Positions 1 through 64,000 of a stretch of DNA of 64,000 bases are shown here, piece by piece; position 1 is the stretch's first letter, and each line of letters begins with the position of its first letter. The position numbers and the translations under genes are program-made. Under the pieces are notes generated by a model, which made no database searches, had not been told where the DNA came from, and saw nothing but the letters and a program-made list of their open reading frames with translations. This DNA is from Hyphomonadaceae bacterium (GTDB lineage: Bacteria; Pseudomonadota; Alphaproteobacteria; Caulobacterales; Aquidulcibacteraceae), in contig JALHQO010000013.1 of NCBI GenBank assembly GCA_022841905.1, positions 12,405 through 76,404 of the forward strand, given 5' to 3'.

Positions 1-1314
1 GCGCCGGTCTTGGCCGATTGCACGCCGAAAGTGCTGATTTACGGGGCGGAGGACGCGGAAACCGCGTTTGCGCTAAAGCGCGATGGTTTGTGCTATTTGG
101 CGCTGGATTATGGAGCGCGGGCGTCCTCGCCCGCAACTTTGTCTCCACACGCCACACCGGCGCCCGTTGAAACACCGCATGCGGGCGAGGACGCCCGCGC
201 TCCATATGAGCGCGCACTCGCCGCCGCGTCTCCGCTTCGCACAGACGCGCAATGGCGCGACGATGCGGTTTGGATGCTGGTTTACACCTCCGGCACGACT
301 GGTGCGCCGAAGGGCGTGATCCAGACGATGCAGATGTCGGCGGTGAACGCGTTTCATGTTTCGCAAGCGTTCGGCGTCAACGGCGCCGACACCACGATCA
401 ACTTCCTGCCGCACTTTCACACGGCCGGCATTCAGCTCGTCACGCTGCCAACCTTGATCGCGGGCGGCACGGTGATCGTGATGCCGGCGTTCGCTGAAGC
501 GCGCGCGCTTGCCTTGATGCCGCGGCTCGATGTGTTCTTTGGCGTGCCGGCTGTGTACCAGCAGCTCGCGCTGCATCCGGCGTTTGAGCACGCCAATCTC
601 TCGCGCGTGCGCGCCTGGGGGTGTGGCGGTGCGCCGCTGGCGGATGTGTTGGTCGAGCGCTTCGCGGCGAAGGGCGTGCGCGTCTGCAATGGCTACGGCA
701 TGACCGAAACGGGCCCGACCGCGTTCGTCGCTGCGCCGGAAGATGCGCTGACCAAAATCGGCTCGGTCGGTAAACCGCAAATACTGCTCGAAGTGCGCAT
801 CGTCGACGGCAAGGGCGAAGAGGTCGCTATTGGTGAAAGCGGTGAGATCTGGATGCGCGGGCCCGGCGTCACGCCCGGCTATTGGAAGCGCTCCGAGGAG
901 ACCGCGAAAGCCATCAATGCCGAAGGTTGGTTGAAGAGCGGCGACATCGGCCGCCGCGACGCGGACGGCTGTTACTACGTCGCCGGCCGGATCAAGGAGA
1001 TGTATATTTCCGGGGCCGAGAACGTCTATCCGGCCGAGATTGAGAACGCGCTGGCGCGCCACCCAAGCGTGCTGGAAGCCGCCATTATCGGCGTGCCCGA
1101 CGAGAAATGGGGCGAGGTGGGGCATGCCTTCGTCATGCTGAGGCCGAATGCGGCGCCGATCACCGCTGCTGAGGTGATTCAGTTTTGCCGCGCCAAACTG
1201 GCTGGCTATAAAATTCCCAAACACGTCACGTTCGTCGATGAGTTCCCGCGCACGCCCGCGGGCAAGATCAGAAAACATCTGCTAGCGCCGGGGCCGATCG
1301 CGCCGTCGCGCTAA
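1..1314 (+). CDS. AMP-dependent synthetase/ligase (acyl-CoA synthetase family), 5' end outside the window
   Basis: ORF to 1314 with P-loop motif YTSGTTGAPKGV, NGYGMTETGPT, and C-terminal GRIKEMYISGAENVYPAEIE...PRTPAGKIRKH; no complete N-terminus. Confidence 0.9.
   Translation, partial: APVLADCTPKVLIYGAEDAETAFALKRDGLCYLALDYGARASSPATLSPHATPAPVETPHAGEDARAPYERALAAASPLRTDAQWRDDAVWMLVYTSGTTGAPKGVIQTMQMSAVNAFHVSQAFGVNGADTTINFLPHFHTAGIQLVTLPTLIAGGTVIVMPAFAEARALALMPRLDVFFGVPAVYQQLALHPAFEHANLSRVRAWGCGGAPLADVLVERFAAKGVRVCNGYGMTETGPTAFVAAPEDALTKIGSVGKPQILLEVRIVDGKGEEVAIGESGEIWMRGPGVTPGYWKRSEETAKAINAEGWLKSGDIGRRDADGCYYVAGRIKEMYISGAENVYPAEIENALARHPSVLEAAIIGVPDEKWGEVGHAFVMLRPNAAPITAAEVIQFCRAKLAGYKIPKHVTFVDEFPRTPAGKIRKHLLAPGPIAPSR
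109..206. repeat. Palindromic element with perfect 27-bp inverted arms (109-135 / 180-206) and 44-nt loop, inside the acyl-CoA synthetase CDS
   Basis: TATGGAGCGCGGGCGTCCTCGCCCGCA ... TGCGGGCGAGGACGCCCGCGCTCCATA; related arm at 17901-17980. Confidence 0.9.
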
Positions 1315-1339
1315 GCAGCGAAGGGAGACGCGAAGCCTC

Positions 1340-2983
1340 ATGAACATAGTGCCAAACACGTCGCGCCGCGCGCTGCTCGCGGGCGTTTCCGCTTCTGTGT
1401 TTACAGGCGCATGCGCGTCTTTTTTTTCCGCGCCGGATGACACCGGTAACAGTGAGCTGCGGCGCGAGACGCTGGACGTGATGAAGCGCGCCGCGCGCTT
1501 CATGCGTGAGCGCGTAGCCTATCGCGGCGGTTATGTGTGGAGCTACGCATCGGACTTCTCGCGCCGTTGGGGCGAGATGGAAGCCTATCCGACAATGATC
1601 TGGATGCAGCCGCCGGGCACAGCGACCGTCGGCCATCTTTATCTCGATTGCTTCCACGCCACGCGCGACGAGTTTTACTACCAGGCCGCGATGGATGTGG
1701 CGGAAGGCTTGATCGCCGCGCAGCATCCGGCCGGCGGTTGGAATTATCTGCATGACTTTGCGGGCGAGGAGAGCGCGCGCCGCTGGTATGAGACGATCGG
1801 AAAAAACGGCTGGCGGCTCGAAGAATTCCATCACTATTACGGCAACGCGACGTTCGATGACGCCGGCACGTCGGAAGCATCGCAATTTCTGCTGCGCCTC
1901 TATCTGGAGCGGCGCTCATCGCGTTTACGCGAGCCGGTTGAGCGCGCCGTGCGCTTTGTTCTCGATAGCCAATACGAAAACGGCGGCTGGCCGCAGCGTT
2001 TCCCGCGCGTCGAAGGCGAGGCGGACTATGTGCCGTACATTACCTTCAACGACGCGGTCGCCGATGAGAACATCAAGTTTCTGCTGATGGTCTATCACAC
2101 GCTCGGCGACGAACGCGCGCTGGCCGCGATCCGCCGCGCCATGGAGATTTTTCCCGCTACGCAACAACCAGCGCCGCAAGCCGGCTGGAGCTTGCAGCAC
2201 CACCATCAAACCTTGGCGCCGATGGGCGCGCGCTCTTACGAGCCGCTCAGCCTCGCCACGCACACCACCGCCGGCAACATCGCCCAGATGCTGGATTTCT
2301 ACGAATGGAGCGGCGAGCGCCGCTTTATCGAGCGTATCCCGGAGGCGTTAGCGTGGCTCGACGCGCTGCGTTTGCGCGACGATCAAGTGCAAGTGCCCGG
2401 GCGCCACTACCCAACTTTCATCGAACTTGAGACCAACCGCGCGCGCATCAATCATCGCCGCGGTTCCAATTCGGGCAGCGGCGAATATTATTGGGACTAT
2501 GACGTGCGCCGCCCGATCACGCACTATTCGCAATGGCGCGCGCTCAATGTCGATGCGCTGCGCCAGCGTTATGAGAGCCTCGCAGGCGCCGATCGCGATG
2601 CGCTGCTGGCGCGCTCGCCGCTCGGCCCGCAGCGCAACTTCCGGCTGCCGCGTCTCTTCACCACCGACACGATCGATGTCTCCGATCTGAATAGCGCGGT
2701 GGGCGCAGGCTCGGTTGAGCGTCCAACCACCGAGCGGGTGATGGAGCTCATCAACAGCCTCAACGAGGAGGGCTATTGGCCGACACCGCTCAGCGCCACG
2801 AGCAATCCCTATATCGGCGAACCGAGCGCTACCCCGTCGCCAGGCGACTTCCCGCAAACCCTGGTCGGCGACGCGTTCGACACCTCGCCTTACGTGACGC
2901 AAACGCCCGTAACTGGCATTTCTACGGCCGCTTTCATCCAAAACATGAGTTCGCTTCTGCTCAGCGTTGATTCAGGCGAGTAG
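1340..2983 (+). CDS. Exported pectate-lyase-like / alpha-alpha toroid protein with Tat/lipoprotein-like N-terminus
   Basis: 547 aa; MNIVPNTSRRALLAGVSASVFTGACASF leader; repeated GGW motifs (PAGGWNYLHDF, ENGGWPQRFP, NEEGYWPTP) and HHYYGNATFDD. Confidence 0.65.
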   Translation: MNIVPNTSRRALLAGVSASVFTGACASFFSAPDDTGNSELRRETLDVMKRAARFMRERVAYRGGYVWSYASDFSRRWGEMEAYPTMIWMQPPGTATVGHLYLDCFHATRDEFYYQAAMDVAEGLIAAQHPAGGWNYLHDFAGEESARRWYETIGKNGWRLEEFHHYYGNATFDDAGTSEASQFLLRLYLERRSSRLREPVERAVRFVLDSQYENGGWPQRFPRVEGEADYVPYITFNDAVADENIKFLLMVYHTLGDERALAAIRRAMEIFPATQQPAPQAGWSLQHHHQTLAPMGARSYEPLSLATHTTAGNIAQMLDFYEWSGERRFIERIPEALAWLDALRLRDDQVQVPGRHYPTFIELETNRARINHRRGSNSGSGEYYWDYDVRRPITHYSQWRALNVDALRQRYESLAGADRDALLARSPLGPQRNFRLPRLFTTDTIDVSDLNSAVGAGSVERPTTERVMELINSLNEEGYWPTPLSATSNPYIGEPSATPSPGDFPQTLVGDAFDTSPYVTQTPVTGISTAAFIQNMSSLLLSVDSGE

Positions 2984-3043
2984 GAGAAGGGTGGATTCGT
3001 CCCGGCCGGGGCTCTATCCTCGCGGGACGTGGGGTACTGAGCC

Positions 3044-4495
3044 GTGACTGACCAAACACAGAACGAAGAACGCGCGATTCGATTGGCGTCGATCGTGGCG
3101 ATCGACATTGTCGGGTTTTCGACGATGTCGGAGCGCGACCAACGCAATGCCGCGCGCAAGGTCGAAAACCTGCGTGCACGCATCGTCACCGTGGCCTCGG
3201 CCAATGGCGGGCGGCTCTTCAACACTGCCGGCGACGGCTTCATGCTCGAATTCGGCTCGGCCGGTTCGGCGCTGGCGGCGATCCAACAAATTCTCGACAA
3301 GCGCGGCAAGGGCGAGCCGCCGATCCGCGTCGGCGCGCATGTGGGCGACGTTGTCGTTACCGCGACGGAAGATTTGCTCGGCCACGGCGTCAATGTCGCT
3401 GCGCGCTTGCAGGAGCATGCCGAGCCGGGCACGGCGCTCGTCTCCGCCGAATTCCGCTCGATGGCGCGCACCTCTCCGCAATCTGCGTTCCAGGCGCGCG
3501 GGCAAAAGCCACTCGATAACATCGCGCAGCGCGTGCAGACGTTCGAAATTCTTTCCAAGCGCCAGCAGTTCGCGCGCGCCTCGCGCCGGTACGGCTCGAT
3601 GGCGGCGGCAGGCGTCGCGGTGATCGCGCTTGCTTACTTCAGCCCGACGATCTGGCAATTTGCCCAGCCCTACATTCAGCAAGACACCGTCGCCGATGCA
3701 GCCCCGCCGCCTGCGCCGACCGCTGCTGATGAACTCTATCGTCAAGCCGGTTCAGCGCCGGAAGCGCCGCTCTATACGCCGGGCGAAGTCATCCGTGATT
3801 GCGAAGGCTGTCCGGAAATGGTCGTGCTCGCCGGTGGCCTGTTCACCATGGGCTCGCCCGCCAGCGAAGTTGGCCGCGGCCGCGACGAAGGCCCGCAGCG
3901 CGAAGTCTCGCTGACGCCGTTCGCGATCGGCAGATTCGAAGTCACCTTCGCGCAATGGGACGCCTGCCTCGGCGCCGGCGGCTGCAATGGCTACTCGCCG
4001 GCCGATGGCGGCTGGGGCCGTGGCGATCGCCCGGTCACCAACGTGTCGTGGGAAGATGCGCAAGCCTATCTGGATTGGCTGAACAGCCGCGTCGGCGGCC
4101 TGCGCTATCGCTTGGCCACGGAAGCGGAGTGGGAATACGCCGCGCGCGCCGGCGAAGGCGAAGCCTACGCCTTCGGCGCTCGCGTCACCGCCACGCAAGC
4201 AACTTTCCGCGCCCGCCGTACGACGCCCGCGGGCGCGTACGAAGCCAACGCGTTCGGCTTGTTCGACATGCACGGCAACGTCGCCGAGTGGGTCGAGGAT
4301 TGCTACGCGCCGAACTACGAACTGGCGCCGGTCGACGGCGCTGCGGTGCAAGCCGACGAATGCCCGCGTCGCGTTTATCGCGGCGGCGGCTTCTCCGACC
4401 AAGCGCCGTTCCTGCGCGCCGCCGCGCGCCGCTCACTGGCGCCGGCCACGCGTCAGCAGCTGATCGGCTTCCGCGTCGCACGGACGCTGGACTGA
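3044..4495 (+). CDS. Class III adenylate/guanylate cyclase domain + TM + SUMF1/FGE-like domain
   Basis: Cyclase motifs AIDIVGFS, TAGDGFMLEF, HGVNVAARLQE; TM around VAVIALAYFSPTIW; SUMF1-like FTMGSPASEVGR...RLATEAEWEYAARAGEG...FDMHGNVAEWVEDCY...YRGGGF. Confidence 0.87.
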   Translation: MTDQTQNEERAIRLASIVAIDIVGFSTMSERDQRNAARKVENLRARIVTVASANGGRLFNTAGDGFMLEFGSAGSALAAIQQILDKRGKGEPPIRVGAHVGDVVVTATEDLLGHGVNVAARLQEHAEPGTALVSAEFRSMARTSPQSAFQARGQKPLDNIAQRVQTFEILSKRQQFARASRRYGSMAAAGVAVIALAYFSPTIWQFAQPYIQQDTVADAAPPPAPTAADELYRQAGSAPEAPLYTPGEVIRDCEGCPEMVVLAGGLFTMGSPASEVGRGRDEGPQREVSLTPFAIGRFEVTFAQWDACLGAGGCNGYSPADGGWGRGDRPVTNVSWEDAQAYLDWLNSRVGGLRYRLATEAEWEYAARAGEGEAYAFGARVTATQATFRARRTTPAGAYEANAFGLFDMHGNVAEWVEDCYAPNYELAPVDGAAVQADECPRRVYRGGGFSDQAPFLRAAARRSLAPATRQQLIGFRVARTLD

Positions 4496-4610
4496 TCCCG
4501 TTCGTCGCATTGCTGCTCCACCTGTGACCAAGGGCACAGACAATGCGTGTCTGTCGTCACACTGTCCGCGCGACCGGGCGATGGGGAAGCGCCCGGGTGA
4601 GGGGCGCGGC

Positions 4611-5369
4611 ATGAGCGGGCAATTTCTACTCGCGCAGATTTCCGACACGCATATCCGCACCGACGATGACGGTGCGTCTGTCGGCAATTTGCGCCGCGCG
4701 CTCGCGCAAGCCCGCGACTATCGCGCCGATGTGATCCTGCTGACCGGCGATCTGGTGAACGATGAGCGGGCCGATGAATACGCGCTGCTGGCCGAAGCGA
4801 TCGCGCATCCGCCGGCGCCGCTTTATCTCATGCCGGGCAATCACGACGACCGCGGCCTGATCCGCTCGACCTTTCCCCAGCACGCTTATCTGCCGCGCGA
4901 GGGTCATCTCTCATACGCGATCGATCAGTTTCCGGTGCGGATTGTGTGCGTTGATCAAATCGTGCCGGGGGAGACGCACGGCGAGTTGACCAAACCGCAA
5001 GCGAAATGGCTCGACCGCACGCTGGCGAAAAAGCGTGGCAAGCCGACGATTGTGGCGCTGCATCACCCGCCGTTTCTCACCTACGATCTGTTGTTCGATA
5101 AAATTGGTCTGCGCGACGGGCCGCTGTTTTCATCTGTGATCGCACGCCACAAGCAGGTGTCCCGTGTGATCTGCGGCCACCATCATCGCGTCACGCTCGG
5201 CCAAAGCGCGCATGCGCCGGTGATCGTCGCGCCGTCGAGTTCTTGGACCTACGGCCTGGCGCTGCACGACGGCCAGCCGATCGCGCCGAAGACAGAGGAG
5301 CAGCCGGGCTGGATTCTCCACGCCTGGACCAAGCAAGGCGGCTTCGCCAGCCATTTCATGGGTTTATAA
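4611..5369 (+). CDS. Calcineurin-like phosphodiesterase, CpdA-like (3',5'-cyclic nucleotide phosphodiesterase candidate)
   Basis: LAQISDTHI...LLTGDLVNDE...MPGNHDDR...VALHHPPF...VICGHHHR metallophosphatase motifs; the ORF opens at 4524 but ATG 4611 fits best. Confidence 0.87.
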   Translation: MSGQFLLAQISDTHIRTDDDGASVGNLRRALAQARDYRADVILLTGDLVNDERADEYALLAEAIAHPPAPLYLMPGNHDDRGLIRSTFPQHAYLPREGHLSYAIDQFPVRIVCVDQIVPGETHGELTKPQAKWLDRTLAKKRGKPTIVALHHPPFLTYDLLFDKIGLRDGPLFSSVIARHKQVSRVICGHHHRVTLGQSAHAPVIVAPSSSWTYGLALHDGQPIAPKTEEQPGWILHAWTKQGGFASHFMGL

Positions 5370-5392
5370 GGTCTTAACGCCAGACAGCAGTT

Positions 5393-5416
5393 GGGCCGGA
5401 TCGTGAGATCCGGCCC
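5393..5416 (+). terminator. Stem-loop downstream of the phosphodiesterase gene, candidate terminator
   Basis: GGGCCGGATC-gtga-GATCCGGCCC perfect 10-bp stem 23 nt after the stop; only a short T run follows. Confidence 0.5.
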
Positions 5417-5548
5417 TTGCTGCGTTGGCGCCTGGGCGGGGGGAGTAGGTCGGCGCCGGGCAATCAACGCCCGCTCCGAATACTCGTTCCGGGAACCTGC
5501 GGAATTTTTTCGATCTCTTTCAGCGCGCTTTTCGGCCCCGCGCCGCGC

Positions 5549-5589
5549 CCTGCAGGCGCTCAGAGGGGAGAGACATGAGCGCCTGCAGG
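5549..5589. repeat. Intergenic 14-bp perfect inverted repeat
   Basis: CCTGCAGGCGCTCA (5549-5562) / TGAGCGCCTGCAGG (5576-5589). Confidence 0.75.
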
Positions 5590-5939
5590 ACTTGGGCTAT
5601 GCGTGCCGGGTGTACGTACGCTGGCCCCAGGCCCCGACGCCCAGGACCAGCGCACGCTCATCAGCGATAGACCCCCAGTCCTCGCGAAGAACAGAAACGC
5701 CGCCGCAGCGCCGGGGTCAAGCAAATCTACCGTTTTGTACAACAGCAAAAAGTCGGTCGCGCCGCGTTGCTGATACAAACGACACACAGACGCGCATTAA
5801 TCTATGCCCAGCGCGTTCGTTGTAAAAAGTACACACGGCTTGTGGGGCGTTTGCGTTTGTGGTTGCTGGTGCGTCGCCATCCCCCGGCAGATCGGCTGAA
5901 ACACTATGAAATTTGGCGTGAACGAGCAAAAAGCGAGGC

Positions 5940-6779
5940 ATGCGCATGCGCAAAAAAATCAAACGGGGCGCGGGATATCTTGAGCTGCAATTCTCAGGGC
6001 CACAAAGCACCAATGTTCTAAGGCAGGCGGGAGAGACAGCGGAGCGCTTGTCGGCGCGCAACGAATGGGCGTTTCAGATGAGTCAGTTCTATCCTGACTT
6101 GCCGCGCATCATTCAGGTAGAGCGCGTCACGCAATATCCCATCACGCGCTTCGAGCGCGAAATGGTTTTGAAATACGACGAGAAGGACGGATGGTGGGAA
6201 ATCAAAGCACGCGTGCGCGAAGAGCCGCCGCGCAAGAACGGCAACGCCGCCGCGCTCGCCCCGCCGCCCAATGACGATGACGGCTCGCCGAACGCGCCGA
6301 CGCTGAAATCCGCCGCGGACGCGGAAGATAAACCCGCCGCGCCCGAGCGTGACGACATCGACGAATACCGCCCGATCAGCGCGGCGCCGCGCCGCGTGCG
6401 CGTCGAACCTTCACCGCAATCCAGACTTGCAGAGCTTCTCCGCGACGAATGGCTGCGTGTGCGGGAAACGTCGCTGTTCCGTCACATCACTTCCGCATTC
6501 GAGGTCGACATGGAAGAGATCAAGCGTTCGCTTCACCGCTTTGTTGATCGGGCGCAACACGCGCTGGCGCTTTCGCATGAACTCTACGTCGATCTTCACA
6601 CTTCGTTTATCGGCGCTGAACAAGTTGTACAGGATCGGCTACCCGGCGCGGTGCTGGAGCAGACCTACGAGCATGCGGGCCGGCGGCTCACCTTGTTGAC
6701 GTACAGCGCGTATCCGCGACCCAACTGGGAGTCTTGGCTGTTCGGCCGGCTCTATGAGGACGATCAAGTGGCGGCATGA
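5940..6779 (+). CDS. Uncharacterised two-domain protein with acidic/proline-rich linker
   Basis: 279 aa ORF overlapping the next gene by 4 bp (ATGA); no recognised family. Confidence 0.7.
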   Translation: MRMRKKIKRGAGYLELQFSGPQSTNVLRQAGETAERLSARNEWAFQMSQFYPDLPRIIQVERVTQYPITRFEREMVLKYDEKDGWWEIKARVREEPPRKNGNAAALAPPPNDDDGSPNAPTLKSAADAEDKPAAPERDDIDEYRPISAAPRRVRVEPSPQSRLAELLRDEWLRVRETSLFRHITSAFEVDMEEIKRSLHRFVDRAQHALALSHELYVDLHTSFIGAEQVVQDRLPGAVLEQTYEHAGRRLTLLTYSAYPRPNWESWLFGRLYEDDQVAA

Positions 6780-7150
6780 AGTCAGTCAAGGAACTCAGAC
6801 GAAAGGCCGCTCGCCGCACCGCAAAGACCGCTCAGGTCTATTCGACGTCGGAAGCGCGCGCCAATTTCGCCGAGGCCCTTGAGACAGCACAATTGGACAG
6901 CGCGGTGATCGGGTTTGATCGCTACGGACGAACGGTCGCCGCGCTGGTTCCAGTCGAAGCCATTTACATGCTCGCCGGCATGGGCGGCAAAATCGATCCC
7001 GCCGTGCGCGACAAGATCGATCAAGGCGTCCGCCAGTTCGTGACGCAAGTGCCGAACCGGATCGGCAAAAAGATCGCCCCAAAAAAAGCCGCCGCGAAGA
7101 AGAAGGCGCCCGCCGCCCGCCGCGCCAAAGCGAAAGCCCGCCGCCGCTAG
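6776..7150 (+). CDS. Phd/YefM-antitoxin-like protein with Lys/Ala/Arg-rich C-terminal tail
   Basis: YSTSEARANFAEALETAQLDSAVIGFDRYGRTVAALVPVEAIYML resembles a Phd/YefM N-terminal fold; tail KKIAPKKAAAKKKAPAARRAKAKARRR. Confidence 0.7.
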   Translation: MKSVKELRRKAARRTAKTAQVYSTSEARANFAEALETAQLDSAVIGFDRYGRTVAALVPVEAIYMLAGMGGKIDPAVRDKIDQGVRQFVTQVPNRIGKKIAPKKAAAKKKAPAARRAKAKARRR

Positions 7151-7196
7151 CATCGCCGCCGCGCCGCGCTATAAGCGCCGCTGACGGAGGCGTTAC

Positions 7197-8306
7197 ATGA
7201 AGACCAGAGCGGCAGTCGCGTTTGAAGCCAAGAAGCCGTTGGAGATCGTCGAGCTTGATCTCGAAGGCCCGAAGGCGGGCGAGGTGCTGGTTGAAATCAA
7301 AGCCACCGGCATCTGCCACACCGACGCTTACACGCTCGACGGCCTCGATAGCGAAGGCATCTTCCCGAGCATCCTCGGACACGAAGGCGCAGGCATCGTG
7401 CGTGAGATCGGCGCGGGCGTGACCAGCGTCGCCGCCGGCGATCACGTCATCCCGCTCTACACGCCCGAATGCCGCCAGTGTAAAAGCTGCCTCTCGCGCA
7501 AAACCAATCTCTGCACCGCCATCCGCGCCACGCAAGGCAAAGGCCTGATGCCGGACGGCACTTCGCGCTTTTCCTACAAGGGCAAAGCGGTCGCGCATTA
7601 TATGGGCTGCTCCACCTTCTCGAATTTCACCGTGCTGCCTGAGATCGCTTTGGCGAAGATTCGCAAGGACGCGCCGTTCGAGAGCGCGTGCTATATCGGC
7701 TGCGGCGTCACCACCGGCGTCGGCGCTGTCGTGAACACCGCGAAGGTCGAGCCCGGCGCCAATGTTATCGTGTTTGGCCTGGGTGGGATCGGCTTGAACG
7801 TCATCCAAGGCGCCAAGCTCGTCGGCGCCAACATGATTGTAGGCGTCGATATCAATCCGGCGCGCGAAGAGTGGGGCAAGAAGTTCGGCATGACGCACTT
7901 CGTCAATCCGAAGACGATCAGCGGCGACCTCGTCGCGCACCTGGTCGAGCTCACCGGCGGCGGCGCCGATTACACGTTCGACGCAACCGGCAACACCACC
8001 GTCATGCGCCAGGCGCTGGAAGCGTGCCATCGCGGCTGGGGCGAGAGCATCATTATCGGCGTCGCCGAAGCCGGCAAGGAAATCGCCACGCGTCCGTTCC
8101 AGCTGGTGACGGGTCGCGTCTGGAAAGGCACCGCCTTCGGCGGCGCGCGCGGCCGCACCGATGTGCCGGGCATCGTCGATTGGTACATGGACAAGAAAAT
8201 CGAGATCGACCCGATGATCACCCACAAAATGCCGCTCGAGCGCATCAATGACGCGTTCGATCTGATGCATAAGGGCGAAAGCATTCGGAGCGTGGTGGTG
8301 TTCTGA
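7197..8306 (+). CDS. frmA: S-(hydroxymethyl)glutathione dehydrogenase / class III alcohol dehydrogenase
   Basis: 369 aa; MKTRAAVAFEAKKPLEIVELDLEGPKAGEVLVEIKATGICHTDAYTL; GHEGAGIV; Cys-rich structural Zn site; whole-length family match. Confidence 0.96.
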   Translation: MKTRAAVAFEAKKPLEIVELDLEGPKAGEVLVEIKATGICHTDAYTLDGLDSEGIFPSILGHEGAGIVREIGAGVTSVAAGDHVIPLYTPECRQCKSCLSRKTNLCTAIRATQGKGLMPDGTSRFSYKGKAVAHYMGCSTFSNFTVLPEIALAKIRKDAPFESACYIGCGVTTGVGAVVNTAKVEPGANVIVFGLGGIGLNVIQGAKLVGANMIVGVDINPAREEWGKKFGMTHFVNPKTISGDLVAHLVELTGGGADYTFDATGNTTVMRQALEACHRGWGESIIIGVAEAGKEIATRPFQLVTGRVWKGTAFGGARGRTDVPGIVDWYMDKKIEIDPMITHKMPLERINDAFDLMHKGESIRSVVVF

Positions 8307-8779
8307 TGCCGCGCGCGCTGGCTCTCGCGTTTGCCCTGTTGGCGTTCGCGCCGGCGGCGGCGGAGACACCACTCAGCGCGCTTTTCATCAACGATAGCTA
8401 CAATCCGCGCGCCGATCCGTATCGCGATCTGGAGCGCGCGCTCGATCGCGCTGAGGCGGAGAACAAGCGCGTGCTGATCGTCGTCGGCGGCGATTGGTGC
8501 GGCTGGTGCGAAGTGCTGGACACGTTCCTGACGCGCGAAGTCGAAGTGCGCGCCGCGTTCGAGCAATCTTTCGTGATGGTGAAGGTGAGCTACGGCCAGG
8601 AAAACCGCAACGCCGCTTTCCTGAGCGGCTTCCCAAGCTCGCGCGGCTACCCCGATTTCTTCGTGCTCGATAGCAATGGCGCTTTCCTGCGCCAGCAAGA
8701 TACCGCGCTGTTAGAAGGCGACGGCGATTACGACCGCGCCCGCATGCTCGCCTTCGCGCAACGTTGGAGACCGCAATGA
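8306..8779 (+). CDS. Thioredoxin-family exported protein
   Basis: Signal peptide; VLIVVGGDWCGWCEVLDTFL contains WCGWC (CxxC). Confidence 0.85.
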   Translation: MPRALALAFALLAFAPAAAETPLSALFINDSYNPRADPYRDLERALDRAEAENKRVLIVVGGDWCGWCEVLDTFLTREVEVRAAFEQSFVMVKVSYGQENRNAAFLSGFPSSRGYPDFFVLDSNGAFLRQQDTALLEGDGDYDRARMLAFAQRWRPQ

Positions 8780-9243
8780 GCGAGTGGAAACTGCCTTGGT
8801 CTGCATCGTGTTTGTGCGAACGCGTGACCATGCGCATCACGGCGCCGCCAGTGATCGCGATGGCGTGCCATTGCCGTGGCTGTCAGAAGCTGACGAGCGG
8901 GCCGTATTCGCTCACTCTTATGGTTCCAGAGGCTGGCTTCGAGGTTGTAAGCGGGGAGACCACGATCGGCGGCTTGCATCGCGATGATGGCCATCAGCAT
9001 TATTGTGCGCATTGCTTGAGCTGGCTCTACACCACCGGCCCCGCGCTGGAGGGGCTCGTAAATGTCCGCGCCACCATGCTCGATGATGCAAGTTGGGTGC
9101 GGCCCTTTGTCGATACGATGGCAGCGGAAAAACTGCCTGGTGTCGTGAGCGGCGCCGCGCGCTCGTATCAGGCGTGGCCAGCAGAGAGCGATCACGACGA
9201 GCTCATGGCCGCCTACGCGCGCGAGGGCGCAAAGCCACAATGA
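8776..9243 (+). CDS. GFA family (glutathione-dependent formaldehyde-activating enzyme-like / CENP-V fold) protein
   Basis: SCLCERVTMRITAPPVIAMACHCRGCQKLTSGPYSLTL; ATG at 8776 overlaps the upstream stop. Confidence 0.85.
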   Translation: MSEWKLPWSASCLCERVTMRITAPPVIAMACHCRGCQKLTSGPYSLTLMVPEAGFEVVSGETTIGGLHRDDGHQHYCAHCLSWLYTTGPALEGLVNVRATMLDDASWVRPFVDTMAAEKLPGVVSGAARSYQAWPAESDHDELMAAYAREGAKPQ

Positions 9244-10073
9244 ACGTAGAAGTTCGCGCCACGCATCGCCTGTTCGGCGGCACACTCACTTACGCTCAAC
9301 ATCAAAGCGCAGCCACCTGCACGCCGATGCGCTTTTCCGTGTTCACGCCGCCAGGCGAAGGGCCGTTCGCGTATCTGATCTGGCTCTCCGGCCTCACCTG
9401 CACTGAAGATAACTTCACCGGCAAAGCCGGCGCCTATGGCTCGGCCGCACAGCATGGCCTCGCCATCGTCGCGCCTGATACATCTCCGCGCGGAGACGGC
9501 GTCGCCGACGATCCCGCCTACGATCTCGGCCAAGGCGCAGGCTTTTATGTCGACGCCACGCAAGCGCCATGGGCGCCGCATTTCAAAATGGAGAGTTATG
9601 TCACGCGCGATTTGATCGAGACGGTGGAGAGCGCGTTTCCGCTGAAGGCGCGTCGCGGTATTTCCGGTCATTCCATGGGCGGTCACGGCGCGCTGACGCT
9701 GGCGATGCGTCATCCCGATAAATTCACAAGCGTCTCCGCCTTCGCGCCGATCTCATCGCCGACGCGCGCGCCCTGGGGCGAGAAGGCGTTCACCGCTTAT
9801 CTCGGCTCAGATCGCGAAAGCTGGAAGCCGCACGATGCGGCGTTGCTGATCGAAGCCGGAAACGCCAAACCGTTCGATGACATTCTGATCGATCAGGGTC
9901 TAGGTGATCAATTCTTGGAGAGTCAGCTGAAGCCCGAACTGCTCGAAGGGGCGGCGGCAAAGGCGGGGCAGAAGATCACTGTGCGCAGGCACGAAGGCTA
10001 CGATCACTCGTACTTCTTCATGACGACCTATATCGCCGACCACGTCGCTTATCACGCCGCCCGTCTCGCTTGA
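9240..10073 (+). CDS. fghA: S-formylglutathione hydrolase
   Basis: LSGLTCTEDNFTGKAGAYGSAAQHGLAIVAPDTSPRG...SGHSMGGHGAL...YDHSYFFMTTYIADH. Confidence 0.95.
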   Translation: MNVEVRATHRLFGGTLTYAQHQSAATCTPMRFSVFTPPGEGPFAYLIWLSGLTCTEDNFTGKAGAYGSAAQHGLAIVAPDTSPRGDGVADDPAYDLGQGAGFYVDATQAPWAPHFKMESYVTRDLIETVESAFPLKARRGISGHSMGGHGALTLAMRHPDKFTSVSAFAPISSPTRAPWGEKAFTAYLGSDRESWKPHDAALLIEAGNAKPFDDILIDQGLGDQFLESQLKPELLEGAAAKAGQKITVRRHEGYDHSYFFMTTYIADHVAYHAARLA

Positions 10074-12678
10074 TGGTGAGCAAATCGCCAGGCTGTGGTT
10101 CGGGGCGAATGCGGCGCACGAGCGAAGCTAGGTCTTCGAACACGGACTCTCCTGCGCGCACGATCCCCAGTAGATCTTGCGTAAACGGTCCATCCGAATA
10201 AACGGGCGCGCGCACACGCGCTGTCACCGTGATCGCCAGCGCGGCGGCGACGAAAATCAGGGCGTAGCAACCGCCTTCGGCCCAGCCGATTGGTGTGTCG
10301 GCCATGTCGGCGCCATGAAAGGCTTGACGCACCTGCAGCGCCGCCCACAGCAGCACCAACACCGAGCCCATCGCCGCATAAAGCCGCGCGAAAACGCGGT
10401 CGCGTGTGTAGAGCCGATACGCGGCGGCGAACGAAACCGCCGCCGGCGCGATGAACGCAAGCGTCAGCGTGTCGAGCAGCGGCGGCCCGATCACAGCGGC
10501 GCGCTCCGGTCCGCCCCACCACGGATTGAGCGCCAGCCCTGGCATATAAAGGAGATACGCCAAGCCCAGTCCCATCGCGACATGCCCGCGCCAGCGGCCG
10601 ATCAGACCAAGCTCATGGCCATTGCGCGGCAGCAGCCAATGTCCAGCGCCCATCAAAGCGAGCGCGCTTAGCGTGGTTTCGCTCATCTGGTCGAGCGTGA
10701 CCCCAAAGCCACCCGCCGCGATCCAGCGCAGTAACAGCATTATGCCGACAAGTACGGCGATTGCGCCTGTTGTCGTGAGCGCTTCGCTCCACGGCGATCG
10801 CGGTTCGGAATCGGCGAGGAAGTATCCAGCGGCGAACAGAAGCGCCGCTGTCGCGCCGATGATGACGAGCGCGCCCCAGATCGGAATGTCGCCGTTCAGG
10901 CTCGCGCCGGCGAGATCGGGCGCGACGGTGTGGGCGAGCGCGACGGCCGCCGCGACCAACGCCGCCGGTCGCAAGACGCGCCAACCGCGCCACGCATGCG
11001 CCGCGGCCAGAAGCAGAGCGACGCCCGCATGCGCCGTACACCGCGCCGCCGCAGGCACGGTCGATTCAATGCCGAGCAGCACCAGGAACACGCCCGCCGC
11101 CGCCCACACATCGATCGCTGCATCGTTTTCGATATCGGGCGCGTCTTCCTCGGCGCGCCACGCAGCCGTGAAGAGGAGTGCCGCGCCAATGAACAATGGC
11201 GCCCAAGCCGCCATCGAATGCCAGTCGGCGCGCGTCGACGCCGCCAGCGCCACCAGCAGCGCCGCGCCGAACGCGCCGGCGCCAGCAACGAGCGCGCGCC
11301 CGGTATGATGCGGACGCGCCGTGATGGTGCAGAGAGCGACGATCAACGCCGCTGTCAGCATGGTCGGATAGAGATCGACGCTCGGCGGACCAAAATGGAA
11401 GCGCGCTTGCAGATAGGCCGTGAAGCCCAGCACCAGCGCGCCGATGGCGATCACCAGCGCCCAATAGCTCGCGAGCCGCGCCCGCACAGCGTAGGAGGCG
11501 AGCGCCACATGGAACGCCGCGATCAAAGCTGGTCCCGCGATGCGGCCAGAGGGTATTGGTGCCGTCGCCAGCCACACCCACAGCAACAACACGCTACTCA
11601 CTGCAATTGCCACACCCGGGCCAAACGCGCGCACGTAGGACCAGTCGAAGTCGCGCCCCGTGGCCTCCGACAGCGCCGGCCGCAGCGCGATCAGCGTCAT
11701 GCCGAGGCTCGCCGTGCTCAGAACCGCGAGCGCGCGGCGCATTTCGTCGAGGCCGATGGCGGCGGCGAACCAGAAGTACAATCCGAGCAACGTCACCAGC
11801 GCGACGCCTGCCCAACGTCGCCAATAGGCCAACGCGAAACCCGCCGCGGCCATCGCGCAGATAAAGGCGGTTAGCGCCGGTGTCGGCCAGGGGACAGAGC
11901 CTGTCAGCGCCGGCGCGCTCAAAGCTGCAACGGCCGCAACCACGCCAATGATCTCGCCGTGCCACACCGACAAGCCGATCAACGCCGCGGCGCAAAGCGT
12001 GAGCACGAGCAGCGCTGTGGTTGGGTCGGTGTAGCCGTGCACGGCGTGCGTGGCCCACGCAGCGCCATAGAGTGCGCCGATACCGGCGCCCGCCAACAGC
12101 GCCGCAAGCAAGGGCCGCCCAGCGATCGTCCGCCGCACCCATTCGCTCGCGCCGACCAGCGCCAGCATGAGCACGCCGCCCAAGACCAGCTGCATCGGTG
12201 CAATCAGCCAATCCTGGCGCGCCGACACCCAGACCAAAGCGAGCGCCGCCAGTGCAGCGCCGCCGCCCAGACCCCAAGCGAGCCAGTTCTTCGCCACCCA
12301 CTGTTCAAGTCTTCGATCCGGCTCGCGCTGCGGCGCGGCTTGCGGCGGTGGAGACGCTTTTGGCTCGGGCTGCGTGAGGGGCGGAGCGGCGAGCCCATGA
12401 TCTTCGTCGTTCGAAGCTTCGGGCAAGGGCGTGTCGAGCAATAGTGGCTCGCGGTCATCCGGCGGCAGCGGCTGATCGAGGATGAGTACGTCGGCATCAT
12501 CGGCGGGCGCCATTGTATCGAGGAGCAGGGACTCAAAGGCCGCCGGCGCTTCCGCTTCTGGCGCAAGCGCGTTCATGCGGCGCTCAAGCGTCGCGAGTTG
12601 ATCGGTCAGCATCAGGACCCGCTGCCGAAGCAGCAAAACCCAAATGCCGAGCCCGGCAATGACCAGCCATAGCACCAT
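10018..12678 (-). CDS. DUF2339-like multi-spanning membrane protein
   Basis: 886 aa, N-terminal TM/coiled coil, acidic/proline linker, WVAKNWLAWGLGGGAALAALALVWV, >20 hydrophobic segments. Confidence 0.8.
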   Translation of the reverse strand: MVLWLVIAGLGIWVLLLRQRVLMLTDQLATLERRMNALAPEAEAPAAFESLLLDTMAPADDADVLILDQPLPPDDREPLLLDTPLPEASNDEDHGLAAPPLTQPEPKASPPPQAAPQREPDRRLEQWVAKNWLAWGLGGGAALAALALVWVSARQDWLIAPMQLVLGGVLMLALVGASEWVRRTIAGRPLLAALLAGAGIGALYGAAWATHAVHGYTDPTTALLVLTLCAAALIGLSVWHGEIIGVVAAVAALSAPALTGSVPWPTPALTAFICAMAAAGFALAYWRRWAGVALVTLLGLYFWFAAAIGLDEMRRALAVLSTASLGMTLIALRPALSEATGRDFDWSYVRAFGPGVAIAVSSVLLLWVWLATAPIPSGRIAGPALIAAFHVALASYAVRARLASYWALVIAIGALVLGFTAYLQARFHFGPPSVDLYPTMLTAALIVALCTITARPHHTGRALVAGAGAFGAALLVALAASTRADWHSMAAWAPLFIGAALLFTAAWRAEEDAPDIENDAAIDVWAAAGVFLVLLGIESTVPAAARCTAHAGVALLLAAAHAWRGWRVLRPAALVAAAVALAHTVAPDLAGASLNGDIPIWGALVIIGATAALLFAAGYFLADSEPRSPWSEALTTTGAIAVLVGIMLLLRWIAAGGFGVTLDQMSETTLSALALMGAGHWLLPRNGHELGLIGRWRGHVAMGLGLAYLLYMPGLALNPWWGGPERAAVIGPPLLDTLTLAFIAPAAVSFAAAYRLYTRDRVFARLYAAMGSVLVLLWAALQVRQAFHGADMADTPIGWAEGGCYALIFVAAALAITVTARVRAPVYSDGPFTQDLLGIVRAGESVFEDLASLVRRIRPEPQPGDLLTIKRDGRRDKRRGRRYRSS

Positions 12679-12819
12679 TTACGTCCGCCCCTCGCGGATG
12701 CGACGGCGACGTTCACGCGCGCCGCGCGCGCGCGCAAGCTTTTGCGTCGGCGGGGGCGATGGTCTTCCCCAGCGACGAGATTTGCACGCCTGCCGCGCGC
12801 ATGCTCAAAGCTTGCGCCC

Positions 12820-13497
12820 ATGTCACACGTTTTCGAGCCGCCTGCCCAGCCTTCCGTTGCAGTCACAGATACGAATGCGCGCTTTCCGGTGCGCCGGATT
12901 TTCTGTGTCGGGCGAAACTATGCCGACCACGTCCGCGAAATGGGGAATGATCCCAAAAGCGAGCCGCCAATCTTCTTCACAAAGCCGGCAGACGCCGTCG
13001 TCGAGAGCGGCGCGGCGATACCGTATGCGGCGAACACGTCGAACTTGCACTTCGAAGTGGAGCTGGTCGTCGCGCTGAAAGCCGGCGGCGCTGATATCGC
13101 CGAGGCGGATGCGCTGGCTCATGTGTGGGGCTATGGCGTCGGTGTCGATCTCACCCGCCGCGATCGGCAAGCCGAAGCCAAGAAGGGCGGCGCGCCGTGG
13201 GATGTGGCGAAGGCCTTCGATCAATCCGCGCCGATCAGCGCGCTGACCCAAGGCGCGCACCCCGGCAAAGGCCGCATCTGGCTCAGCGTCAACGGCGAGA
13301 CAAAGCAGGACGCCGATCTCAGCGACATGATGTGGAGCGTCCCGGAAATCATCGCACACCTCTCACGCTCATGGCGCTTAGAGGCCGGCGATCTGATTTT
13401 CACGGGGACGCCAGCAGGCGTCGGGCCGTTGCATCGCGGGGACGAGGTTGTGTGCGGCGTGGAAGGGCTGAGTGAGTTGCGGTTTTCGATCGCCTAG
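12820..13497 (+). CDS. Fumarylacetoacetate hydrolase family protein
   Basis: FPVRRIFCVGRNYADHVREMGNDPKSEPPIFFTKPADAVV...HFEVELVV...DLIFTGTPAGVGPL. Confidence 0.92.
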   Translation: MSHVFEPPAQPSVAVTDTNARFPVRRIFCVGRNYADHVREMGNDPKSEPPIFFTKPADAVVESGAAIPYAANTSNLHFEVELVVALKAGGADIAEADALAHVWGYGVGVDLTRRDRQAEAKKGGAPWDVAKAFDQSAPISALTQGAHPGKGRIWLSVNGETKQDADLSDMMWSVPEIIAHLSRSWRLEAGDLIFTGTPAGVGPLHRGDEVVCGVEGLSELRFSIA

Positions 13498-13500
13498 CGC

Positions 13501-14496
13501 TTAGGCTTCCAGCGCCAGTAGCGCGAACGTCGCGAGCCAGTGTTCGCCCATGTAATCGCCGGCGACGTGCGCTAAACTTGCATTGATATGCGCCTTTGCA
13601 GCTGCCTGCGCGTGGGACGCGACCGGATCGCGTTCGTCCAACGCCGACGCAATCGACCGCCAGCACCAAGCGCGCGAGAAGTTTAGCCCATCGAGATGCG
13701 CAATCTTTCCATCGCTGCGGTCGCTGACTCGGGCGGGGGTAAAGAGCGAATCAGGCTTGCCCTCGCGGGCGTCGGGCAGAAAATCCGCAAACCACACGCG
13801 GAAGGCGGTCGGCGCCATGAAGCGGCGCGTGCACTCGGCTTCCATGAGGGTCGGCGAGAGGAAATCGTCCTGGCTCGGCTCCCACGCCTGCGCGCCGCGA
13901 TCATTGCCGAACCAGGCGAACACCTTATCGCGCATCAGCGCAAAGAGCTCGCCGTCGGCGCCTTCAGCGTAATCTGCGGCGAGCCTGAGCGCGAAGGCCA
14001 TCGAAGAGTGCACGCCGGTGCGGATCGGGTAATCGCAAAGCGGCAGAAAGGCGCGGAAGCGCGCCGCAAACATCTCCGCATATGGGCGCAGCGTCTCCGC
14101 CGCGCGCGCATCCGCGTGTCGCTCCAGCTCCGCTTGCAACGCCAATAGCCAGCCCCAGCCATAAGGCCGCTCGAACCCGCGCGAGGCAGGGCGCTCCAGA
14201 TACGCGCATTCCGCCGCGACATTGGCCGCGGTAATCCGCTCTGCGAAAAGCGCCTTGATTTCGCTCGCCTGCTTCAAGTCCGGATAGCGCCGCAGCACCC
14301 GCGCCAGCAGCCAGTAGCCGTGCACGCACGAATGCCAATCGTAGCTGCCGAAGAAAATCGGATGCAGTGCGCGCGGGCCTTTGACATCGTCGGCGCTCGC
14401 CATGACGTGATCGAGCTTGTTCGGATACTCGCGGCTCACATGCGCGAGCGCGAGCGCGGCGAACTTCTCGGCGATGCCTTTCGTCAATTTGGTCAT
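13501..14496 (-). CDS. DUF2891 family protein
   Basis: LHPIFFGSYDWHSCVHGYWLLARVLRRYPD...ERPYGWGWLLALQAELERH...GVHSSMAFALRLAADYAE. Confidence 0.8.
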   Translation of the reverse strand: MTKLTKGIAEKFAALALAHVSREYPNKLDHVMASADDVKGPRALHPIFFGSYDWHSCVHGYWLLARVLRRYPDLKQASEIKALFAERITAANVAAECAYLERPASRGFERPYGWGWLLALQAELERHADARAAETLRPYAEMFAARFRAFLPLCDYPIRTGVHSSMAFALRLAADYAEGADGELFALMRDKVFAWFGNDRGAQAWEPSQDDFLSPTLMEAECTRRFMAPTAFRVWFADFLPDAREGKPDSLFTPARVSDRSDGKIAHLDGLNFSRAWCWRSIASALDERDPVASHAQAAAKAHINASLAHVAGDYMGEHWLATFALLALEA

Positions 14497-15452
14497 GGGA
14501 AAGCCAGCAAGCGCATGAGGATGATATTGGCGAGCAGGAGCGGCAACGCCGTTGGTATTTGTGCGCGGATGACGCCGTTGAGCGCGGCCTTGCGGTCCGG
14601 CAGCTCAAGCAAATTGGCCGGCACGACATTGAAATTAGCCGCCATCGGCGTCATCAGCGTGCCGCAGAAGCCGGCGAGCATGCCGATGGCGCAGACGCGC
14701 GCCGGATCGCCGCCGAGGTCGTTGATCACGAACGGCAGGCCGACAGCCGCGGTCATGACTGGAAACGCCGCGAACGCGTTGCCCATGATGATGGTGAAAA
14801 GCGCCATGCCGATGCAATAAGCGGCTACAGCCATCGTACGGGTGTCGAGCGGAATGAATTCCGCGAAGATTCGTCCCACTTGTTGGCCAACGCCCGCCGC
14901 CAGAAACACCGCGCCGAGTGCGGCCAGCATTTGCGGCAGCAGCGCGGCCCAGCCGACGGAATCCATCAGGCGGCGGCCTTCCTGCAATGGCGCGAGCAAG
15001 GGCGGCTTGAGCCAGACCATCATTACACCAACCGCAATCAATACGCCGAGCACGAGCGACACCAACGTCTTGTGCTGCTCTTGAATTATCAGCGCGCCCC
15101 AATCGGTGTATTGCGCGAGCAGCGTGCCGGCGAGCGCGACGGCTGGAATGATGAGCGCTGGCAAGAACAAGAGGTTGCCGCGCTTCTCGGCGCTGGCGCG
15201 GCGCTCTTCCGGTGAGGTTGTCGGCGGCTTGCCTTGGCCGAGACCGAAGGCAGCAAGCGCCACGAGGCCGAGCGCCAGCAATCCATTGCCGAAATCGCCG
15301 ATCAGGTGGCCGGCCCAAAAGCTCGCCGCGAGCAGCGCCCAGAAGAGCGCGGTGCGGCGGCGCTTGGGATTGGCCGCGTCGCGCAAGGTCAGCACGGCAA
15401 GCGCTGCAAAGAAGAAGCCGCCGATAATGTAGGCGTGATCCAGCGTGATCAT
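14493..15452 (-). CDS. DUF979 family membrane protein
   Basis: Multi-TM protein MITLDHAYIIGGFFFAALAVLTLRDAANPKRRRTALFWALLA; paired with DUF969. Confidence 0.8.
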   Translation of the reverse strand: MITLDHAYIIGGFFFAALAVLTLRDAANPKRRRTALFWALLAASFWAGHLIGDFGNGLLALGLVALAAFGLGQGKPPTTSPEERRASAEKRGNLLFLPALIIPAVALAGTLLAQYTDWGALIIQEQHKTLVSLVLGVLIAVGVMMVWLKPPLLAPLQEGRRLMDSVGWAALLPQMLAALGAVFLAAGVGQQVGRIFAEFIPLDTRTMAVAAYCIGMALFTIIMGNAFAAFPVMTAAVGLPFVINDLGGDPARVCAIGMLAGFCGTLMTPMAANFNVVPANLLELPDRKAALNGVIRAQIPTALPLLLANIILMRLLAFP

Positions 15453-16168
15453 GGCGCTGTCTCCGCCTTCACCGTGAGCACACGCTTCAGGTGCCGATCC
15501 AACAGCCACAGCCGCACGCTATGGATCGCGAGCGCCGCGATCGCTGTCGGGATCGCCCACACGGAGAGCTCTAGAGGTTCGACGAAGATGCCGTTGGCTT
15601 CGAGGAAGCCTTTGATCAGCAAGATCGAGGCGATGGCGATGAAGATATCTTCGCCGAAGAAGAGCCCGATATTGTCCGCTGCCGCCGCGTGCGAGCGGAT
15701 GAGGAAGCGCTGCTTGTCCGGCAGCGCGCCGTACTTCGCCTCCGCCGCGCCTTCCGCCATCGGCGCGACCAGCGGGCGCACCATTTGCGCATGTCCCCCC
15801 AGCGAGGTGAGGCCGAGTGCGGCCGCCGCTTGGCGAATGACGAAGTACACCCACAGCAATCGGCCCACCGTTGCGGCCTTCACGTTTGCGATGGTGATGC
15901 GCGCGCGCTCCTGCAGGCCGGCGCGTTCGAGCAGGCCGATGGCTGCGAGCAGGATCCATGTGAGGCTGATATAGCGTGCGTCGTTGAAGGCTTTGCCGAA
16001 GCTGGCCAGCGTGTCGCGCGTGGCTGCGCCCATGATGGCGAGATCGGCTTCTGGCGTCCACGCCGCCGCAAGTCCCGTCGTCAACGCCGCCGCCATGACG
16101 ACGAGCAGCGGATTGGCGCGCACGATGAAGCCGAACACGACAACGCCGATGCCAAGTAGAACTAACAC
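15449..16168 (-). CDS. DUF969 family membrane protein
   Basis: MLVLLGIGVVVFGFIVRANPLLVVMAAALTTGLAAA...; 4-bp overlap with DUF979. Confidence 0.8.
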   Translation of the reverse strand: MLVLLGIGVVVFGFIVRANPLLVVMAAALTTGLAAAWTPEADLAIMGAATRDTLASFGKAFNDARYISLTWILLAAIGLLERAGLQERARITIANVKAATVGRLLWVYFVIRQAAAALGLTSLGGHAQMVRPLVAPMAEGAAEAKYGALPDKQRFLIRSHAAAADNIGLFFGEDIFIAIASILLIKGFLEANGIFVEPLELSVWAIPTAIAALAIHSVRLWLLDRHLKRVLTVKAETAP

Positions 16169-16180
16169 GCTTGCCCCCGC

Positions 16181-19100
16181 CTAAGCTCTTCCAAATCCGC
16201 CGCCGCCCGGCGTTTCGATCACGAAAACATCGCCCGCGCGCATTTGCGCTTTGCCTCGCGCGGGCAGGTCTTCCGTTTTGCCGTTATGGCGCTCAATGCG
16301 ATTGACGCCGCTCGCGCCGTCGCCGCCGTGGTTAAGCCCATGCGGCTTCGTTGAGCGGCGGTTGGACAAGATCGCCGCCATCATCGGTTCGCGAAAGCGC
16401 ACGCGCCTCACCGCGCCGTCGCCGCCCTTATGTGCGCCCGCGCCGCCGGAGCTGCGCCGGACACTGAACTCCTCCACCAGCACGGGAAAGCGCGTTTCCA
16501 AGACTTCGGGATCGGTCAGGCGCGAATTGGTCATGTGCGTTTGCACCGCCGAGGCGCCGTCGAAGCTGGGTCCTGCGCCCGAACCGCCGCAAATGGTCTC
16601 GTAATATTGCCGCTTGTCGTCGCCGAAGGTGAAATTGTTCATCGTGCCCTGCGACGCCGCCAACGCCCCCAGCGCGCCGTAGAGCGCATCGACCACGACT
16701 TGGCTCGTCTCCACGTTTCCAGCAACGACGGCTGCGCCACGCTTAGGATTCAGCAACGATCCTTCCGGCACGATGATCTCAATCGGCTTCAAGCAGCCTT
16801 CGTTCAATGGGATGTTGTCGTCCACCAGCGTGCGGAACACGTAGAGCGTCGCGGCGCGTGTGATCGCGAGTGGGGCGTTGAAATTGCCGCTGTCTTGCGC
16901 GCTGGTTCCGGTGAAGTCGATCTTTACCGTGCGGCTCGCATGATCCGGCGTCACCGCGACGCGGATATGCGCGCCGATATCGAGCGGCAGCTCAATTTCA
17001 CCAGGCGAGAGCTTGTCGATGACGCGTCTGATCTGCTCTTCGGCATTGTTCTGCACGTGGCGCATATAGGCAGCGACGCCCTCGCGACCGTAATGCGCGA
17101 CCAGCCGCTTCAGCTCATCGCCGCCGCGCACGACGGATGCGATCTGGGCGCGTAAATCGGCGATGTTGCGGTCGATGTCGCGCGCGGGATGCGGGCCGCT
17201 GGCGAAGAGGGCGCGCGCTTCCGCCTCCAGCATCGCGCCGTGGCGCACCAGCAACACGTTCTCGATCAACACGCCTTCTTCTTCCACGGTCTTCGAATCC
17301 GGCGGCATCGAGCCGGGCGTGATGCCGCCGATATCAGCGTGATGGCCGCGCGCGGCGGTGAAGAAGGCGGGTGTGCCGTCGCCATCGAGGATGATCGGCG
17401 CGATGACGGTAATGTCGGGCAAATGCGTGCCGCCAGCATGCGGCGCGTTCAGCATATAAATGTCGCTCGCCTGCATGCTCGCGCCGCGCTGGCGGATGAT
17501 CTCGCGCACGCTGTCGCTCATTGAGCCTAAATGCACCGGGATGTGCGGCGCGTTGGCGACGAGGCCGCCGGTTTCGTCGAACACAGCGCAGGAGAAATCG
17601 AGGCGTTCCTTGATGTTGACGGAGGAGGCAGTCGTCTGCAGCGCCAAGCCCATTTCTTCGGCCACGCCCATGAAGCGGTTGTTGAACACTTCGAGCAGGA
17701 TCGGATCGGCCTCCGTGCCGATGGCTGTGCGCTCGGCCCGCGGGCGAGCGCGCGTCAGGATGAGATCGCCCTGTTCGCTCATCCGCGCGCGCCAGTCGGG
17801 GGTGACGTAGGTGGTTGCGCCGTCTTCGATGATGAGTGCGGGTCCCTTGACGGCGTCCCCGACATTCATCGCTGTTCGCGCGAACGCCGGCATAGCTTGG
17901 TCTGGACCGCCGGCGCCCTCGCCGGCAGGCAGCGGTTCAATATCTGCGGCCGTTGCCGGCGAGGGCGCCGGCGGTCCGGATGCGATTTGAGACTGCGCCA
18001 CGGCTTCCGCCGAGAGCGTCGCCATCACGATTTTGCGGGTTGGATCGGTGAAGCCGAAGCGCCGCTGGTGTTCTGCGACGAACAGCGCGTCCAAATCTTC
18101 CGGTTGATCGAGTGAGATCGGCAGCGTTGAGTCCGCGCCCTCGTATTTCATGTGCGCCGTCAGCGTGACGGCGATGTTCTCGGCGCCTTGTGTGCGCAGC
18201 GCCTCGTAGGCGCGCTCGACCAGTTCGGTCGCCGTGCCGCCCCAGTTCCAAGTGCCTTCGATCGTGGCTTCCGCGACGGCGCGCACGTCGGCCAGGCCCA
18301 TGCCCCAAGCGCTCAGCACGCCCGCAAGCGGGTGCAACAGGATCGTGTCGATGCCCACGGCATCCGCCACTGCGCAGGCGTGTTGGCCGCCAGCGCCGCC
18401 GAACGCGACCAGCGCATAGTCGGCGGGATTGTAGCCACGCTGGATCGAGATTTTCTTGATCGCTTCGGCCATGCTCAAGTTCGCGATGGTGAGAAAGCCT
18501 TCCGCCGCTTCCTCCGGCGTGATGGCGCGACCGCTCTTGCTTTCGATCTCAGCGCAGAGCGTGGCGAATTTGTCGGCGACAATGTCTGCGTCTAAAGGCT
18601 GATCCGCATTCGGACCGAAGATCGCGGGAAAAAACTCCGGTCGCACGCGGCCGAGCAACACGTTGCAGTCCGTCACGGTCAGCGGGCCGCCGCCGCGGTA
18701 GCAGGCGGGGCCCGGATCGGCGCCGGCGCTGTGTGGGCCAACGCGCAAGCGCATGCCGTCGAAGAAGCAGATCGAGCCACCGCCGGCCGCGACCGTATGC
18801 ACGTGCAGCATCGGCGCTGACAGGCGCACGCCCGCGACCACGGTTTCGTGCGTTCGCTCGAACGCGCCGGCAAAATGCGAGACGTCGGTCGAGGTGCCGC
18901 CCATGTCGAAGCCGAGCGCGTGGGTGAAGCTGGCGCGCTGCGCCGCCGCCGCCATGCCGACAACGCCGCCGGCTGGGCCGGAGAGCACGGCGTCGCGGCC
19001 GCGGAAAGCCGACGCGCTGGTAAGGCCGCCATTGGACTGCATGAAGAGGAGGTTCGGGGCGTTTGGACCGTGTAAGCCAGCCTCGAATGCTTCCACGTAC

Positions 19101-19753
19101 GTGCGCAACACCGGCGACAAGTACGCGTCCGCCACCGTCGTATCGGCGCGCGGCACGAACTTGATCAGGCCGCTGATCTCCGAACTGATGGAGATTTGCT
19201 CAAAACCCAATTCGCGCGCGATGGCGGCGAGTCTCTGCTCGTGCGCGGGATAAGCCCAGCCGTGCAGGCAAGCGATCGCAACCGCGCGGAAGCCATCTTT
19301 ATACGCCCCCGCCAGCGCCGCACGCGCGTGCGCTTCATCCAGTGGCGTCAGCACGTCGCCTTCGGCTGTCACCCGCTCGCGCGCTTCGATGACGCGCTTA
19401 TGCAGCAAGTCGGGCTTGACGATGTGCAGCGCAAAAATGTCCGGCCGGGCTTGCACGCCGATCTCGAGCGCGTCGCCGAACCCTTGCGTCACCACGAGCA
19501 CGACATCGGCGCCTTTGCGCTCCAACAGGGCGTTGGTCGCCACAGTGGTGCCCATGCGGACTTCGCCGATGGCATCCAGGCCGGCGTTGTGCTCCGCGAG
19601 GATCAGACGGATCGCTTCGCTGGCGGCGTCTTCGTAGCGGCCGGGGTTTATCGAGAGCAGCTTGCGAACGGTTTGCCTGCCGTCCGGCGCGCGCGCGACG
19701 ACGTCGGTGAACGTGCCGCCACGATCGATCCAGAACTGCCACCCGTCGCTCAT
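16181..19753 (-). CDS. Hydantoinase/oxoprolinase family protein, fused A+B domains (5-oxoprolinase-like)
   Basis: [19 protein letters not shown]...[14 protein letters not shown]...[16 protein letters not shown]...[15 protein letters not shown]...[22 protein letters not shown]. Confidence 0.95.
17901..17980. repeat. Second member of the palindromic family: 27-bp arms (17901-17927 / 17954-17980, one mismatch), 26-nt loop, inside the oxoprolinase CDS
   Basis: TCTGGACCGCCGGCGCCCTCGCCGGCA ... TGCCGGCGAGGGCGCCGGCGGTCCGGA; left arm 22/27 identical to the 109-135 arm. Confidence 0.9.
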
Positions 19754-19866
19754 GCGGGGCGGACCATGCCAGCCGGCGCGGCGCACGCAAGTCTTAAGAG
19801 ATTGAACGCTTTGCGCCGGGGCGGCGGGCAGGCTAGTGTCGGTGAAAGACTACAGGGAGGCGGCGT

Positions 19867-21702
19867 TTGAAGCCGACCGATATTCGCGACCCGGACTACT
19901 TCCACAAAGTCGTCGATTGCCAGTGGGCCTGCCCGGCGCATACGCCGGTGCCGGAATATATCCGTCTGATCGCCGATCAGCGTTACGCCGACGCCTACAT
20001 GATCAATTGGAAGTCGAACGTGTTTCCCGGCATCCTCGGGCGCACCTGCGATCGGCCGTGCGAACCGGCCTGCCGGCGCGGGCGTGTGGAAGAGGCGCAG
20101 CAGGAAAAGCCGGAGCCGGTTGCGATCTGTCGCCTAAAGCGCGTCGCCGCCGACAATAAGGGCGAGATCGAACATTTGCTGCCGCCGAAGGCGGTGAAGA
20201 AGAACGGCAAGCGTGTCGCCTGCATTGGCGCCGGGCCCGCTTCGCTCACTGTCGCGCGCGACCTGCTGCCGCTCGGCTATGAGGTCCACATCTTCGACGG
20301 AGACGCGAAGGGCGGCGGCATGATCCGCACCCAGATCCCGCGATTCCGCCTGCCCGAGAGCGTGATCGACGAAGAGGTGAATTACATTCTCCGCTACGAG
20401 CCGGTGACGCATTTCGGCGAGCGCGTGGATTCGCTGAAAGCATTTCTGGCGCAAGGCTGGGACGCGGTTTTTGTCGGTACTGGCGCGCCGCGCGGTCGCG
20501 ATCTCGATTTGCCGGGTCAGAAAGAAGCTGGCGCCAACGTGCATATCGGGATCGACTGGCTCTCCAATGTTTCGTTCGAGCACACCGACAAAATCGGCAA
20601 GCGCGTTATCGTGCTGGGCGGCGGCAACACCGCCATGGATTGCTGCCGCACCTCGCGCCGCTTGGGCGGCGAGGACGTAAAGGTCATCGTCCGCTCCGGC
20701 TTTGACGAGATGAAGGCTTCGCCCTGGGAAAAAGAAGACGCCCAGCACGAAGGCATCCCGATCATCAATTTCCTCAACCCAAAGGAATTCACGCACGAGA
20801 ACGGCAAGCTCACCGGCGTGCTGTTTACGAAAATGCACTGGGTCGAGAAAGACGGAAAGCGGAAGCTCGAACCGACCGGCGAGCCGGATGTGCACTATGA
20901 GTGCGACGACGTGCTGATGGCCGTCGGCCAGGAGAACGCGTTCCCCTGGATTGAGCGCGATCTAGGCATGACGTTCGACAAATGGGGCATGCCCGTCGTC
21001 GATCCGGTGACGATGCAGTCTGATATTCCGAACGTGTTTTTCGGCGGTGACGCGGCGTTCGGGCCGAAGAACATCATCTGGGCCGTCGCACATGGCCACG
21101 ATGCGGCGGTATCGATCGATCTGTTCTTGAACAAGCAGGACGTCAGAGTTCGGCCGCCGCCAGGCGTATCGATGATGTCCACCAAAATGGGCATTCACGA
21201 ATGGGCCTATGACAACGACGTGTCGCTCGATCTTCGCTTCAAAGTGCCGATGGTTGAGCCCGAGGTCGCGCTGCGCAATGTGAAGGTGGAGGTCGAGAAG
21301 GGCTTCGATCCGCTGCTCGGCTACAAGGAAGCGCAACGCTGTTTGAATTGCGACATCCAGACGGTGTTCAAAGCCGATCTCTGTATCGAGTGCGATGCGT
21401 GCGTCGATATCTGCCCGATGGATTGCATCACCTTCACCGAGAACGGCGAAGAAGCGGAGCTACGCACGCGCCTCAGCGCGCCAGCGACCAATCTCACGCA
21501 GGACATTTACATCCAAGATGGCCTCAAGACTGGCCGAATCATGGCCAAGGACGAGGACGTGTGCCTGCATTGCGGCCTCTGCGCCGAACGCTGCCCGACC
21601 GGCGCTTGGGACATGCAGCATACGCTTATTGAAATGACCCATGCGGGTTGCGCCTCAAAGCCGCCGGCTAAGCGCCGGCGTGAGCCTGTCGCCGCCGAAT
21701 AG
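19867..21702 (+). CDS. GltD-like FAD/NAD(P) oxidoreductase with two C-terminal 4Fe-4S clusters
   Basis: CxxxC N-terminal Fe-S domain (CQWACPAHTPVPEYIRLI), GAGPASLTVARDLLPLGYEV, VLGGGNTAMDCCRTSRRLG, CIECDACVDICPMDCI and CLHCGLCAERCPTGAW. Confidence 0.9.
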   Translation: MKPTDIRDPDYFHKVVDCQWACPAHTPVPEYIRLIADQRYADAYMINWKSNVFPGILGRTCDRPCEPACRRGRVEEAQQEKPEPVAICRLKRVAADNKGEIEHLLPPKAVKKNGKRVACIGAGPASLTVARDLLPLGYEVHIFDGDAKGGGMIRTQIPRFRLPESVIDEEVNYILRYEPVTHFGERVDSLKAFLAQGWDAVFVGTGAPRGRDLDLPGQKEAGANVHIGIDWLSNVSFEHTDKIGKRVIVLGGGNTAMDCCRTSRRLGGEDVKVIVRSGFDEMKASPWEKEDAQHEGIPIINFLNPKEFTHENGKLTGVLFTKMHWVEKDGKRKLEPTGEPDVHYECDDVLMAVGQENAFPWIERDLGMTFDKWGMPVVDPVTMQSDIPNVFFGGDAAFGPKNIIWAVAHGHDAAVSIDLFLNKQDVRVRPPPGVSMMSTKMGIHEWAYDNDVSLDLRFKVPMVEPEVALRNVKVEVEKGFDPLLGYKEAQRCLNCDIQTVFKADLCIECDACVDICPMDCITFTENGEEAELRTRLSAPATNLTQDIYIQDGLKTGRIMAKDEDVCLHCGLCAERCPTGAWDMQHTLIEMTHAGCASKPPAKRRREPVAAE

Positions 21703-21843
21703 GGTGAAAACTGCGTTAGCCGGTTACCTAGACGGAACCAATGTCTGGCGGGCGCGTAGGTCTCATGTGCGCGACGTGGCCTCAGGGCGACGCCGCTATG
21801 GGACGACGCCGCGCGCGCTTCGCTCATCCTAAAGGGGATCACC

Positions 21844-22146
21844 ATGATTCGTCGTATCGCCACCGCAGCCGCGGTCAGCTTCGCTCTCGCCTCGATCGCC
21901 GCTCCGGCCATGGCTGAAACCGAGTTCCGCACCGCCGAGCCGCAAGCGTTCTCGTCGCAAGAGCTCCAACAATATGGCCTCGACGCCGCGACCACCGAGC
22001 GCGCCATCGATCTGCAAAGCCAAGGCTACGAAATCCGCGTTCTGTCGGACGAAGAAGCCGCCAACTACCAAGCCGGCATCACCGACAATCAGTGGCTTCT
22101 GCTCGGCATTCTGGCCGGCGTGATCATCATCGCGGTCGCGCTCTAA
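21844..22146 (+). CDS. Small secreted/membrane protein: signal peptide + C-terminal TM (PA2779-like)
   Basis: MIRRIATAAAVSFALASIAAPAMAE leader; C-terminal LLLGILAGVIIIAVAL; LSDEEAANY motif. Confidence 0.65.
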   Translation: MIRRIATAAAVSFALASIAAPAMAETEFRTAEPQAFSSQELQQYGLDAATTERAIDLQSQGYEIRVLSDEEAANYQAGITDNQWLLLGILAGVIIIAVAL

Positions 22147-22150
22147 TCCT

Positions 22151-22876
22151 ATGCTTCGAGGCTTAGGTCTCGGGAGCTTAATGCTGTCGCTGTGTGTCGC
22201 GGGCTGCGCGCTTAGCCCAAACTCGACCATCGATGAGTTCGCCGACAATAGCGGCAGCAATAGCTTCGAGATTTTCGATCGCAGAGCGTCGCCGTCGGCG
22301 CTGGTCTTGGCTGTCGAGCATGACCGCCAGACCAGAGGCCCGTCGTGCGGCGCTCATGCGCTCGCCAGCGTCGTGAACTATTGGCGCGGCCCGGGTACAC
22401 TGACGGGTGATGCACTCTACCACGATCACCCGCCCGCCGACGGCGCCGGGTATTCCATGACAGAATTGCTCACGCTCGCACGTGCACAAAACTTGCTCGC
22501 AAGTGCGGTGGCTATGCCGCAGCAGGGCCTCATCCGCGAACTCGAAGCCGGGCGGCCCGTGCTCGTTCCGGTTCGGCTCCCGTCCATTTACGTGCAGCAG
22601 CGCACGCTGCCGGGCGGCGACATCCCGATTGTCGGCATCGCGCGCAATACGTTGATCTACCGCGCCGCGCGCACCTCCGAGGTCGGCAATCTGGCGATGG
22701 TGAATCACTATTTGCTGGTCGTCGGCTATGACGAGGAGCGCTTCATCGTCGTCGAGCCCGTCATGGGCTACCGAACCATTAGCGCCGATAAGCTTGAGCG
22801 CTATCGCCGCGCCTTCCAGGACGCGGCCATCGTCTTTAGCGCGCCCGGCGGGGCTGCGCCCCGGCCCACCGCCTAG
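22151..22876 (+). CDS. C39-like cysteine peptidase lipoprotein (PA2778-like)
   Basis: SLCVAGCALS lipobox; RGPSCGAHALASVVNYW (Cys), NHYLLVVGYDEERFIVVEPVMG (His/Asp). Confidence 0.78.
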   Translation: MLRGLGLGSLMLSLCVAGCALSPNSTIDEFADNSGSNSFEIFDRRASPSALVLAVEHDRQTRGPSCGAHALASVVNYWRGPGTLTGDALYHDHPPADGAGYSMTELLTLARAQNLLASAVAMPQQGLIRELEAGRPVLVPVRLPSIYVQQRTLPGGDIPIVGIARNTLIYRAARTSEVGNLAMVNHYLLVVGYDEERFIVVEPVMGYRTISADKLERYRRAFQDAAIVFSAPGGAAPRPTA

Positions 22877-22966
22877 ACATCGACGCTTCATTTGCCGCGC
22901 GTCCCCGGCTATGAAGGGGAACCCGCGCGGAGCGTCCTGAGGCGGGCAACAAGGCGCGCGCTACGC

Positions 22967-24802
22967 ATGTCGAAGCCCCTGGCTGCTACGAACGATTTCG
23001 TCGTCAAATTCGCCAATGTGAACGGTTCGGGGTCGGCCTCAGCCAATGGCCTATTCGCCAAGGTGATCTTGCGCATGGGCGTGCCGGTGGGCGCGCGCAA
23101 CATTTTCCCCTCGAACATTCAGGGCCTGCCGACTTGGTACGAGGTGCGCATCTCGGAAGAGGGCTGGCTCGGGCGCCGTGGCGGCGTCGATCTGATGGTC
23201 GCGATGAACCCGCAAACCTGGGACGCCGACGTCAAATCGATCGAGCCCGGCGGCTATCTTTTGTACGATTCATCAAAGCCGCTGCCGGCGTCGAAATTCC
23301 GGGACGACATCACCATTATCGGCGCGCCGCTGACGGAGCTGATCGCCGCGGAGTTCGCCGATCCGCGCCAGCGCCAGCTGTTTAAGAACATCTGTTATGT
23401 CGGCGTGCTCGCCAATTTGTTGGGTCTCGAGTCCGATGCGCTGAAGCAGCTGTTGACCGAGGAGTTCAAGGGCAAGGACAAGCTCATCGAGCCGAACTTC
23501 AAGGCGTTCGAGATCGGCCGCAAGTTCGCCGAAGAACAGCTCGCGCCAATCGGGCTGCGTGTGAAGCGCGCCGATAAGGTGGGCGATCGCATCTTCGTCG
23601 AAGGCAACGAAGCGGCTGGCCTCGGCGCCGTCTATGGCGGCGCGACCTTCTGCGCCTGGTATCCGATCACACCGTCGACCTCGCTCGCCGAAGGCTTCGA
23701 GAAGCACGCCAGCAAGCTCCGCGTCGATGCCGATGGCAAGAAGCGCTACGCCATCGTGCAAGCCGAAGACGAGATCGCCTCGATCGGCATGGTGATGGGC
23801 GCCGGCTGGGCTGGTTCGCGCGCCTTCACGTGCACGTCAGGCCCCGGCATTTCGCTGATGAACGAGTTCGTCGGCTTTTCCTATTACGCCGAAATCCCCG
23901 CCGTGATCTTCGACGTGCAACGCGGCGGGCCCTCAACCGGCATGCCGACACGCACGCAGCAATCGGATCTGCTGCTCGCCGCTTATGCATCGCATGGCGA
24001 CACCAAGCACCCAATGCTCTTCCCTGCGAACCCGACCGAGTGTTTCGAGTTCGCCGCGCAGGCCTTCGATCTCGCGGATTTCTTTCAGACCACGATCTTC
24101 GTGATGCTCGAACTCGATGTCGGCATGCAGGAATGGCTGTGCGAGCCGTTCACGTGGGACGCTACCCGCAAGCTCAATCGCGGCAAGGTGCTGAGCTACG
24201 ATCATTTGGAGCAGGGCGTCGCTTTTGGCCGCTATCGCGACGTCGATGGCGATGCCGTGCCGTACCGCACCTATCCCGGCACGCACCCGACGAAGGGCTC
24301 GTACTTCACCCGCGGCTCCAGCCACGACAAGGATGCGCGCTACAGCGAACGCGGCGAGGATTACACCGAAGGTATGCAACGCCTCCTGCGCAAATGGGAG
24401 ACGATGAAGAAATACATGCCGGCGCCGATCGTGCGCAAAGCGTCACGCCGCACGCCCGATGGCGTCATCTATATTGGCTCGACCGGCCCGGCGATGAAGG
24501 AAGCGCATCACGCGCTCGAGGAGATGGGTGTGCATCTCGATTCGATGCGCATTCGTGGGTTTCCGTTTCAGGACGAAGTGTTCGAATTCATCCGCGACCA
24601 CGAGCAAGTGTTCGTGGTCGAGCAAAACCGCGACGCGCAGCTGAAATCACTGTTGGTGAATGAGGGCGGCGTGCATCCCGCGCGCCTCGTCTCCATTCTC
24701 CACTATGACGGCACGCCGATCACCGCGCGCTTCATCGTCAAAGCCATCGCCGACAAGCTGAAGGCCGTGCCTGACGCCGCTCTCCGGGAAAACGTGACAT
24801 GA
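22967..24802 (+). CDS. korA: 2-oxoacid:acceptor oxidoreductase, alpha subunit
   Basis: VNGSGSASANGLFAKVILRMG...GGATFCAWYPITPSTSLAEGFE...QAEDEIASIGMVMGAGWAGSRAFTCTSGPGISLM. Confidence 0.92.
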   Translation: MSKPLAATNDFVVKFANVNGSGSASANGLFAKVILRMGVPVGARNIFPSNIQGLPTWYEVRISEEGWLGRRGGVDLMVAMNPQTWDADVKSIEPGGYLLYDSSKPLPASKFRDDITIIGAPLTELIAAEFADPRQRQLFKNICYVGVLANLLGLESDALKQLLTEEFKGKDKLIEPNFKAFEIGRKFAEEQLAPIGLRVKRADKVGDRIFVEGNEAAGLGAVYGGATFCAWYPITPSTSLAEGFEKHASKLRVDADGKKRYAIVQAEDEIASIGMVMGAGWAGSRAFTCTSGPGISLMNEFVGFSYYAEIPAVIFDVQRGGPSTGMPTRTQQSDLLLAAYASHGDTKHPMLFPANPTECFEFAAQAFDLADFFQTTIFVMLELDVGMQEWLCEPFTWDATRKLNRGKVLSYDHLEQGVAFGRYRDVDGDAVPYRTYPGTHPTKGSYFTRGSSHDKDARYSERGEDYTEGMQRLLRKWETMKKYMPAPIVRKASRRTPDGVIYIGSTGPAMKEAHHALEEMGVHLDSMRIRGFPFQDEVFEFIRDHEQVFVVEQNRDAQLKSLLVNEGGVHPARLVSILHYDGTPITARFIVKAIADKLKAVPDAALRENVT

Positions 24803-25854
24803 CCTACATCGCCAAACCGTCGCTGCATCACCCGTCGCTGGAAAAGAATGCGCTCGGCTTCACGCGCCGCGATTATGAGGGGCGCATCTCCACGCTCTGC
24901 GCCGGCTGCGGGCATGATTCGATCAGTGCCGCGATCATCCAAGCGTGCTTTGAAATCGATCTCGCGCCGCATCGGCTGGCGAAATTTTCGGGCATCGGCT
25001 GTTCGTCGAAGACGCCGGATTATTTCGTCAGCCCGGCGCACGGCTTCAACGCCGTCCACGGCCGCATGCCGTCCGTACTCACCGGCGCCAATATCGCGGC
25101 GAAGGATTTGATCTATCTCGGCGTCAGCGGGGATGGCGACACCGCCTCGATCGGCCTCGGCCAATTCGCGCACGCCGTGCGGCGCGGTGTGAACATGACG
25201 TACATCGTCGAAAACAACGGCGTCTACGGCCTCACTAAAGGCCAGTTCTCCGCCACCTCCGACAAAGGCTCGAAGGCTAAGAAGGGCGCGGAGAACAAGG
25301 ATAGCGCTATCGATCTCGTCATGCTCGCGCTGCAACTCGGCGCGACCTATGTCGGCCGCTCGTTCTCCGGCGATAAGCACCAGTTGGTGCCGCTGATCAA
25401 AGGCGCGCTCTCGCACAAGGGCACGGCGATCCTCGATGTGATCAGCCCGTGCGTGGCGTTCAACAATCATGTCGGCTCAACCAAGAGCTTCGATTATGTG
25501 CGCGCCCACAACGAAGCCGTGAACCGCATGGACGTCATCACCCCGCGCACGCCGATCGTCGCGGACTATAAGCCCGGCGAACTGAAAGAAGTCCGCCAGC
25601 ATGACGGTTCGATCCTGCGCCTGCGCAAGCTGGAAGACGACTACGACTCAACCGATCGCTACGCCGCGCTGAGCTATCTCGCGCGCAAGTCTGCCGAAGG
25701 CGAGATCGTGACGGGGCTTCTCTTCGTCGATCCGGACGCCAGCGATCTGCACGATAATCTCAACACCGTCGATTGCGCGCTGAACAAGCTGGAAGACGCG
25801 GAACTCGTGCCGCCCGTGAGCGCGCTGGAGAAGATCAACGATGGGTTTCGGTGA
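24799..25854 (+). CDS. korB: 2-oxoacid:ferredoxin oxidoreductase, beta subunit
   Basis: TLCAGCGHDSISAAIIQ...SGIGCSSKTPDYF...GVSGDGDTASIGLGQFAHAVRRGVNMTYIVENNGVYGLTKGQ (TPP motif). Confidence 0.94.
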   Translation: MTYIAKPSLHHPSLEKNALGFTRRDYEGRISTLCAGCGHDSISAAIIQACFEIDLAPHRLAKFSGIGCSSKTPDYFVSPAHGFNAVHGRMPSVLTGANIAAKDLIYLGVSGDGDTASIGLGQFAHAVRRGVNMTYIVENNGVYGLTKGQFSATSDKGSKAKKGAENKDSAIDLVMLALQLGATYVGRSFSGDKHQLVPLIKGALSHKGTAILDVISPCVAFNNHVGSTKSFDYVRAHNEAVNRMDVITPRTPIVADYKPGELKEVRQHDGSILRLRKLEDDYDSTDRYAALSYLARKSAEGEIVTGLLFVDPDASDLHDNLNTVDCALNKLEDAELVPPVSALEKINDGFR

Positions 25855-25863
25855 GCGTCATGC

Positions 25864-26064
25864 ATGGATGAGCGATGGATTGCCATCCTGATGCTGGTCT
25901 TCTTCTGTTTCGATTTTTGGCGTGCCCTCGATAGAAGTGAGTTCTTCGGAAGGCCGTGGCCAGGAATCTCGCGAGATGATGGGGTAGCTTTCTGGTGCTT
26001 TCAGGCTTTCCGGGCGGTCGCCATTTTGTTCATCATCGGCATGCTTTTGCAGCTCGATATATAG
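25864..26064 (+). CDS. Small hypothetical membrane protein
   Basis: 66 aa, two hydrophobic segments; composition less GC-rich than its neighbours. Confidence 0.45.
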   Translation: MDERWIAILMLVFFCFDFWRALDRSEFFGRPWPGISRDDGVAFWCFQAFRAVAILFIIGMLLQLDI

Positions 26065-26081
26065 CTGGTGAAAACGCCACC

Positions 26082-27317
26082 TCACCCAAACCGCTCAACC
26101 CTAAACGGCGCAAGATCAAACGCTGGCGCTCTACCTGTCGCCAGCGCGCAGATCACCTCGCTGGTAATCGGCGCCTCGGTCAGCCCCAAATGCGCGTGCC
26201 CGAACGCGTAGAGCACGTTCGGCGCGCGCTCCAATCTTCCGATCGCCGGCACAAAATCCGGCAGCGACGGCCTCGAGCCGACCCAACGCTGCGGCGCCGG
26301 CGAAAATTGCACGCCAAGCCCCGCCACGCGGCTCTGCAAGCGCCGCCATTTGCGCTCGTCGCCTGGCGCGTCGGGTGAGCCGAACTCCACGAAACTCGTC
26401 GCGCGCAAGGAGCTGGTGAAGCGCGAGAGCACGACGAAATGTTCGTCGAACACGGTCGTCGGCAGATCGCGCGGCCAGTTCGTCTCGGGGCTCTGAATGT
26501 GATAGCCGCGCTCGCCGATCACCGGCGCATGCACGCCCAGCATCGCCATCACCCGCCCGGACCACGCGCCCGCGCTCACCAACACCGCATCCGCCTCGCG
26601 CGCAGCGCCCGAAGCCAGCGTCACCCGCGCTGGCGGCCCGGCGCTCACATTCGTCGCGCTATCTTTCACGATCTCGCCGCCGCGCTCCGCGCATGAAGCC
26701 AGGATCGCCTCGCGCGCGCCTTGCGGATCGCTCACTTGTCCGCCGCCGGTGAAGCGCACAGCGGCATGGGGCAGGCGGCTCAACACGCCGCCATAGCGCG
26801 CCAATTCATCAGCGCTCGCTTCGCGATAGCTGGACGTGCCCCAATTGGCCTTCGCAAACGCTTTCAAACCGCGCTCCGCGCCTTCGGGCGTCATCCAAGC
26901 CGTGAAGTGGCCGTGCGGCAGCACCATCTCCGGCTTGCCAACCAAGTCGGCGATGCGCTGCCAAGCCGGCATGGATTGCTCCAATAGCGCGCTCAACGCC
27001 TCGCGCCCGCGCGCGAACCGCGCCGGATCGCACGCCGCCAGAAAGCGCATCGACCATGGCGTCCAGAGCGCCACATCGGTCCAGCGAAAATCGAGCGGTC
27101 CGCCTGCGCCGAAACTCGATCGCGGCGCGCGCAGCACATTGCCCCACGCCGACCATGGGCTGACCTGCTCGGGCCCCAAGTGCCCCGCATTGCCGTACGA
27201 TGCGCCGCGCTTCGGATCGCCCGGATCGATCAGAGTGCTCTGCACGCCCGCCGCCTGCAGCCGCAGCGCACACGACGCGCCAACGATGCCGCCGCCAATG
27301 ATCAGAATGGATTTCAT
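26082..27317 (-). CDS. FAD-dependent D-amino-acid dehydrogenase, probable D-hydroxyproline dehydrogenase
   Basis: MKSILIIGGGIVGASCALRLQAAGVQSTLID; context with hydroxyproline genes; VLYAFGHAHLGLTEAP. Confidence 0.88.
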   Translation of the reverse strand: MKSILIIGGGIVGASCALRLQAAGVQSTLIDPGDPKRGASYGNAGHLGPEQVSPWSAWGNVLRAPRSSFGAGGPLDFRWTDVALWTPWSMRFLAACDPARFARGREALSALLEQSMPAWQRIADLVGKPEMVLPHGHFTAWMTPEGAERGLKAFAKANWGTSSYREASADELARYGGVLSRLPHAAVRFTGGGQVSDPQGAREAILASCAERGGEIVKDSATNVSAGPPARVTLASGAAREADAVLVSAGAWSGRVMAMLGVHAPVIGERGYHIQSPETNWPRDLPTTVFDEHFVVLSRFTSSLRATSFVEFGSPDAPGDERKWRRLQSRVAGLGVQFSPAPQRWVGSRPSLPDFVPAIGRLERAPNVLYAFGHAHLGLTEAPITSEVICALATGRAPAFDLAPFRVERFG

Positions 27318-27365
27318 GCGTCTCTCGGATCGTATAGGTTCGATCTGTTGGCAAGCGAGGTTTCA

Positions 27366-28274
27366 ATGCAGGTCTCATGGGCGGGCGTTTTTCCGGCGGC
27401 GACCACGCAATTCGCGCCAGACCTCTCTATCGATCTTACGGCGACCCAACGCGTGCAGGACGCCTTGGTGCGTGACGGCGTCCACGGCCTCATCGTCATG
27501 GGCACGGTCGGCGAAAACAATTCGCTGGAGCCCGATGAGAAGCGCACCGTGCTCAAAGCGGCGGTCGAAGCAGTGAACGGCCGCGTGCCGGTGATCGCCG
27601 GCGTCTCGGAGTTCGACACCAAACGCGCCATCGCCTTCGCGCGCGACGCGGAGAAGTCGGGCGTTGGGGGACTAATGCTCTTGCCGGCCATGGTTTATGT
27701 GCCGACGGAGGAGGAATTGGTCTCGCATTTCCTAGCCGTTGCGGGGGCAACCGAGCTGCCAATCATGCTCTACAACAATCCGCCAGCGTACCGCGTGAGC
27801 CTCAGTGTTGAAGCGGTCAAGCGCCTGGCTGAGCACCGAAACATCGTGTGCCTAAAGGAAAGCGCGCCCGATACGCGCCGTTTCACCGATCTCTACAACG
27901 CGCTCGGCGATCGCTTCATTTTGTTTGCTGGCTTGGATGATGTGGCGCTTGAAGGCTTGGTGCTCGGCGCGAAGGGCTGGGTGTCCGGCCTCACCAACGC
28001 ATTCCCGAAAGAATCACTCGCGCTCTACGAAGCGACCGTCGCCGGCGATCTCGAAACCGCTCGTGCGATTTATCGCTGGTTCATGCCGCTGCTGCACTTG
28101 GACGCCGAGCACGACCTCGTCCAGTCGATCAAGCTCGCGGAGCAGATCATGGGCCGCGGCAGCGAACGCGTGCGTCCGCCGCGCTATGTGCTGACCGGCG
28201 CGCGCCGCGCGGAGGTGAGCGCGCTTGTTGAACAAGCCGCCGCGACGCGGCCAGAGCTGAAAGCCGCCGCGTGA
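27366..28274 (+). CDS. DapA-family lyase, probable 1-pyrroline-4-hydroxy-2-carboxylate deaminase
   Basis: GLIVMGTVGENNSLEPDEK, IMLYNNPPAY, IVCLKESAPD (Schiff-base Lys). Confidence 0.87.
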   Translation: MQVSWAGVFPAATTQFAPDLSIDLTATQRVQDALVRDGVHGLIVMGTVGENNSLEPDEKRTVLKAAVEAVNGRVPVIAGVSEFDTKRAIAFARDAEKSGVGGLMLLPAMVYVPTEEELVSHFLAVAGATELPIMLYNNPPAYRVSLSVEAVKRLAEHRNIVCLKESAPDTRRFTDLYNALGDRFILFAGLDDVALEGLVLGAKGWVSGLTNAFPKESLALYEATVAGDLETARAIYRWFMPLLHLDAEHDLVQSIKLAEQIMGRGSERVRPPRYVLTGARRAEVSALVEQAAATRPELKAAA

Positions 28275-29269
28275 GGCACACATTCCGCTGCATCGACGGG
28301 CACACGGCGGGCAATCCGGTGCGTATCGTCATCGAAGGCGCGCCGGAGCTGCGCGGCGCCACAATGAGCGAACGCCGTCAGGATTTCATGGCGCGCTACG
28401 ATTGGATCCGCACCGGCCTCTGCTTCGAGCCGCGCGGCCACGACATGATGAGCGGCGGCTTCCTCTATCCGCCGACGAGCGCAGAGGCCGATATCGGTAT
28501 TCTCTTCATCGAAACCAGCGGCTGTCTGCCTATGTGCGGTCACGGCACGATCGGCATCGTGACGTTCGGGCTAGAGAACGGGCTGATCAAACCGCGCGCG
28601 CCGGGCCGTTTTGTCGCCGACGTGCCTGCGGGCGCCATTGCGCTCGACTACAAACAAGACGGCGCGAAGGTCACCAGCGTCCGCATCCGCAACGTGCCGA
28701 GCTATCTCGCGGCCGAAGGCGTGCGTATCGACGTGCCAGGCATCGGCCCGCTGACGCTCGATATCGCTTATGGTGGCAACTTCTACGCCATCATCGAACC
28801 ACAAGGCGCCTATCGCGGCCTCGACGATCTAGGCGCAGCGCGCATCCTTCAGCTCTCACCGATTATCCGCCAATTGGTGCGCGAGAAAATCGAACCGGTG
28901 CACCCGCTCGACGACTCCATCCGCGGCGTCAGCCACGTCCTCTGGGCCGATGCGCCCAAGACCAAAGGTGCTCATGGCCGCAACGCAGTATTCTACGGCG
29001 ACAAAGCCATTGATCGCAGCCCTTGCGGCACAGGTACGTCCGCACGTCTCGCTCATTTGCATGCGAAAGGTCGCCTCAAGGTCGGCGATACGTTCGTGCA
29101 TGAGAGCTACATCCTCTCGCGCTTTATCGGCCGCGTCGAAGCGGAGACGAAGATCGGCGGCGTGAAGGCGATCATCCCGTCCATCGAAGGCAGCGCCTAC
29201 GCGACGGGCCGCAACGAAATCTGGATCGACGACGACGAACCGTTCCCGCACGGCTTCCAAGTCGTGTGA
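28271..29269 (+). CDS. Proline racemase family, probable 4-hydroxyproline 2-epimerase
   Basis: GTG start; RCIDGHTAGNPVRIV, SGCLPMCGHGTIGIVT, DRSPCGTGTSARLA (both catalytic Cys). Confidence 0.92.
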   Translation: MRHTFRCIDGHTAGNPVRIVIEGAPELRGATMSERRQDFMARYDWIRTGLCFEPRGHDMMSGGFLYPPTSAEADIGILFIETSGCLPMCGHGTIGIVTFGLENGLIKPRAPGRFVADVPAGAIALDYKQDGAKVTSVRIRNVPSYLAAEGVRIDVPGIGPLTLDIAYGGNFYAIIEPQGAYRGLDDLGAARILQLSPIIRQLVREKIEPVHPLDDSIRGVSHVLWADAPKTKGAHGRNAVFYGDKAIDRSPCGTGTSARLAHLHAKGRLKVGDTFVHESYILSRFIGRVEAETKIGGVKAIIPSIEGSAYATGRNEIWIDDDEPFPHGFQVV

Positions 29270-29270
29270 G

Positions 29271-30005
29271 CTATTTCAGAAGTTCCAGCATCGCCATCGC
29301 CGCTGCCGGATTGCGCTCTTTCGCGCCGCTGATGAAGTAGAGGAAAACGTCGCCCGATTTTTCCCAATCGCGTGCGATCTTCGCCCATTTCTTCAGCGCC
29401 GCTTTCGGATAACCGGTCGGCTCGTCGCTCTGTGTCAGCTCCAGGCGCGCATAAGCGAAGTCCGCTGTCGGCTCGACGATCAACGGATGCTTCTCGCTTT
29501 CGACGGTCACTACAGCAATGTTGCGCTGGCGCGCGAGCTTCAGGAACGCTTCGTCAGTGAAGCTCGCGTGCCGTACTTCCAGCGCATGCCGCAGCTTTAG
29601 CTTGCCGAGCTTGGCCGGCAGCATGTCGAAGTAGGCGGTCATCTCGTCGAGATCGAACTTTTTGTACGGCGCCATCTGCCAGAAGATTGGGCCAAGTTTC
29701 GAACCCAACTCGCCGACGCCCGAATTGAAGAACCACTCGATCGACTGCGCCGCCTCGCGCAAGTCCTTGCGCTGCACAGCCGCGCGCGGCGCCTTTACCG
29801 AGAACAGGAAATCGTCCGGCGTCGATTTCGCCCACTTCTGAAACGACGTGGCGCTCTGCGTCCGGTAAAAGGTGGCGTTGATCTCGATCGCCGTCACTTT
29901 GCTGGCGGCAAACTCAAGCTGCTTAGCCGCCGCGAGCTTGGGCGGATAGAATGTCTCCTCCCACGGCTCGTAGCTCCAGCCGCCGATGCCGACGCGGATC
30001 GTCAT
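29271..30005 (-). CDS. DUF72 family protein
   Basis: MTIRVGIGGWSYEPWEETFYPPKLAAAKQLEFAASKVTAIEINATFYR...FWQMAPYKKFD...ALEVRHASF. Confidence 0.9.
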   Translation of the reverse strand: MTIRVGIGGWSYEPWEETFYPPKLAAAKQLEFAASKVTAIEINATFYRTQSATSFQKWAKSTPDDFLFSVKAPRAAVQRKDLREAAQSIEWFFNSGVGELGSKLGPIFWQMAPYKKFDLDEMTAYFDMLPAKLGKLKLRHALEVRHASFTDEAFLKLARQRNIAVVTVESEKHPLIVEPTADFAYARLELTQSDEPTGYPKAALKKWAKIARDWEKSGDVFLYFISGAKERNPAAAMAMLELLK

Positions 30006-30006
30006 T

Positions 30007-30807
30007 TCATTCGCCTGTAAAGTTCGGCGTGCGCTTTTCGGTGAAGGCGTCCACCGCTTCCTTGTGGTCGCGTGTTTCGTGCGCCAGCGCTTGGAACGCC
30101 GCTGAGAGCTCCAGCACATCGCTCAAGCGCCCATGCTGCGCCTCGCGCAACAAACGCTTCGCCAAGCGCACCGTGCGCGGCGGGTTTACGGCCACGCGCT
30201 CCGCCAGCTTGCGCGCTTCGGCCATCAGTTGGTCATCCGGCACAACGCGCGATACCAGTCCGATCCGCGCCGCTTCTTCCGCGTCGATCGTGTCGCCGGT
30301 CAGCACCATTTCTGCCGCGCGCGTAGCGCCAATGGCGTTGGTCAAAATCCAGGCGCCGCCGTCGCCGGGAATGATGCCGACTTTAACGAAGCTCGACGCC
30401 ATTTTGGCTGACGCGCCGGCAAGGCGCATATCGCATAAGATTCCGATGTCGAGTCCAAGCCCGATGGCGTGGCCGTTGATCGCGGCGATGGTCGCGACTT
30501 CGACCTCCGCGAGCGCCTTGATCACGGAGTGAACGCCGCGGCGATAATTGGCGCGCGTGCCGTCCGGCGTGGCGCGCGGGCCGATACCGGAGCGCTCGCG
30601 GATGGCTTTGAGATCGCCGCCAGCGCAGAAGGATTTGCCGGCGCCGGTGAGGATTACGGCATTGATCTCTTCGTCATCGTTGGCCTTCCACAGCGCGCCG
30701 GCGAGATCGTCGCAATCGTCTTGCGTGGCGATGGCGTTGCGGCTCTCGGGGCGGTTTAGGGTGACGGTCGCGACGCGGCCGGATTTTTCATAGGTGGCGA
30801 ACGTCAT
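30007..30807 (-). CDS. Enoyl-CoA hydratase/isomerase (crotonase) family
   Basis: VTLNRPESRNAIATQ...GAGKSFCAGGDLKAI...AINGHAIGLGLDIGILCDMRLA. Confidence 0.93.
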   Translation of the reverse strand: MTFATYEKSGRVATVTLNRPESRNAIATQDDCDDLAGALWKANDDEEINAVILTGAGKSFCAGGDLKAIRERSGIGPRATPDGTRANYRRGVHSVIKALAEVEVATIAAINGHAIGLGLDIGILCDMRLAGASAKMASSFVKVGIIPGDGGAWILTNAIGATRAAEMVLTGDTIDAEEAARIGLVSRVVPDDQLMAEARKLAERVAVNPPRTVRLAKRLLREAQHGRLSDVLELSAAFQALAHETRDHKEAVDAFTEKRTPNFTGE

Positions 30808-30859
30808 GGGTGCTCCGTTGGTACGCGGGGCTTAGCCAATTTGCGCGGGCGCGACAATG

Positions 30860-31621
30860 CTAGTCGGCGGCCGCGTTGCCTTGGACGTACGCGATGAGAT
30901 CCTCGGTTTGCACAGGTTCTGGCCCATGGCGGCGCACGTCCACACGCCCAGTTCCGTCGCTGGACGCGGTCACGACGATCTCCGTCTCGGTATCTGCCTG
31001 GAACGTATAGCGCGAGCCTTCCGCACTGATCGCTTCGGCGCCGTCGCGTGCTTCGAGCGAGAAGGTGGACGTGCGGCCATTTTCGGACACGTCGATGGCT
31101 TGCGCTTCGGCGGCGCTGGCGAAGTCGTAGGAGTAATAGAGCAGATCGCCGTCGGCATCTTCGCTGACGACGATTGCGCGCCGCCCTGTGAAGCCCATCA
31201 GCCGCGTACGAGGCATCCAGCGGCAGCTTAAGTCGCGTTCGCCGATGCGCACTGACGAGTAAACCGGCGTGTAGGCGCTAGCGGGGTTTTCAAGCATGCC
31301 AGAATTAATCTGGCGCACGTGGCCGACTTCGGCGCCATTTTGAAGCAGAGCGCGATAAACGCTGCCCGCTGCGCCGTCGCCAGCGCCTAACGTGTAGCTC
31401 GTGCGCTGTTGAATCGCGCCGCTCGGCTTTTCGTATTGCGCAACCTCGGTAACGCCGTTCCGATCCGCGCCGAACACAAGCAGCACCGGCGCGTTCAGCG
31501 CATCGCAGATGAACCACGGTGCGGCGACGACTTGCGTCGGTGGGGGCGGCAGAGGCGGCGGCGCTTCCGGTTGGCCGCAAGCTGCCAGTGCGAGAGCGAG
31601 AAGGGCGATGGTGCGGCGCAT
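30860..31621 (-). CDS. Hypothetical lipoprotein
   Basis: MRRTIALLALALAACGQPEAPPPLPPPP lipobox. Confidence 0.65.
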   Translation of the reverse strand: MRRTIALLALALAACGQPEAPPPLPPPPTQVVAAPWFICDALNAPVLLVFGADRNGVTEVAQYEKPSGAIQQRTSYTLGAGDGAAGSVYRALLQNGAEVGHVRQINSGMLENPASAYTPVYSSVRIGERDLSCRWMPRTRLMGFTGRRAIVVSEDADGDLLYYSYDFASAAEAQAIDVSENGRTSTFSLEARDGAEAISAEGSRYTFQADTETEIVVTASSDGTGRVDVRRHGPEPVQTEDLIAYVQGNAAAD

Positions 31622-31689
31622 TGCTATCTCCTGGAGGCGATGTAGCACTCCAAGTAGCTGACGTCATGGAGCGTAGGCGCCTCTTTGTC

Positions 31690-34173
31690 CTAGTCCAGCC
31701 CCAACTTTGCGCGCGTCGCCTTCGTGATCGTCACCGCGCATTGCGCGTAATCCGTCCACGGATCGGGCTCGGCTAGGCGCGCGCGCATGTCCTTCAGCTT
31801 GAAGATCGACGCGGACGGGATCGTTTTCAACTCCTGCCACGTCACCGGCACAGCGACCGTCGCTGTCGCTCGCGCACGCGGCGAGTAGGGCGCGATCGCT
31901 GTCGCGCCGCGGCCATTGCGCAGATAATCGACGAAGATGCGGCCCTTGCGCTTGGCCTTCGACATATTGGCGACGAAGCGCTTCGGATCGAGCCTCTCCA
32001 CTTGCTCCGCCAGCGCACCGGAGAAGCCTTTGGCCTCTTCCCACGTATGCTTGCGCTTCAGGTTGAGCACGATGTGGATGCCTTTGCCGCCTGTGATCAT
32101 GGCAAAGGAGGGGAGATCAGCGCTGTCGAGCAGCGTTTTGATGTCGAACGCCGCGCGCTTCACGATTTCGAAGTCTAGGCCTTCGTCGGGATCGAGATCG
32201 AACACCATCCGGTCGGGTTTCTCGACGTCATCATTGTGCGCGCCCCAGAGGTGAAACTCCAGCGCGCTGATCTGTGCGCATGAGACGAGCCCCAGCGCGT
32301 TGGGCACTGTGAGATAGCCCTCAGCCTTGCCGTCGCTCTCTGTGATCGGGATTGTTTTGATCTCTTTCGGCATGCCGGCCATGGCGTGCTTTTGGAAGAA
32401 CGTCTGCTTGCCGACGCCGTCCGGCGCGCGCACTAGGCTAAGCGGGCGGTTATAGACGTGCACGCCCATGCGCTCTGACGCCATGTCGAGATAGGCCGCA
32501 AGCTCGGCTTTGGTGACGCCCGCATCAGGGAAGAGCACCTTGTCTGGATGTGTGAGGCGCACGCGCGTCTTCATCGCCGGCGCGGCCTGTTCGGCGCTCA
32601 CGTCCTTCGCGGCTTTGTCGCTGCGCAGGCCTAGGAACACGGCGTGTCGCACCGCGCCTTCGCTGGTGAACTCCGCGAACCGCACTTGCGCCACCAGCTT
32701 CGGCTCAACCCATTTTGCGCCTCTTGCGGCCTCGCGCGGCACAGTCAGTGCGGGCTTGGCGCGGGCGAGCTTCGTCAGCTTCTCGGAGAGCGAAGCCAGA
32801 GTTTTGTCGTTGAAGCCCGTTCCGACATTGCCGCGATACTGGAGTTTGCCGTCGACTCTATCGGCCACCATTAGAGACGCGAAGGCGCGGCCTTTGAGCG
32901 AGGGCTGGTAGCCGATGATCACGAACTCCTGTTCGTTCACCAGCTTGATCTTCAGCCAGCTAGCGCTGCGCCCGCTCTGATAGGTGGAAGATGCTTTCTT
33001 CGAGATGACGCCTTCGAGCCCTTGCTCGCGGAACGCTTCCAACACATCGGGTCCGTTGCCTTCGAAGTGTGGGCTCAGCCGAACAGGCGTTTTTGCTTTC
33101 GCGAGCAGCTTTTCGAGCCTCGCCTTGCGCTCGCTCAGCGGCGTTTTGCGCAAGTCCTTGGCGCCGTCGGCCAGCAGATCGAACACGAAGTACGACACGC
33201 CCTTGGCGACGCCGTTCTCGAGCGATGCCTGGAGCGCGGAAAAATCCGTCTTGCCACTCGCTTGCGCCACCGCCGCTTCGCCGTCGAGGAGCACGTCTTT
33301 CAGATTGAGCGCGGCGAGCGCATCGGCGATCGGCTGAAACTTGCCGGTCCAGTCGAGGCCAGTGCGCGTGAACAGCTTGACGCTATCGCCGCTAACAGCA
33401 GCCTGGATGCGGTAGCCGTCATACTTGATCTCGTGAATCCAGTTGTCGCCCGGCGGCGCTTTTTCGACGCGCGTCGCTAGCATCGGCTCGACGAACGCCC
33501 ATTTTGGCGCCTTCGCCGCTTTCGGCGCGCGTTCGCCGCCCTTGCTCCATACGCGCGCGCCGCCGGAGCGCACATCTTCGATCGTGCGGCCCGAGACGAT
33601 GCTGGTGACGCTGCGCGCGACCGGGTCTTCCTTGCCGGCGAAGGCGTCCTTCGACTTGAACAACAGCCAAGGATTGCCGCGCTCGCCCTCGCGCGGCTTG
33701 ATCTTGACCATGTGAAACTCGCCCTTGAGCCGCTCGCCGGCCAACACGAATTTCAGTTCGCCCTTGGCCATGCCCTCATCGGGATCGAGCAGCCATTTCA
33801 CTTTGCCGGTGTCCCAGATGATCACCGAGCCGGCGCCGTATTCGCCCTTCGGGATCACGCCCTCGAACGAGCCGTATTCGATCGGGTGGTTCTCGGTGCG
33901 GACAGCGAGACGCTTTACGCTGGGATCGAGCGAGGGGCCCTGCGGCACCGCCCAGCTCATCAGCACGCCGTCATGCTCGAGCCGGAAGTCGTAGTGCAGG
34001 CGCGTGGCCGCGTGCTTTTGCACGACGAACATGCCGCCGGCGTCTTTCACCGTGCCGCCGGCCGGCTCTGTCGTTTTCTTGAAGTCGCGCTTGCGATTGT
34101 ACTCGGCCAGATCGCCGACCGTGTCCGCCTTGGCCGCGCTCTTCTTCGTCCCGCTTTTGGCGGGCTTTTTCAT
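31690..34173 (-). CDS. ligD: ATP-dependent DNA ligase D (phosphoesterase-ligase-polymerase)
   Basis: VQKHAATRLHYDFRLEHDGVLMSWAVPQGPS (PE); HEIKYDGYRIQA (ligase Lys); LTHPDKVLFPDAGVTKAELAAYL...MVFDLDPDEGLDF (POL). Confidence 0.97.
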   Translation of the reverse strand: MKKPAKSGTKKSAAKADTVGDLAEYNRKRDFKKTTEPAGGTVKDAGGMFVVQKHAATRLHYDFRLEHDGVLMSWAVPQGPSLDPSVKRLAVRTENHPIEYGSFEGVIPKGEYGAGSVIIWDTGKVKWLLDPDEGMAKGELKFVLAGERLKGEFHMVKIKPREGERGNPWLLFKSKDAFAGKEDPVARSVTSIVSGRTIEDVRSGGARVWSKGGERAPKAAKAPKWAFVEPMLATRVEKAPPGDNWIHEIKYDGYRIQAAVSGDSVKLFTRTGLDWTGKFQPIADALAALNLKDVLLDGEAAVAQASGKTDFSALQASLENGVAKGVSYFVFDLLADGAKDLRKTPLSERKARLEKLLAKAKTPVRLSPHFEGNGPDVLEAFREQGLEGVISKKASSTYQSGRSASWLKIKLVNEQEFVIIGYQPSLKGRAFASLMVADRVDGKLQYRGNVGTGFNDKTLASLSEKLTKLARAKPALTVPREAARGAKWVEPKLVAQVRFAEFTSEGAVRHAVFLGLRSDKAAKDVSAEQAAPAMKTRVRLTHPDKVLFPDAGVTKAELAAYLDMASERMGVHVYNRPLSLVRAPDGVGKQTFFQKHAMAGMPKEIKTIPITESDGKAEGYLTVPNALGLVSCAQISALEFHLWGAHNDDVEKPDRMVFDLDPDEGLDFEIVKRAAFDIKTLLDSADLPSFAMITGGKGIHIVLNLKRKHTWEEAKGFSGALAEQVERLDPKRFVANMSKAKRKGRIFVDYLRNGRGATAIAPYSPRARATATVAVPVTWQELKTIPSASIFKLKDMRARLAEPDPWTDYAQCAVTITKATRAKLGLD

Positions 34174-35096
34174 TTCTTCGCGCGTTTAGCGGCAGCCTTC
34201 GCGGGCGCTTTGGCGCGCGGCGCGGCTTTGGTCTTTTCAGCCGCCGCGCGGCGTTTCGGCGCCGGCTTCGCGTCGTCCTCGTCGTCCGCAACCTTGGGCG
34301 ACTTCTTCGCAAGCGACTTCTTCAGCGCATCGACCAGCGACACGACGTTGTCGCCATAATCGCGCGACGGCTCTTCCTGGTCGTCCAGCACCAATTCGCC
34401 ATGGCGCTCGATCTTCTTTTTCACCAGCCGCTCCAGCGCGATGGCGTATTCGTCCTCGAACTTGGCCGGATCGAACTTGGCTTTCTTGCGATTGATCAGC
34501 TCTTCGGCGAGGTCGATCAGATCGGCGTCGAGTTTGCCGTTTGGAATTTCATCGAAGAAGCTTTTCGCTGCACGCACTTCCTCGCCGTAGTGCACAGTCT
34601 CGACAACGAGGCCGCCTTCGTACGGCTTTACCGCCGCGATGTAGGAGCGCCCGCGCATGGTGATCTGGCCGAGGCCCACGGTCTTCGTTTTCTTCAGCGC
34701 CTCGCAGACGACGCGGTAGGGCTCGTCGGCCATTTTGCCGTCGGGCAGGGCGTAATAGGGTTTGTCGAAATAGATCGGGTCGATCGTGTCGGCCGGCGCG
34801 AACTGCACCATGTCGAGCGTCTTCTTGGAATCGACCTTCAGCGCCTCGAACTCCTCGTCCGAGAACAGAACGTAGCGGCCCTTCTGGTACTCGTAGCCTT
34901 TGACGATCTCGTCTTTATCGACGGCGCCGACGCCAGGCGCGACTTTCTCGTACCTGATCCGCTGCTTCGACGGCTCATGGATCTGGTTGAACGAAATCTT
35001 CTCCTTGGAATCCAAGGCCGAATAGAGCTTTACCGGCAGCGCCACGAGGGCGAGCCGGATTTGCCCTGTCCATATGGGACGAGCTGGAGGCGCCAT
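34170..35096 (-). CDS. ku: Ku protein (NHEJ)
   Basis: WTGQIRLALVALPVKLYSALDSKEKISFNQIHEPSKQRIRYEKV...EIVKGYEY; 4-bp overlap with ligD. Confidence 0.97.
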   Translation of the reverse strand: MAPPARPIWTGQIRLALVALPVKLYSALDSKEKISFNQIHEPSKQRIRYEKVAPGVGAVDKDEIVKGYEYQKGRYVLFSDEEFEALKVDSKKTLDMVQFAPADTIDPIYFDKPYYALPDGKMADEPYRVVCEALKKTKTVGLGQITMRGRSYIAAVKPYEGGLVVETVHYGEEVRAAKSFFDEIPNGKLDADLIDLAEELINRKKAKFDPAKFEDEYAIALERLVKKKIERHGELVLDDQEEPSRDYGDNVVSLVDALKKSLAKKSPKVADDEDDAKPAPKRRAAAEKTKAAPRAKAPAKAAAKRAKK

Positions 35097-35279
35097 AGCT
35101 TTTCAAACACCCAAGAAGACCCGACGTTCCGAAACCGTAACATCAGAGTGCAACCCCAGCAACGCGCGTGGTTACCAGTTAACCCTCTTTGCCGGGCGCC
35201 AATTTCACTCCCGGCGCGATTGGTCTAAGACCGGGCGAACGCGTGAACGGCCCAGAGAGGCCGGCCGTATAGGGAGCTC

Positions 35280-36443
35280 ATGACCCAATCGCACAGCCTT
35301 GATTTCGCCCTCGGCGAAACCGCGGACGCCATCCGCGAAACCACCGCCCGTTACGCCGCCGACCGCATCGCGCCAATGGCGGCCGAGATCGATGCGCAGA
35401 ACAAATTTCCGCGCGAGCTTTGGCCCGAGATGGGCGCGCTTGGCCTGCACGGCATCACCGTGAGCGAGGAAGACGGCGGCCTCGGGCTTGGCTATCTCGA
35501 ACACGTCGTCGCGATGGAGGAGGTGAGCCGCGCTTCAGCTTCGGTGGGCCTCTCCTACGGCGCGCACTCCAACCTCTGCATCAATCAGCTCCGCCGTTGG
35601 GCGACGCCCGAGCAGAAGCATAGATATCTGCCTAAGCTGATCAGCGGCGAGCACGTCGGCTCGCTCGCCATGAGCGAAGCCGGCGCGGGTTCTGACGTCG
35701 TCGGCATGAAGCTGCGCGCGGAGAAGAAGGGCGATCGCTTCGTGCTGAACGGCACGAAGTTCTGGATCACCAACGCGCCCGAAGCCAACACGCTGGTGGT
35801 TTACGCCAAGACCGAACCGGGCGCCGGCTCCGGCGGCATCACCGCCTTTATCATCGAGCGCGGCACAAAAGGTTTCAGCACCTCCCAGAAGCTCGACAAA
35901 ATGGGCATGCGCGGCTCGGACACCGGAGAGCTGGTGTTCGCAGATTGCGAAGTGCCGGAAGAAAACGTCATGGGCGGGCTCAATCGCGGCGTCGCCGTGC
36001 TGATGAGCGGCTTGGACTATGAGCGCGCCGTGCTCGCGGCCGGTCCGCTCGGCATCATGCAAGCCTGCCTCGATGTCGTGCTGCCCTACGTCCGCGAGCG
36101 CAAACAATTCGGCAAGCCGATCGGCTCGTTCCAGCTGATCCAAGCCAAGGTCGCCGACATGGTGGTAGCACTCAGCGCCGCGCGCGCTTATGTCTATGCC
36201 GTCGCTAAAGCCTGCGACGCCGGCAAGACCACCCGCCACGACGCCGCCGGCGCCATCATGTTCGCCTCCGAAAGCGCCGTGATGGTCAGTCTCGAAGCCA
36301 TCCAAGCGCTCGGCGGCGCCGGCTACACAAAAGACTTCCCAGTTGAGCGCTTCCTCCGCGACGCTAAGCTCTACGACATCGGCGCCGGCACGAATGAAGT
36401 GCGGCGGTTTCTGATTGGCCGCGAAATTATCGGTGGCGGCTGA
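35280..36443 (+). CDS. Isovaleryl-CoA dehydrogenase (acyl-CoA dehydrogenase)
   Basis: [80 protein letters not shown]. Confidence 0.93.
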
Positions 36444-36456
36444 TCCCAATTTCATC

Positions 36457-36558
36457 CGTCATCCCGGACACGCCGCAGGCGTGATCCGGGACCCAGGGGC
36501 GACCGGCGCATCGTCGGCCCCTGGGTCCCGGGTCTCGCTCCGCTCGCCCGGGATGACG
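36457..36558. repeat. Compound palindromic intergenic repeat (alphaproteobacterial GTCATCCCGG type)
   Basis: CGTCATCCCGG (36457) / CCGGGATGACG (36548) outer arms plus ATCCGGGACCCAGGGGC / GCCCCTGGGTCCCGGGT inner arms. Confidence 0.88.
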
Positions 36559-36578
36559 AAGTGGTGTAGCGGAATCCC

Positions 36579-38183
36579 ATGAAGCTGAAGTCTGCGATCG
36601 ATCCAAACTCCGAAGCCTTCGCCAAGAACGCGGCGCACCACCGCGCCCTAGCGCAACAGCTGCGCGAGCGCGCGGCGCAGATCGCGCTTGGTGGCCCCGA
36701 AGAATCCCGCGCCCGCCACACCAAGCGCAACAAGCTGCTGCCGCGCGAGCGGGTTGAGCGTTTGCTTGATCCCGGCGCGCCGTTTCTCGAAGTGGGCGCG
36801 CTGGCGGCGTACGATCTTTACAACGGCGAAGCGCCAGCCGCCGGCGTGATCACCGGCATTGGCCGCGTCTCTGGCCGCGAAGTGATGATCGTCGCCAACG
36901 ACGCGACGGTGAAGGGCGGCGCGTATTTCCCGATGACGGTGAAGAAGCACCTGCGCGCGCAAGAGATCGCGATGCAGAACAAGCTGCCGTGCGTCTATCT
37001 CGTCGATAGCGGCGGCGCGAACCTGCCGCACCAAGCCGAAGTCTTCCCGGACCGCGACCATTTCGGCCGCATCTTCTACAATCAGGCGCGCATGAGCGCC
37101 GAAGGCATCGCGCAGATCGCCTGCGTCATGGGCTCATGCACGGCCGGCGGCGCCTATGTGCCGGCGATGAGCGATGAAACCGTGATCGTCCGCAACCAAG
37201 GCACCATCTTCCTCGGTGGGCCGCCACTCGTGAAAGCCGCGACCGGCGAAGTGATCAGCGCTGAAGATCTCGGCGGCGGCGATATGCACGCACGCAAGAG
37301 CGGCGTCGTCGATCACCTCGCGCAGGACGACGCGCACGCGCTGCATATCGTTCGGCGCATCGTGGCGAACCTCAACACTGTGAAGAATGTCGGCCTCGAT
37401 CTGCGCGAACCGGTGCCGCCCGCGTACGATGCTGAAAGCATTTATGGCGTGATCCCCGATGACGTGCGCACGCCGTACGACGTCCGCGAAGTCATCGCCC
37501 GCATCGTCGATGGCAGCGAGCTTGACGAATTTCGCCCGCTCTACGGCCCCACGCTCGTCACCGGCTTTGCGCGCATCTGGGGCTTTCCCGTCGCGATCCT
37601 CGCCAACAACGGCATCCTGTTCAGCGAAAGCGCGCAGAAGGGCGCGCATTTCATCGAGCTCGCCTGCAAGCGCGGCATTCCGTTGCTCTTCCTGCAAAAC
37701 ATTTCCGGCTTCATGGTCGGCGGCAAATACGAAGCCGGCGGCATCGCCAAAGACGGCGCGAAGATGGTGACAGCCGTCGCTTCCGCCGAAGTGCCGAAAT
37801 TCACCGTGCTGATCGGCGGCTCGTTCGGCGCCGGCAATTACGGCATGTGCGGCCGCGCCTATTCCCCGCGCTTCCTCTTCACCTGGCCCAACTCCCGCAT
37901 CTCCGTCATGGGCGGTGAACAGGCAGCCTCCGTGCTCGCACAAGTGAAACGCGACGGCATGGAAGCGAAAGGCGAGAGCTGGGCGAAAGCCGAAGAAGAA
38001 AAATTCAAAGACCCGATCCGCGCAAGATATGAGGAAGAGGGCGATCCGTATCACGCGACGGCGCGGCTGTGGGACGATGGGATTATCGATCCCACGCAGA
38101 CACGTGATGTGTTGGGGCTAGCGATCAGTGCGAGTTTGAACGCACCAATTCCAGAGACGCGCTTCGGCGTGTTTAGGATGTGA
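36579..38183 (+). CDS. mccB: Methylcrotonoyl-CoA carboxylase, carboxyltransferase subunit
   Basis: 534 aa; [29 protein letters not shown]...[32 protein letters not shown]...[13 protein letters not shown]. Confidence 0.95.
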
Positions 38184-38639
38184 TGATGAGAACACTCCTC
38201 TCTGGGATCGTGTTTCTAGTTGTGTTCTCGGTCGTGCTCCTGCCATTCGTCCTTTTTCGAATGGCGGTAGATCGGGGGGACTTGGAACCGCTCGCACCAG
38301 TTGCAACGGGGATATTCGCCGCCCTTTCAGGTCTGATTGGGTGGGCCCTGGCGAGTTTGTCGGCCACTTACGTGAGGGAGTCGCGCAACCCGCCGAGCAT
38401 AAATGTTCTCAGGTTTCGACTTGGTCGAACACTTGCGATTCAGCTGCTGTTTGTCGGAATTGGATTGGCGCTCGCTTCGATCAGCATGCAGCACTACCCC
38501 ATTTACAGGGACATCGTCGGACGATCACTCGCCTACGACCTTAAAGATCTGTTTGAATCCGGTTGGCTGGTGTTCGTAGGCGGCATCGTCGCTCTCCTAA
38601 GCGCGTACAAGTTGGTGAGCGGGTCGAAGGACGACACGA

Positions 38640-38647
<8 letters not shown>
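38180..38647 (+). CDS. Hypothetical membrane protein nested between mccB and mccA
   Basis: 155 aa, about 4 hydrophobic segments; overlaps mccB stop by 4 bp and mccA start by 8 bp. Confidence 0.7.
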
Positions 38648-40541
<1,894 letters not shown>

Positions 40542-40548
40542 GTCCCGA

Positions 40549-41208
40549 TCAGCTCATCGCAAACTGCGCTTCTTCTTTCTCGGGATGGCGCACTGTGTCG
40601 CCGAAGCTTTCGTTGACGCCGACGACGGCCGCTGGCGGCACGTTGGCGTTGCTGGGCACATTGGCGCCGGGGCCGATCTTCGCGCCGGCGCCGATGAAGG
40701 CGTAAGAGCCGATCCGCACCGGCCGCACCAGCACGCTTGAGCCTGCGCCATCGACCTTCTTGCGTACGTGTGCGGCAAGTTCGACTTCGCGCGAGAATAC
40801 GACGCGGTTGCCGATGTCCATCAGATTGCGGTCGAGCACGTCCATGCGCACCGGCCATTCGACGCCGTAGCCGATGCGCGAGCCCCACATGCGGAGCCAC
40901 ATCGAGTAGAAGCCGGGAAAAATCCGCAGCAGCGATTCCAGAAACGGCAGCGCGTCATAAACCGCCTGGATGTGGTGCGCCGCCAGCCACGGGCAGAAGG
41001 CGCGCCCGTCAATGCAGGCGACGCCATGCTTCAGCGGCGCCCAGCGAAACATTACGCGCTGCACCAAGGGCGGCAAAAAATAAATCACGAAGATGAAAAG
41101 CGCAGCGGTCCAGATCGAGGGCCACTCCGCGAATACGCCGAGCGCGCCGAGCGAGATCGCGAACATCAGCAACGGAAAATACGCGAAGAGCCGATCCCAC
41201 CCCGTCAT
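40549..41208 (-). CDS. Membrane protein with left-handed beta-helix (hexapeptide transferase-like) C-terminus
   Basis: Two N-terminal TMs; VRIGSYAFIGAGAKIGPGANVPSNANVPPAAVVGV hexapeptide repeats. Confidence 0.65.
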   Translation of the reverse strand: MTGWDRLFAYFPLLMFAISLGALGVFAEWPSIWTAALFIFVIYFLPPLVQRVMFRWAPLKHGVACIDGRAFCPWLAAHHIQAVYDALPFLESLLRIFPGFYSMWLRMWGSRIGYGVEWPVRMDVLDRNLMDIGNRVVFSREVELAAHVRKKVDGAGSSVLVRPVRIGSYAFIGAGAKIGPGANVPSNANVPPAAVVGVNESFGDTVRHPEKEEAQFAMS

Positions 41209-41219
41209 CGACGCGCTCG

Positions 41220-41693
41220 CTAAGCGGCGTCGACGCGGACCGCGCCCGCGATCAGCGCGTAAAGCTCGTCAGCGCCACGCGCCGCGCGCAGTTTTTCGCG
41301 AATGTCGGCGCGGCGGAAAAAGCGGGAAACGCGCGCCAACGCTTTCAAGTGATCGGCGCCCTTATCGAGCGGCGCGAGCAGCATGAACACGAGGTCGCAA
41401 GCGCGGCCGTCGAGTGCGTCAAAATTCTGTGGGATGTCGAGCCGCGCGAACACGCCAACGGGCCGCGTCACGCCAGCCACCGCCGCATGCGGAATGGCGA
41501 CGCCTTCGCCGACGCCTGTGCCGGCAAGCCGCTCGCGCATCAAGACGGCGTCAAACGCGACGCGCGCATCGACGCCAGCGGGACGCGCAATCGTCTCCGC
41601 CATCGTCATCAGCGCTTGCCGGCGCGATACTGCCGCCAATCGGGGCAAAATCGCTTCTGGCGCGATCAGATCGCCTAGTTCGTGCATTGCCAC
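41220..41693 (-). CDS. ptsN: PTS IIA-like nitrogen regulatory protein
   Basis: 157 aa; LMRERLAGTGVGEGVAIPHAAVAGVTRPVGVFARLDIPQNFDALDGRACDLVFMLLAP. Confidence 0.93.
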   Translation of the reverse strand: MAMHELGDLIAPEAILPRLAAVSRRQALMTMAETIARPAGVDARVAFDAVLMRERLAGTGVGEGVAIPHAAVAGVTRPVGVFARLDIPQNFDALDGRACDLVFMLLAPLDKGADHLKALARVSRFFRRADIREKLRAARGADELYALIAGAVRVDAA

Positions 41694-41744
41694 CCTGTCT
41701 CGCGTTTCGCCGCTGCAGAAGCGGCGCCAACGTTTGCGGAAACC

Positions 41745-42356
41745 TTAAGTTCCGTTCGCTTTCCGGGCCCGCTCCGGATCGATCCAGCCCACATTCCCAT
41801 CGGCGCGCCGATACACGACGTTCAATCCGCCATTGGCGGCGTTTCTGAACATCAGGGCCGGCGTGTCCGAAAGATCGAGCTGCATAACCGCCATCGAGAC
41901 GGTCATGGTGCGTACGGCGACCGTCGTCTCGGCGATCACAAGCGGCGGATCCTCCGCCGGCGCCGGCGCATCTTCGCCAGCATCAACTTCTTCCTGTAAT
42001 GGCGCGAGCACATACGATGATGCGTCCTCGGCGGGAAGGGGAGATTTGTTGTCGGCGTGGTGATTCCGCAGCCGCCGTTTGTAGCGCCTGACGCGCTTTT
42101 CGAGCTTCTCCAGCGCGTCGCCAAAAGCGCTGTGTGCGTCGCCGCCGTGACCGCCTGCCTGGAGCGAGATGCCAGATGGCAAGTGGACGAGACAATCGAC
42201 GGCCATGCCGACGCCGCCGCCATTTTTGCTGACCGTCACGACGGCGTCTGTCGCGCGTTCAAAATATTTGCTGACGCTGGCTTTAAGTTCAGATTCGATG
42301 CGAGTTCTAAGCGCTTCGCCGACATCCATCTGCCGACCGGCGACCTGTACGCGCAT
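41745..42356 (-). CDS. hpf: Ribosome hibernation-promoting factor, long form (HPF/RaiA)
   Basis: MRVQVAGRQMDVGEALRTRIESELKASVSKYFERATDAVVTVSKNGGG; C-terminal dimerisation VAVRTMTVSMAVMQLDLSDTPALMFRNAANGGLNVVYRRADGNVGWIDP. Confidence 0.94.
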   Translation of the reverse strand: MRVQVAGRQMDVGEALRTRIESELKASVSKYFERATDAVVTVSKNGGGVGMAVDCLVHLPSGISLQAGGHGGDAHSAFGDALEKLEKRVRRYKRRLRNHHADNKSPLPAEDASSYVLAPLQEEVDAGEDAPAPAEDPPLVIAETTVAVRTMTVSMAVMQLDLSDTPALMFRNAANGGLNVVYRRADGNVGWIDPERARKANGT

Positions 42357-42580
42357 GAAGACCTCCTTGTTTGCCGCGAGCCTTGCGGGGAGCCTTCGAG
42401 ACCGGATCCCGCCCCCCTGGGACAGTCCCGATGCCAAGCCCTTAAGGTAGGCCTCGGGGCGGGTCGGGTCAACGCGTAGAGGGCGCAAAGGGCGCCGAGA
42501 ATGGACGGTTCGCCGCATCCGCGAGCAATGCTCTTTTAGTCTGCCCCACAATGGCCCATTTGTGCGCTGGCGAGGGGAAG

Positions 42581-43507
42581 ATGAGCGCAGAGAATACGGG
42601 TGTTGCGGCGGCGTCGGCGCGCGCGACTCAGTGGCTCGATCTCACCGCGATCGTGTTCTGCACTCTGGCGTGGGGCACCACGTGGTATGCGATCACGTTT
42701 CAGCTCGGCGTCGTCGATCCCGTTATCTCAGTTACATATCGCTTCACGCTCGCGGCGGCATTGTTGTTCGCGTGGTGTTTGCTGCGCGGCGAGTCGCTCA
42801 AGCTCACGCGTGCGCAGCACGCGGCGGCGTTGGGCGTCGGCGTATCGACGTTCGCGATCAATTACACGCTCGTCTATTGGGCTGAAGAGCGCGTGACGTC
42901 AGCTGTTGTCGCTGTCGTGTTTGCGGCTATGGCGTTCATGAATCTCATCGGCTTTCGAATCGCGTTCGGCCAGCGCGCGCCGGCGCTGGCTTGGGGCGCT
43001 GCGAGCCTTGGGATTGCCGGCGTCGCGCTGCTTTCGTGGGAAGAGATCGCCGGCGCTAACTTCGGCACGCGCGCGCTGATTGGCCTTGGGCTCACGTTTC
43101 TTGGCGTGATCGGCGCGGTGGTCGGCAACATCTATGCGCGCCGTGGTGAAATCGCTGGCGCGACTGTGGCGGCGTCCACGGGCTGGGCGATGGCGTATGG
43201 GGCGGGGACGTTGGCGCTGTTCGCGCTCGCCACCGGCCGCGCCTGGGTGTTCGAGCCGACTTGGGCCTACACGCTTTCGCTTTTTTACCTCGCCGCCATC
43301 GGCTCGGTGATCGCGTTTCTCTTGTATTACGGCCTCGCGCGCCGGCGCGGCTATGCGACGGCTTCCTACATTTCCGCGCTGGCGCCGCCCGTGGCGATGA
43401 CAGTCTCGGCTTTGTTTGAGGACAAAGTCTGGGGTCTCTTCGCGCTCGGCGGCGTCGTACTGGTGATCGCGGGGCAGTTCTTGCTGCTGCGCGCGAAGCG
43501 CGCTTAG
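42581..43507 (+). CDS. DMT/EamA family transporter
   Basis: about 10 TM; CTLAWGTTWYAITFQLGVVDPVISVTYRF; start may be ATG 42551. Confidence 0.87.
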   Translation: MSAENTGVAAASARATQWLDLTAIVFCTLAWGTTWYAITFQLGVVDPVISVTYRFTLAAALLFAWCLLRGESLKLTRAQHAAALGVGVSTFAINYTLVYWAEERVTSAVVAVVFAAMAFMNLIGFRIAFGQRAPALAWGAASLGIAGVALLSWEEIAGANFGTRALIGLGLTFLGVIGAVVGNIYARRGEIAGATVAASTGWAMAYGAGTLALFALATGRAWVFEPTWAYTLSLFYLAAIGSVIAFLLYYGLARRRGYATASYISALAPPVAMTVSALFEDKVWGLFALGGVVLVIAGQFLLLRAKRA

Positions 43508-44415
43508 GGCAGCGCGCGCAGCGCCGCCGCCGCGCCCGGCAGCAGCACATCGTCTTCAGTGCTCTCGCTTAAGCGCGCATTAATCCATACCGCTTGCAGG
43601 AACGCCATGGTGTTGTGGCGCTTCGCCAACCCCGCTTGCGACGCGAAGGCTTCGCTCCAGGCATTGAGCGGCGCGGGATTCATCAGTTGCTCGAACCAGG
43701 CCGTCCACTCCGCTTCGGTGAACGCACCGCGCCGGGCGATGAACAGGATCGGACGCATTAGCCGCTCGGGTTCGCCATAGGTGTAGAAGTGGGTCGTCGG
43801 CGCGACTTGGCTCGCGACTGCATCGCGAATCGCGCGCATATGGGCAGCGTCGTTGAAGTTCGGATCGAGCGCGATCTGCATCAGTAAATCCGCGCCATGC
43901 GCCACGCCATGGCGCCAGCCCTCGCGTTCATCGAAGCCGCGATAATCGCGTACGCCGCGCACATACTCGACGGAACGCGCAACGATCTCGTTGTACATGG
44001 CGTCATCGTAGTAGCCATTGATGCGGTCGGCGCGCACCAGCTCCGAGAGTGCAAGCGCCGCGAACGGCCGCGCAAAGCCGTCCGGATCGGGGCCGCGCAT
44101 CATCGCCAGCGTTTCATTGGTGAGATTGGTGCGCGTCGCCACTGAAAGCTGGTCGCTCCGCAACAGCCGCGTCAGGCCCTCATACGCAACTTGATCGCGC
44201 AAGAATGGATCGGGCGAGGCAAGGCACGCGACCAGCCCATGCGCAAACCGTTGCCGCTCGCCCGCGTCCGCAATGGCAAACTCCGCCGCCCGCAACGCCT
44301 CCAGCGCCGCGCGGTCGTAGCCCGCCGGCGGGCACGCAGAGACTTGCGTCGCGCCCGCCGGCGCGGTGGCGCAGGCGGCGAGCAGGAGGGCGGCTGCGAG
44401 GGCGAGGTGTTTCAT
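43504..44415 (-). CDS. Hypothetical lipoprotein
   Basis: MKHLALAAALLLAACATAPAGA lipobox; 304 aa. Confidence 0.7.
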   Translation of the reverse strand: MKHLALAAALLLAACATAPAGATQVSACPPAGYDRAALEALRAAEFAIADAGERQRFAHGLVACLASPDPFLRDQVAYEGLTRLLRSDQLSVATRTNLTNETLAMMRGPDPDGFARPFAALALSELVRADRINGYYDDAMYNEIVARSVEYVRGVRDYRGFDEREGWRHGVAHGADLLMQIALDPNFNDAAHMRAIRDAVASQVAPTTHFYTYGEPERLMRPILFIARRGAFTEAEWTAWFEQLMNPAPLNAWSEAFASQAGLAKRHNTMAFLQAVWINARLSESTEDDVLLPGAAAALRALP

Positions 44416-44472
44416 GGGCGCGAGTGAGCGCGCGTCAGAGGTGGGCGGCAACTGCGTTGCGACGAACGCCGC

Positions 44473-45954
44473 CTAAAACCCAGCCGCCAGCTTCCGCTTG
44501 CGCTCTACACTGCTCGGTATCCGCAGGCTCTCGCGGTATTTCGCTACGGTGCGGCGGGCAATGTCGATGCCTTTTTCGCGGAGGATTTCGACGATGCGGT
44601 CGTCGCTCAGGATTTCGTGCTCGGCTTCGCGGTCGATCAGGCCTTTGATTTCGTAGCGTACGGCTTCGGCAGAATGGCTTTCGCCACCATCGGAAGCGTT
44701 GATCGAGGCGGTGAAGAAGTATTTCAGCTCGAACACGCCGCGCGCGCAGGAGAGATACTTGTTCGAGGTCACACGGCTGACCGTGCTCTCGTGCATCTCG
44801 ATCGCTGCGGCCACCGTCTTCAAGTTCAGTGGCCGCAGATGCGCGACGCCTTTGTCGAAGAAGCCGTCCTGCTGCCGCACGATCTCGCGCGCGACTTTCA
44901 GGATCGTCTTGGCGCGCTGATCCAAGCTCTTCACCAGCCACGACGCATTCGCCGCGCATTCGGTGAGGAATTGCTTGTCTTCCTCGCGCTTGGCCGTCTT
45001 TGACACCGTCGCGTAATAGCGCTGGTTCATCAGCACGCGCGGCATGGTGTCGGCGTTGAGTTCGACCAGCCAAGTGCCGTCCGGCGCCTGTTTGATGTAA
45101 ACATCCGGCGCGACCGATTGCACATGGCCGCCGCCGAACCCAGCGCCGGGCTTGGGCGTCAGCGCGCGAACCTCGGCGACCATTTCCAGCAAATCTTCGC
45201 GATCGACATCGCAAATGTGCTGCAAGCGCTCGAAATGGCCCTTGGCGAGTAGGTCGAGATTGCCGATCAGCTTTTCCATCGCCGGATCGAAGCGGTCGCG
45301 GTCTTTCAGTTGCAGCGCCAGGCATTCGGCGACATCGCGCGCCATGACGCCGACAGGCTCGAAGCCCTGCATGATGGCGAGCACGCGCTCGACGCGCGGG
45401 TAGGGTGCGCCGATGCGGCCGGCGATCTCCAACAGATCGGCGCGCATGTAGCCCCAATCATCCACCGCATCGATCAAGGCCGCGCCGATCATGCGATCGA
45501 CCGCATCGAGACCGGCTTCCGTGAGCTGTGCATCGAGATGCTCGGCGAGCGTGATGTCGTTCGCCAGCGTCTCTTCGATGCCGGGCATGTCGTCGAAGCT
45601 TTTGCCCGACGATGCTTTCGACCAATCGGTGAGAGGGGCCGCACCCGCTTCTGCCAATTCGTTGGCGCTCAGATCCGGCGCCATGTCGGCAACGCTGACA
45701 TCGAGCGCGGCTTCCGCCGGCGCCATGCCGCTATCGAACTCAAGCGCTTGCGCGTCGCCGCTATCGCTCGCGGCTTTCGTCGCTTCGGCCGAACCTTCCT
45801 CGCGCTCCAGCAATGGATTGCGCTCGAGTTCGCCTTCGACGAATTCCTGAAGCTCAACATTGGAAAGTTGCAGCAGCTTGATCGCCTGCTGCAATTGCGG
45901 CGTCATCACCAGGGCCTGGCCCTGGCGCATCTCCAGACGGGGGGTCATCGCCAT
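44473..45954 (-). CDS. rpoN: RNA polymerase sigma-54 factor
   Basis: MRQGQALVMTPQLQQAIKLLQLSNVELQEFV...IEMHESTVSRVTSNKYLSCARGVFELKYFF...IARRTVAKYRESLRIPSSVERKR (RpoN box ARRTVAKYRE). Confidence 0.97.
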   Translation of the reverse strand: MAMTPRLEMRQGQALVMTPQLQQAIKLLQLSNVELQEFVEGELERNPLLEREEGSAEATKAASDSGDAQALEFDSGMAPAEAALDVSVADMAPDLSANELAEAGAAPLTDWSKASSGKSFDDMPGIEETLANDITLAEHLDAQLTEAGLDAVDRMIGAALIDAVDDWGYMRADLLEIAGRIGAPYPRVERVLAIMQGFEPVGVMARDVAECLALQLKDRDRFDPAMEKLIGNLDLLAKGHFERLQHICDVDREDLLEMVAEVRALTPKPGAGFGGGHVQSVAPDVYIKQAPDGTWLVELNADTMPRVLMNQRYYATVSKTAKREEDKQFLTECAANASWLVKSLDQRAKTILKVAREIVRQQDGFFDKGVAHLRPLNLKTVAAAIEMHESTVSRVTSNKYLSCARGVFELKYFFTASINASDGGESHSAEAVRYEIKGLIDREAEHEILSDDRIVEILREKGIDIARRTVAKYRESLRIPSSVERKRKLAAGF

Positions 45955-45968
45955 CGCGGGCCCTCGGT

Positions 45969-46742
45969 CTAGTGGTAATCTTTGCCGAGATACCTTTCGC
46001 GCACGACCGCCGAAGCCATCACCTCTTGAGGTGTGCCTTCGAACATCACTTCGCCGTCAAACATGATCGATGCACGGTCCACGATCTGCAGCGTTTCGCG
46101 CACATTGTGGTCGGTGATCAGAACGCCAAGCCCGCGCTGTTTCAGAAACAGCACAAGCTCGCGGATGTCGTTGATGGCGAGCGGGTCGATGCCTGCGAAA
46201 GGCTCGTCGAGCAACATGAAGGACGGACGCGTCGCCAAGGCGCGTGCGATTTCGACCCGACGCCGCTCGCCGCCCGAGAGGGCAGACGCAGGCGCATCTT
46301 TCAGGTGATCCACACGCAGTTCGGCGAGCAGCCCGTCAACGATTTCGCGGCGCTTCGAGCGAGACCGCTCGGAAAGCTCCACGATCGACATGACGTTCTG
46401 TTCGACGGTGAGACCACGGAAGATCGACGGCTCTTGTGGGAGATAGCCCACGCCAAGCCGCGCGCGTTGGTACATAGGCAGTGTTGTGACGTCCTGGCCG
46501 TCCAACAAGATTTGCCCTTGGTCCACGCGTACGAGCCCCGTAATCATATAGAAGCAGGTGGTTTTCCCTGCTCCGTTGGGGCCCAACAAACCAACGACCT
46601 CGCCGCGATTGACGGTGATGGATACATCCTTCACCACGCGGCGGCCGCGATAGGATTTCCCGATCGAAACCGCGCCTAGACCGCCTTGTGCGGACTGGGC
46701 CTTGGCCGAACGGCTTGCAGCGCCCTCAGGGCTCATATGCAC
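45969..46742 (-). CDS. lptB: LPS export ABC transporter ATP-binding protein
   Basis: GLLGPNGAGKTTCFYMITGLV, LSGGERRRVEIARALATRPSFMLLDEPFAGIDPLA. Confidence 0.97.
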   Translation of the reverse strand: MHMSPEGAASRSAKAQSAQGGLGAVSIGKSYRGRRVVKDVSITVNRGEVVGLLGPNGAGKTTCFYMITGLVRVDQGQILLDGQDVTTLPMYQRARLGVGYLPQEPSIFRGLTVEQNVMSIVELSERSRSKRREIVDGLLAELRVDHLKDAPASALSGGERRRVEIARALATRPSFMLLDEPFAGIDPLAINDIRELVLFLKQRGLGVLITDHNVRETLQIVDRASIMFDGEVMFEGTPQEVMASAVVRERYLGKDYH

Positions 46743-46776
46743 TCACCGCGGCTAAGATTTCGTAACGATTGGACGA

Positions 46777-47328
46777 TCACTGGCGCGGTTGGCCCGAATT
46801 TTGCCCGCCTTCGCTGGGGACAAACACCCCGCGCACACGCCCACCGCCCTGCGGACGGATCACGGTGCGGCGGTTGCCGATGTTCAAAACCAGGGTTTCG
46901 CCCCGGATCACGTTCTCGTCCGACGCCACCACGACATTGCCGGAAAAGGTCACGCTATCTTGCGCGATCTCGTAGACGGCGCGGTTGCCGCGCGCCGATT
47001 GCGCCGGGCGTACATAATAGACTTCGCCTTCGGCGATCATGCGTTCGATGTCGCCTGAGCCCAGGCCGCCTTGCTGTTGTCCGGCAGCTGCGGCGGTCGA
47101 AGCGCTGAAGAACAGCGTAATGCGATCAGCGCGCAGGCGCGCATCGTTTTGAACAATGTCGACATCGCCGACGAGCACGAGACGGCGCTCAGTGTCGAAA
47201 TATTCGAGATTGTCGGCTGAATAGGAGACAGGCCCGCCGCTTTCGCTCAATTGAGCGTACGCGGGCGAGGCTGCGAGAGCCGTCATCAGCAGAGCGCCGG
47301 CGGCGATAAAGAAGGCTGTAGGCCTCAT
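46777..47328 (-). CDS. lptA: LptA/OstA-like periplasmic LPS transport protein
   Basis: Signal peptide; YSADNLEYFDTERRLVLVGDVDIVQNDARLRADRITLFF; context lptC-lptA-lptB. Confidence 0.88.
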   Translation of the reverse strand: MRPTAFFIAAGALLMTALAASPAYAQLSESGGPVSYSADNLEYFDTERRLVLVGDVDIVQNDARLRADRITLFFSASTAAAAGQQQGGLGSGDIERMIAEGEVYYVRPAQSARGNRAVYEIAQDSVTFSGNVVVASDENVIRGETLVLNIGNRRTVIRPQGGGRVRGVFVPSEGGQNSGQPRQ

Positions 47329-47975
47329 TGCGACGGCTCCCCGGTCTGCTCTCTGCGGTCAGGAATCTGGCCGCGGACACCGCCCCGAAGCACCAATGCC
47401 CGGTCGCTGTCCCGTAATTCATAACTTTCGGCCTGGAGCACGCCAAGGGGTCCGGCGCCGGTGACGCCCCCGCGCCCGGTCAAAGTGCCCGCTTCCAGGT
47501 CCACCATCATGTAGGGGGTGGTGAACCGGTTGCCGCCACGGTCCGAAAACAGCACCTCGCCGTCGAAAATGACGGTCTTGGCCGCTTCGTCATAGATGCC
47601 CCTGGGGGCCAGCATGATTGTTCCGGCTTCGGTCCGATAGACCGGGGCGATCAGCTCGATCGGCTGGCCCTCACCGGCCGCCCGCTCAGCCGTCTCAGCC
47701 GAAAGCTGGTAGGGGCCGCCGCCCTCGGTGCGGCCGATGAAGCGGGGGTTGATCATCCGAAGCGGCTCGGCCGGGGCGTACTGGCCGGCATTGAAGCCGC
47801 CTTCGATGGCGTAGAGCGCCATGAACACGAACACCGCTGCGAACGACGCGCCCGCGCCAGCCACGAAGAACCTCCGCAGCGCCGCGATCAGGCGCGAGCG
47901 ACGGCGGGCGCTGCGCAGCGTGGCGGCGCGCTTGGGCTCCCAGTCGAAGTCGGCGAAATGGGCAGTTGCAGTCAT
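47325..47975 (-). CDS. lptC: LPS export protein LptC
   Basis: Single N-terminal TM; NPRFIGRTEGGGPYQLSAETAER...IYDEAAKTVIFDGEVLFSDRGGNRFTTPYMMVDLEAGTLTG; context. Confidence 0.87.
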   Translation of the reverse strand: MTATAHFADFDWEPKRAATLRSARRRSRLIAALRRFFVAGAGASFAAVFVFMALYAIEGGFNAGQYAPAEPLRMINPRFIGRTEGGGPYQLSAETAERAAGEGQPIELIAPVYRTEAGTIMLAPRGIYDEAAKTVIFDGEVLFSDRGGNRFTTPYMMVDLEAGTLTGRGGVTGAGPLGVLQAESYELRDSDRALVLRGGVRGQIPDRREQTGEPSQ

Positions 47976-48115
47976 GTTCCTCCGGCTTGTCGCCCGGCCC
48001 GGGGGCGGAAGCAAGGCGAGGCGGCGGTCCGGCGAACGCGTCGATCCGTACTGCCTCTGGCGGCTGCAGCGCCGCGCACTAGATACCGGCTCTCAGCGGC
48101 AGAGGATTGAGCACG

Positions 48116-49327
48116 ATGCGGGTTTTGACGTTTGCGACGGTTATTCTTTTTGCCGCGTGCAACGGCGCGCCAAGCAATGGCCAGACGGCCACGCCGGGTG
48201 CGCCGGTCGAGCAAGGCCAGGCCAACGCCAATTTCCAGCCCGCTTTCGAAGGCCAGACGCGCGCGCCTGCACTGACGTCCGGCGTCGTGATCGAGACGCA
48301 AGAGATTGCCGCACGCCTCGATCATCCGTGGGGCATCGCTGTTTTGCCGGACGGCAATTTGCTAGTCACCGAACGCGCCGGGCGCCTGCGCCTGATCACG
48401 CCGCAAGGCCAAGTCTCTGAGCCGCTCACCGGTTTGCCGGCAGTCGATGCGCGCGGGCAGGGCGGTTTGCTCGATCTCGCGCTGTCGCTGACTTTCGCGG
48501 CTGATCGGCTGATCTATTGGTCCTATGCCGAGCCGCGCGGCAACGGTACGAACGCGACGGCCGTCGCGCGCGGCCGTCTAAATGACAACGCCACTGGCGT
48601 TGAAAATGTGCAGCGCATCTTTCAGCAGAATCCAGCCTGGAATTCGCGCGGCCATTTCGGCTCGCGCCTCGTCTTCGATGGCCAAGGCCGCCTCTACATT
48701 ACGCTCGGCGATCGCCAGGGCGACGACTCGCGCGGGCTTGCGCAAGATCGCTCCGTCACCATCGGCAAAGTTGTACGCATCAATGCCGATGGCGCGATCC
48801 CGTCTGACAATCCGTTCGTCGGCCAAGCGGACGCAGCGGCTGAGGTCTGGTCCTACGGTCACCGCAACGTGCAAGGCGCCGACATCCACCCCGGCACCGG
48901 CGCGCTATGGACGATCGAGCACGGACCGCGCGGCGGCGATGAACTGAACCTCACTCAAGCTGGCCTCAATTACGGTTGGCCGGTTATCTCATACGGCATC
49001 GAATATCGCGGCGGCGCCGTCACCGGCGGCATCGCCGCGCAAGACGGCATGGAGCAGCCAAACTATTATTGGGATCCGGTCATTGCGCCCGGCGACATGG
49101 ATTTCTACCGCGGCGAGCTGTTTCCGTGGCGCGGCGACATTCTGATCGCCGGGCTGGAGACCGAGGCGCTCATTCGCGTTCGTGTGGATGGTCCGCGCGT
49201 GATCGGCGAAGAGCGTTTCGATCTCGGCGTCGGCCGCATTCGCGACCTCGCCGAGGCCGCAGACGGCTCAATCTACATCGTCACCGACGAAGACAATGGC
49301 CGCGTGGTGCGGCTGATACCGCAATAG
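48116..49327 (+). CDS. PQQ-dependent aldose sugar dehydrogenase-like (YliI family), exported
   Basis: LDHPWGIAVLPDGNLLVTERAGRLRLI...GQGGLLDLALS...NSRGHFGSRLVFDGQGRLYITLGDR...LWTIEHGPRGGDELNLTQAGLNYGWPVISYG. Confidence 0.93.
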   Translation: MRVLTFATVILFAACNGAPSNGQTATPGAPVEQGQANANFQPAFEGQTRAPALTSGVVIETQEIAARLDHPWGIAVLPDGNLLVTERAGRLRLITPQGQVSEPLTGLPAVDARGQGGLLDLALSLTFAADRLIYWSYAEPRGNGTNATAVARGRLNDNATGVENVQRIFQQNPAWNSRGHFGSRLVFDGQGRLYITLGDRQGDDSRGLAQDRSVTIGKVVRINADGAIPSDNPFVGQADAAAEVWSYGHRNVQGADIHPGTGALWTIEHGPRGGDELNLTQAGLNYGWPVISYGIEYRGGAVTGGIAAQDGMEQPNYYWDPVIAPGDMDFYRGELFPWRGDILIAGLETEALIRVRVDGPRVIGEERFDLGVGRIRDLAEAADGSIYIVTDEDNGRVVRLIPQ

Positions 49328-49337
49328 CGCGCCGCCA

Positions 49338-49964
49338 CTACTCGGAGCCGCTGGGCGCGTCCGCCGGTGCATTGAGCGCCTGCAGACGCGCCTGCAGTTC
49401 AGCATTGGTGCGCGCTTGCGCGGCGATGCCGTTATACACTTCGATCGTGAGATTATTGCGCGCGAGAATGCCGCGAATTTGCTCGGCCGCCTGCGCGCGC
49501 TCAGTTTCCGTTCCTGATGTCAGGGTGGCGCTTAGCGGCTCGATCTCGGCGCTGGCTGTGATGAACGCGCGCAGCTGGTCGTCGCTCAAGCTATCGCCGA
49601 CCGCAGCGACAGCGATGCGGTTGCTGAGCGTCTGATCTGTCTGCGAGGCTTCGAGGATCTGGTTGTATTGCTCTGGCGTAACGCCGGCTTCCTGCAAGAT
49701 TTGGCTGATCCGAATCTGGTTTTGCTGTTGCTCTTCCGTTGTTGTGCCGGGCGTCAGCTGATTTATTTGCGAGCGGGCGGCGACGAATGCGTCGATCTGC
49801 GCGTCAGTGTAGCCGGTCGTCGCTTGCGGCGCTGCCGGCGGCGGCGTTGTTGTTTGCGCTTGTGGCTGGTGCGCAGACGTTTCGCCATTGCTAGCGCACG
49901 CCGCCAACGGCGCCATGCCAGCGAGTAGCGCCGCTGCCGCGGCCATTGAAGTAAAACGGATCAT
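49338..49964 (-). CDS. Secreted DUF4168-like protein
   Basis: Signal peptide/lipobox; Q-rich YTDAQIDAFVAARSQINQLTPG...QILQEAGVTPEQYNQILEASQTDQTLSNRI. Confidence 0.65.
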   Translation of the reverse strand: MIRFTSMAAAAALLAGMAPLAACASNGETSAHQPQAQTTTPPPAAPQATTGYTDAQIDAFVAARSQINQLTPGTTTEEQQQNQIRISQILQEAGVTPEQYNQILEASQTDQTLSNRIAVAAVGDSLSDDQLRAFITASAEIEPLSATLTSGTETERAQAAEQIRGILARNNLTIEVYNGIAAQARTNAELQARLQALNAPADAPSGSE

Positions 49965-50051
49965 CTCAGACTCCGGGTCCGCTCGCCCGCCCACACTTGT
50001 TCTACGCATACGGTAGCGAACGGTTCCGAAATTCCTTCAGGTTCCGCTGAC

Positions 50052-50519
50052 TTAGAGCGTGCGCGCCGCCACGAGTAAGCGATCTAGCAGCGCATCAAGC
50101 TGGACGCGCTCGCGCGCGTCGAGCGCCGACAGCAGTCGCTCTTCCGCCGCCAACGCGATCGGCGCGATGCGCGCATGAACGCTCTCGCCTTGCGCCGTCA
50201 GCGAAAGATTTTGCCGCCGCGCGTCGTCGGTGTCAGCGCTCGCCCGCAAACGCTTGGCCGCCACCAGCCGCGCCACCGCGCGCGAGACCGCGACCTTGTC
50301 CATCTCAGTGGCCTCGGCGATCTCTTTTGCCGTGAGCCCCGGCCTGCGGCCAAGCACGGCGATGATGCGCCATTCGGGGATGGTGAGATCGAAGGTCTTG
50401 GCGTAGCGCGCCGCGATCGCGCGAGAGACGCGGTTCGACAGGATCGAGAGCCGGTAGGGGAGAAAATCCTCCAGAACCAGCAAATCGGCCGGGCTTGGTT
50501 TACGTTTCGCGCTTGCCAT
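50052..50519 (-). CDS. MarR family transcriptional regulator
   Basis: FDLTIPEWRIIAVLGRRPGLTAKEIAEATEMDKVAVSRAVARLVAAKRLRASADTDDARRQNLSLTAQG. Confidence 0.95.
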   Translation of the reverse strand: MASAKRKPSPADLLVLEDFLPYRLSILSNRVSRAIAARYAKTFDLTIPEWRIIAVLGRRPGLTAKEIAEATEMDKVAVSRAVARLVAAKRLRASADTDDARRQNLSLTAQGESVHARIAPIALAAEERLLSALDARERVQLDALLDRLLVAARTL

Positions 50520-50538
50520 TGGTTTCAGATGAAACTAA
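50519..50538. promoter_or_regulatory. Near-perfect palindromic operator between marR and hppD, candidate MarR site
   Basis: TTGGTTTCAGATGAAACTAA, core GTTTCA-GA-TGAAAC, abutting the marR start codon and 34 bp before the hppD ATG. Confidence 0.7.
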
Positions 50539-50572
50539 ATCGGAGGAAAGATCAAGCCGCCGAGGAAATGTC

Positions 50573-51646
50573 ATGGCCGACCTGTTCGAAAATCCGCTGG
50601 GCACCGACGGCTTCGAGTTCGTCGAATTCACCTCGCCCGAACCGGACAAGCTTGCCGCGTACTTCGAACAGATCGGCTTCACCGCCGTCGGCAAGCATCG
50701 TTCGAAGAATGTCGTCCGCTACAAGCAGAACGACATCAACTTCATCCTCAACATGGAGCCGTCAGGCCAGCCTGCGGATTTCCGCTCTGCGCACGGCCCC
50801 TCCGCCAACGCGATGGCCTTTCGTGTGAAGGATGCGAAGCACGCGCTCGAAGAAGCGGTGAAGCGCGGCGCCAAGGCGGTGCAATCGCCTGTCGGCCCTG
50901 GCGAACTCAATATCCCAGCGATCGAAGGCATTGGCGGCGCTTATATCTATCTGGTCGATCGCTATGGCGCCGACACCATCTACGACGTCGATTTCGAACC
51001 GATCGCCGGCGCCGATGAGTCGAAAAACCAAATCGGCCTCACCTATCTCGATCACCTCACGCACAACGTCTTCCGCGGCAACATGGCCAAGTGGGCGGAC
51101 TATTACGAGCGCATATTCAACTTCCGCGAAATCCGTTATTTCGACATCGAAGGCAAAGTCTCGGGCCTCTTCTCAAAAGCAATGACCAGCCCCGACGGCA
51201 AGATTCGCATCCCGCTCAACGAGAGCAAAGGCGATCCGGAGAAGGTCGATCAGATCGAAGAATATTTGCAGCGTTACAAAGGCGAGGGCATCCAGCATTT
51301 GGCGTTCGGCACGAACAATCTCTACGACGTCGTCGATCGCCTGCGCGCGCGCGGTGTCGAGCTGCAAGACACGATCGAGACCTATTTCGATCTCATCGAC
51401 AAACGTCTGCCGGGCCACGGCGAGCCGGTCGAAGAACTCCGTAAACGCCGCATCCTGATCGACGGCGCGCCCAGCGAAGGCCAAGGTCTGCTGCTGCAAA
51501 TCTTCGGCAAGGACGCCATCGGCCCGATCTTCTTCGAATTCATCCAGCGCAAGGGCAATGAAGGCTTCGGCGAAGGCAATTTCAAAGCGCTGTTCGAGTC
51601 GATCGAACTCGACCAGATCAAGCGCGGCGTGTTGAAGGCGGGATGA
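50573..51646 (+). CDS. hppD: 4-hydroxyphenylpyruvate dioxygenase
   Basis: GTDGFEFVEFTSPEPDKLAAYFEQIGFTAVGKHRSKNV...LDHLTHNVFRGNMAKWADYYERIFNFREIRYFDIEGK...GIQHLAFGTNNLYD. Confidence 0.97.
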   Translation: MADLFENPLGTDGFEFVEFTSPEPDKLAAYFEQIGFTAVGKHRSKNVVRYKQNDINFILNMEPSGQPADFRSAHGPSANAMAFRVKDAKHALEEAVKRGAKAVQSPVGPGELNIPAIEGIGGAYIYLVDRYGADTIYDVDFEPIAGADESKNQIGLTYLDHLTHNVFRGNMAKWADYYERIFNFREIRYFDIEGKVSGLFSKAMTSPDGKIRIPLNESKGDPEKVDQIEEYLQRYKGEGIQHLAFGTNNLYDVVDRLRARGVELQDTIETYFDLIDKRLPGHGEPVEELRKRRILIDGAPSEGQGLLLQIFGKDAIGPIFFEFIQRKGNEGFGEGNFKALFESIELDQIKRGVLKAG

Positions 51647-52701
51647 TGCGCGCGCTCCTCGCGTTCGCGCTATTGGCGCTCGCCGCCTGCGCCACGGCGC
51701 CGGAGCCAGCTCCGCGCTGGTCCCTCGTCGTACACGGCGGCGCCGGTGTTATCGAACGCGCGAACCTCACGCCCGAACTTGAAGCGCAGTACCGCGCTGC
51801 GATGCAGCGGGCGCTAACGACAGGCGGCGCCATCCTCGAACGCGGCGGCTCGTCGCTTGATGCGGTCGAAGCCGTGATCCGCGAGATGGAAGACGATCCG
51901 CTGTTTAATGCGGGCCGCGGCGCCGTTTTCACGGCCGAAGGACGCAACGAACTTGACGCTTCGATCATGGATGGCCGCAACCGTGCCGCAGGCGCTGTCG
52001 CCGGTCTGACGCGCACGCGTCATCCGATCAGCGCCGCGCGCGCCGTGATGGAGCGCTCGCGCCATGTCATGCTGATCGGCGAGGGCGCCGAGGCGTTCGC
52101 GCGGAGCCAAAGGCTGGAAGAGGTCGATCCGGCCTACTTCTTCACCGAGCGCCGCTGGCAGCAGCTGGAAGACAACTTGCGCGCCAACAGTCTGCCGATC
52201 CCGCAGCGCCCGGCCGGCGCGCCGCAAGCGCCGCGTGCTGAACTCGTTTATCCAGACGATCACCAGTTCGGCACCGTCGGCGTCGTAGCATTCGATAGCG
52301 CGGGCAACATCGCGGCCGGCACCTCAACCGGCGGCACCACAGGCAAACGTTGGAGCCGCGTTGGCGATGCACCGATCATCGGCGCAGGCACATATGCGCA
52401 GAACGGCGTCTGCGGCGTGAGCGCGACCGGCACCGGTGAATTCTTCATCCGTGTTGGCGTCGCGCGCGATATCTGCGCGCGCATGCAGCTCAACGGCGAA
52501 AGCGCACAAGAAGCCGCCGATAGCGTCATCGCTGAAGTCGGCGCTATGTTGAATAATCAAGGCGCTGCCGGAGACGGCGGCGTCATCGTGCTCGATGGCC
52601 GGGGCGGCGTCGCCTGGGCGATGAACACGCCGGGCATGTACCGCGCCGCCCAAATGGCGGGCGGAGACCCCATCGTGCAGATTTTCGCGGACGAACAATG
52701 A
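51643..52701 (+). CDS. Isoaspartyl peptidase / L-asparaginase (Ntn hydrolase), exported
   Basis: WSLVVHGGAGVIERANL...FNAGRGAVFTAEGRNELDASIMDG...HQFGTVGVVAFDSAGNIAAGTSTGGTTGKRWSRVGDAPIIGAGTYA. Confidence 0.95.
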   Translation: MMRALLAFALLALAACATAPEPAPRWSLVVHGGAGVIERANLTPELEAQYRAAMQRALTTGGAILERGGSSLDAVEAVIREMEDDPLFNAGRGAVFTAEGRNELDASIMDGRNRAAGAVAGLTRTRHPISAARAVMERSRHVMLIGEGAEAFARSQRLEEVDPAYFFTERRWQQLEDNLRANSLPIPQRPAGAPQAPRAELVYPDDHQFGTVGVVAFDSAGNIAAGTSTGGTTGKRWSRVGDAPIIGAGTYAQNGVCGVSATGTGEFFIRVGVARDICARMQLNGESAQEAADSVIAEVGAMLNNQGAAGDGGVIVLDGRGGVAWAMNTPGMYRAAQMAGGDPIVQIFADEQ

Positions 52702-52782
52702 GCAATCGTCACTCGCCCATGGCACTAAAGCGCGGCTCGCTCGTTGATCCTCTGGGACTCTCCGGTCCCCGGGGAACATCTC

Positions 52783-52971
52783 ATGTCAACGTTCGTGATC
52801 TACGCGATCGGCTATCTCATCCTTCTCGCCGGCTTGGTCTATGGCGCGGTTCTGCTCGGCGTCCAGACACAATGGATTATAGTCGGCGCGCTCGTAATGC
52901 TGGGCCTTGGCATTGCGCTGGGCGTCGGCAAGACGCGTACGAAAGACGTCCCCACCGATCATCAACCCTAA
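52783..52971 (+). CDS. Small two-TM membrane protein
   Basis: MSTFVIYAIGYLILLAGLVYGAVLLGVQTQWIIVGALVMLGLGIALGVGKTRTKDV. Confidence 0.65.
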   Translation: MSTFVIYAIGYLILLAGLVYGAVLLGVQTQWIIVGALVMLGLGIALGVGKTRTKDVPTDHQP

Positions 52972-53008
52972 GCGCAGCGCGTCCGGCGCGCGCGCAGGAG
53001 CGCGCATT

Positions 53009-53575
53009 ATGGCGATAACGTCAGGCATCCATCACGTCGCCTATCGCTGCAAAGACGCCAAGCAAACCGTCGAGTTTTATCGCGACGTGTTCGACATGGA
53101 TTACACGACCGCGTTCGCCGAGGATCACGTCCCCTCGACGGGCGAGTACGATCCGTACATGCACGTCTTCCTCGACGCGGGAAACGGCAACGTGCTCGCC
53201 TTCTTCGAACTGCCGAACCAGAAAGACATGGGCCGCGACGAGAACACGCCAGCCTGGGTCCAGCACATCGCGTTCAAAGTTGAGAGCTTGGATGCCCTGA
53301 TGGCCGCGAAAGCGCGCGCCGAGGCCAAGGGCCTCGACGTGCTCGGCCCCACCGATCACGGCATCTTCAAATCGATCTACTTCTTCGACCCCAACGGCCA
53401 CCGCCTAGAACTCACCGCCGACACGGGCACCGCCGAGGAGTATGCCGAACTCAAGCGCGTCGCCCCCGCTATGCTGGAAGAATGGAGCCGCACCAAGAAG
53501 GCGCCGCAACATGCGGCCTGGCTCCACGAGAAAGCGCGCGCCGCACACGCCACGAAGTCGCGGATCGGGGAATAA
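53009..53575 (+). CDS. VOC family / type I extradiol dioxygenase-like protein
   Basis: GIHHVAYRCKDAKQTVEFYRDVF...WVQHIAFKVESLDAL...YFFDPNGHRLELTAD (putative 2-His-1-Glu). Confidence 0.88.
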   Translation: MAITSGIHHVAYRCKDAKQTVEFYRDVFDMDYTTAFAEDHVPSTGEYDPYMHVFLDAGNGNVLAFFELPNQKDMGRDENTPAWVQHIAFKVESLDALMAAKARAEAKGLDVLGPTDHGIFKSIYFFDPNGHRLELTADTGTAEEYAELKRVAPAMLEEWSRTKKAPQHAAWLHEKARAAHATKSRIGE

Positions 53576-53615
53576 TCGGCATGACGTTGGCGCGCGTCCG
53601 CGCTAGAGAGGACGC

Positions 53616-54266
53616 ATGCTGAAGCTCTACGATTATTGGCGTTCGTCTGCCGCCTATCGCGTCCGCATCGGGCTAAATCTCAAAAACGTCGATTACGAGT
53701 CCGTGCCGATCAACATCGCACCCGGCACGGACGAGCAGATGCGAGAGCCATATCGTTCGAAAAACCCGCAAATGCGTGTGCCGGCGTTGGAGACTGAGCA
53801 GGGCATCATCACCCAATCGCTCTCGATCCTGGTCTGGCTCGATCAAATCTACCCGAACCCACGCCTTATGCCCGCCGACCCGTGGCTCGGCGCGCAAGTG
53901 CGTTCATTCGCCACCACGATCGCGACCGACATTCATCCGCTCAACAACACCAGCGTGCTGACGCGGCTCAAGTTGGAGTTCAGCGCAAGCGAAGATCATA
54001 TCGGCGAATGGTATCGCCACTGGATCAAACTCGGCTTCAACGCGCTCGAACACCAGGTCGCCAATCATCCAGACACTGCATACATTTTCGGCGATGAGCC
54101 AACGCTGGCCGACGTGATGCTCGTGCCGCAAATGGCCAATGCGCGTCGGTACAAGACGGATGTTTCGCCATTCCCACGCCTCGTTGCCTGGGACGAAACC
54201 GCGCGCAAACATCCCGCTTTCATCAAAGCCGCGCCGGAAAACCAGAAGGACGCGCCCAAGCCATGA
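53616..54266 (+). CDS. maiA: Maleylacetoacetate isomerase
   Basis: LKLYDYWRSSAAYRVRIGLNLKNVDYESVPINI...TQSLSILVWLDQIYPNPRLMP...DIHPLNNTSVL. Confidence 0.95.
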   Translation: MLKLYDYWRSSAAYRVRIGLNLKNVDYESVPINIAPGTDEQMREPYRSKNPQMRVPALETEQGIITQSLSILVWLDQIYPNPRLMPADPWLGAQVRSFATTIATDIHPLNNTSVLTRLKLEFSASEDHIGEWYRHWIKLGFNALEHQVANHPDTAYIFGDEPTLADVMLVPQMANARRYKTDVSPFPRLVAWDETARKHPAFIKAAPENQKDAPKP

Positions 54267-55270
54267 AACTCGCATCGCTCCGCCACGGCCGTGACGGCCG
54301 CCTCGTCGTCGTGTCCCATGATCTAGCCTGGTACGCGGTCGCTGGCCCCGAAGTGCCGACATTGCAGGCCGCGCTCGATGATTGGACGCACGCCGAGCCG
54401 CGCCTCAAGGCGCTGAGCGAAGGCGTCAACGCCGGCACGATCCTGCGCGAGCGCTTCCACGAACGCGAAGCCGCTTCGCCGCTGCCGCGCGCCTATCAAT
54501 GGGCCGATGGCTCGGCTTACGTGAACCACGTCGCACTCGTGCGCCAAGCGCGCGGCGCTAAAATGCCGGAGACGTTTTGGACCGACCCGCTCATGTATCA
54601 AGGCGGCAGCGATGTTTTTCTCGGGCCGCGCGACGCCATTCCGCTGAAAGACGAATCCTGGGGCTGCGACTTTGAAGCGGAAGTCGCCGTCATCGTCGAC
54701 GATTGCGAAGCCGGCATCAGCGCTGACGAAGCGAAGAAGCGCATTCGTCTCGTAATGCTGGTGAACGATGTCAGCCTGCGCAATCTCATTCCGGCAGAAT
54801 TGGAGAAGGGCTTTGGCTTCTTCCAGTCGAAGCCATCATCCGCCTTCTCACCCGTTGCGGTCACGCCTGACGCGCTCGGTGACGCGTGGCGGGACGGCAA
54901 ACTGCATTTGCCGATGCACGTCACGCTGAACGGAAAGGCCTTCGGTGCAGCGAACGCCGGCGAAGACATGACTTTCGATTTCGGCCAACTCATCGTCCAC
55001 GCCGCTAAGACCCGCGATCTCGCTGCCGGCACGATCATTGGCTCAGGCACAGTCTCCAATCGCGGCGAAGACGGCGGACCTGGCAAACCGGTCAGCGAGG
55101 GCGGCCGCGGCTATTCCTGCATTGCCGAACAACGCATGATCGAGACGATCCAGTCGGGCAAGCCGAGCACCGCATTCCTCAAGCATGGCGACACCGTGGA
55201 AATCGAAATGCGCGACGCGAAGAATCACTCGATCTTCGGCAGGATCGAACAGGAAGTGGTCAAAGCCTAG
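54263..55270 (+). CDS. Fumarylacetoacetate hydrolase family protein
   Basis: ATGA overlap with maiA; SYVNHVALVRQARGAKMPETFWTDPLMYQGGSDVFLGPRDAIPLKDESWGCDFEAEVAVIVDD. Confidence 0.93.
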   Translation: MKLASLRHGRDGRLVVVSHDLAWYAVAGPEVPTLQAALDDWTHAEPRLKALSEGVNAGTILRERFHEREAASPLPRAYQWADGSAYVNHVALVRQARGAKMPETFWTDPLMYQGGSDVFLGPRDAIPLKDESWGCDFEAEVAVIVDDCEAGISADEAKKRIRLVMLVNDVSLRNLIPAELEKGFGFFQSKPSSAFSPVAVTPDALGDAWRDGKLHLPMHVTLNGKAFGAANAGEDMTFDFGQLIVHAAKTRDLAAGTIIGSGTVSNRGEDGGPGKPVSEGGRGYSCIAEQRMIETIQSGKPSTAFLKHGDTVEIEMRDAKNHSIFGRIEQEVVKA

Positions 55271-56010
55271 AACGGGATGCGCGCGCCATCCCACGCGAAG
55301 GCATTGCCGCTATCCGCCGGTGTTAGGCCATCGATGACCGAGAGCAGCCGCTCGGCGCTATATGCCGGCGTGAACAGCTTTTCCACCGCAACGCCACGCT
55401 GGAATGGCTTGGATAGATCCGTGTCGACCGTGCCTGGATGCAGCGCCACGCAAATCGCTTGCTTACGCTGGCGCGCCAGCTCGATCGCGCAGGTGCGGAC
55501 GATCTGATGCAGGGCGGCTTTAGAAGCGCGATACGAAGCCCAGCCGCCGAGGCGGTTGTCCTCGATCGATCCTACGCGCGCCGAGAGCGCAGCAAACACC
55601 GCCTTACGGTCACGCGCCAACAGCGGCAGCATGTGCTTGGCGATCAGGGCCGGTCCTGTCGCGTTGACGGCGAACGCATGCACGAAGCTGTCGGCGCTGA
55701 AGTCGCGCCAAGTCTTTTCCGGCTGCATGCTGCCTTCGTGCAGTACTCCGGTCGTTACCAACACGAGATCGAGCGGGCCGCCCCCGCTCATACAGGCCGC
55801 GGCGTCGGCGATCGTCTCTTCGCGCGTGATATCAAACTGAAATGGCGTAATCTTAGGTCGCTCGGCGATCACGGATGAGCGAGAGCCGGCATAGATTGCG
55901 CCGACGCCCTCGTTCTCCGCCAGAAGGTCGAGCAGGGCGGCGCCGACGCCGCCGGTCGCGCCAAAGAGTGCGACGCGCATTGGCGCGCTAAAACTCGTGA
56001 GCGCGCTCAC
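55267..56010 (-). CDS. SDR family oxidoreductase
   Basis: RVALFGATGGVGAALLDLLAEN; YRASKAALHQIVRTCAIEL. Confidence 0.9.
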   Translation of the reverse strand: MSALTSFSAPMRVALFGATGGVGAALLDLLAENEGVGAIYAGSRSSVIAERPKITPFQFDITREETIADAAACMSGGGPLDLVLVTTGVLHEGSMQPEKTWRDFSADSFVHAFAVNATGPALIAKHMLPLLARDRKAVFAALSARVGSIEDNRLGGWASYRASKAALHQIVRTCAIELARQRKQAICVALHPGTVDTDLSKPFQRGVAVEKLFTPAYSAERLLSVIDGLTPADSGNAFAWDGARIPF

Positions 56011-57533
56011 TTCGGGCCGTTCAGAAAGATGCGCGCATCGCGTGCGATCTCGTTGCGGCGTTCATCGCTCATGCGGTCTAGCGTGCGGTACATCGGCGCG
56101 ATGCGCGGATTGCCGCCCAGTATCGGCCGATTGCGCGCCAGAAAGTCCCAGTAAAGATAGTTGAACGGGCATGCTTTGGGGCCGCTCTTAAGCTTCACGT
56201 CGAAGGCGCAACCTTTGCAATAGTCCGACATACGATCGATATAGGCGCCGCTCGCCGCGTAAGGCTTCGAGGCAAGCAGGCCGCCATCCGCGAATTGGCT
56301 CATGCCGATCGTGTTGGGCGCTTCGACCCATTCGTAAGCATCCGCGTAAACCGCCAGATACCATTCATGCACCTGAACAGGATCAACGCCCGCGAGCATG
56401 GCAAAATTGCCGGTGACCATGAGCCGCTGGATGTGGTGCGCGTATGCTTCGACTTTGGTTTGGCCGAGAGCGGCAGCCATGCACGCCATGTCGGTTTCGG
56501 CTGACCAATAGAACCATGGCAGATCGCGCGTTGCGCCCAGCGCGTTGCGGCGCGTGTAGTCCGGGCCTTCGCGCCAATAGATACCGCGCACATATTCGCG
56601 CCAACCCAAAATCTGGCGGATGAAGCCCTCGACTGCGTTGAGCGGCGCCTTGCCGTTTCGGTATTCCGCCTCGGCGCGGCGGCAAACATCGCGGGCATCC
56701 AGCAGGCCGATGTTAAGATACATCGAGATGACTGAATGATAGAGGAACGGCTCGCCGCTCAGCATCGCGTCTTGGTAGTCACCAAAGCGGGGCAGGGCTT
56801 CGTGCAGAAAGTGCGTTAGCGCCAGGTCAGCCTGTTCATGTGTCACGCCAAACCAGAACGGTTCGAGATCGCCAAAATGATCGCCGAACCGTTCGGCCAC
56901 GAGGTTCAGCACCGCCTCGGTTTCCGCATTCGGCGCAAAACGCGGCGGCGAGGGCATGAGAAGATCATTATCGGCGGGCTTTCGGTTTTCGGCGTCGAAA
57001 TTCCAGCGTCCGCCGGCGGGCGCCTCGCTGTCCATCAGGATGCCGGTCTCCGTGCGCATCAGTCGGTAGAAATATTCCATGCGCAACTGCTTGCGCCCTT
57101 GCGCCCAGGTGCGGAATGCGGCGTGCGAACAGATGAAGCGCGTGTCCTCACGCACCTCGACCGGCAAGCCGAGTGCCGCCTCCCAGCCTTCCATCTCTCG
57201 CGCGAGCCGGTGTTCTCCAGCTTCGGTGACCACCACCTCCGCGGGCTGCAACGCCGCGATCGCTCTTTGCAACTCGCCGCGGAGCGAGCCGCTATTGTCA
57301 GTGTCGTCCAACGCCACATAACGCACGGTGACGCCGTCGGCGCGCAGCCGCCTCGCGAACGCGCGCATGGCTGCCAACACAAAGGCAATCTTCTTTTTGT
57401 GATGGCGCACATAAGTCGCCTCGGTTGAAACCTCGGCGAGCAGGACGACATCGCGGGCTTTATCGAGATCGCGCAGCGCTGCGATGCGCGGCGTCAGTTG
57501 GTCTCCTAGAACAAGGCGTAAAGCATGCACCAC
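56007..57533 (-). CDS. FeS-cluster cryptochrome/photolyase family protein (prokaryotic (6-4) photolyase-like)
   Basis: LRLVLGDQLTPRIAALRDLD...HKKKIAFVLAAMRAFARRLRADG...HIQRLMVTGNFAMLAGVDPVQVHEWYLAVYADAYEWVEAPNT...DYCKGCAFDVKLKSGPKACPFNYLYWDFL. Confidence 0.95.
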   Translation of the reverse strand: MVHALRLVLGDQLTPRIAALRDLDKARDVVLLAEVSTEATYVRHHKKKIAFVLAAMRAFARRLRADGVTVRYVALDDTDNSGSLRGELQRAIAALQPAEVVVTEAGEHRLAREMEGWEAALGLPVEVREDTRFICSHAAFRTWAQGRKQLRMEYFYRLMRTETGILMDSEAPAGGRWNFDAENRKPADNDLLMPSPPRFAPNAETEAVLNLVAERFGDHFGDLEPFWFGVTHEQADLALTHFLHEALPRFGDYQDAMLSGEPFLYHSVISMYLNIGLLDARDVCRRAEAEYRNGKAPLNAVEGFIRQILGWREYVRGIYWREGPDYTRRNALGATRDLPWFYWSAETDMACMAAALGQTKVEAYAHHIQRLMVTGNFAMLAGVDPVQVHEWYLAVYADAYEWVEAPNTIGMSQFADGGLLASKPYAASGAYIDRMSDYCKGCAFDVKLKSGPKACPFNYLYWDFLARNRPILGGNPRIAPMYRTLDRMSDERRNEIARDARIFLNGPK

Positions 57534-57594
57534 GCGCCAAGTACGCGCGCTCGGTTCGCTTGGATTGGAGTTCGATCGAGTTTATCGTCAATCC

Positions 57595-57753
57595 ATGGTC
57601 AAGAACGCCAACGGTAAGCGGCTCGAGAAGTCCAACCTGCCGCAGAAGATTTGCGCGTCGTGCCGCCGGCCTTTCAGCTGGCGCAAGAAATGGGCGCGTG
57701 ACTGGGCACATGTGAAGTACTGCTCTGATCGGTGCCGCGACCGAGCCTCATGA
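57595..57753 (+). CDS. DUF2256 family small zinc-finger-like protein
   Basis: KSNLPQKICASCRRPFSWRKKWARDWAHVKYCSDRCRDRAS. Confidence 0.88.
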   Translation: MVKNANGKRLEKSNLPQKICASCRRPFSWRKKWARDWAHVKYCSDRCRDRAS

Positions 57754-58401
57754 GTGCGCGAAGATGTCAGTCTCTTCCCAGCCGGCGAGATCGAGCGCAG
57801 CTCGGCTCGGCAGGAAGTCGAAGCACGCTTGCGCAATCTCAACGCGGCCTTCGCGCGCTAGCATGATGTCGAGCTTGTCTTTCAACTGGTGCAAGTAGAG
57901 CACATCCGATGCCGCGTAGGCCAGCTGCGCATCGCTCAGTTCAGCCGCGCCCCAATCGCTCGATTGCTGCTCCTTGGAAATATCACGTCCGAGCACTTCC
58001 TTGGTGAGATCCTTCAGACCGTGGCGATCAGTGTAGGTCCGCACCAGCTTGGACGCGACCTTGGTGCAGTAGACCGGCGCCGTGACGACCGAGAGATCGC
58101 GCATGAACATCGCCAGATCGAAGCGTGCGAAGTGGAAGAGCTTCAGAACGCTTTGGTCCGAGAGCACGCGCTTCAAATTTGGCGCGTCATAGCTAGAGCG
58201 ATCGAGCTGCACGAGGTGGATCTCGGACTTGCCGTCGGAGAGCTGCACCAGGCAGAGCGGATCGCGCACCAGCGAGAGCCCCATCGTCTCGCTATCGACC
58301 GCAACATGCCCGTCGAACCTCACGTCGTCGGGAAGATCGCCGCTATGCAAATGGACGACCATGTTGCGCCCATCGGCGGTGAGGGAGAGTTTGCGTGTCA
58401 T
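57748..58401 (-). CDS. rnd: Ribonuclease D family 3'-5' exonuclease
   Basis: VAVDSETMGLSLVRDPLCLVQLSDG...FHFARFDLAMFM...DWGAAELSDAQLAYAASDVLYLHQLKDKL. Confidence 0.92.
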   Translation of the reverse strand: MTRKLSLTADGRNMVVHLHSGDLPDDVRFDGHVAVDSETMGLSLVRDPLCLVQLSDGKSEIHLVQLDRSSYDAPNLKRVLSDQSVLKLFHFARFDLAMFMRDLSVVTAPVYCTKVASKLVRTYTDRHGLKDLTKEVLGRDISKEQQSSDWGAAELSDAQLAYAASDVLYLHQLKDKLDIMLAREGRVEIAQACFDFLPSRAALDLAGWEETDIFAHS

Positions 58402-58445
58402 GGGGCGCGGGCTTAGTCCAATTCGTGCGGGCAGGCCAGAGGCGC

Positions 58446-60422
58446 TCACCGCCCCGTTCTGAGCCGCACACCCAGGCGCAGCGCCTGTGGCGGCCCGAGG
58501 CTCTCGATCCCGCCCGCCGTTTCCGCCGTTTCGACCGTGGCATCGAGCGCATTGTCGAGCGCGGCATAGATGGAGACCGTATCCGTCAGCGCCTGCTCGG
58601 CGCGCAAATCGAGCACGGTGGCTGCCTCCAGCACGCGGCTATTCAGATCATCCTCGAAGCGATCGCTTTCATAGCGCAGGTCGGCGGAGAGGGTGGTCGC
58701 CTCCGTCGCGCGCCAAACCAAGCCAGCGGCGGCGCTCCATTCCGCGGCTTGCGCTGGCCGCAGGCCGTCGAGAGAACCGCCATCGAAGCGGGCATCGGTG
58801 TAGCTCATCGCCGCGCGCCAAGAGAGTGTAGCGCCGAGCGCGCCTTGCGCCTCGGCTTCGATGCCAGTCGCTTCGATCACACCGGCATTCTGTCGCTGTC
58901 GATAGGCGCCGCCCGCCGGTACGAATACGCCAGGCGGAAACGTGCCCGGCCCGGCGCCTAGCGTGACATTCACAATCGCGTCCTCCAGGCGCGCCGCAAA
59001 CAGACCGACACTCCACGACCATGCACGATGCTCTCCGCCAATGGCCCCGTCGAGCCCAAGCAAACGCTCCGGCTCAAGCAGCGCATTTGCTTCGGTAACG
59101 TCATTGCCGACACGGAAGGGGCGGTGAAGCTCGTTTAGTGTCGGCGGCCGGAAACCCGCATACGCTGCGCCGCGAACAAAATAGTCGCCAAACTCACGCC
59201 GCACGCCAAAGCGCGCAGTCGGCGCAATCGTCTCCGTATCGTCGGGCAAGAACTCCAGCGTCGGCGCGCCGGTCGCCAGCAAGCGCTCGATCCGTTCGCC
59301 ATCCTCGGCGCGGTTGACATCAACGCGCGCTCCGCCCGAGACGAGCCAATCGCCAAACGTGCGCCAGCTTTCGGCGTAGACGCCTGCCGTGAGCGTGCGC
59401 CCGCCCGCGATGCGTGAGCGCGTGAACGCGCCGCCCATGAACGAGAACAGTTCGCGCGTCTCGCCATCGGCCGCGCGCAAATCGGCGCCGATCTCCAGAC
59501 CGCCCGCGTCATCGCTCCAGCGTATCGCCGCATTGCCGCCCCAGCCGAGCGCGGGCGTTTCATACTGCACGCTCGCCGGTGTCGTTGTGCTGCGATCCGG
59601 CGCGGTTGCGACGGAGGAGTTGTATAAATCCGATTGCAGCGTCCACGCTTGCACGCGCCACGCAAACGGCCCAGCCGGATCGGCCAATGTAAAGCTCAAG
59701 CTTGAGCCTTCGGAGCGCGACTCCGCGCCAACGAGCCCAGCGCTGCGCCATTCCGAATACGCGCCCAGTCGCGCCGCAAACACCAGATCGTCGCCGCGCC
59801 ACTCCAACCTCGTCACGCCGGCGAACGAATCGGACGCCAGCGCCACATCCGCCGCCCCGCGTCCTTCGCGCACCGCGACCCAACCGTCGCTCCGTTGCGC
59901 TGATGCGCCCAGCATCCATGAAAATGCGCCGCTGGTCGCTTCGCCGATGCCGGCCAATCGCCCGTAGCCAAGCGCGTCGCCTTCGGCTGTCAGCACCGCG
60001 CCTTGCCCCCGCCGTTCACGCAACCGCACAGCGCCCGTCAGCGCGCCGGCGCCATAAGGTCCAGCGCCTGCGCCGCGCACGATGTCGGCGCCTTCGATCG
60101 TCTCAGCCGGAAGCGCGCCCCAGATCACCCAGCCGCCGAACGGGTCGTTCATCGGCTGGCCGTCGAGCGTCACCAGCGCGCGACCCGCACCGGACGGCGC
60201 AATCGCACGCAGCGATAGGCCCTGAATGGTCGGGTTGGCTGCGGCGCTATCGTTGCGCCGGAACAGCGCTACACCCGGCACAACGCGCAGCGCCTCATCC
60301 AAGCGGACCGCATCCTCGATCGCCTGCGCATTGACTTCGACGCGCGCGTAAACATCCTCGCCCGCCGCCTCCGGCAGGCGCGGGGCGGTTACGATGATTT
60401 CTTCAGCACCTTGGCAATCCAC
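58446..60422 (-). CDS. TonB-dependent receptor, GTG start, no signal peptide visible
   Basis: EEIIVTAPRLPE TonB-box-like; VVPGVALFRRNDSAAANPTIQGLSLRAIAPSGAGRALVTLDGQPMNDPFGG plug; C-terminal beta-barrel ending LGVRLRTGR. Confidence 0.9.
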   Translation of the reverse strand: MDCQGAEEIIVTAPRLPEAAGEDVYARVEVNAQAIEDAVRLDEALRVVPGVALFRRNDSAAANPTIQGLSLRAIAPSGAGRALVTLDGQPMNDPFGGWVIWGALPAETIEGADIVRGAGAGPYGAGALTGAVRLRERRGQGAVLTAEGDALGYGRLAGIGEATSGAFSWMLGASAQRSDGWVAVREGRGAADVALASDSFAGVTRLEWRGDDLVFAARLGAYSEWRSAGLVGAESRSEGSSLSFTLADPAGPFAWRVQAWTLQSDLYNSSVATAPDRSTTTPASVQYETPALGWGGNAAIRWSDDAGGLEIGADLRAADGETRELFSFMGGAFTRSRIAGGRTLTAGVYAESWRTFGDWLVSGGARVDVNRAEDGERIERLLATGAPTLEFLPDDTETIAPTARFGVRREFGDYFVRGAAYAGFRPPTLNELHRPFRVGNDVTEANALLEPERLLGLDGAIGGEHRAWSWSVGLFAARLEDAIVNVTLGAGPGTFPPGVFVPAGGAYRQRQNAGVIEATGIEAEAQGALGATLSWRAAMSYTDARFDGGSLDGLRPAQAAEWSAAAGLVWRATEATTLSADLRYESDRFEDDLNSRVLEAATVLDLRAEQALTDTVSIYAALDNALDATVETAETAGGIESLGPPQALRLGVRLRTGR

Positions 60423-60428
60423 GTGGCC

Positions 60429-62195
60429 TCACTCCGCCCCGTCGAGCGCCTCGTACGTCACCAGCGTAAAGCGCGTGCGCTCGCTGTCGCGCATTCTTTG
60501 CGCGATGACTTCATGGAGATCGGGCCGCCACGTTGTCCAGCGGTCGATGAAGGCGTTGGCTGCGGCGCGATCGCCGTTGCGTTGCAGCGCCAAGGTTTCG
60601 CGCAGTAGGGACGTCACCGCCCCCGGATAGCGCCGGTGATCGATGCACAGCTGCCCATTCTCGAAGCGCAACGCGCCCTGGTCCAAGAACCAATTCCACT
60701 GGATCAGCTGCATGGTCTGATACGGCTGCTCGCGACGCGGCCGGTTTTTCTGCAGAACACGGCGAATGCCCGAGGCGTAAATTGCTTGCAGCTGTGCGTC
60801 GCTGATCCGTCCGCGCTCGTTTAGAATCCGCGCCGCCGTGAGCGACACCAGGTCCGCCTTCATCTCTTCCAGCAGCGAGGCATTGTCCTCCAGCGCCACA
60901 TCGAGATCGCGGCCATCGGCGGTTTGATCGACGCCGAGATAATGGCCGACCTCGTGCCATAGTGTGCGATAAAAGCCGCCCTCCGGCGTCAGCTGGCTTG
61001 CCTGCGCCGGCACGATCGCCGATTGGAACGCCCGATTCGTCTCCTGGAACAGTTCGTCATTCAGCAGGATGTTGCCGCGCATCAGGATGGTGCGCCCATA
61101 CTGGCGTGCGAGATAGGCGTCGTTGGGCAGGATCGTCGCCGTATTGGCGCCGCGCGCTTGACCGAAATCGGCGATGATATTGTAGACGCCGACCGGAATG
61201 TCGCTACGCACCTCGCGGTGATGCTCATACGGCAGCGCGTTTTCGACCACCTGAATGTCGGCCAAAGCCGCCTGCAACTCATCGCTCCGCGGTCGGTCGC
61301 GCACGAGCAGGGAAAGCGAGAAGAACGTCTTCACTCCGAAGAGGGCATCGTCATAGGTCTCGTAGGCGCCGATCTGCGCATTGAGATTGCCGGTGAATTG
61401 GCCGGTAATCCAAGCTGCGTCGCCGCCCTCATAATCATCCGCCAATAGATCGCGCGCCCGCAACCGCAGATATCGCGCGAACGCTGCATCGCCGCTCTCG
61501 ACGTGCGCCGCCGCCGCATTCAGCCGCTCGTAGATGAAGAAAATGTTCTCTGCGTACGCCACGGAATACGGCACGGCCAGATAATCAGCGCTCTCACGAA
61601 AGCGCGCACGCAAGCCTGGGTGCAAAGTGTCGAGCGCCGGATAGCGATCGAGCGTGCTGAGCGCCCGGCGTCTGTTTTCAGGCGTCGCCGACCACACCAC
61701 GCCGCGATCATCCAGCAATTCGTCGCGGCGCTCCGGATGCGCAGCGAAATAGGCATCCATCGTCTCGCGCGTGACGCCGGCCGGATACACATTTCGCGCC
61801 GGCGCCTCCGGCGCGACGGAGAGAAACGCCTCGCGCGTGTTGTCCAAGGTGGACGCAATTGGCCCGCTGTTCAGCCGAAAGAGATCGTGCTCAAGCGCAA
61901 GCTCCGGATGCGCCGCCAGGTAGTCCGCCGCCGCCAAAGCCTGCGGGTGGCGCTGCTGCAGATAGAGCTGATGCATGCGCTCGCCCGCCTGCAGCAATTC
62001 GCTCACCGCCGCCCGCTCACCCGCGCTCAAGGCGGAGAGGTCGGGATTCAAATGCGTGCGCTGCGTGCGATCCAGGATTTGCTCTATCCGCGCATCGTCC
62101 CAAGCCGGCGCTATGCCGGCGGAGGAGACGGGCGTTGCCCCCGGCGTGGCGCAGGCGGCGAGCGAAACGGCGGCGGCGAACAGGAAATGGCGCAT
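60429..62195 (-). CDS. M49-like (dipeptidyl-peptidase III-like) metallopeptidase lipoprotein
   Basis: MRHFLFAAAVSLAACATPG lipobox; LWHEVGHYLGVD (HExxH) and SLLEEMKADLVSL (EExxAD). Confidence 0.8.
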   Translation of the reverse strand: MRHFLFAAAVSLAACATPGATPVSSAGIAPAWDDARIEQILDRTQRTHLNPDLSALSAGERAAVSELLQAGERMHQLYLQQRHPQALAAADYLAAHPELALEHDLFRLNSGPIASTLDNTREAFLSVAPEAPARNVYPAGVTRETMDAYFAAHPERRDELLDDRGVVWSATPENRRRALSTLDRYPALDTLHPGLRARFRESADYLAVPYSVAYAENIFFIYERLNAAAAHVESGDAAFARYLRLRARDLLADDYEGGDAAWITGQFTGNLNAQIGAYETYDDALFGVKTFFSLSLLVRDRPRSDELQAALADIQVVENALPYEHHREVRSDIPVGVYNIIADFGQARGANTATILPNDAYLARQYGRTILMRGNILLNDELFQETNRAFQSAIVPAQASQLTPEGGFYRTLWHEVGHYLGVDQTADGRDLDVALEDNASLLEEMKADLVSLTAARILNERGRISDAQLQAIYASGIRRVLQKNRPRREQPYQTMQLIQWNWFLDQGALRFENGQLCIDHRRYPGAVTSLLRETLALQRNGDRAAANAFIDRWTTWRPDLHEVIAQRMRDSERTRFTLVTYEALDGAE

Positions 62196-62285
62196 GGCGG
62201 CTAACATGGAGCGCTCAGCCATCGAAGGCGAGACAACTTATCGAAAAGAAGGCGTCAGCCATCCGAAGCTCGCAGCCGGAATGCG

Positions 62286-62364
62286 CCGTCCTCTTACGCT
62301 AAAGCTTCGGAGGACATCCTATTCTCGCTTCGCGAGCGTAGGATGGTGCGGGAAGAGGACTCGG
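62286..62364. repeat. Compound intergenic palindrome
   Basis: GTCCTCTT (62288-62295)/AAGAGGAC (62353-62360) around CATCCTA...TAGGATG (62315-62321/62339-62345) with CGCTTCGCG tip. Confidence 0.65.
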
Positions 62365-62617
62365 CATCTTCATCGACCGATTTGAATAAAAAGAGATAAC
62401 TAGATTTCGGATTCGACCCGATACCGACAATGATACCGGCACGTGAGAAGAGTGCCCGAGTTCGAGTGCGCTCTAGGCCATCTTCGCCTTGTTCTTACAG
62501 CAGCTCGCACGCGCGCGGCAAGCGCGAGTTGGACGGTGTTGGATTGTGAGGCCTGTCGTTGGCCAGTGTTTCCCCCTTCCCAGAACCGCACTGGCGGGCC
62601 GCCGGCGATCTCACTGA

Positions 62618-62775
62618 GCAGACCTGCGCCGCACGGGCGCGACCCTGATGGCGGAGATCGGCGTCTCCGGCGATGTGATCAGCCGCATTCTAAATCACAC
62701 ACCCCCGGACCCCAGGTCACGAAGATCTATAATCGCTTCGACTACGAGCCGCAGAAGCGTGAGGCGTTGGGGTGA
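62618..62775 (+). pseudogene. C-terminal fragment of a phage-type tyrosine integrase, frameshifted
   Basis: Frame A: ADLRRTGATLMAEIGVSGDVISRILNHT (62618-62701); frame B: VTKIYNRFDYEPQKREALG* (62716-62775); together they match the tyrosine recombinase C-terminus (LRRT...LNH...YNR.DY..EKR). Confidence 0.85.
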
Positions 62776-63042
62776 AGCCCGTTGAGGGACACCGATCGCC
62801 CGCCTAGTCGCAAGTATTGGGATGGACCGGCCCGAACGTGCCTCTGTCTTGTCGCTCGTATAGCTTTGGCGATAGGGCAGGGATTGGCCCATTCGCGCCG
62901 CTCACAAACGGCCGACGCACACTTGTCGCGGTGGGCACACTTCGGCCAGTGATCTTCCCCCGGCCTATGCGCGGCCGGAAGATCATCGAGACGCCGCGGC
63001 TCTCCTTGCGGAGTGCTCTTAAACCGAAAGTTGACGAAGCAA

Positions 63043-63786
63043 TTACTGAATGGCGTATGCGCGTTGATACAGCGGCGTCTTCGTTTCGAATGGCGTGGCA
63101 TTGTCTCGTTCGCGCAGCGTGCCGCCCCAATTCCAACGCACGCCGAACGTGAACGTTTCGAAGTCGCCGAACACGTCTAGGTCGAAAGTCTCATACGAAG
63201 CGCGAAAGCTCACCGGCAAGGTGAAGGGTTGCCACTCCGCGTTGACCCCGATTGTGGTAGTGTCGAGATCGCCGCCGCCTGCGTCGAGATTGCCGACGCC
63301 GTAGGCGCCGCCGACGCGGAAATTGTCGGACAGGTACCAGTTCAAACCGACATCGGCATTCCAGCTGTCGAGATCGACCAGAAACTCGGTTTCACCAACG
63401 GTGTAACTGCCGCCGATGACCGTGCTGGGGCCCAGATTAAGGGTGCCTTCGATGCCATAAGCCGTTTCGTTGGTGCTGTCGGAACCATCGGGGTCGATAC
63501 TCGTCTGCGCAACGATGCCGCCGAGACGCCAACCGTCGCCATTGTAGTAGAGATGGCCAGCGAGGGTGTAATGATCGACATCGCCGTCGGTCGAACCGAA
63601 GCCGCCATCGACCTGGTAGCCGATCGAACCGCTGGCAGCGCCGAACGCGGCTTCAGCCTGCCATACATCATCCGTATCTCCGTCAGTGTTTCCGAGGTTG
63701 AGACCAACGTGACCACCGGCCTGAGCCATGGCCGGAGTAGCCGTGAGCAGAGCAGCGGCGGCTGCAAGCAATGCGATTTTCTTCAT
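63043..63786 (-). CDS. Outer-membrane beta-barrel/porin-like protein
   Basis: MKKIALLAAAAALLTATPAMAQAGGHVGLNLGNTDGDTDDV signal peptide; alternating Gly/aromatic strands; terminal FGVRWNWGG. Confidence 0.75.
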   Translation of the reverse strand: MKKIALLAAAAALLTATPAMAQAGGHVGLNLGNTDGDTDDVWQAEAAFGAASGSIGYQVDGGFGSTDGDVDHYTLAGHLYYNGDGWRLGGIVAQTSIDPDGSDSTNETAYGIEGTLNLGPSTVIGGSYTVGETEFLVDLDSWNADVGLNWYLSDNFRVGGAYGVGNLDAGGGDLDTTTIGVNAEWQPFTLPVSFRASYETFDLDVFGDFETFTFGVRWNWGGTLRERDNATPFETKTPLYQRAYAIQ

Positions 63787-63844
63787 TTTGGTTTCCCCCT
63801 CGGCTAATAAGTGAGCAAACTAAGGCGCTGGGAAAAAGAGCGCG

Positions 63845-63860
63845 CTACCCAAATGGGTAG
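63845..63860. promoter_or_regulatory. 16-bp inverted repeat in divergent promoter region, candidate operator
   Basis: CTACCC-AAAT-GGGTAG, with outer GCGC/GCGC symmetry; between divergent starts 63786(-) and 63912(+). Confidence 0.45.
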
Positions 63861-63911
63861 TGCGCGCCGGAGATTGGCGGAGGATGATATTGCTCCCAAA
63901 TGGAGCCGCTT

Positions 63912-64000
63912 ATGCGCGTCGCCGTCTCTGCGCTCTGCGCGCTTGCTCTTGCCGCGTGCGAACAAACGGCAACCCATCCGACGCCTGACATACCCCCCTC
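63912..64000 (+). CDS. Start of a small lipoprotein, truncated by window end
   Basis: ATG at 63912: MRVAVSALCALALAACEQTATHPTPDIPP, lipobox LAAC; not in the ORF track. Confidence 0.55.
   Translation, partial: MRVAVSALCALALAACEQTATHPTPDIPP

Follow-up and report, generated by a model that had tools for sequence, protein, structure and literature searches.

The palindrome at positions 109-206 of the window (the whole stretch of 64,000 nucleotides that was analysed) is a REPIN carried in frame by an acyl-CoA synthetase gene, and the loop that it encodes is one of several protein sites that palindromic elements have occupied repeatedly within one genus. A REPIN consists of two inverted REP sequences around a short spacer, a non-autonomous unit that would be copied by a RAYT. 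RAYTs are REP-associated tyrosine transposases of the HUH/Y1 family. The best explanation as a whole, to which we assign a probability of about 0.88, is that a RAYT formerly present placed the REPIN in the synthetase loop and was later lost. On this explanation, a RAYT once present in the lineage would have put the REPIN into a surface loop of the enzyme, flanked by a strand that ends in ..LALD and a helix that begins with YE... It would have persisted there because an insert of this length leaves the reading frame intact, no frame of the arms contains a stop, and the loop can accommodate a disordered insert of ~32 residues. The RAYT would since have disappeared from this genome, leaving REPIN relics behind, and the same synthetase loop, together with loops of ThiC, a hydantoinase-like enzyme and a hypothetical protein family, would have been hit by palindromic elements more than once in the genus.

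Anatomy of the element and its host gene

The host gene occupies positions 1-1314 (+ strand), its 5' part lying beyond a scaffold gap upstream of the window, and encodes an AMP-binding acyl-CoA synthetase (AACS) that matches AMP-binding (PF00501) and AMP-binding_C (PF13193). The reading frame is open through the palindrome, which encodes DYGARASSPATLSPHATPAPVETPHAGEDARAPYER ahead of YTSGTTGAPKGV. The first-pass annotation had described a perfect 27-bp inverted repeat with a 44-nt loop in an uninterrupted frame, and this is what the coordinates give: two arms of 27 nt, 109-135 (+) and 180-206 (-), are 100% complementary and enclose a 44-nt spacer (136-179, +) that is in frame and stop-free, within a frame open from 1 to 1314. 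The left arm is a G-type REP made of TATGGAGC, the 7-bp hairpin GCGGGCG-TCCT-CGCCCGC and a final A, with its core at 112-134, and the right arm is its inverted copy (core 181-203). The 23-nt core, GGAGCGCGGGCGTCCTCGCCCGC, occurs at these two sites only in the window when up to 3 mismatches are allowed, for a chance expectation of 0.01.

Each arm has the make-up of a REP, GGA(G/C)C followed by a 7-bp hairpin, and its sequence variants preserve stem pairing. The stems GCGGGCG..CGCCCGC, GCCGGCG..CGCCGGC and GGCGGCG..CGCCGCC all still pair, as does that of the variant GGAGCGGCGGCGCCCTCGCCGCC in G033, which represents another genus of the family. As single-stranded DNA, one arm folds into 8 unpaired nucleotides followed by a 7-bp stem with a 4-nt loop (z = -3.4), giving an unpaired 5' tag followed by a palindromic hairpin core. 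The whole 98-mer, two inverted REPs around a short, variable spacer, folds into one long hairpin (z = -10). A search of the whole window against Rfam gave no match. The arms are without a stop codon in all six frames, which we do not claim as a selected feature, G+C-rich 27-mers being often stop-free by chance.

In the AlphaFold model of the host protein (mean pLDDT 83), residues 39-65 form the sole long disordered segment, the only long stretch with pLDDT below 50. Their codons (115-195, +) lie in the REPIN, and the encoded peptide sits between the strand end ..LALD and the helix start YE... The remainder of the predicted fold matches the ANL-family CoA ligases. The enzyme loop appears to tolerate the insertion, which would be neutral and leave enzyme function intact. 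That the element instead works within the protein, as a selected linker or as a regulatory RNA hairpin, is very unlikely. The frame is kept even in decayed copies, as such a role would have it, an observation equally expected if the enzyme is merely needed, but close relatives are without the element or have unrelated peptides there, and the peptide is predicted to be disordered.

A 100-N scaffold gap (contig G000:C13 around 12405; L006 1290-1389) lies immediately upstream of the first position of the window, so the left junction is at a gap, and we count this against the best explanation. The two sides of the gap have an exact 119-bp overlap in common that ends inside the left arm, probably an assembly-graph branch met at the palindrome. 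The element itself is real, because the palindrome is contiguous in one contig and a decayed right arm is still found there in a sister species; nor does the branch cast doubt on it, because other copies have flanks of their own. The overlap may reflect strain variation where the element is inserted.

A dispersed family of REPINs

The genome to which the window belongs (G000; 3.56 Mb in 27 contigs, 99.4% complete) was examined through loci. The core is present there in 7 exact copies; searched with a degenerate pattern that allowed 3 mismatches, the genome gave 33 matches, and the reversed control gave 5. About 18 related elements, mostly inverted pairs of 65-102 bp, were recognised, and up to 120 exact REPs are present in G011; the arm is thus multi-copy and dispersed, not single, which settles the copy-number check proposed with the first-pass annotation.

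Two main types are found, the G-type with core GGAGCGCGGGCGTCCTCGCCCGC and TAT ends, and the C-type with core GGACCGCCGGCGYCCTCGCCGGC and mostly TCT ends. These ends bear on whether the elements could be MITEs of a classical DDE insertion sequence, for example of the IS630/Tc1 type with a TA duplication. G-type copies do end in TAT..ATA, but C-type copies end in TCT..AGA, hence there is no TA duplication, and the ends are part of the inverted repeat. Since, moreover, the arms are hairpins themselves and flank HUH transposases, we regard this reading as very unlikely.

A second REPIN of the window, absent from the first-pass annotation of 109-206, is a C-type element with GGACCGCCGGCGCCCTCGCCGGC arms at 17901-17980 (cores at 17904-17926, +, and 17955-17977, -). 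It lies in frame within an ORF on the minus strand (16181-19786) for a fused hydantoinase A/B (oxoprolinase/caprolactamase-like). By a codon-score heuristic, in-frame intragenic elements number 4 of 18 in this genome, 4 of 11 in G001 and 0 of 28 in G020, so that 14/18 here and 28/28 in G020 are non-intragenic. The remaining elements stand mostly at gene ends, often between convergent genes, and this mainly extragenic pattern agrees with that of REPs in general (PMC3733652).

Linkage to RAYT genes in relatives

No RAYT had been seen in the window at first pass, and none was found elsewhere in this genome: a Pfam model and a protein query returned neither a Y1_Tnp domain nor a RAYT-like protein. 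The same REP does flank RAYT genes in congeners and in G144, a member of another genus of the family. It lies within 120 bp of the RAYT gene at 10 of 16 congeneric (Terricaulis) loci of the subfamily, at 9 of these on both sides, and the other 6 RAYTs have no such REP nearby, which counts against the best explanation. G-type REPs flank the RAYTs of G014 and G144. In G001, whose synthetase is 95% identical in protein sequence to that of the species under study, the RAYT (contig C33, 1198-1740) passes the NCBIfam model NF047646 (REP_Tyr_transpos) with 89 bits, the cut-off being 80 bits, and REPs lie on either side of the matched stretch, 12 bp ahead of it and 7 bp behind it. The REP pattern was detected in 26 of 30 genomes of the genus, in 5 further genomes of the family and in 0 among the rest of the 397 genomes of the order; the near relatives with names are Hyphomonadaceae and Terricaulis MAGs. 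In a locus of the sister genus (L209; G033:C36), a RAYT stands amid arrayed REP variants GGAGCGGCGGCGCCCTCGCCGCC, roughly twelve in number.

Because the genome is without a RAYT, its own REPINs look like orphaned relics. We infer transposition by a RAYT, and loss of that RAYT rather than its never having been present. The absence is counted against the best explanation, in that this genome does not show present mobility; it also means that REPINs can persist in a genome without a RAYT.

REPINs, their linkage to RAYTs and intragenic REPs are already published. The elements described here resemble the REPIN/REP-RAYT system (Bertels and Rainey 2011, PMC3116915; Bertels group 2021, PMC8049555) in having two inverted REPs with a diverse spacer, copies scattered through the genome, a Y1/HUH RAYT gene with REPs at its sides, and singlets and decayed copies. 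They differ in three respects. The tag is TATGGAGC (G-type) or TCTGGACC where classical REPs have GTAG, which places them outside the GTAG superfamily and counts against the best explanation; a RAYT is absent from their own genome; and 4 of 18 elements are in frame in proteins, a minority location in the published systems, where 14 of the 1,067 most abundant 16-mers of P. fluorescens SBW25 overlap genes (PMC3116915, PMC8049555). Our literature search found no work on REPs in Hyphomonadaceae.

The first-pass annotation had been reminded of Rickettsia palindromic elements (RPEs), selfish palindromes translated in frame in metabolic proteins (Ogata et al. 2000, 2002, reviewed in PMC10969869). The likeness holds for behaviour, as the element is multi-copy, selfish-looking and tolerated in frame, but not for type: its arms flank RAYT genes in sister species, as those of a REPIN do. 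A family of this kind, RPE-like or of the CGTC REPs, with no dedicated transposase and specialised for insertion into proteins, would account for an in-frame, low-complexity peptide in metabolic enzymes, as described for RPEs (PMC10969869, PMC3733652). However, RPE-4 and RPE-6 are CGTC REPs, which are reported without transposase association, whereas RAYT genes are flanked by the REPs studied here. Most copies are outside genes (14/18 here, 28/28 in G020), and the arms have neither a CGTC (or TGTC/CCTC) unpaired end nor the 8-9 bp stem and CCA tail of that family. We therefore consider the reading very unlikely and, on tag and transposase linkage, reject membership of the CGTC/Rickettsia type; the REPIN behaves like a Rickettsia palindromic element but is not one.

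Repeated occupation of the synthetase loop

Alignment with orthologues identified the peptide as an insertion: orthologues are without it or have other elements at the same codons. None outside the genus carries it, which bears out the earlier impression that it is foreign to the family. In G000 a G-type REPIN lies between LALD and YE. At the same place G001 has only a decayed right arm, with 3 mismatches to the REP. C-type REPINs are present in G022 and G023, a shortened one in G007 and a decayed arm in G028. The site is filled in G005 by an unrelated palindromic repeat, CTCCCCCG..CGGGGGAG, of a kind with 34 palindromes in that genome, and G018 has a possible remnant of the G005-type palindrome. 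The loop consists of a few residues in G019, G008, G024, G004, G027, G029, G020, G015, G014, G009 and G013. All REPIN-bearing AACS orthologues have the element in the same loop and the same reading frame.

Empty loops differ in length by 2-5 residues between species, and because of this variation no precise empty/filled pair fixes the boundary of the insertion, a further point against the best explanation. On the synthetase tree, the presence of a full insert requires five changes. From the sequences compared, at least two insertions at the synthetase site are certain, because two unrelated repeat families occupy it.

Reuse of sites in other genes

The same pattern recurs in other genes. In ThiC (so named from sequence motifs that were recognised rather than from a family search), one site between ENMRR and RDG contains C-type REPINs in G001 (L293) and G007 (L294), a G-type right arm in G022 (L296) and the unrelated palindrome in G005 (L295), while the loop is short in G000, G008, G017, G018, G019 and G023. 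The spacers of the ThiC elements of G001 and G007 are similar though these are not sisters, possibly through recombination of the segment. At the hydantoinase site, G000, G001 (where the insert contains a 10-N gap) and G003 have an element, and that of G012 looks decayed. A G017 hydantoinase (L228) has the insert RLPAGNAV..DAGKMPAV at this site, which may represent a third repeat family. All intragenic matches with up to 3 mismatches in the gene bodies of the synthetase, ThiC and the hydantoinase are at the one site.

A family of hypothetical paralogues (..DKPEDWR..HSAWPLAERYEAL..), for which Pfam and NCBIfam gave no name, has a REPIN at a shared site in four members, two from G000 (L009, C4:130306; L021, C1:393632) and two from G001 (L281 and L283), read in a frame other than the one used in the synthetase. 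Two orthologues among them differ in type: the G000 gene holds a G-type REPIN, the G001 gene a C-type element and, after it, CGCGCTCCATAATTTCCAC, which over 19 nt matches the G-type right end plus host sequence. In sequence terms, this leftover indicates replacement or a nested insertion.

The site reuse might alternatively descend from one ancient REPIN insertion in the ancestor of the genus, which decayed or was converted in each species. The shared loop and reading frame of all REPIN-bearing AACS orthologues are as it predicts, as are the decayed arms kept in G001 and G028, and the empty loops varying by 2-5 residues could be scars. It is nevertheless doubtful, though a serious contender: the unrelated palindrome of G005, which occupies the reused site of AACS and of ThiC alike, implies at least two insertions, one hypothetical gene has a C-type REPIN, next to a remnant of a G-type one, in the position that a G-type REPIN holds in its orthologue, and parsimony needs 5-6 changes on the AACS tree. 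Repeated insertion marks the loops of the synthetase, ThiC, the hydantoinase-like enzyme and the hypothetical family as putative recurrent, tolerated landing sites for selfish DNA, because relatives carry different elements at the same spot. A bolder and rather unlikely proposal is that particular protein loops in this lineage act as standing docks, where an element already in place would, by its hairpin or remnant, draw in other elements of its own or an unrelated family, or be overwritten by them. Were this true, the loop peptide would be repeatedly replaced in frame, and the protein would gain new linkers by element turnover.

Intragenic REP dimers are known to encode 20-30 residues inside known proteins, and the recB genes of two Xanthomonas species carry REPs at roughly matching positions (Di Nocera et al. 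2013, PMC3733652). Compared with those intragenic REPs, the elements reported here reuse the same sites in several genes and involve two unrelated palindrome families in one genus. What is new is that sites are reused in more than one gene; the open-licence literature searched gave no case in which unrelated palindromes repeatedly occupy matching codon positions in several enzymes of one genus. Across ~30 related genomes, REPINs can be followed as they enter, decay and are replaced in frame at a single codon of named enzymes, a comparative system for testing whether site reuse reflects target choice by the transposase, hairpin-on-hairpin targeting or only selection against insertions elsewhere.

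A second palindromic family, CTCCCCCGCNNGCGGGGGAG (L045, L295), reaches up to 60 copies per genome in the genus and is also found in frame in genes.
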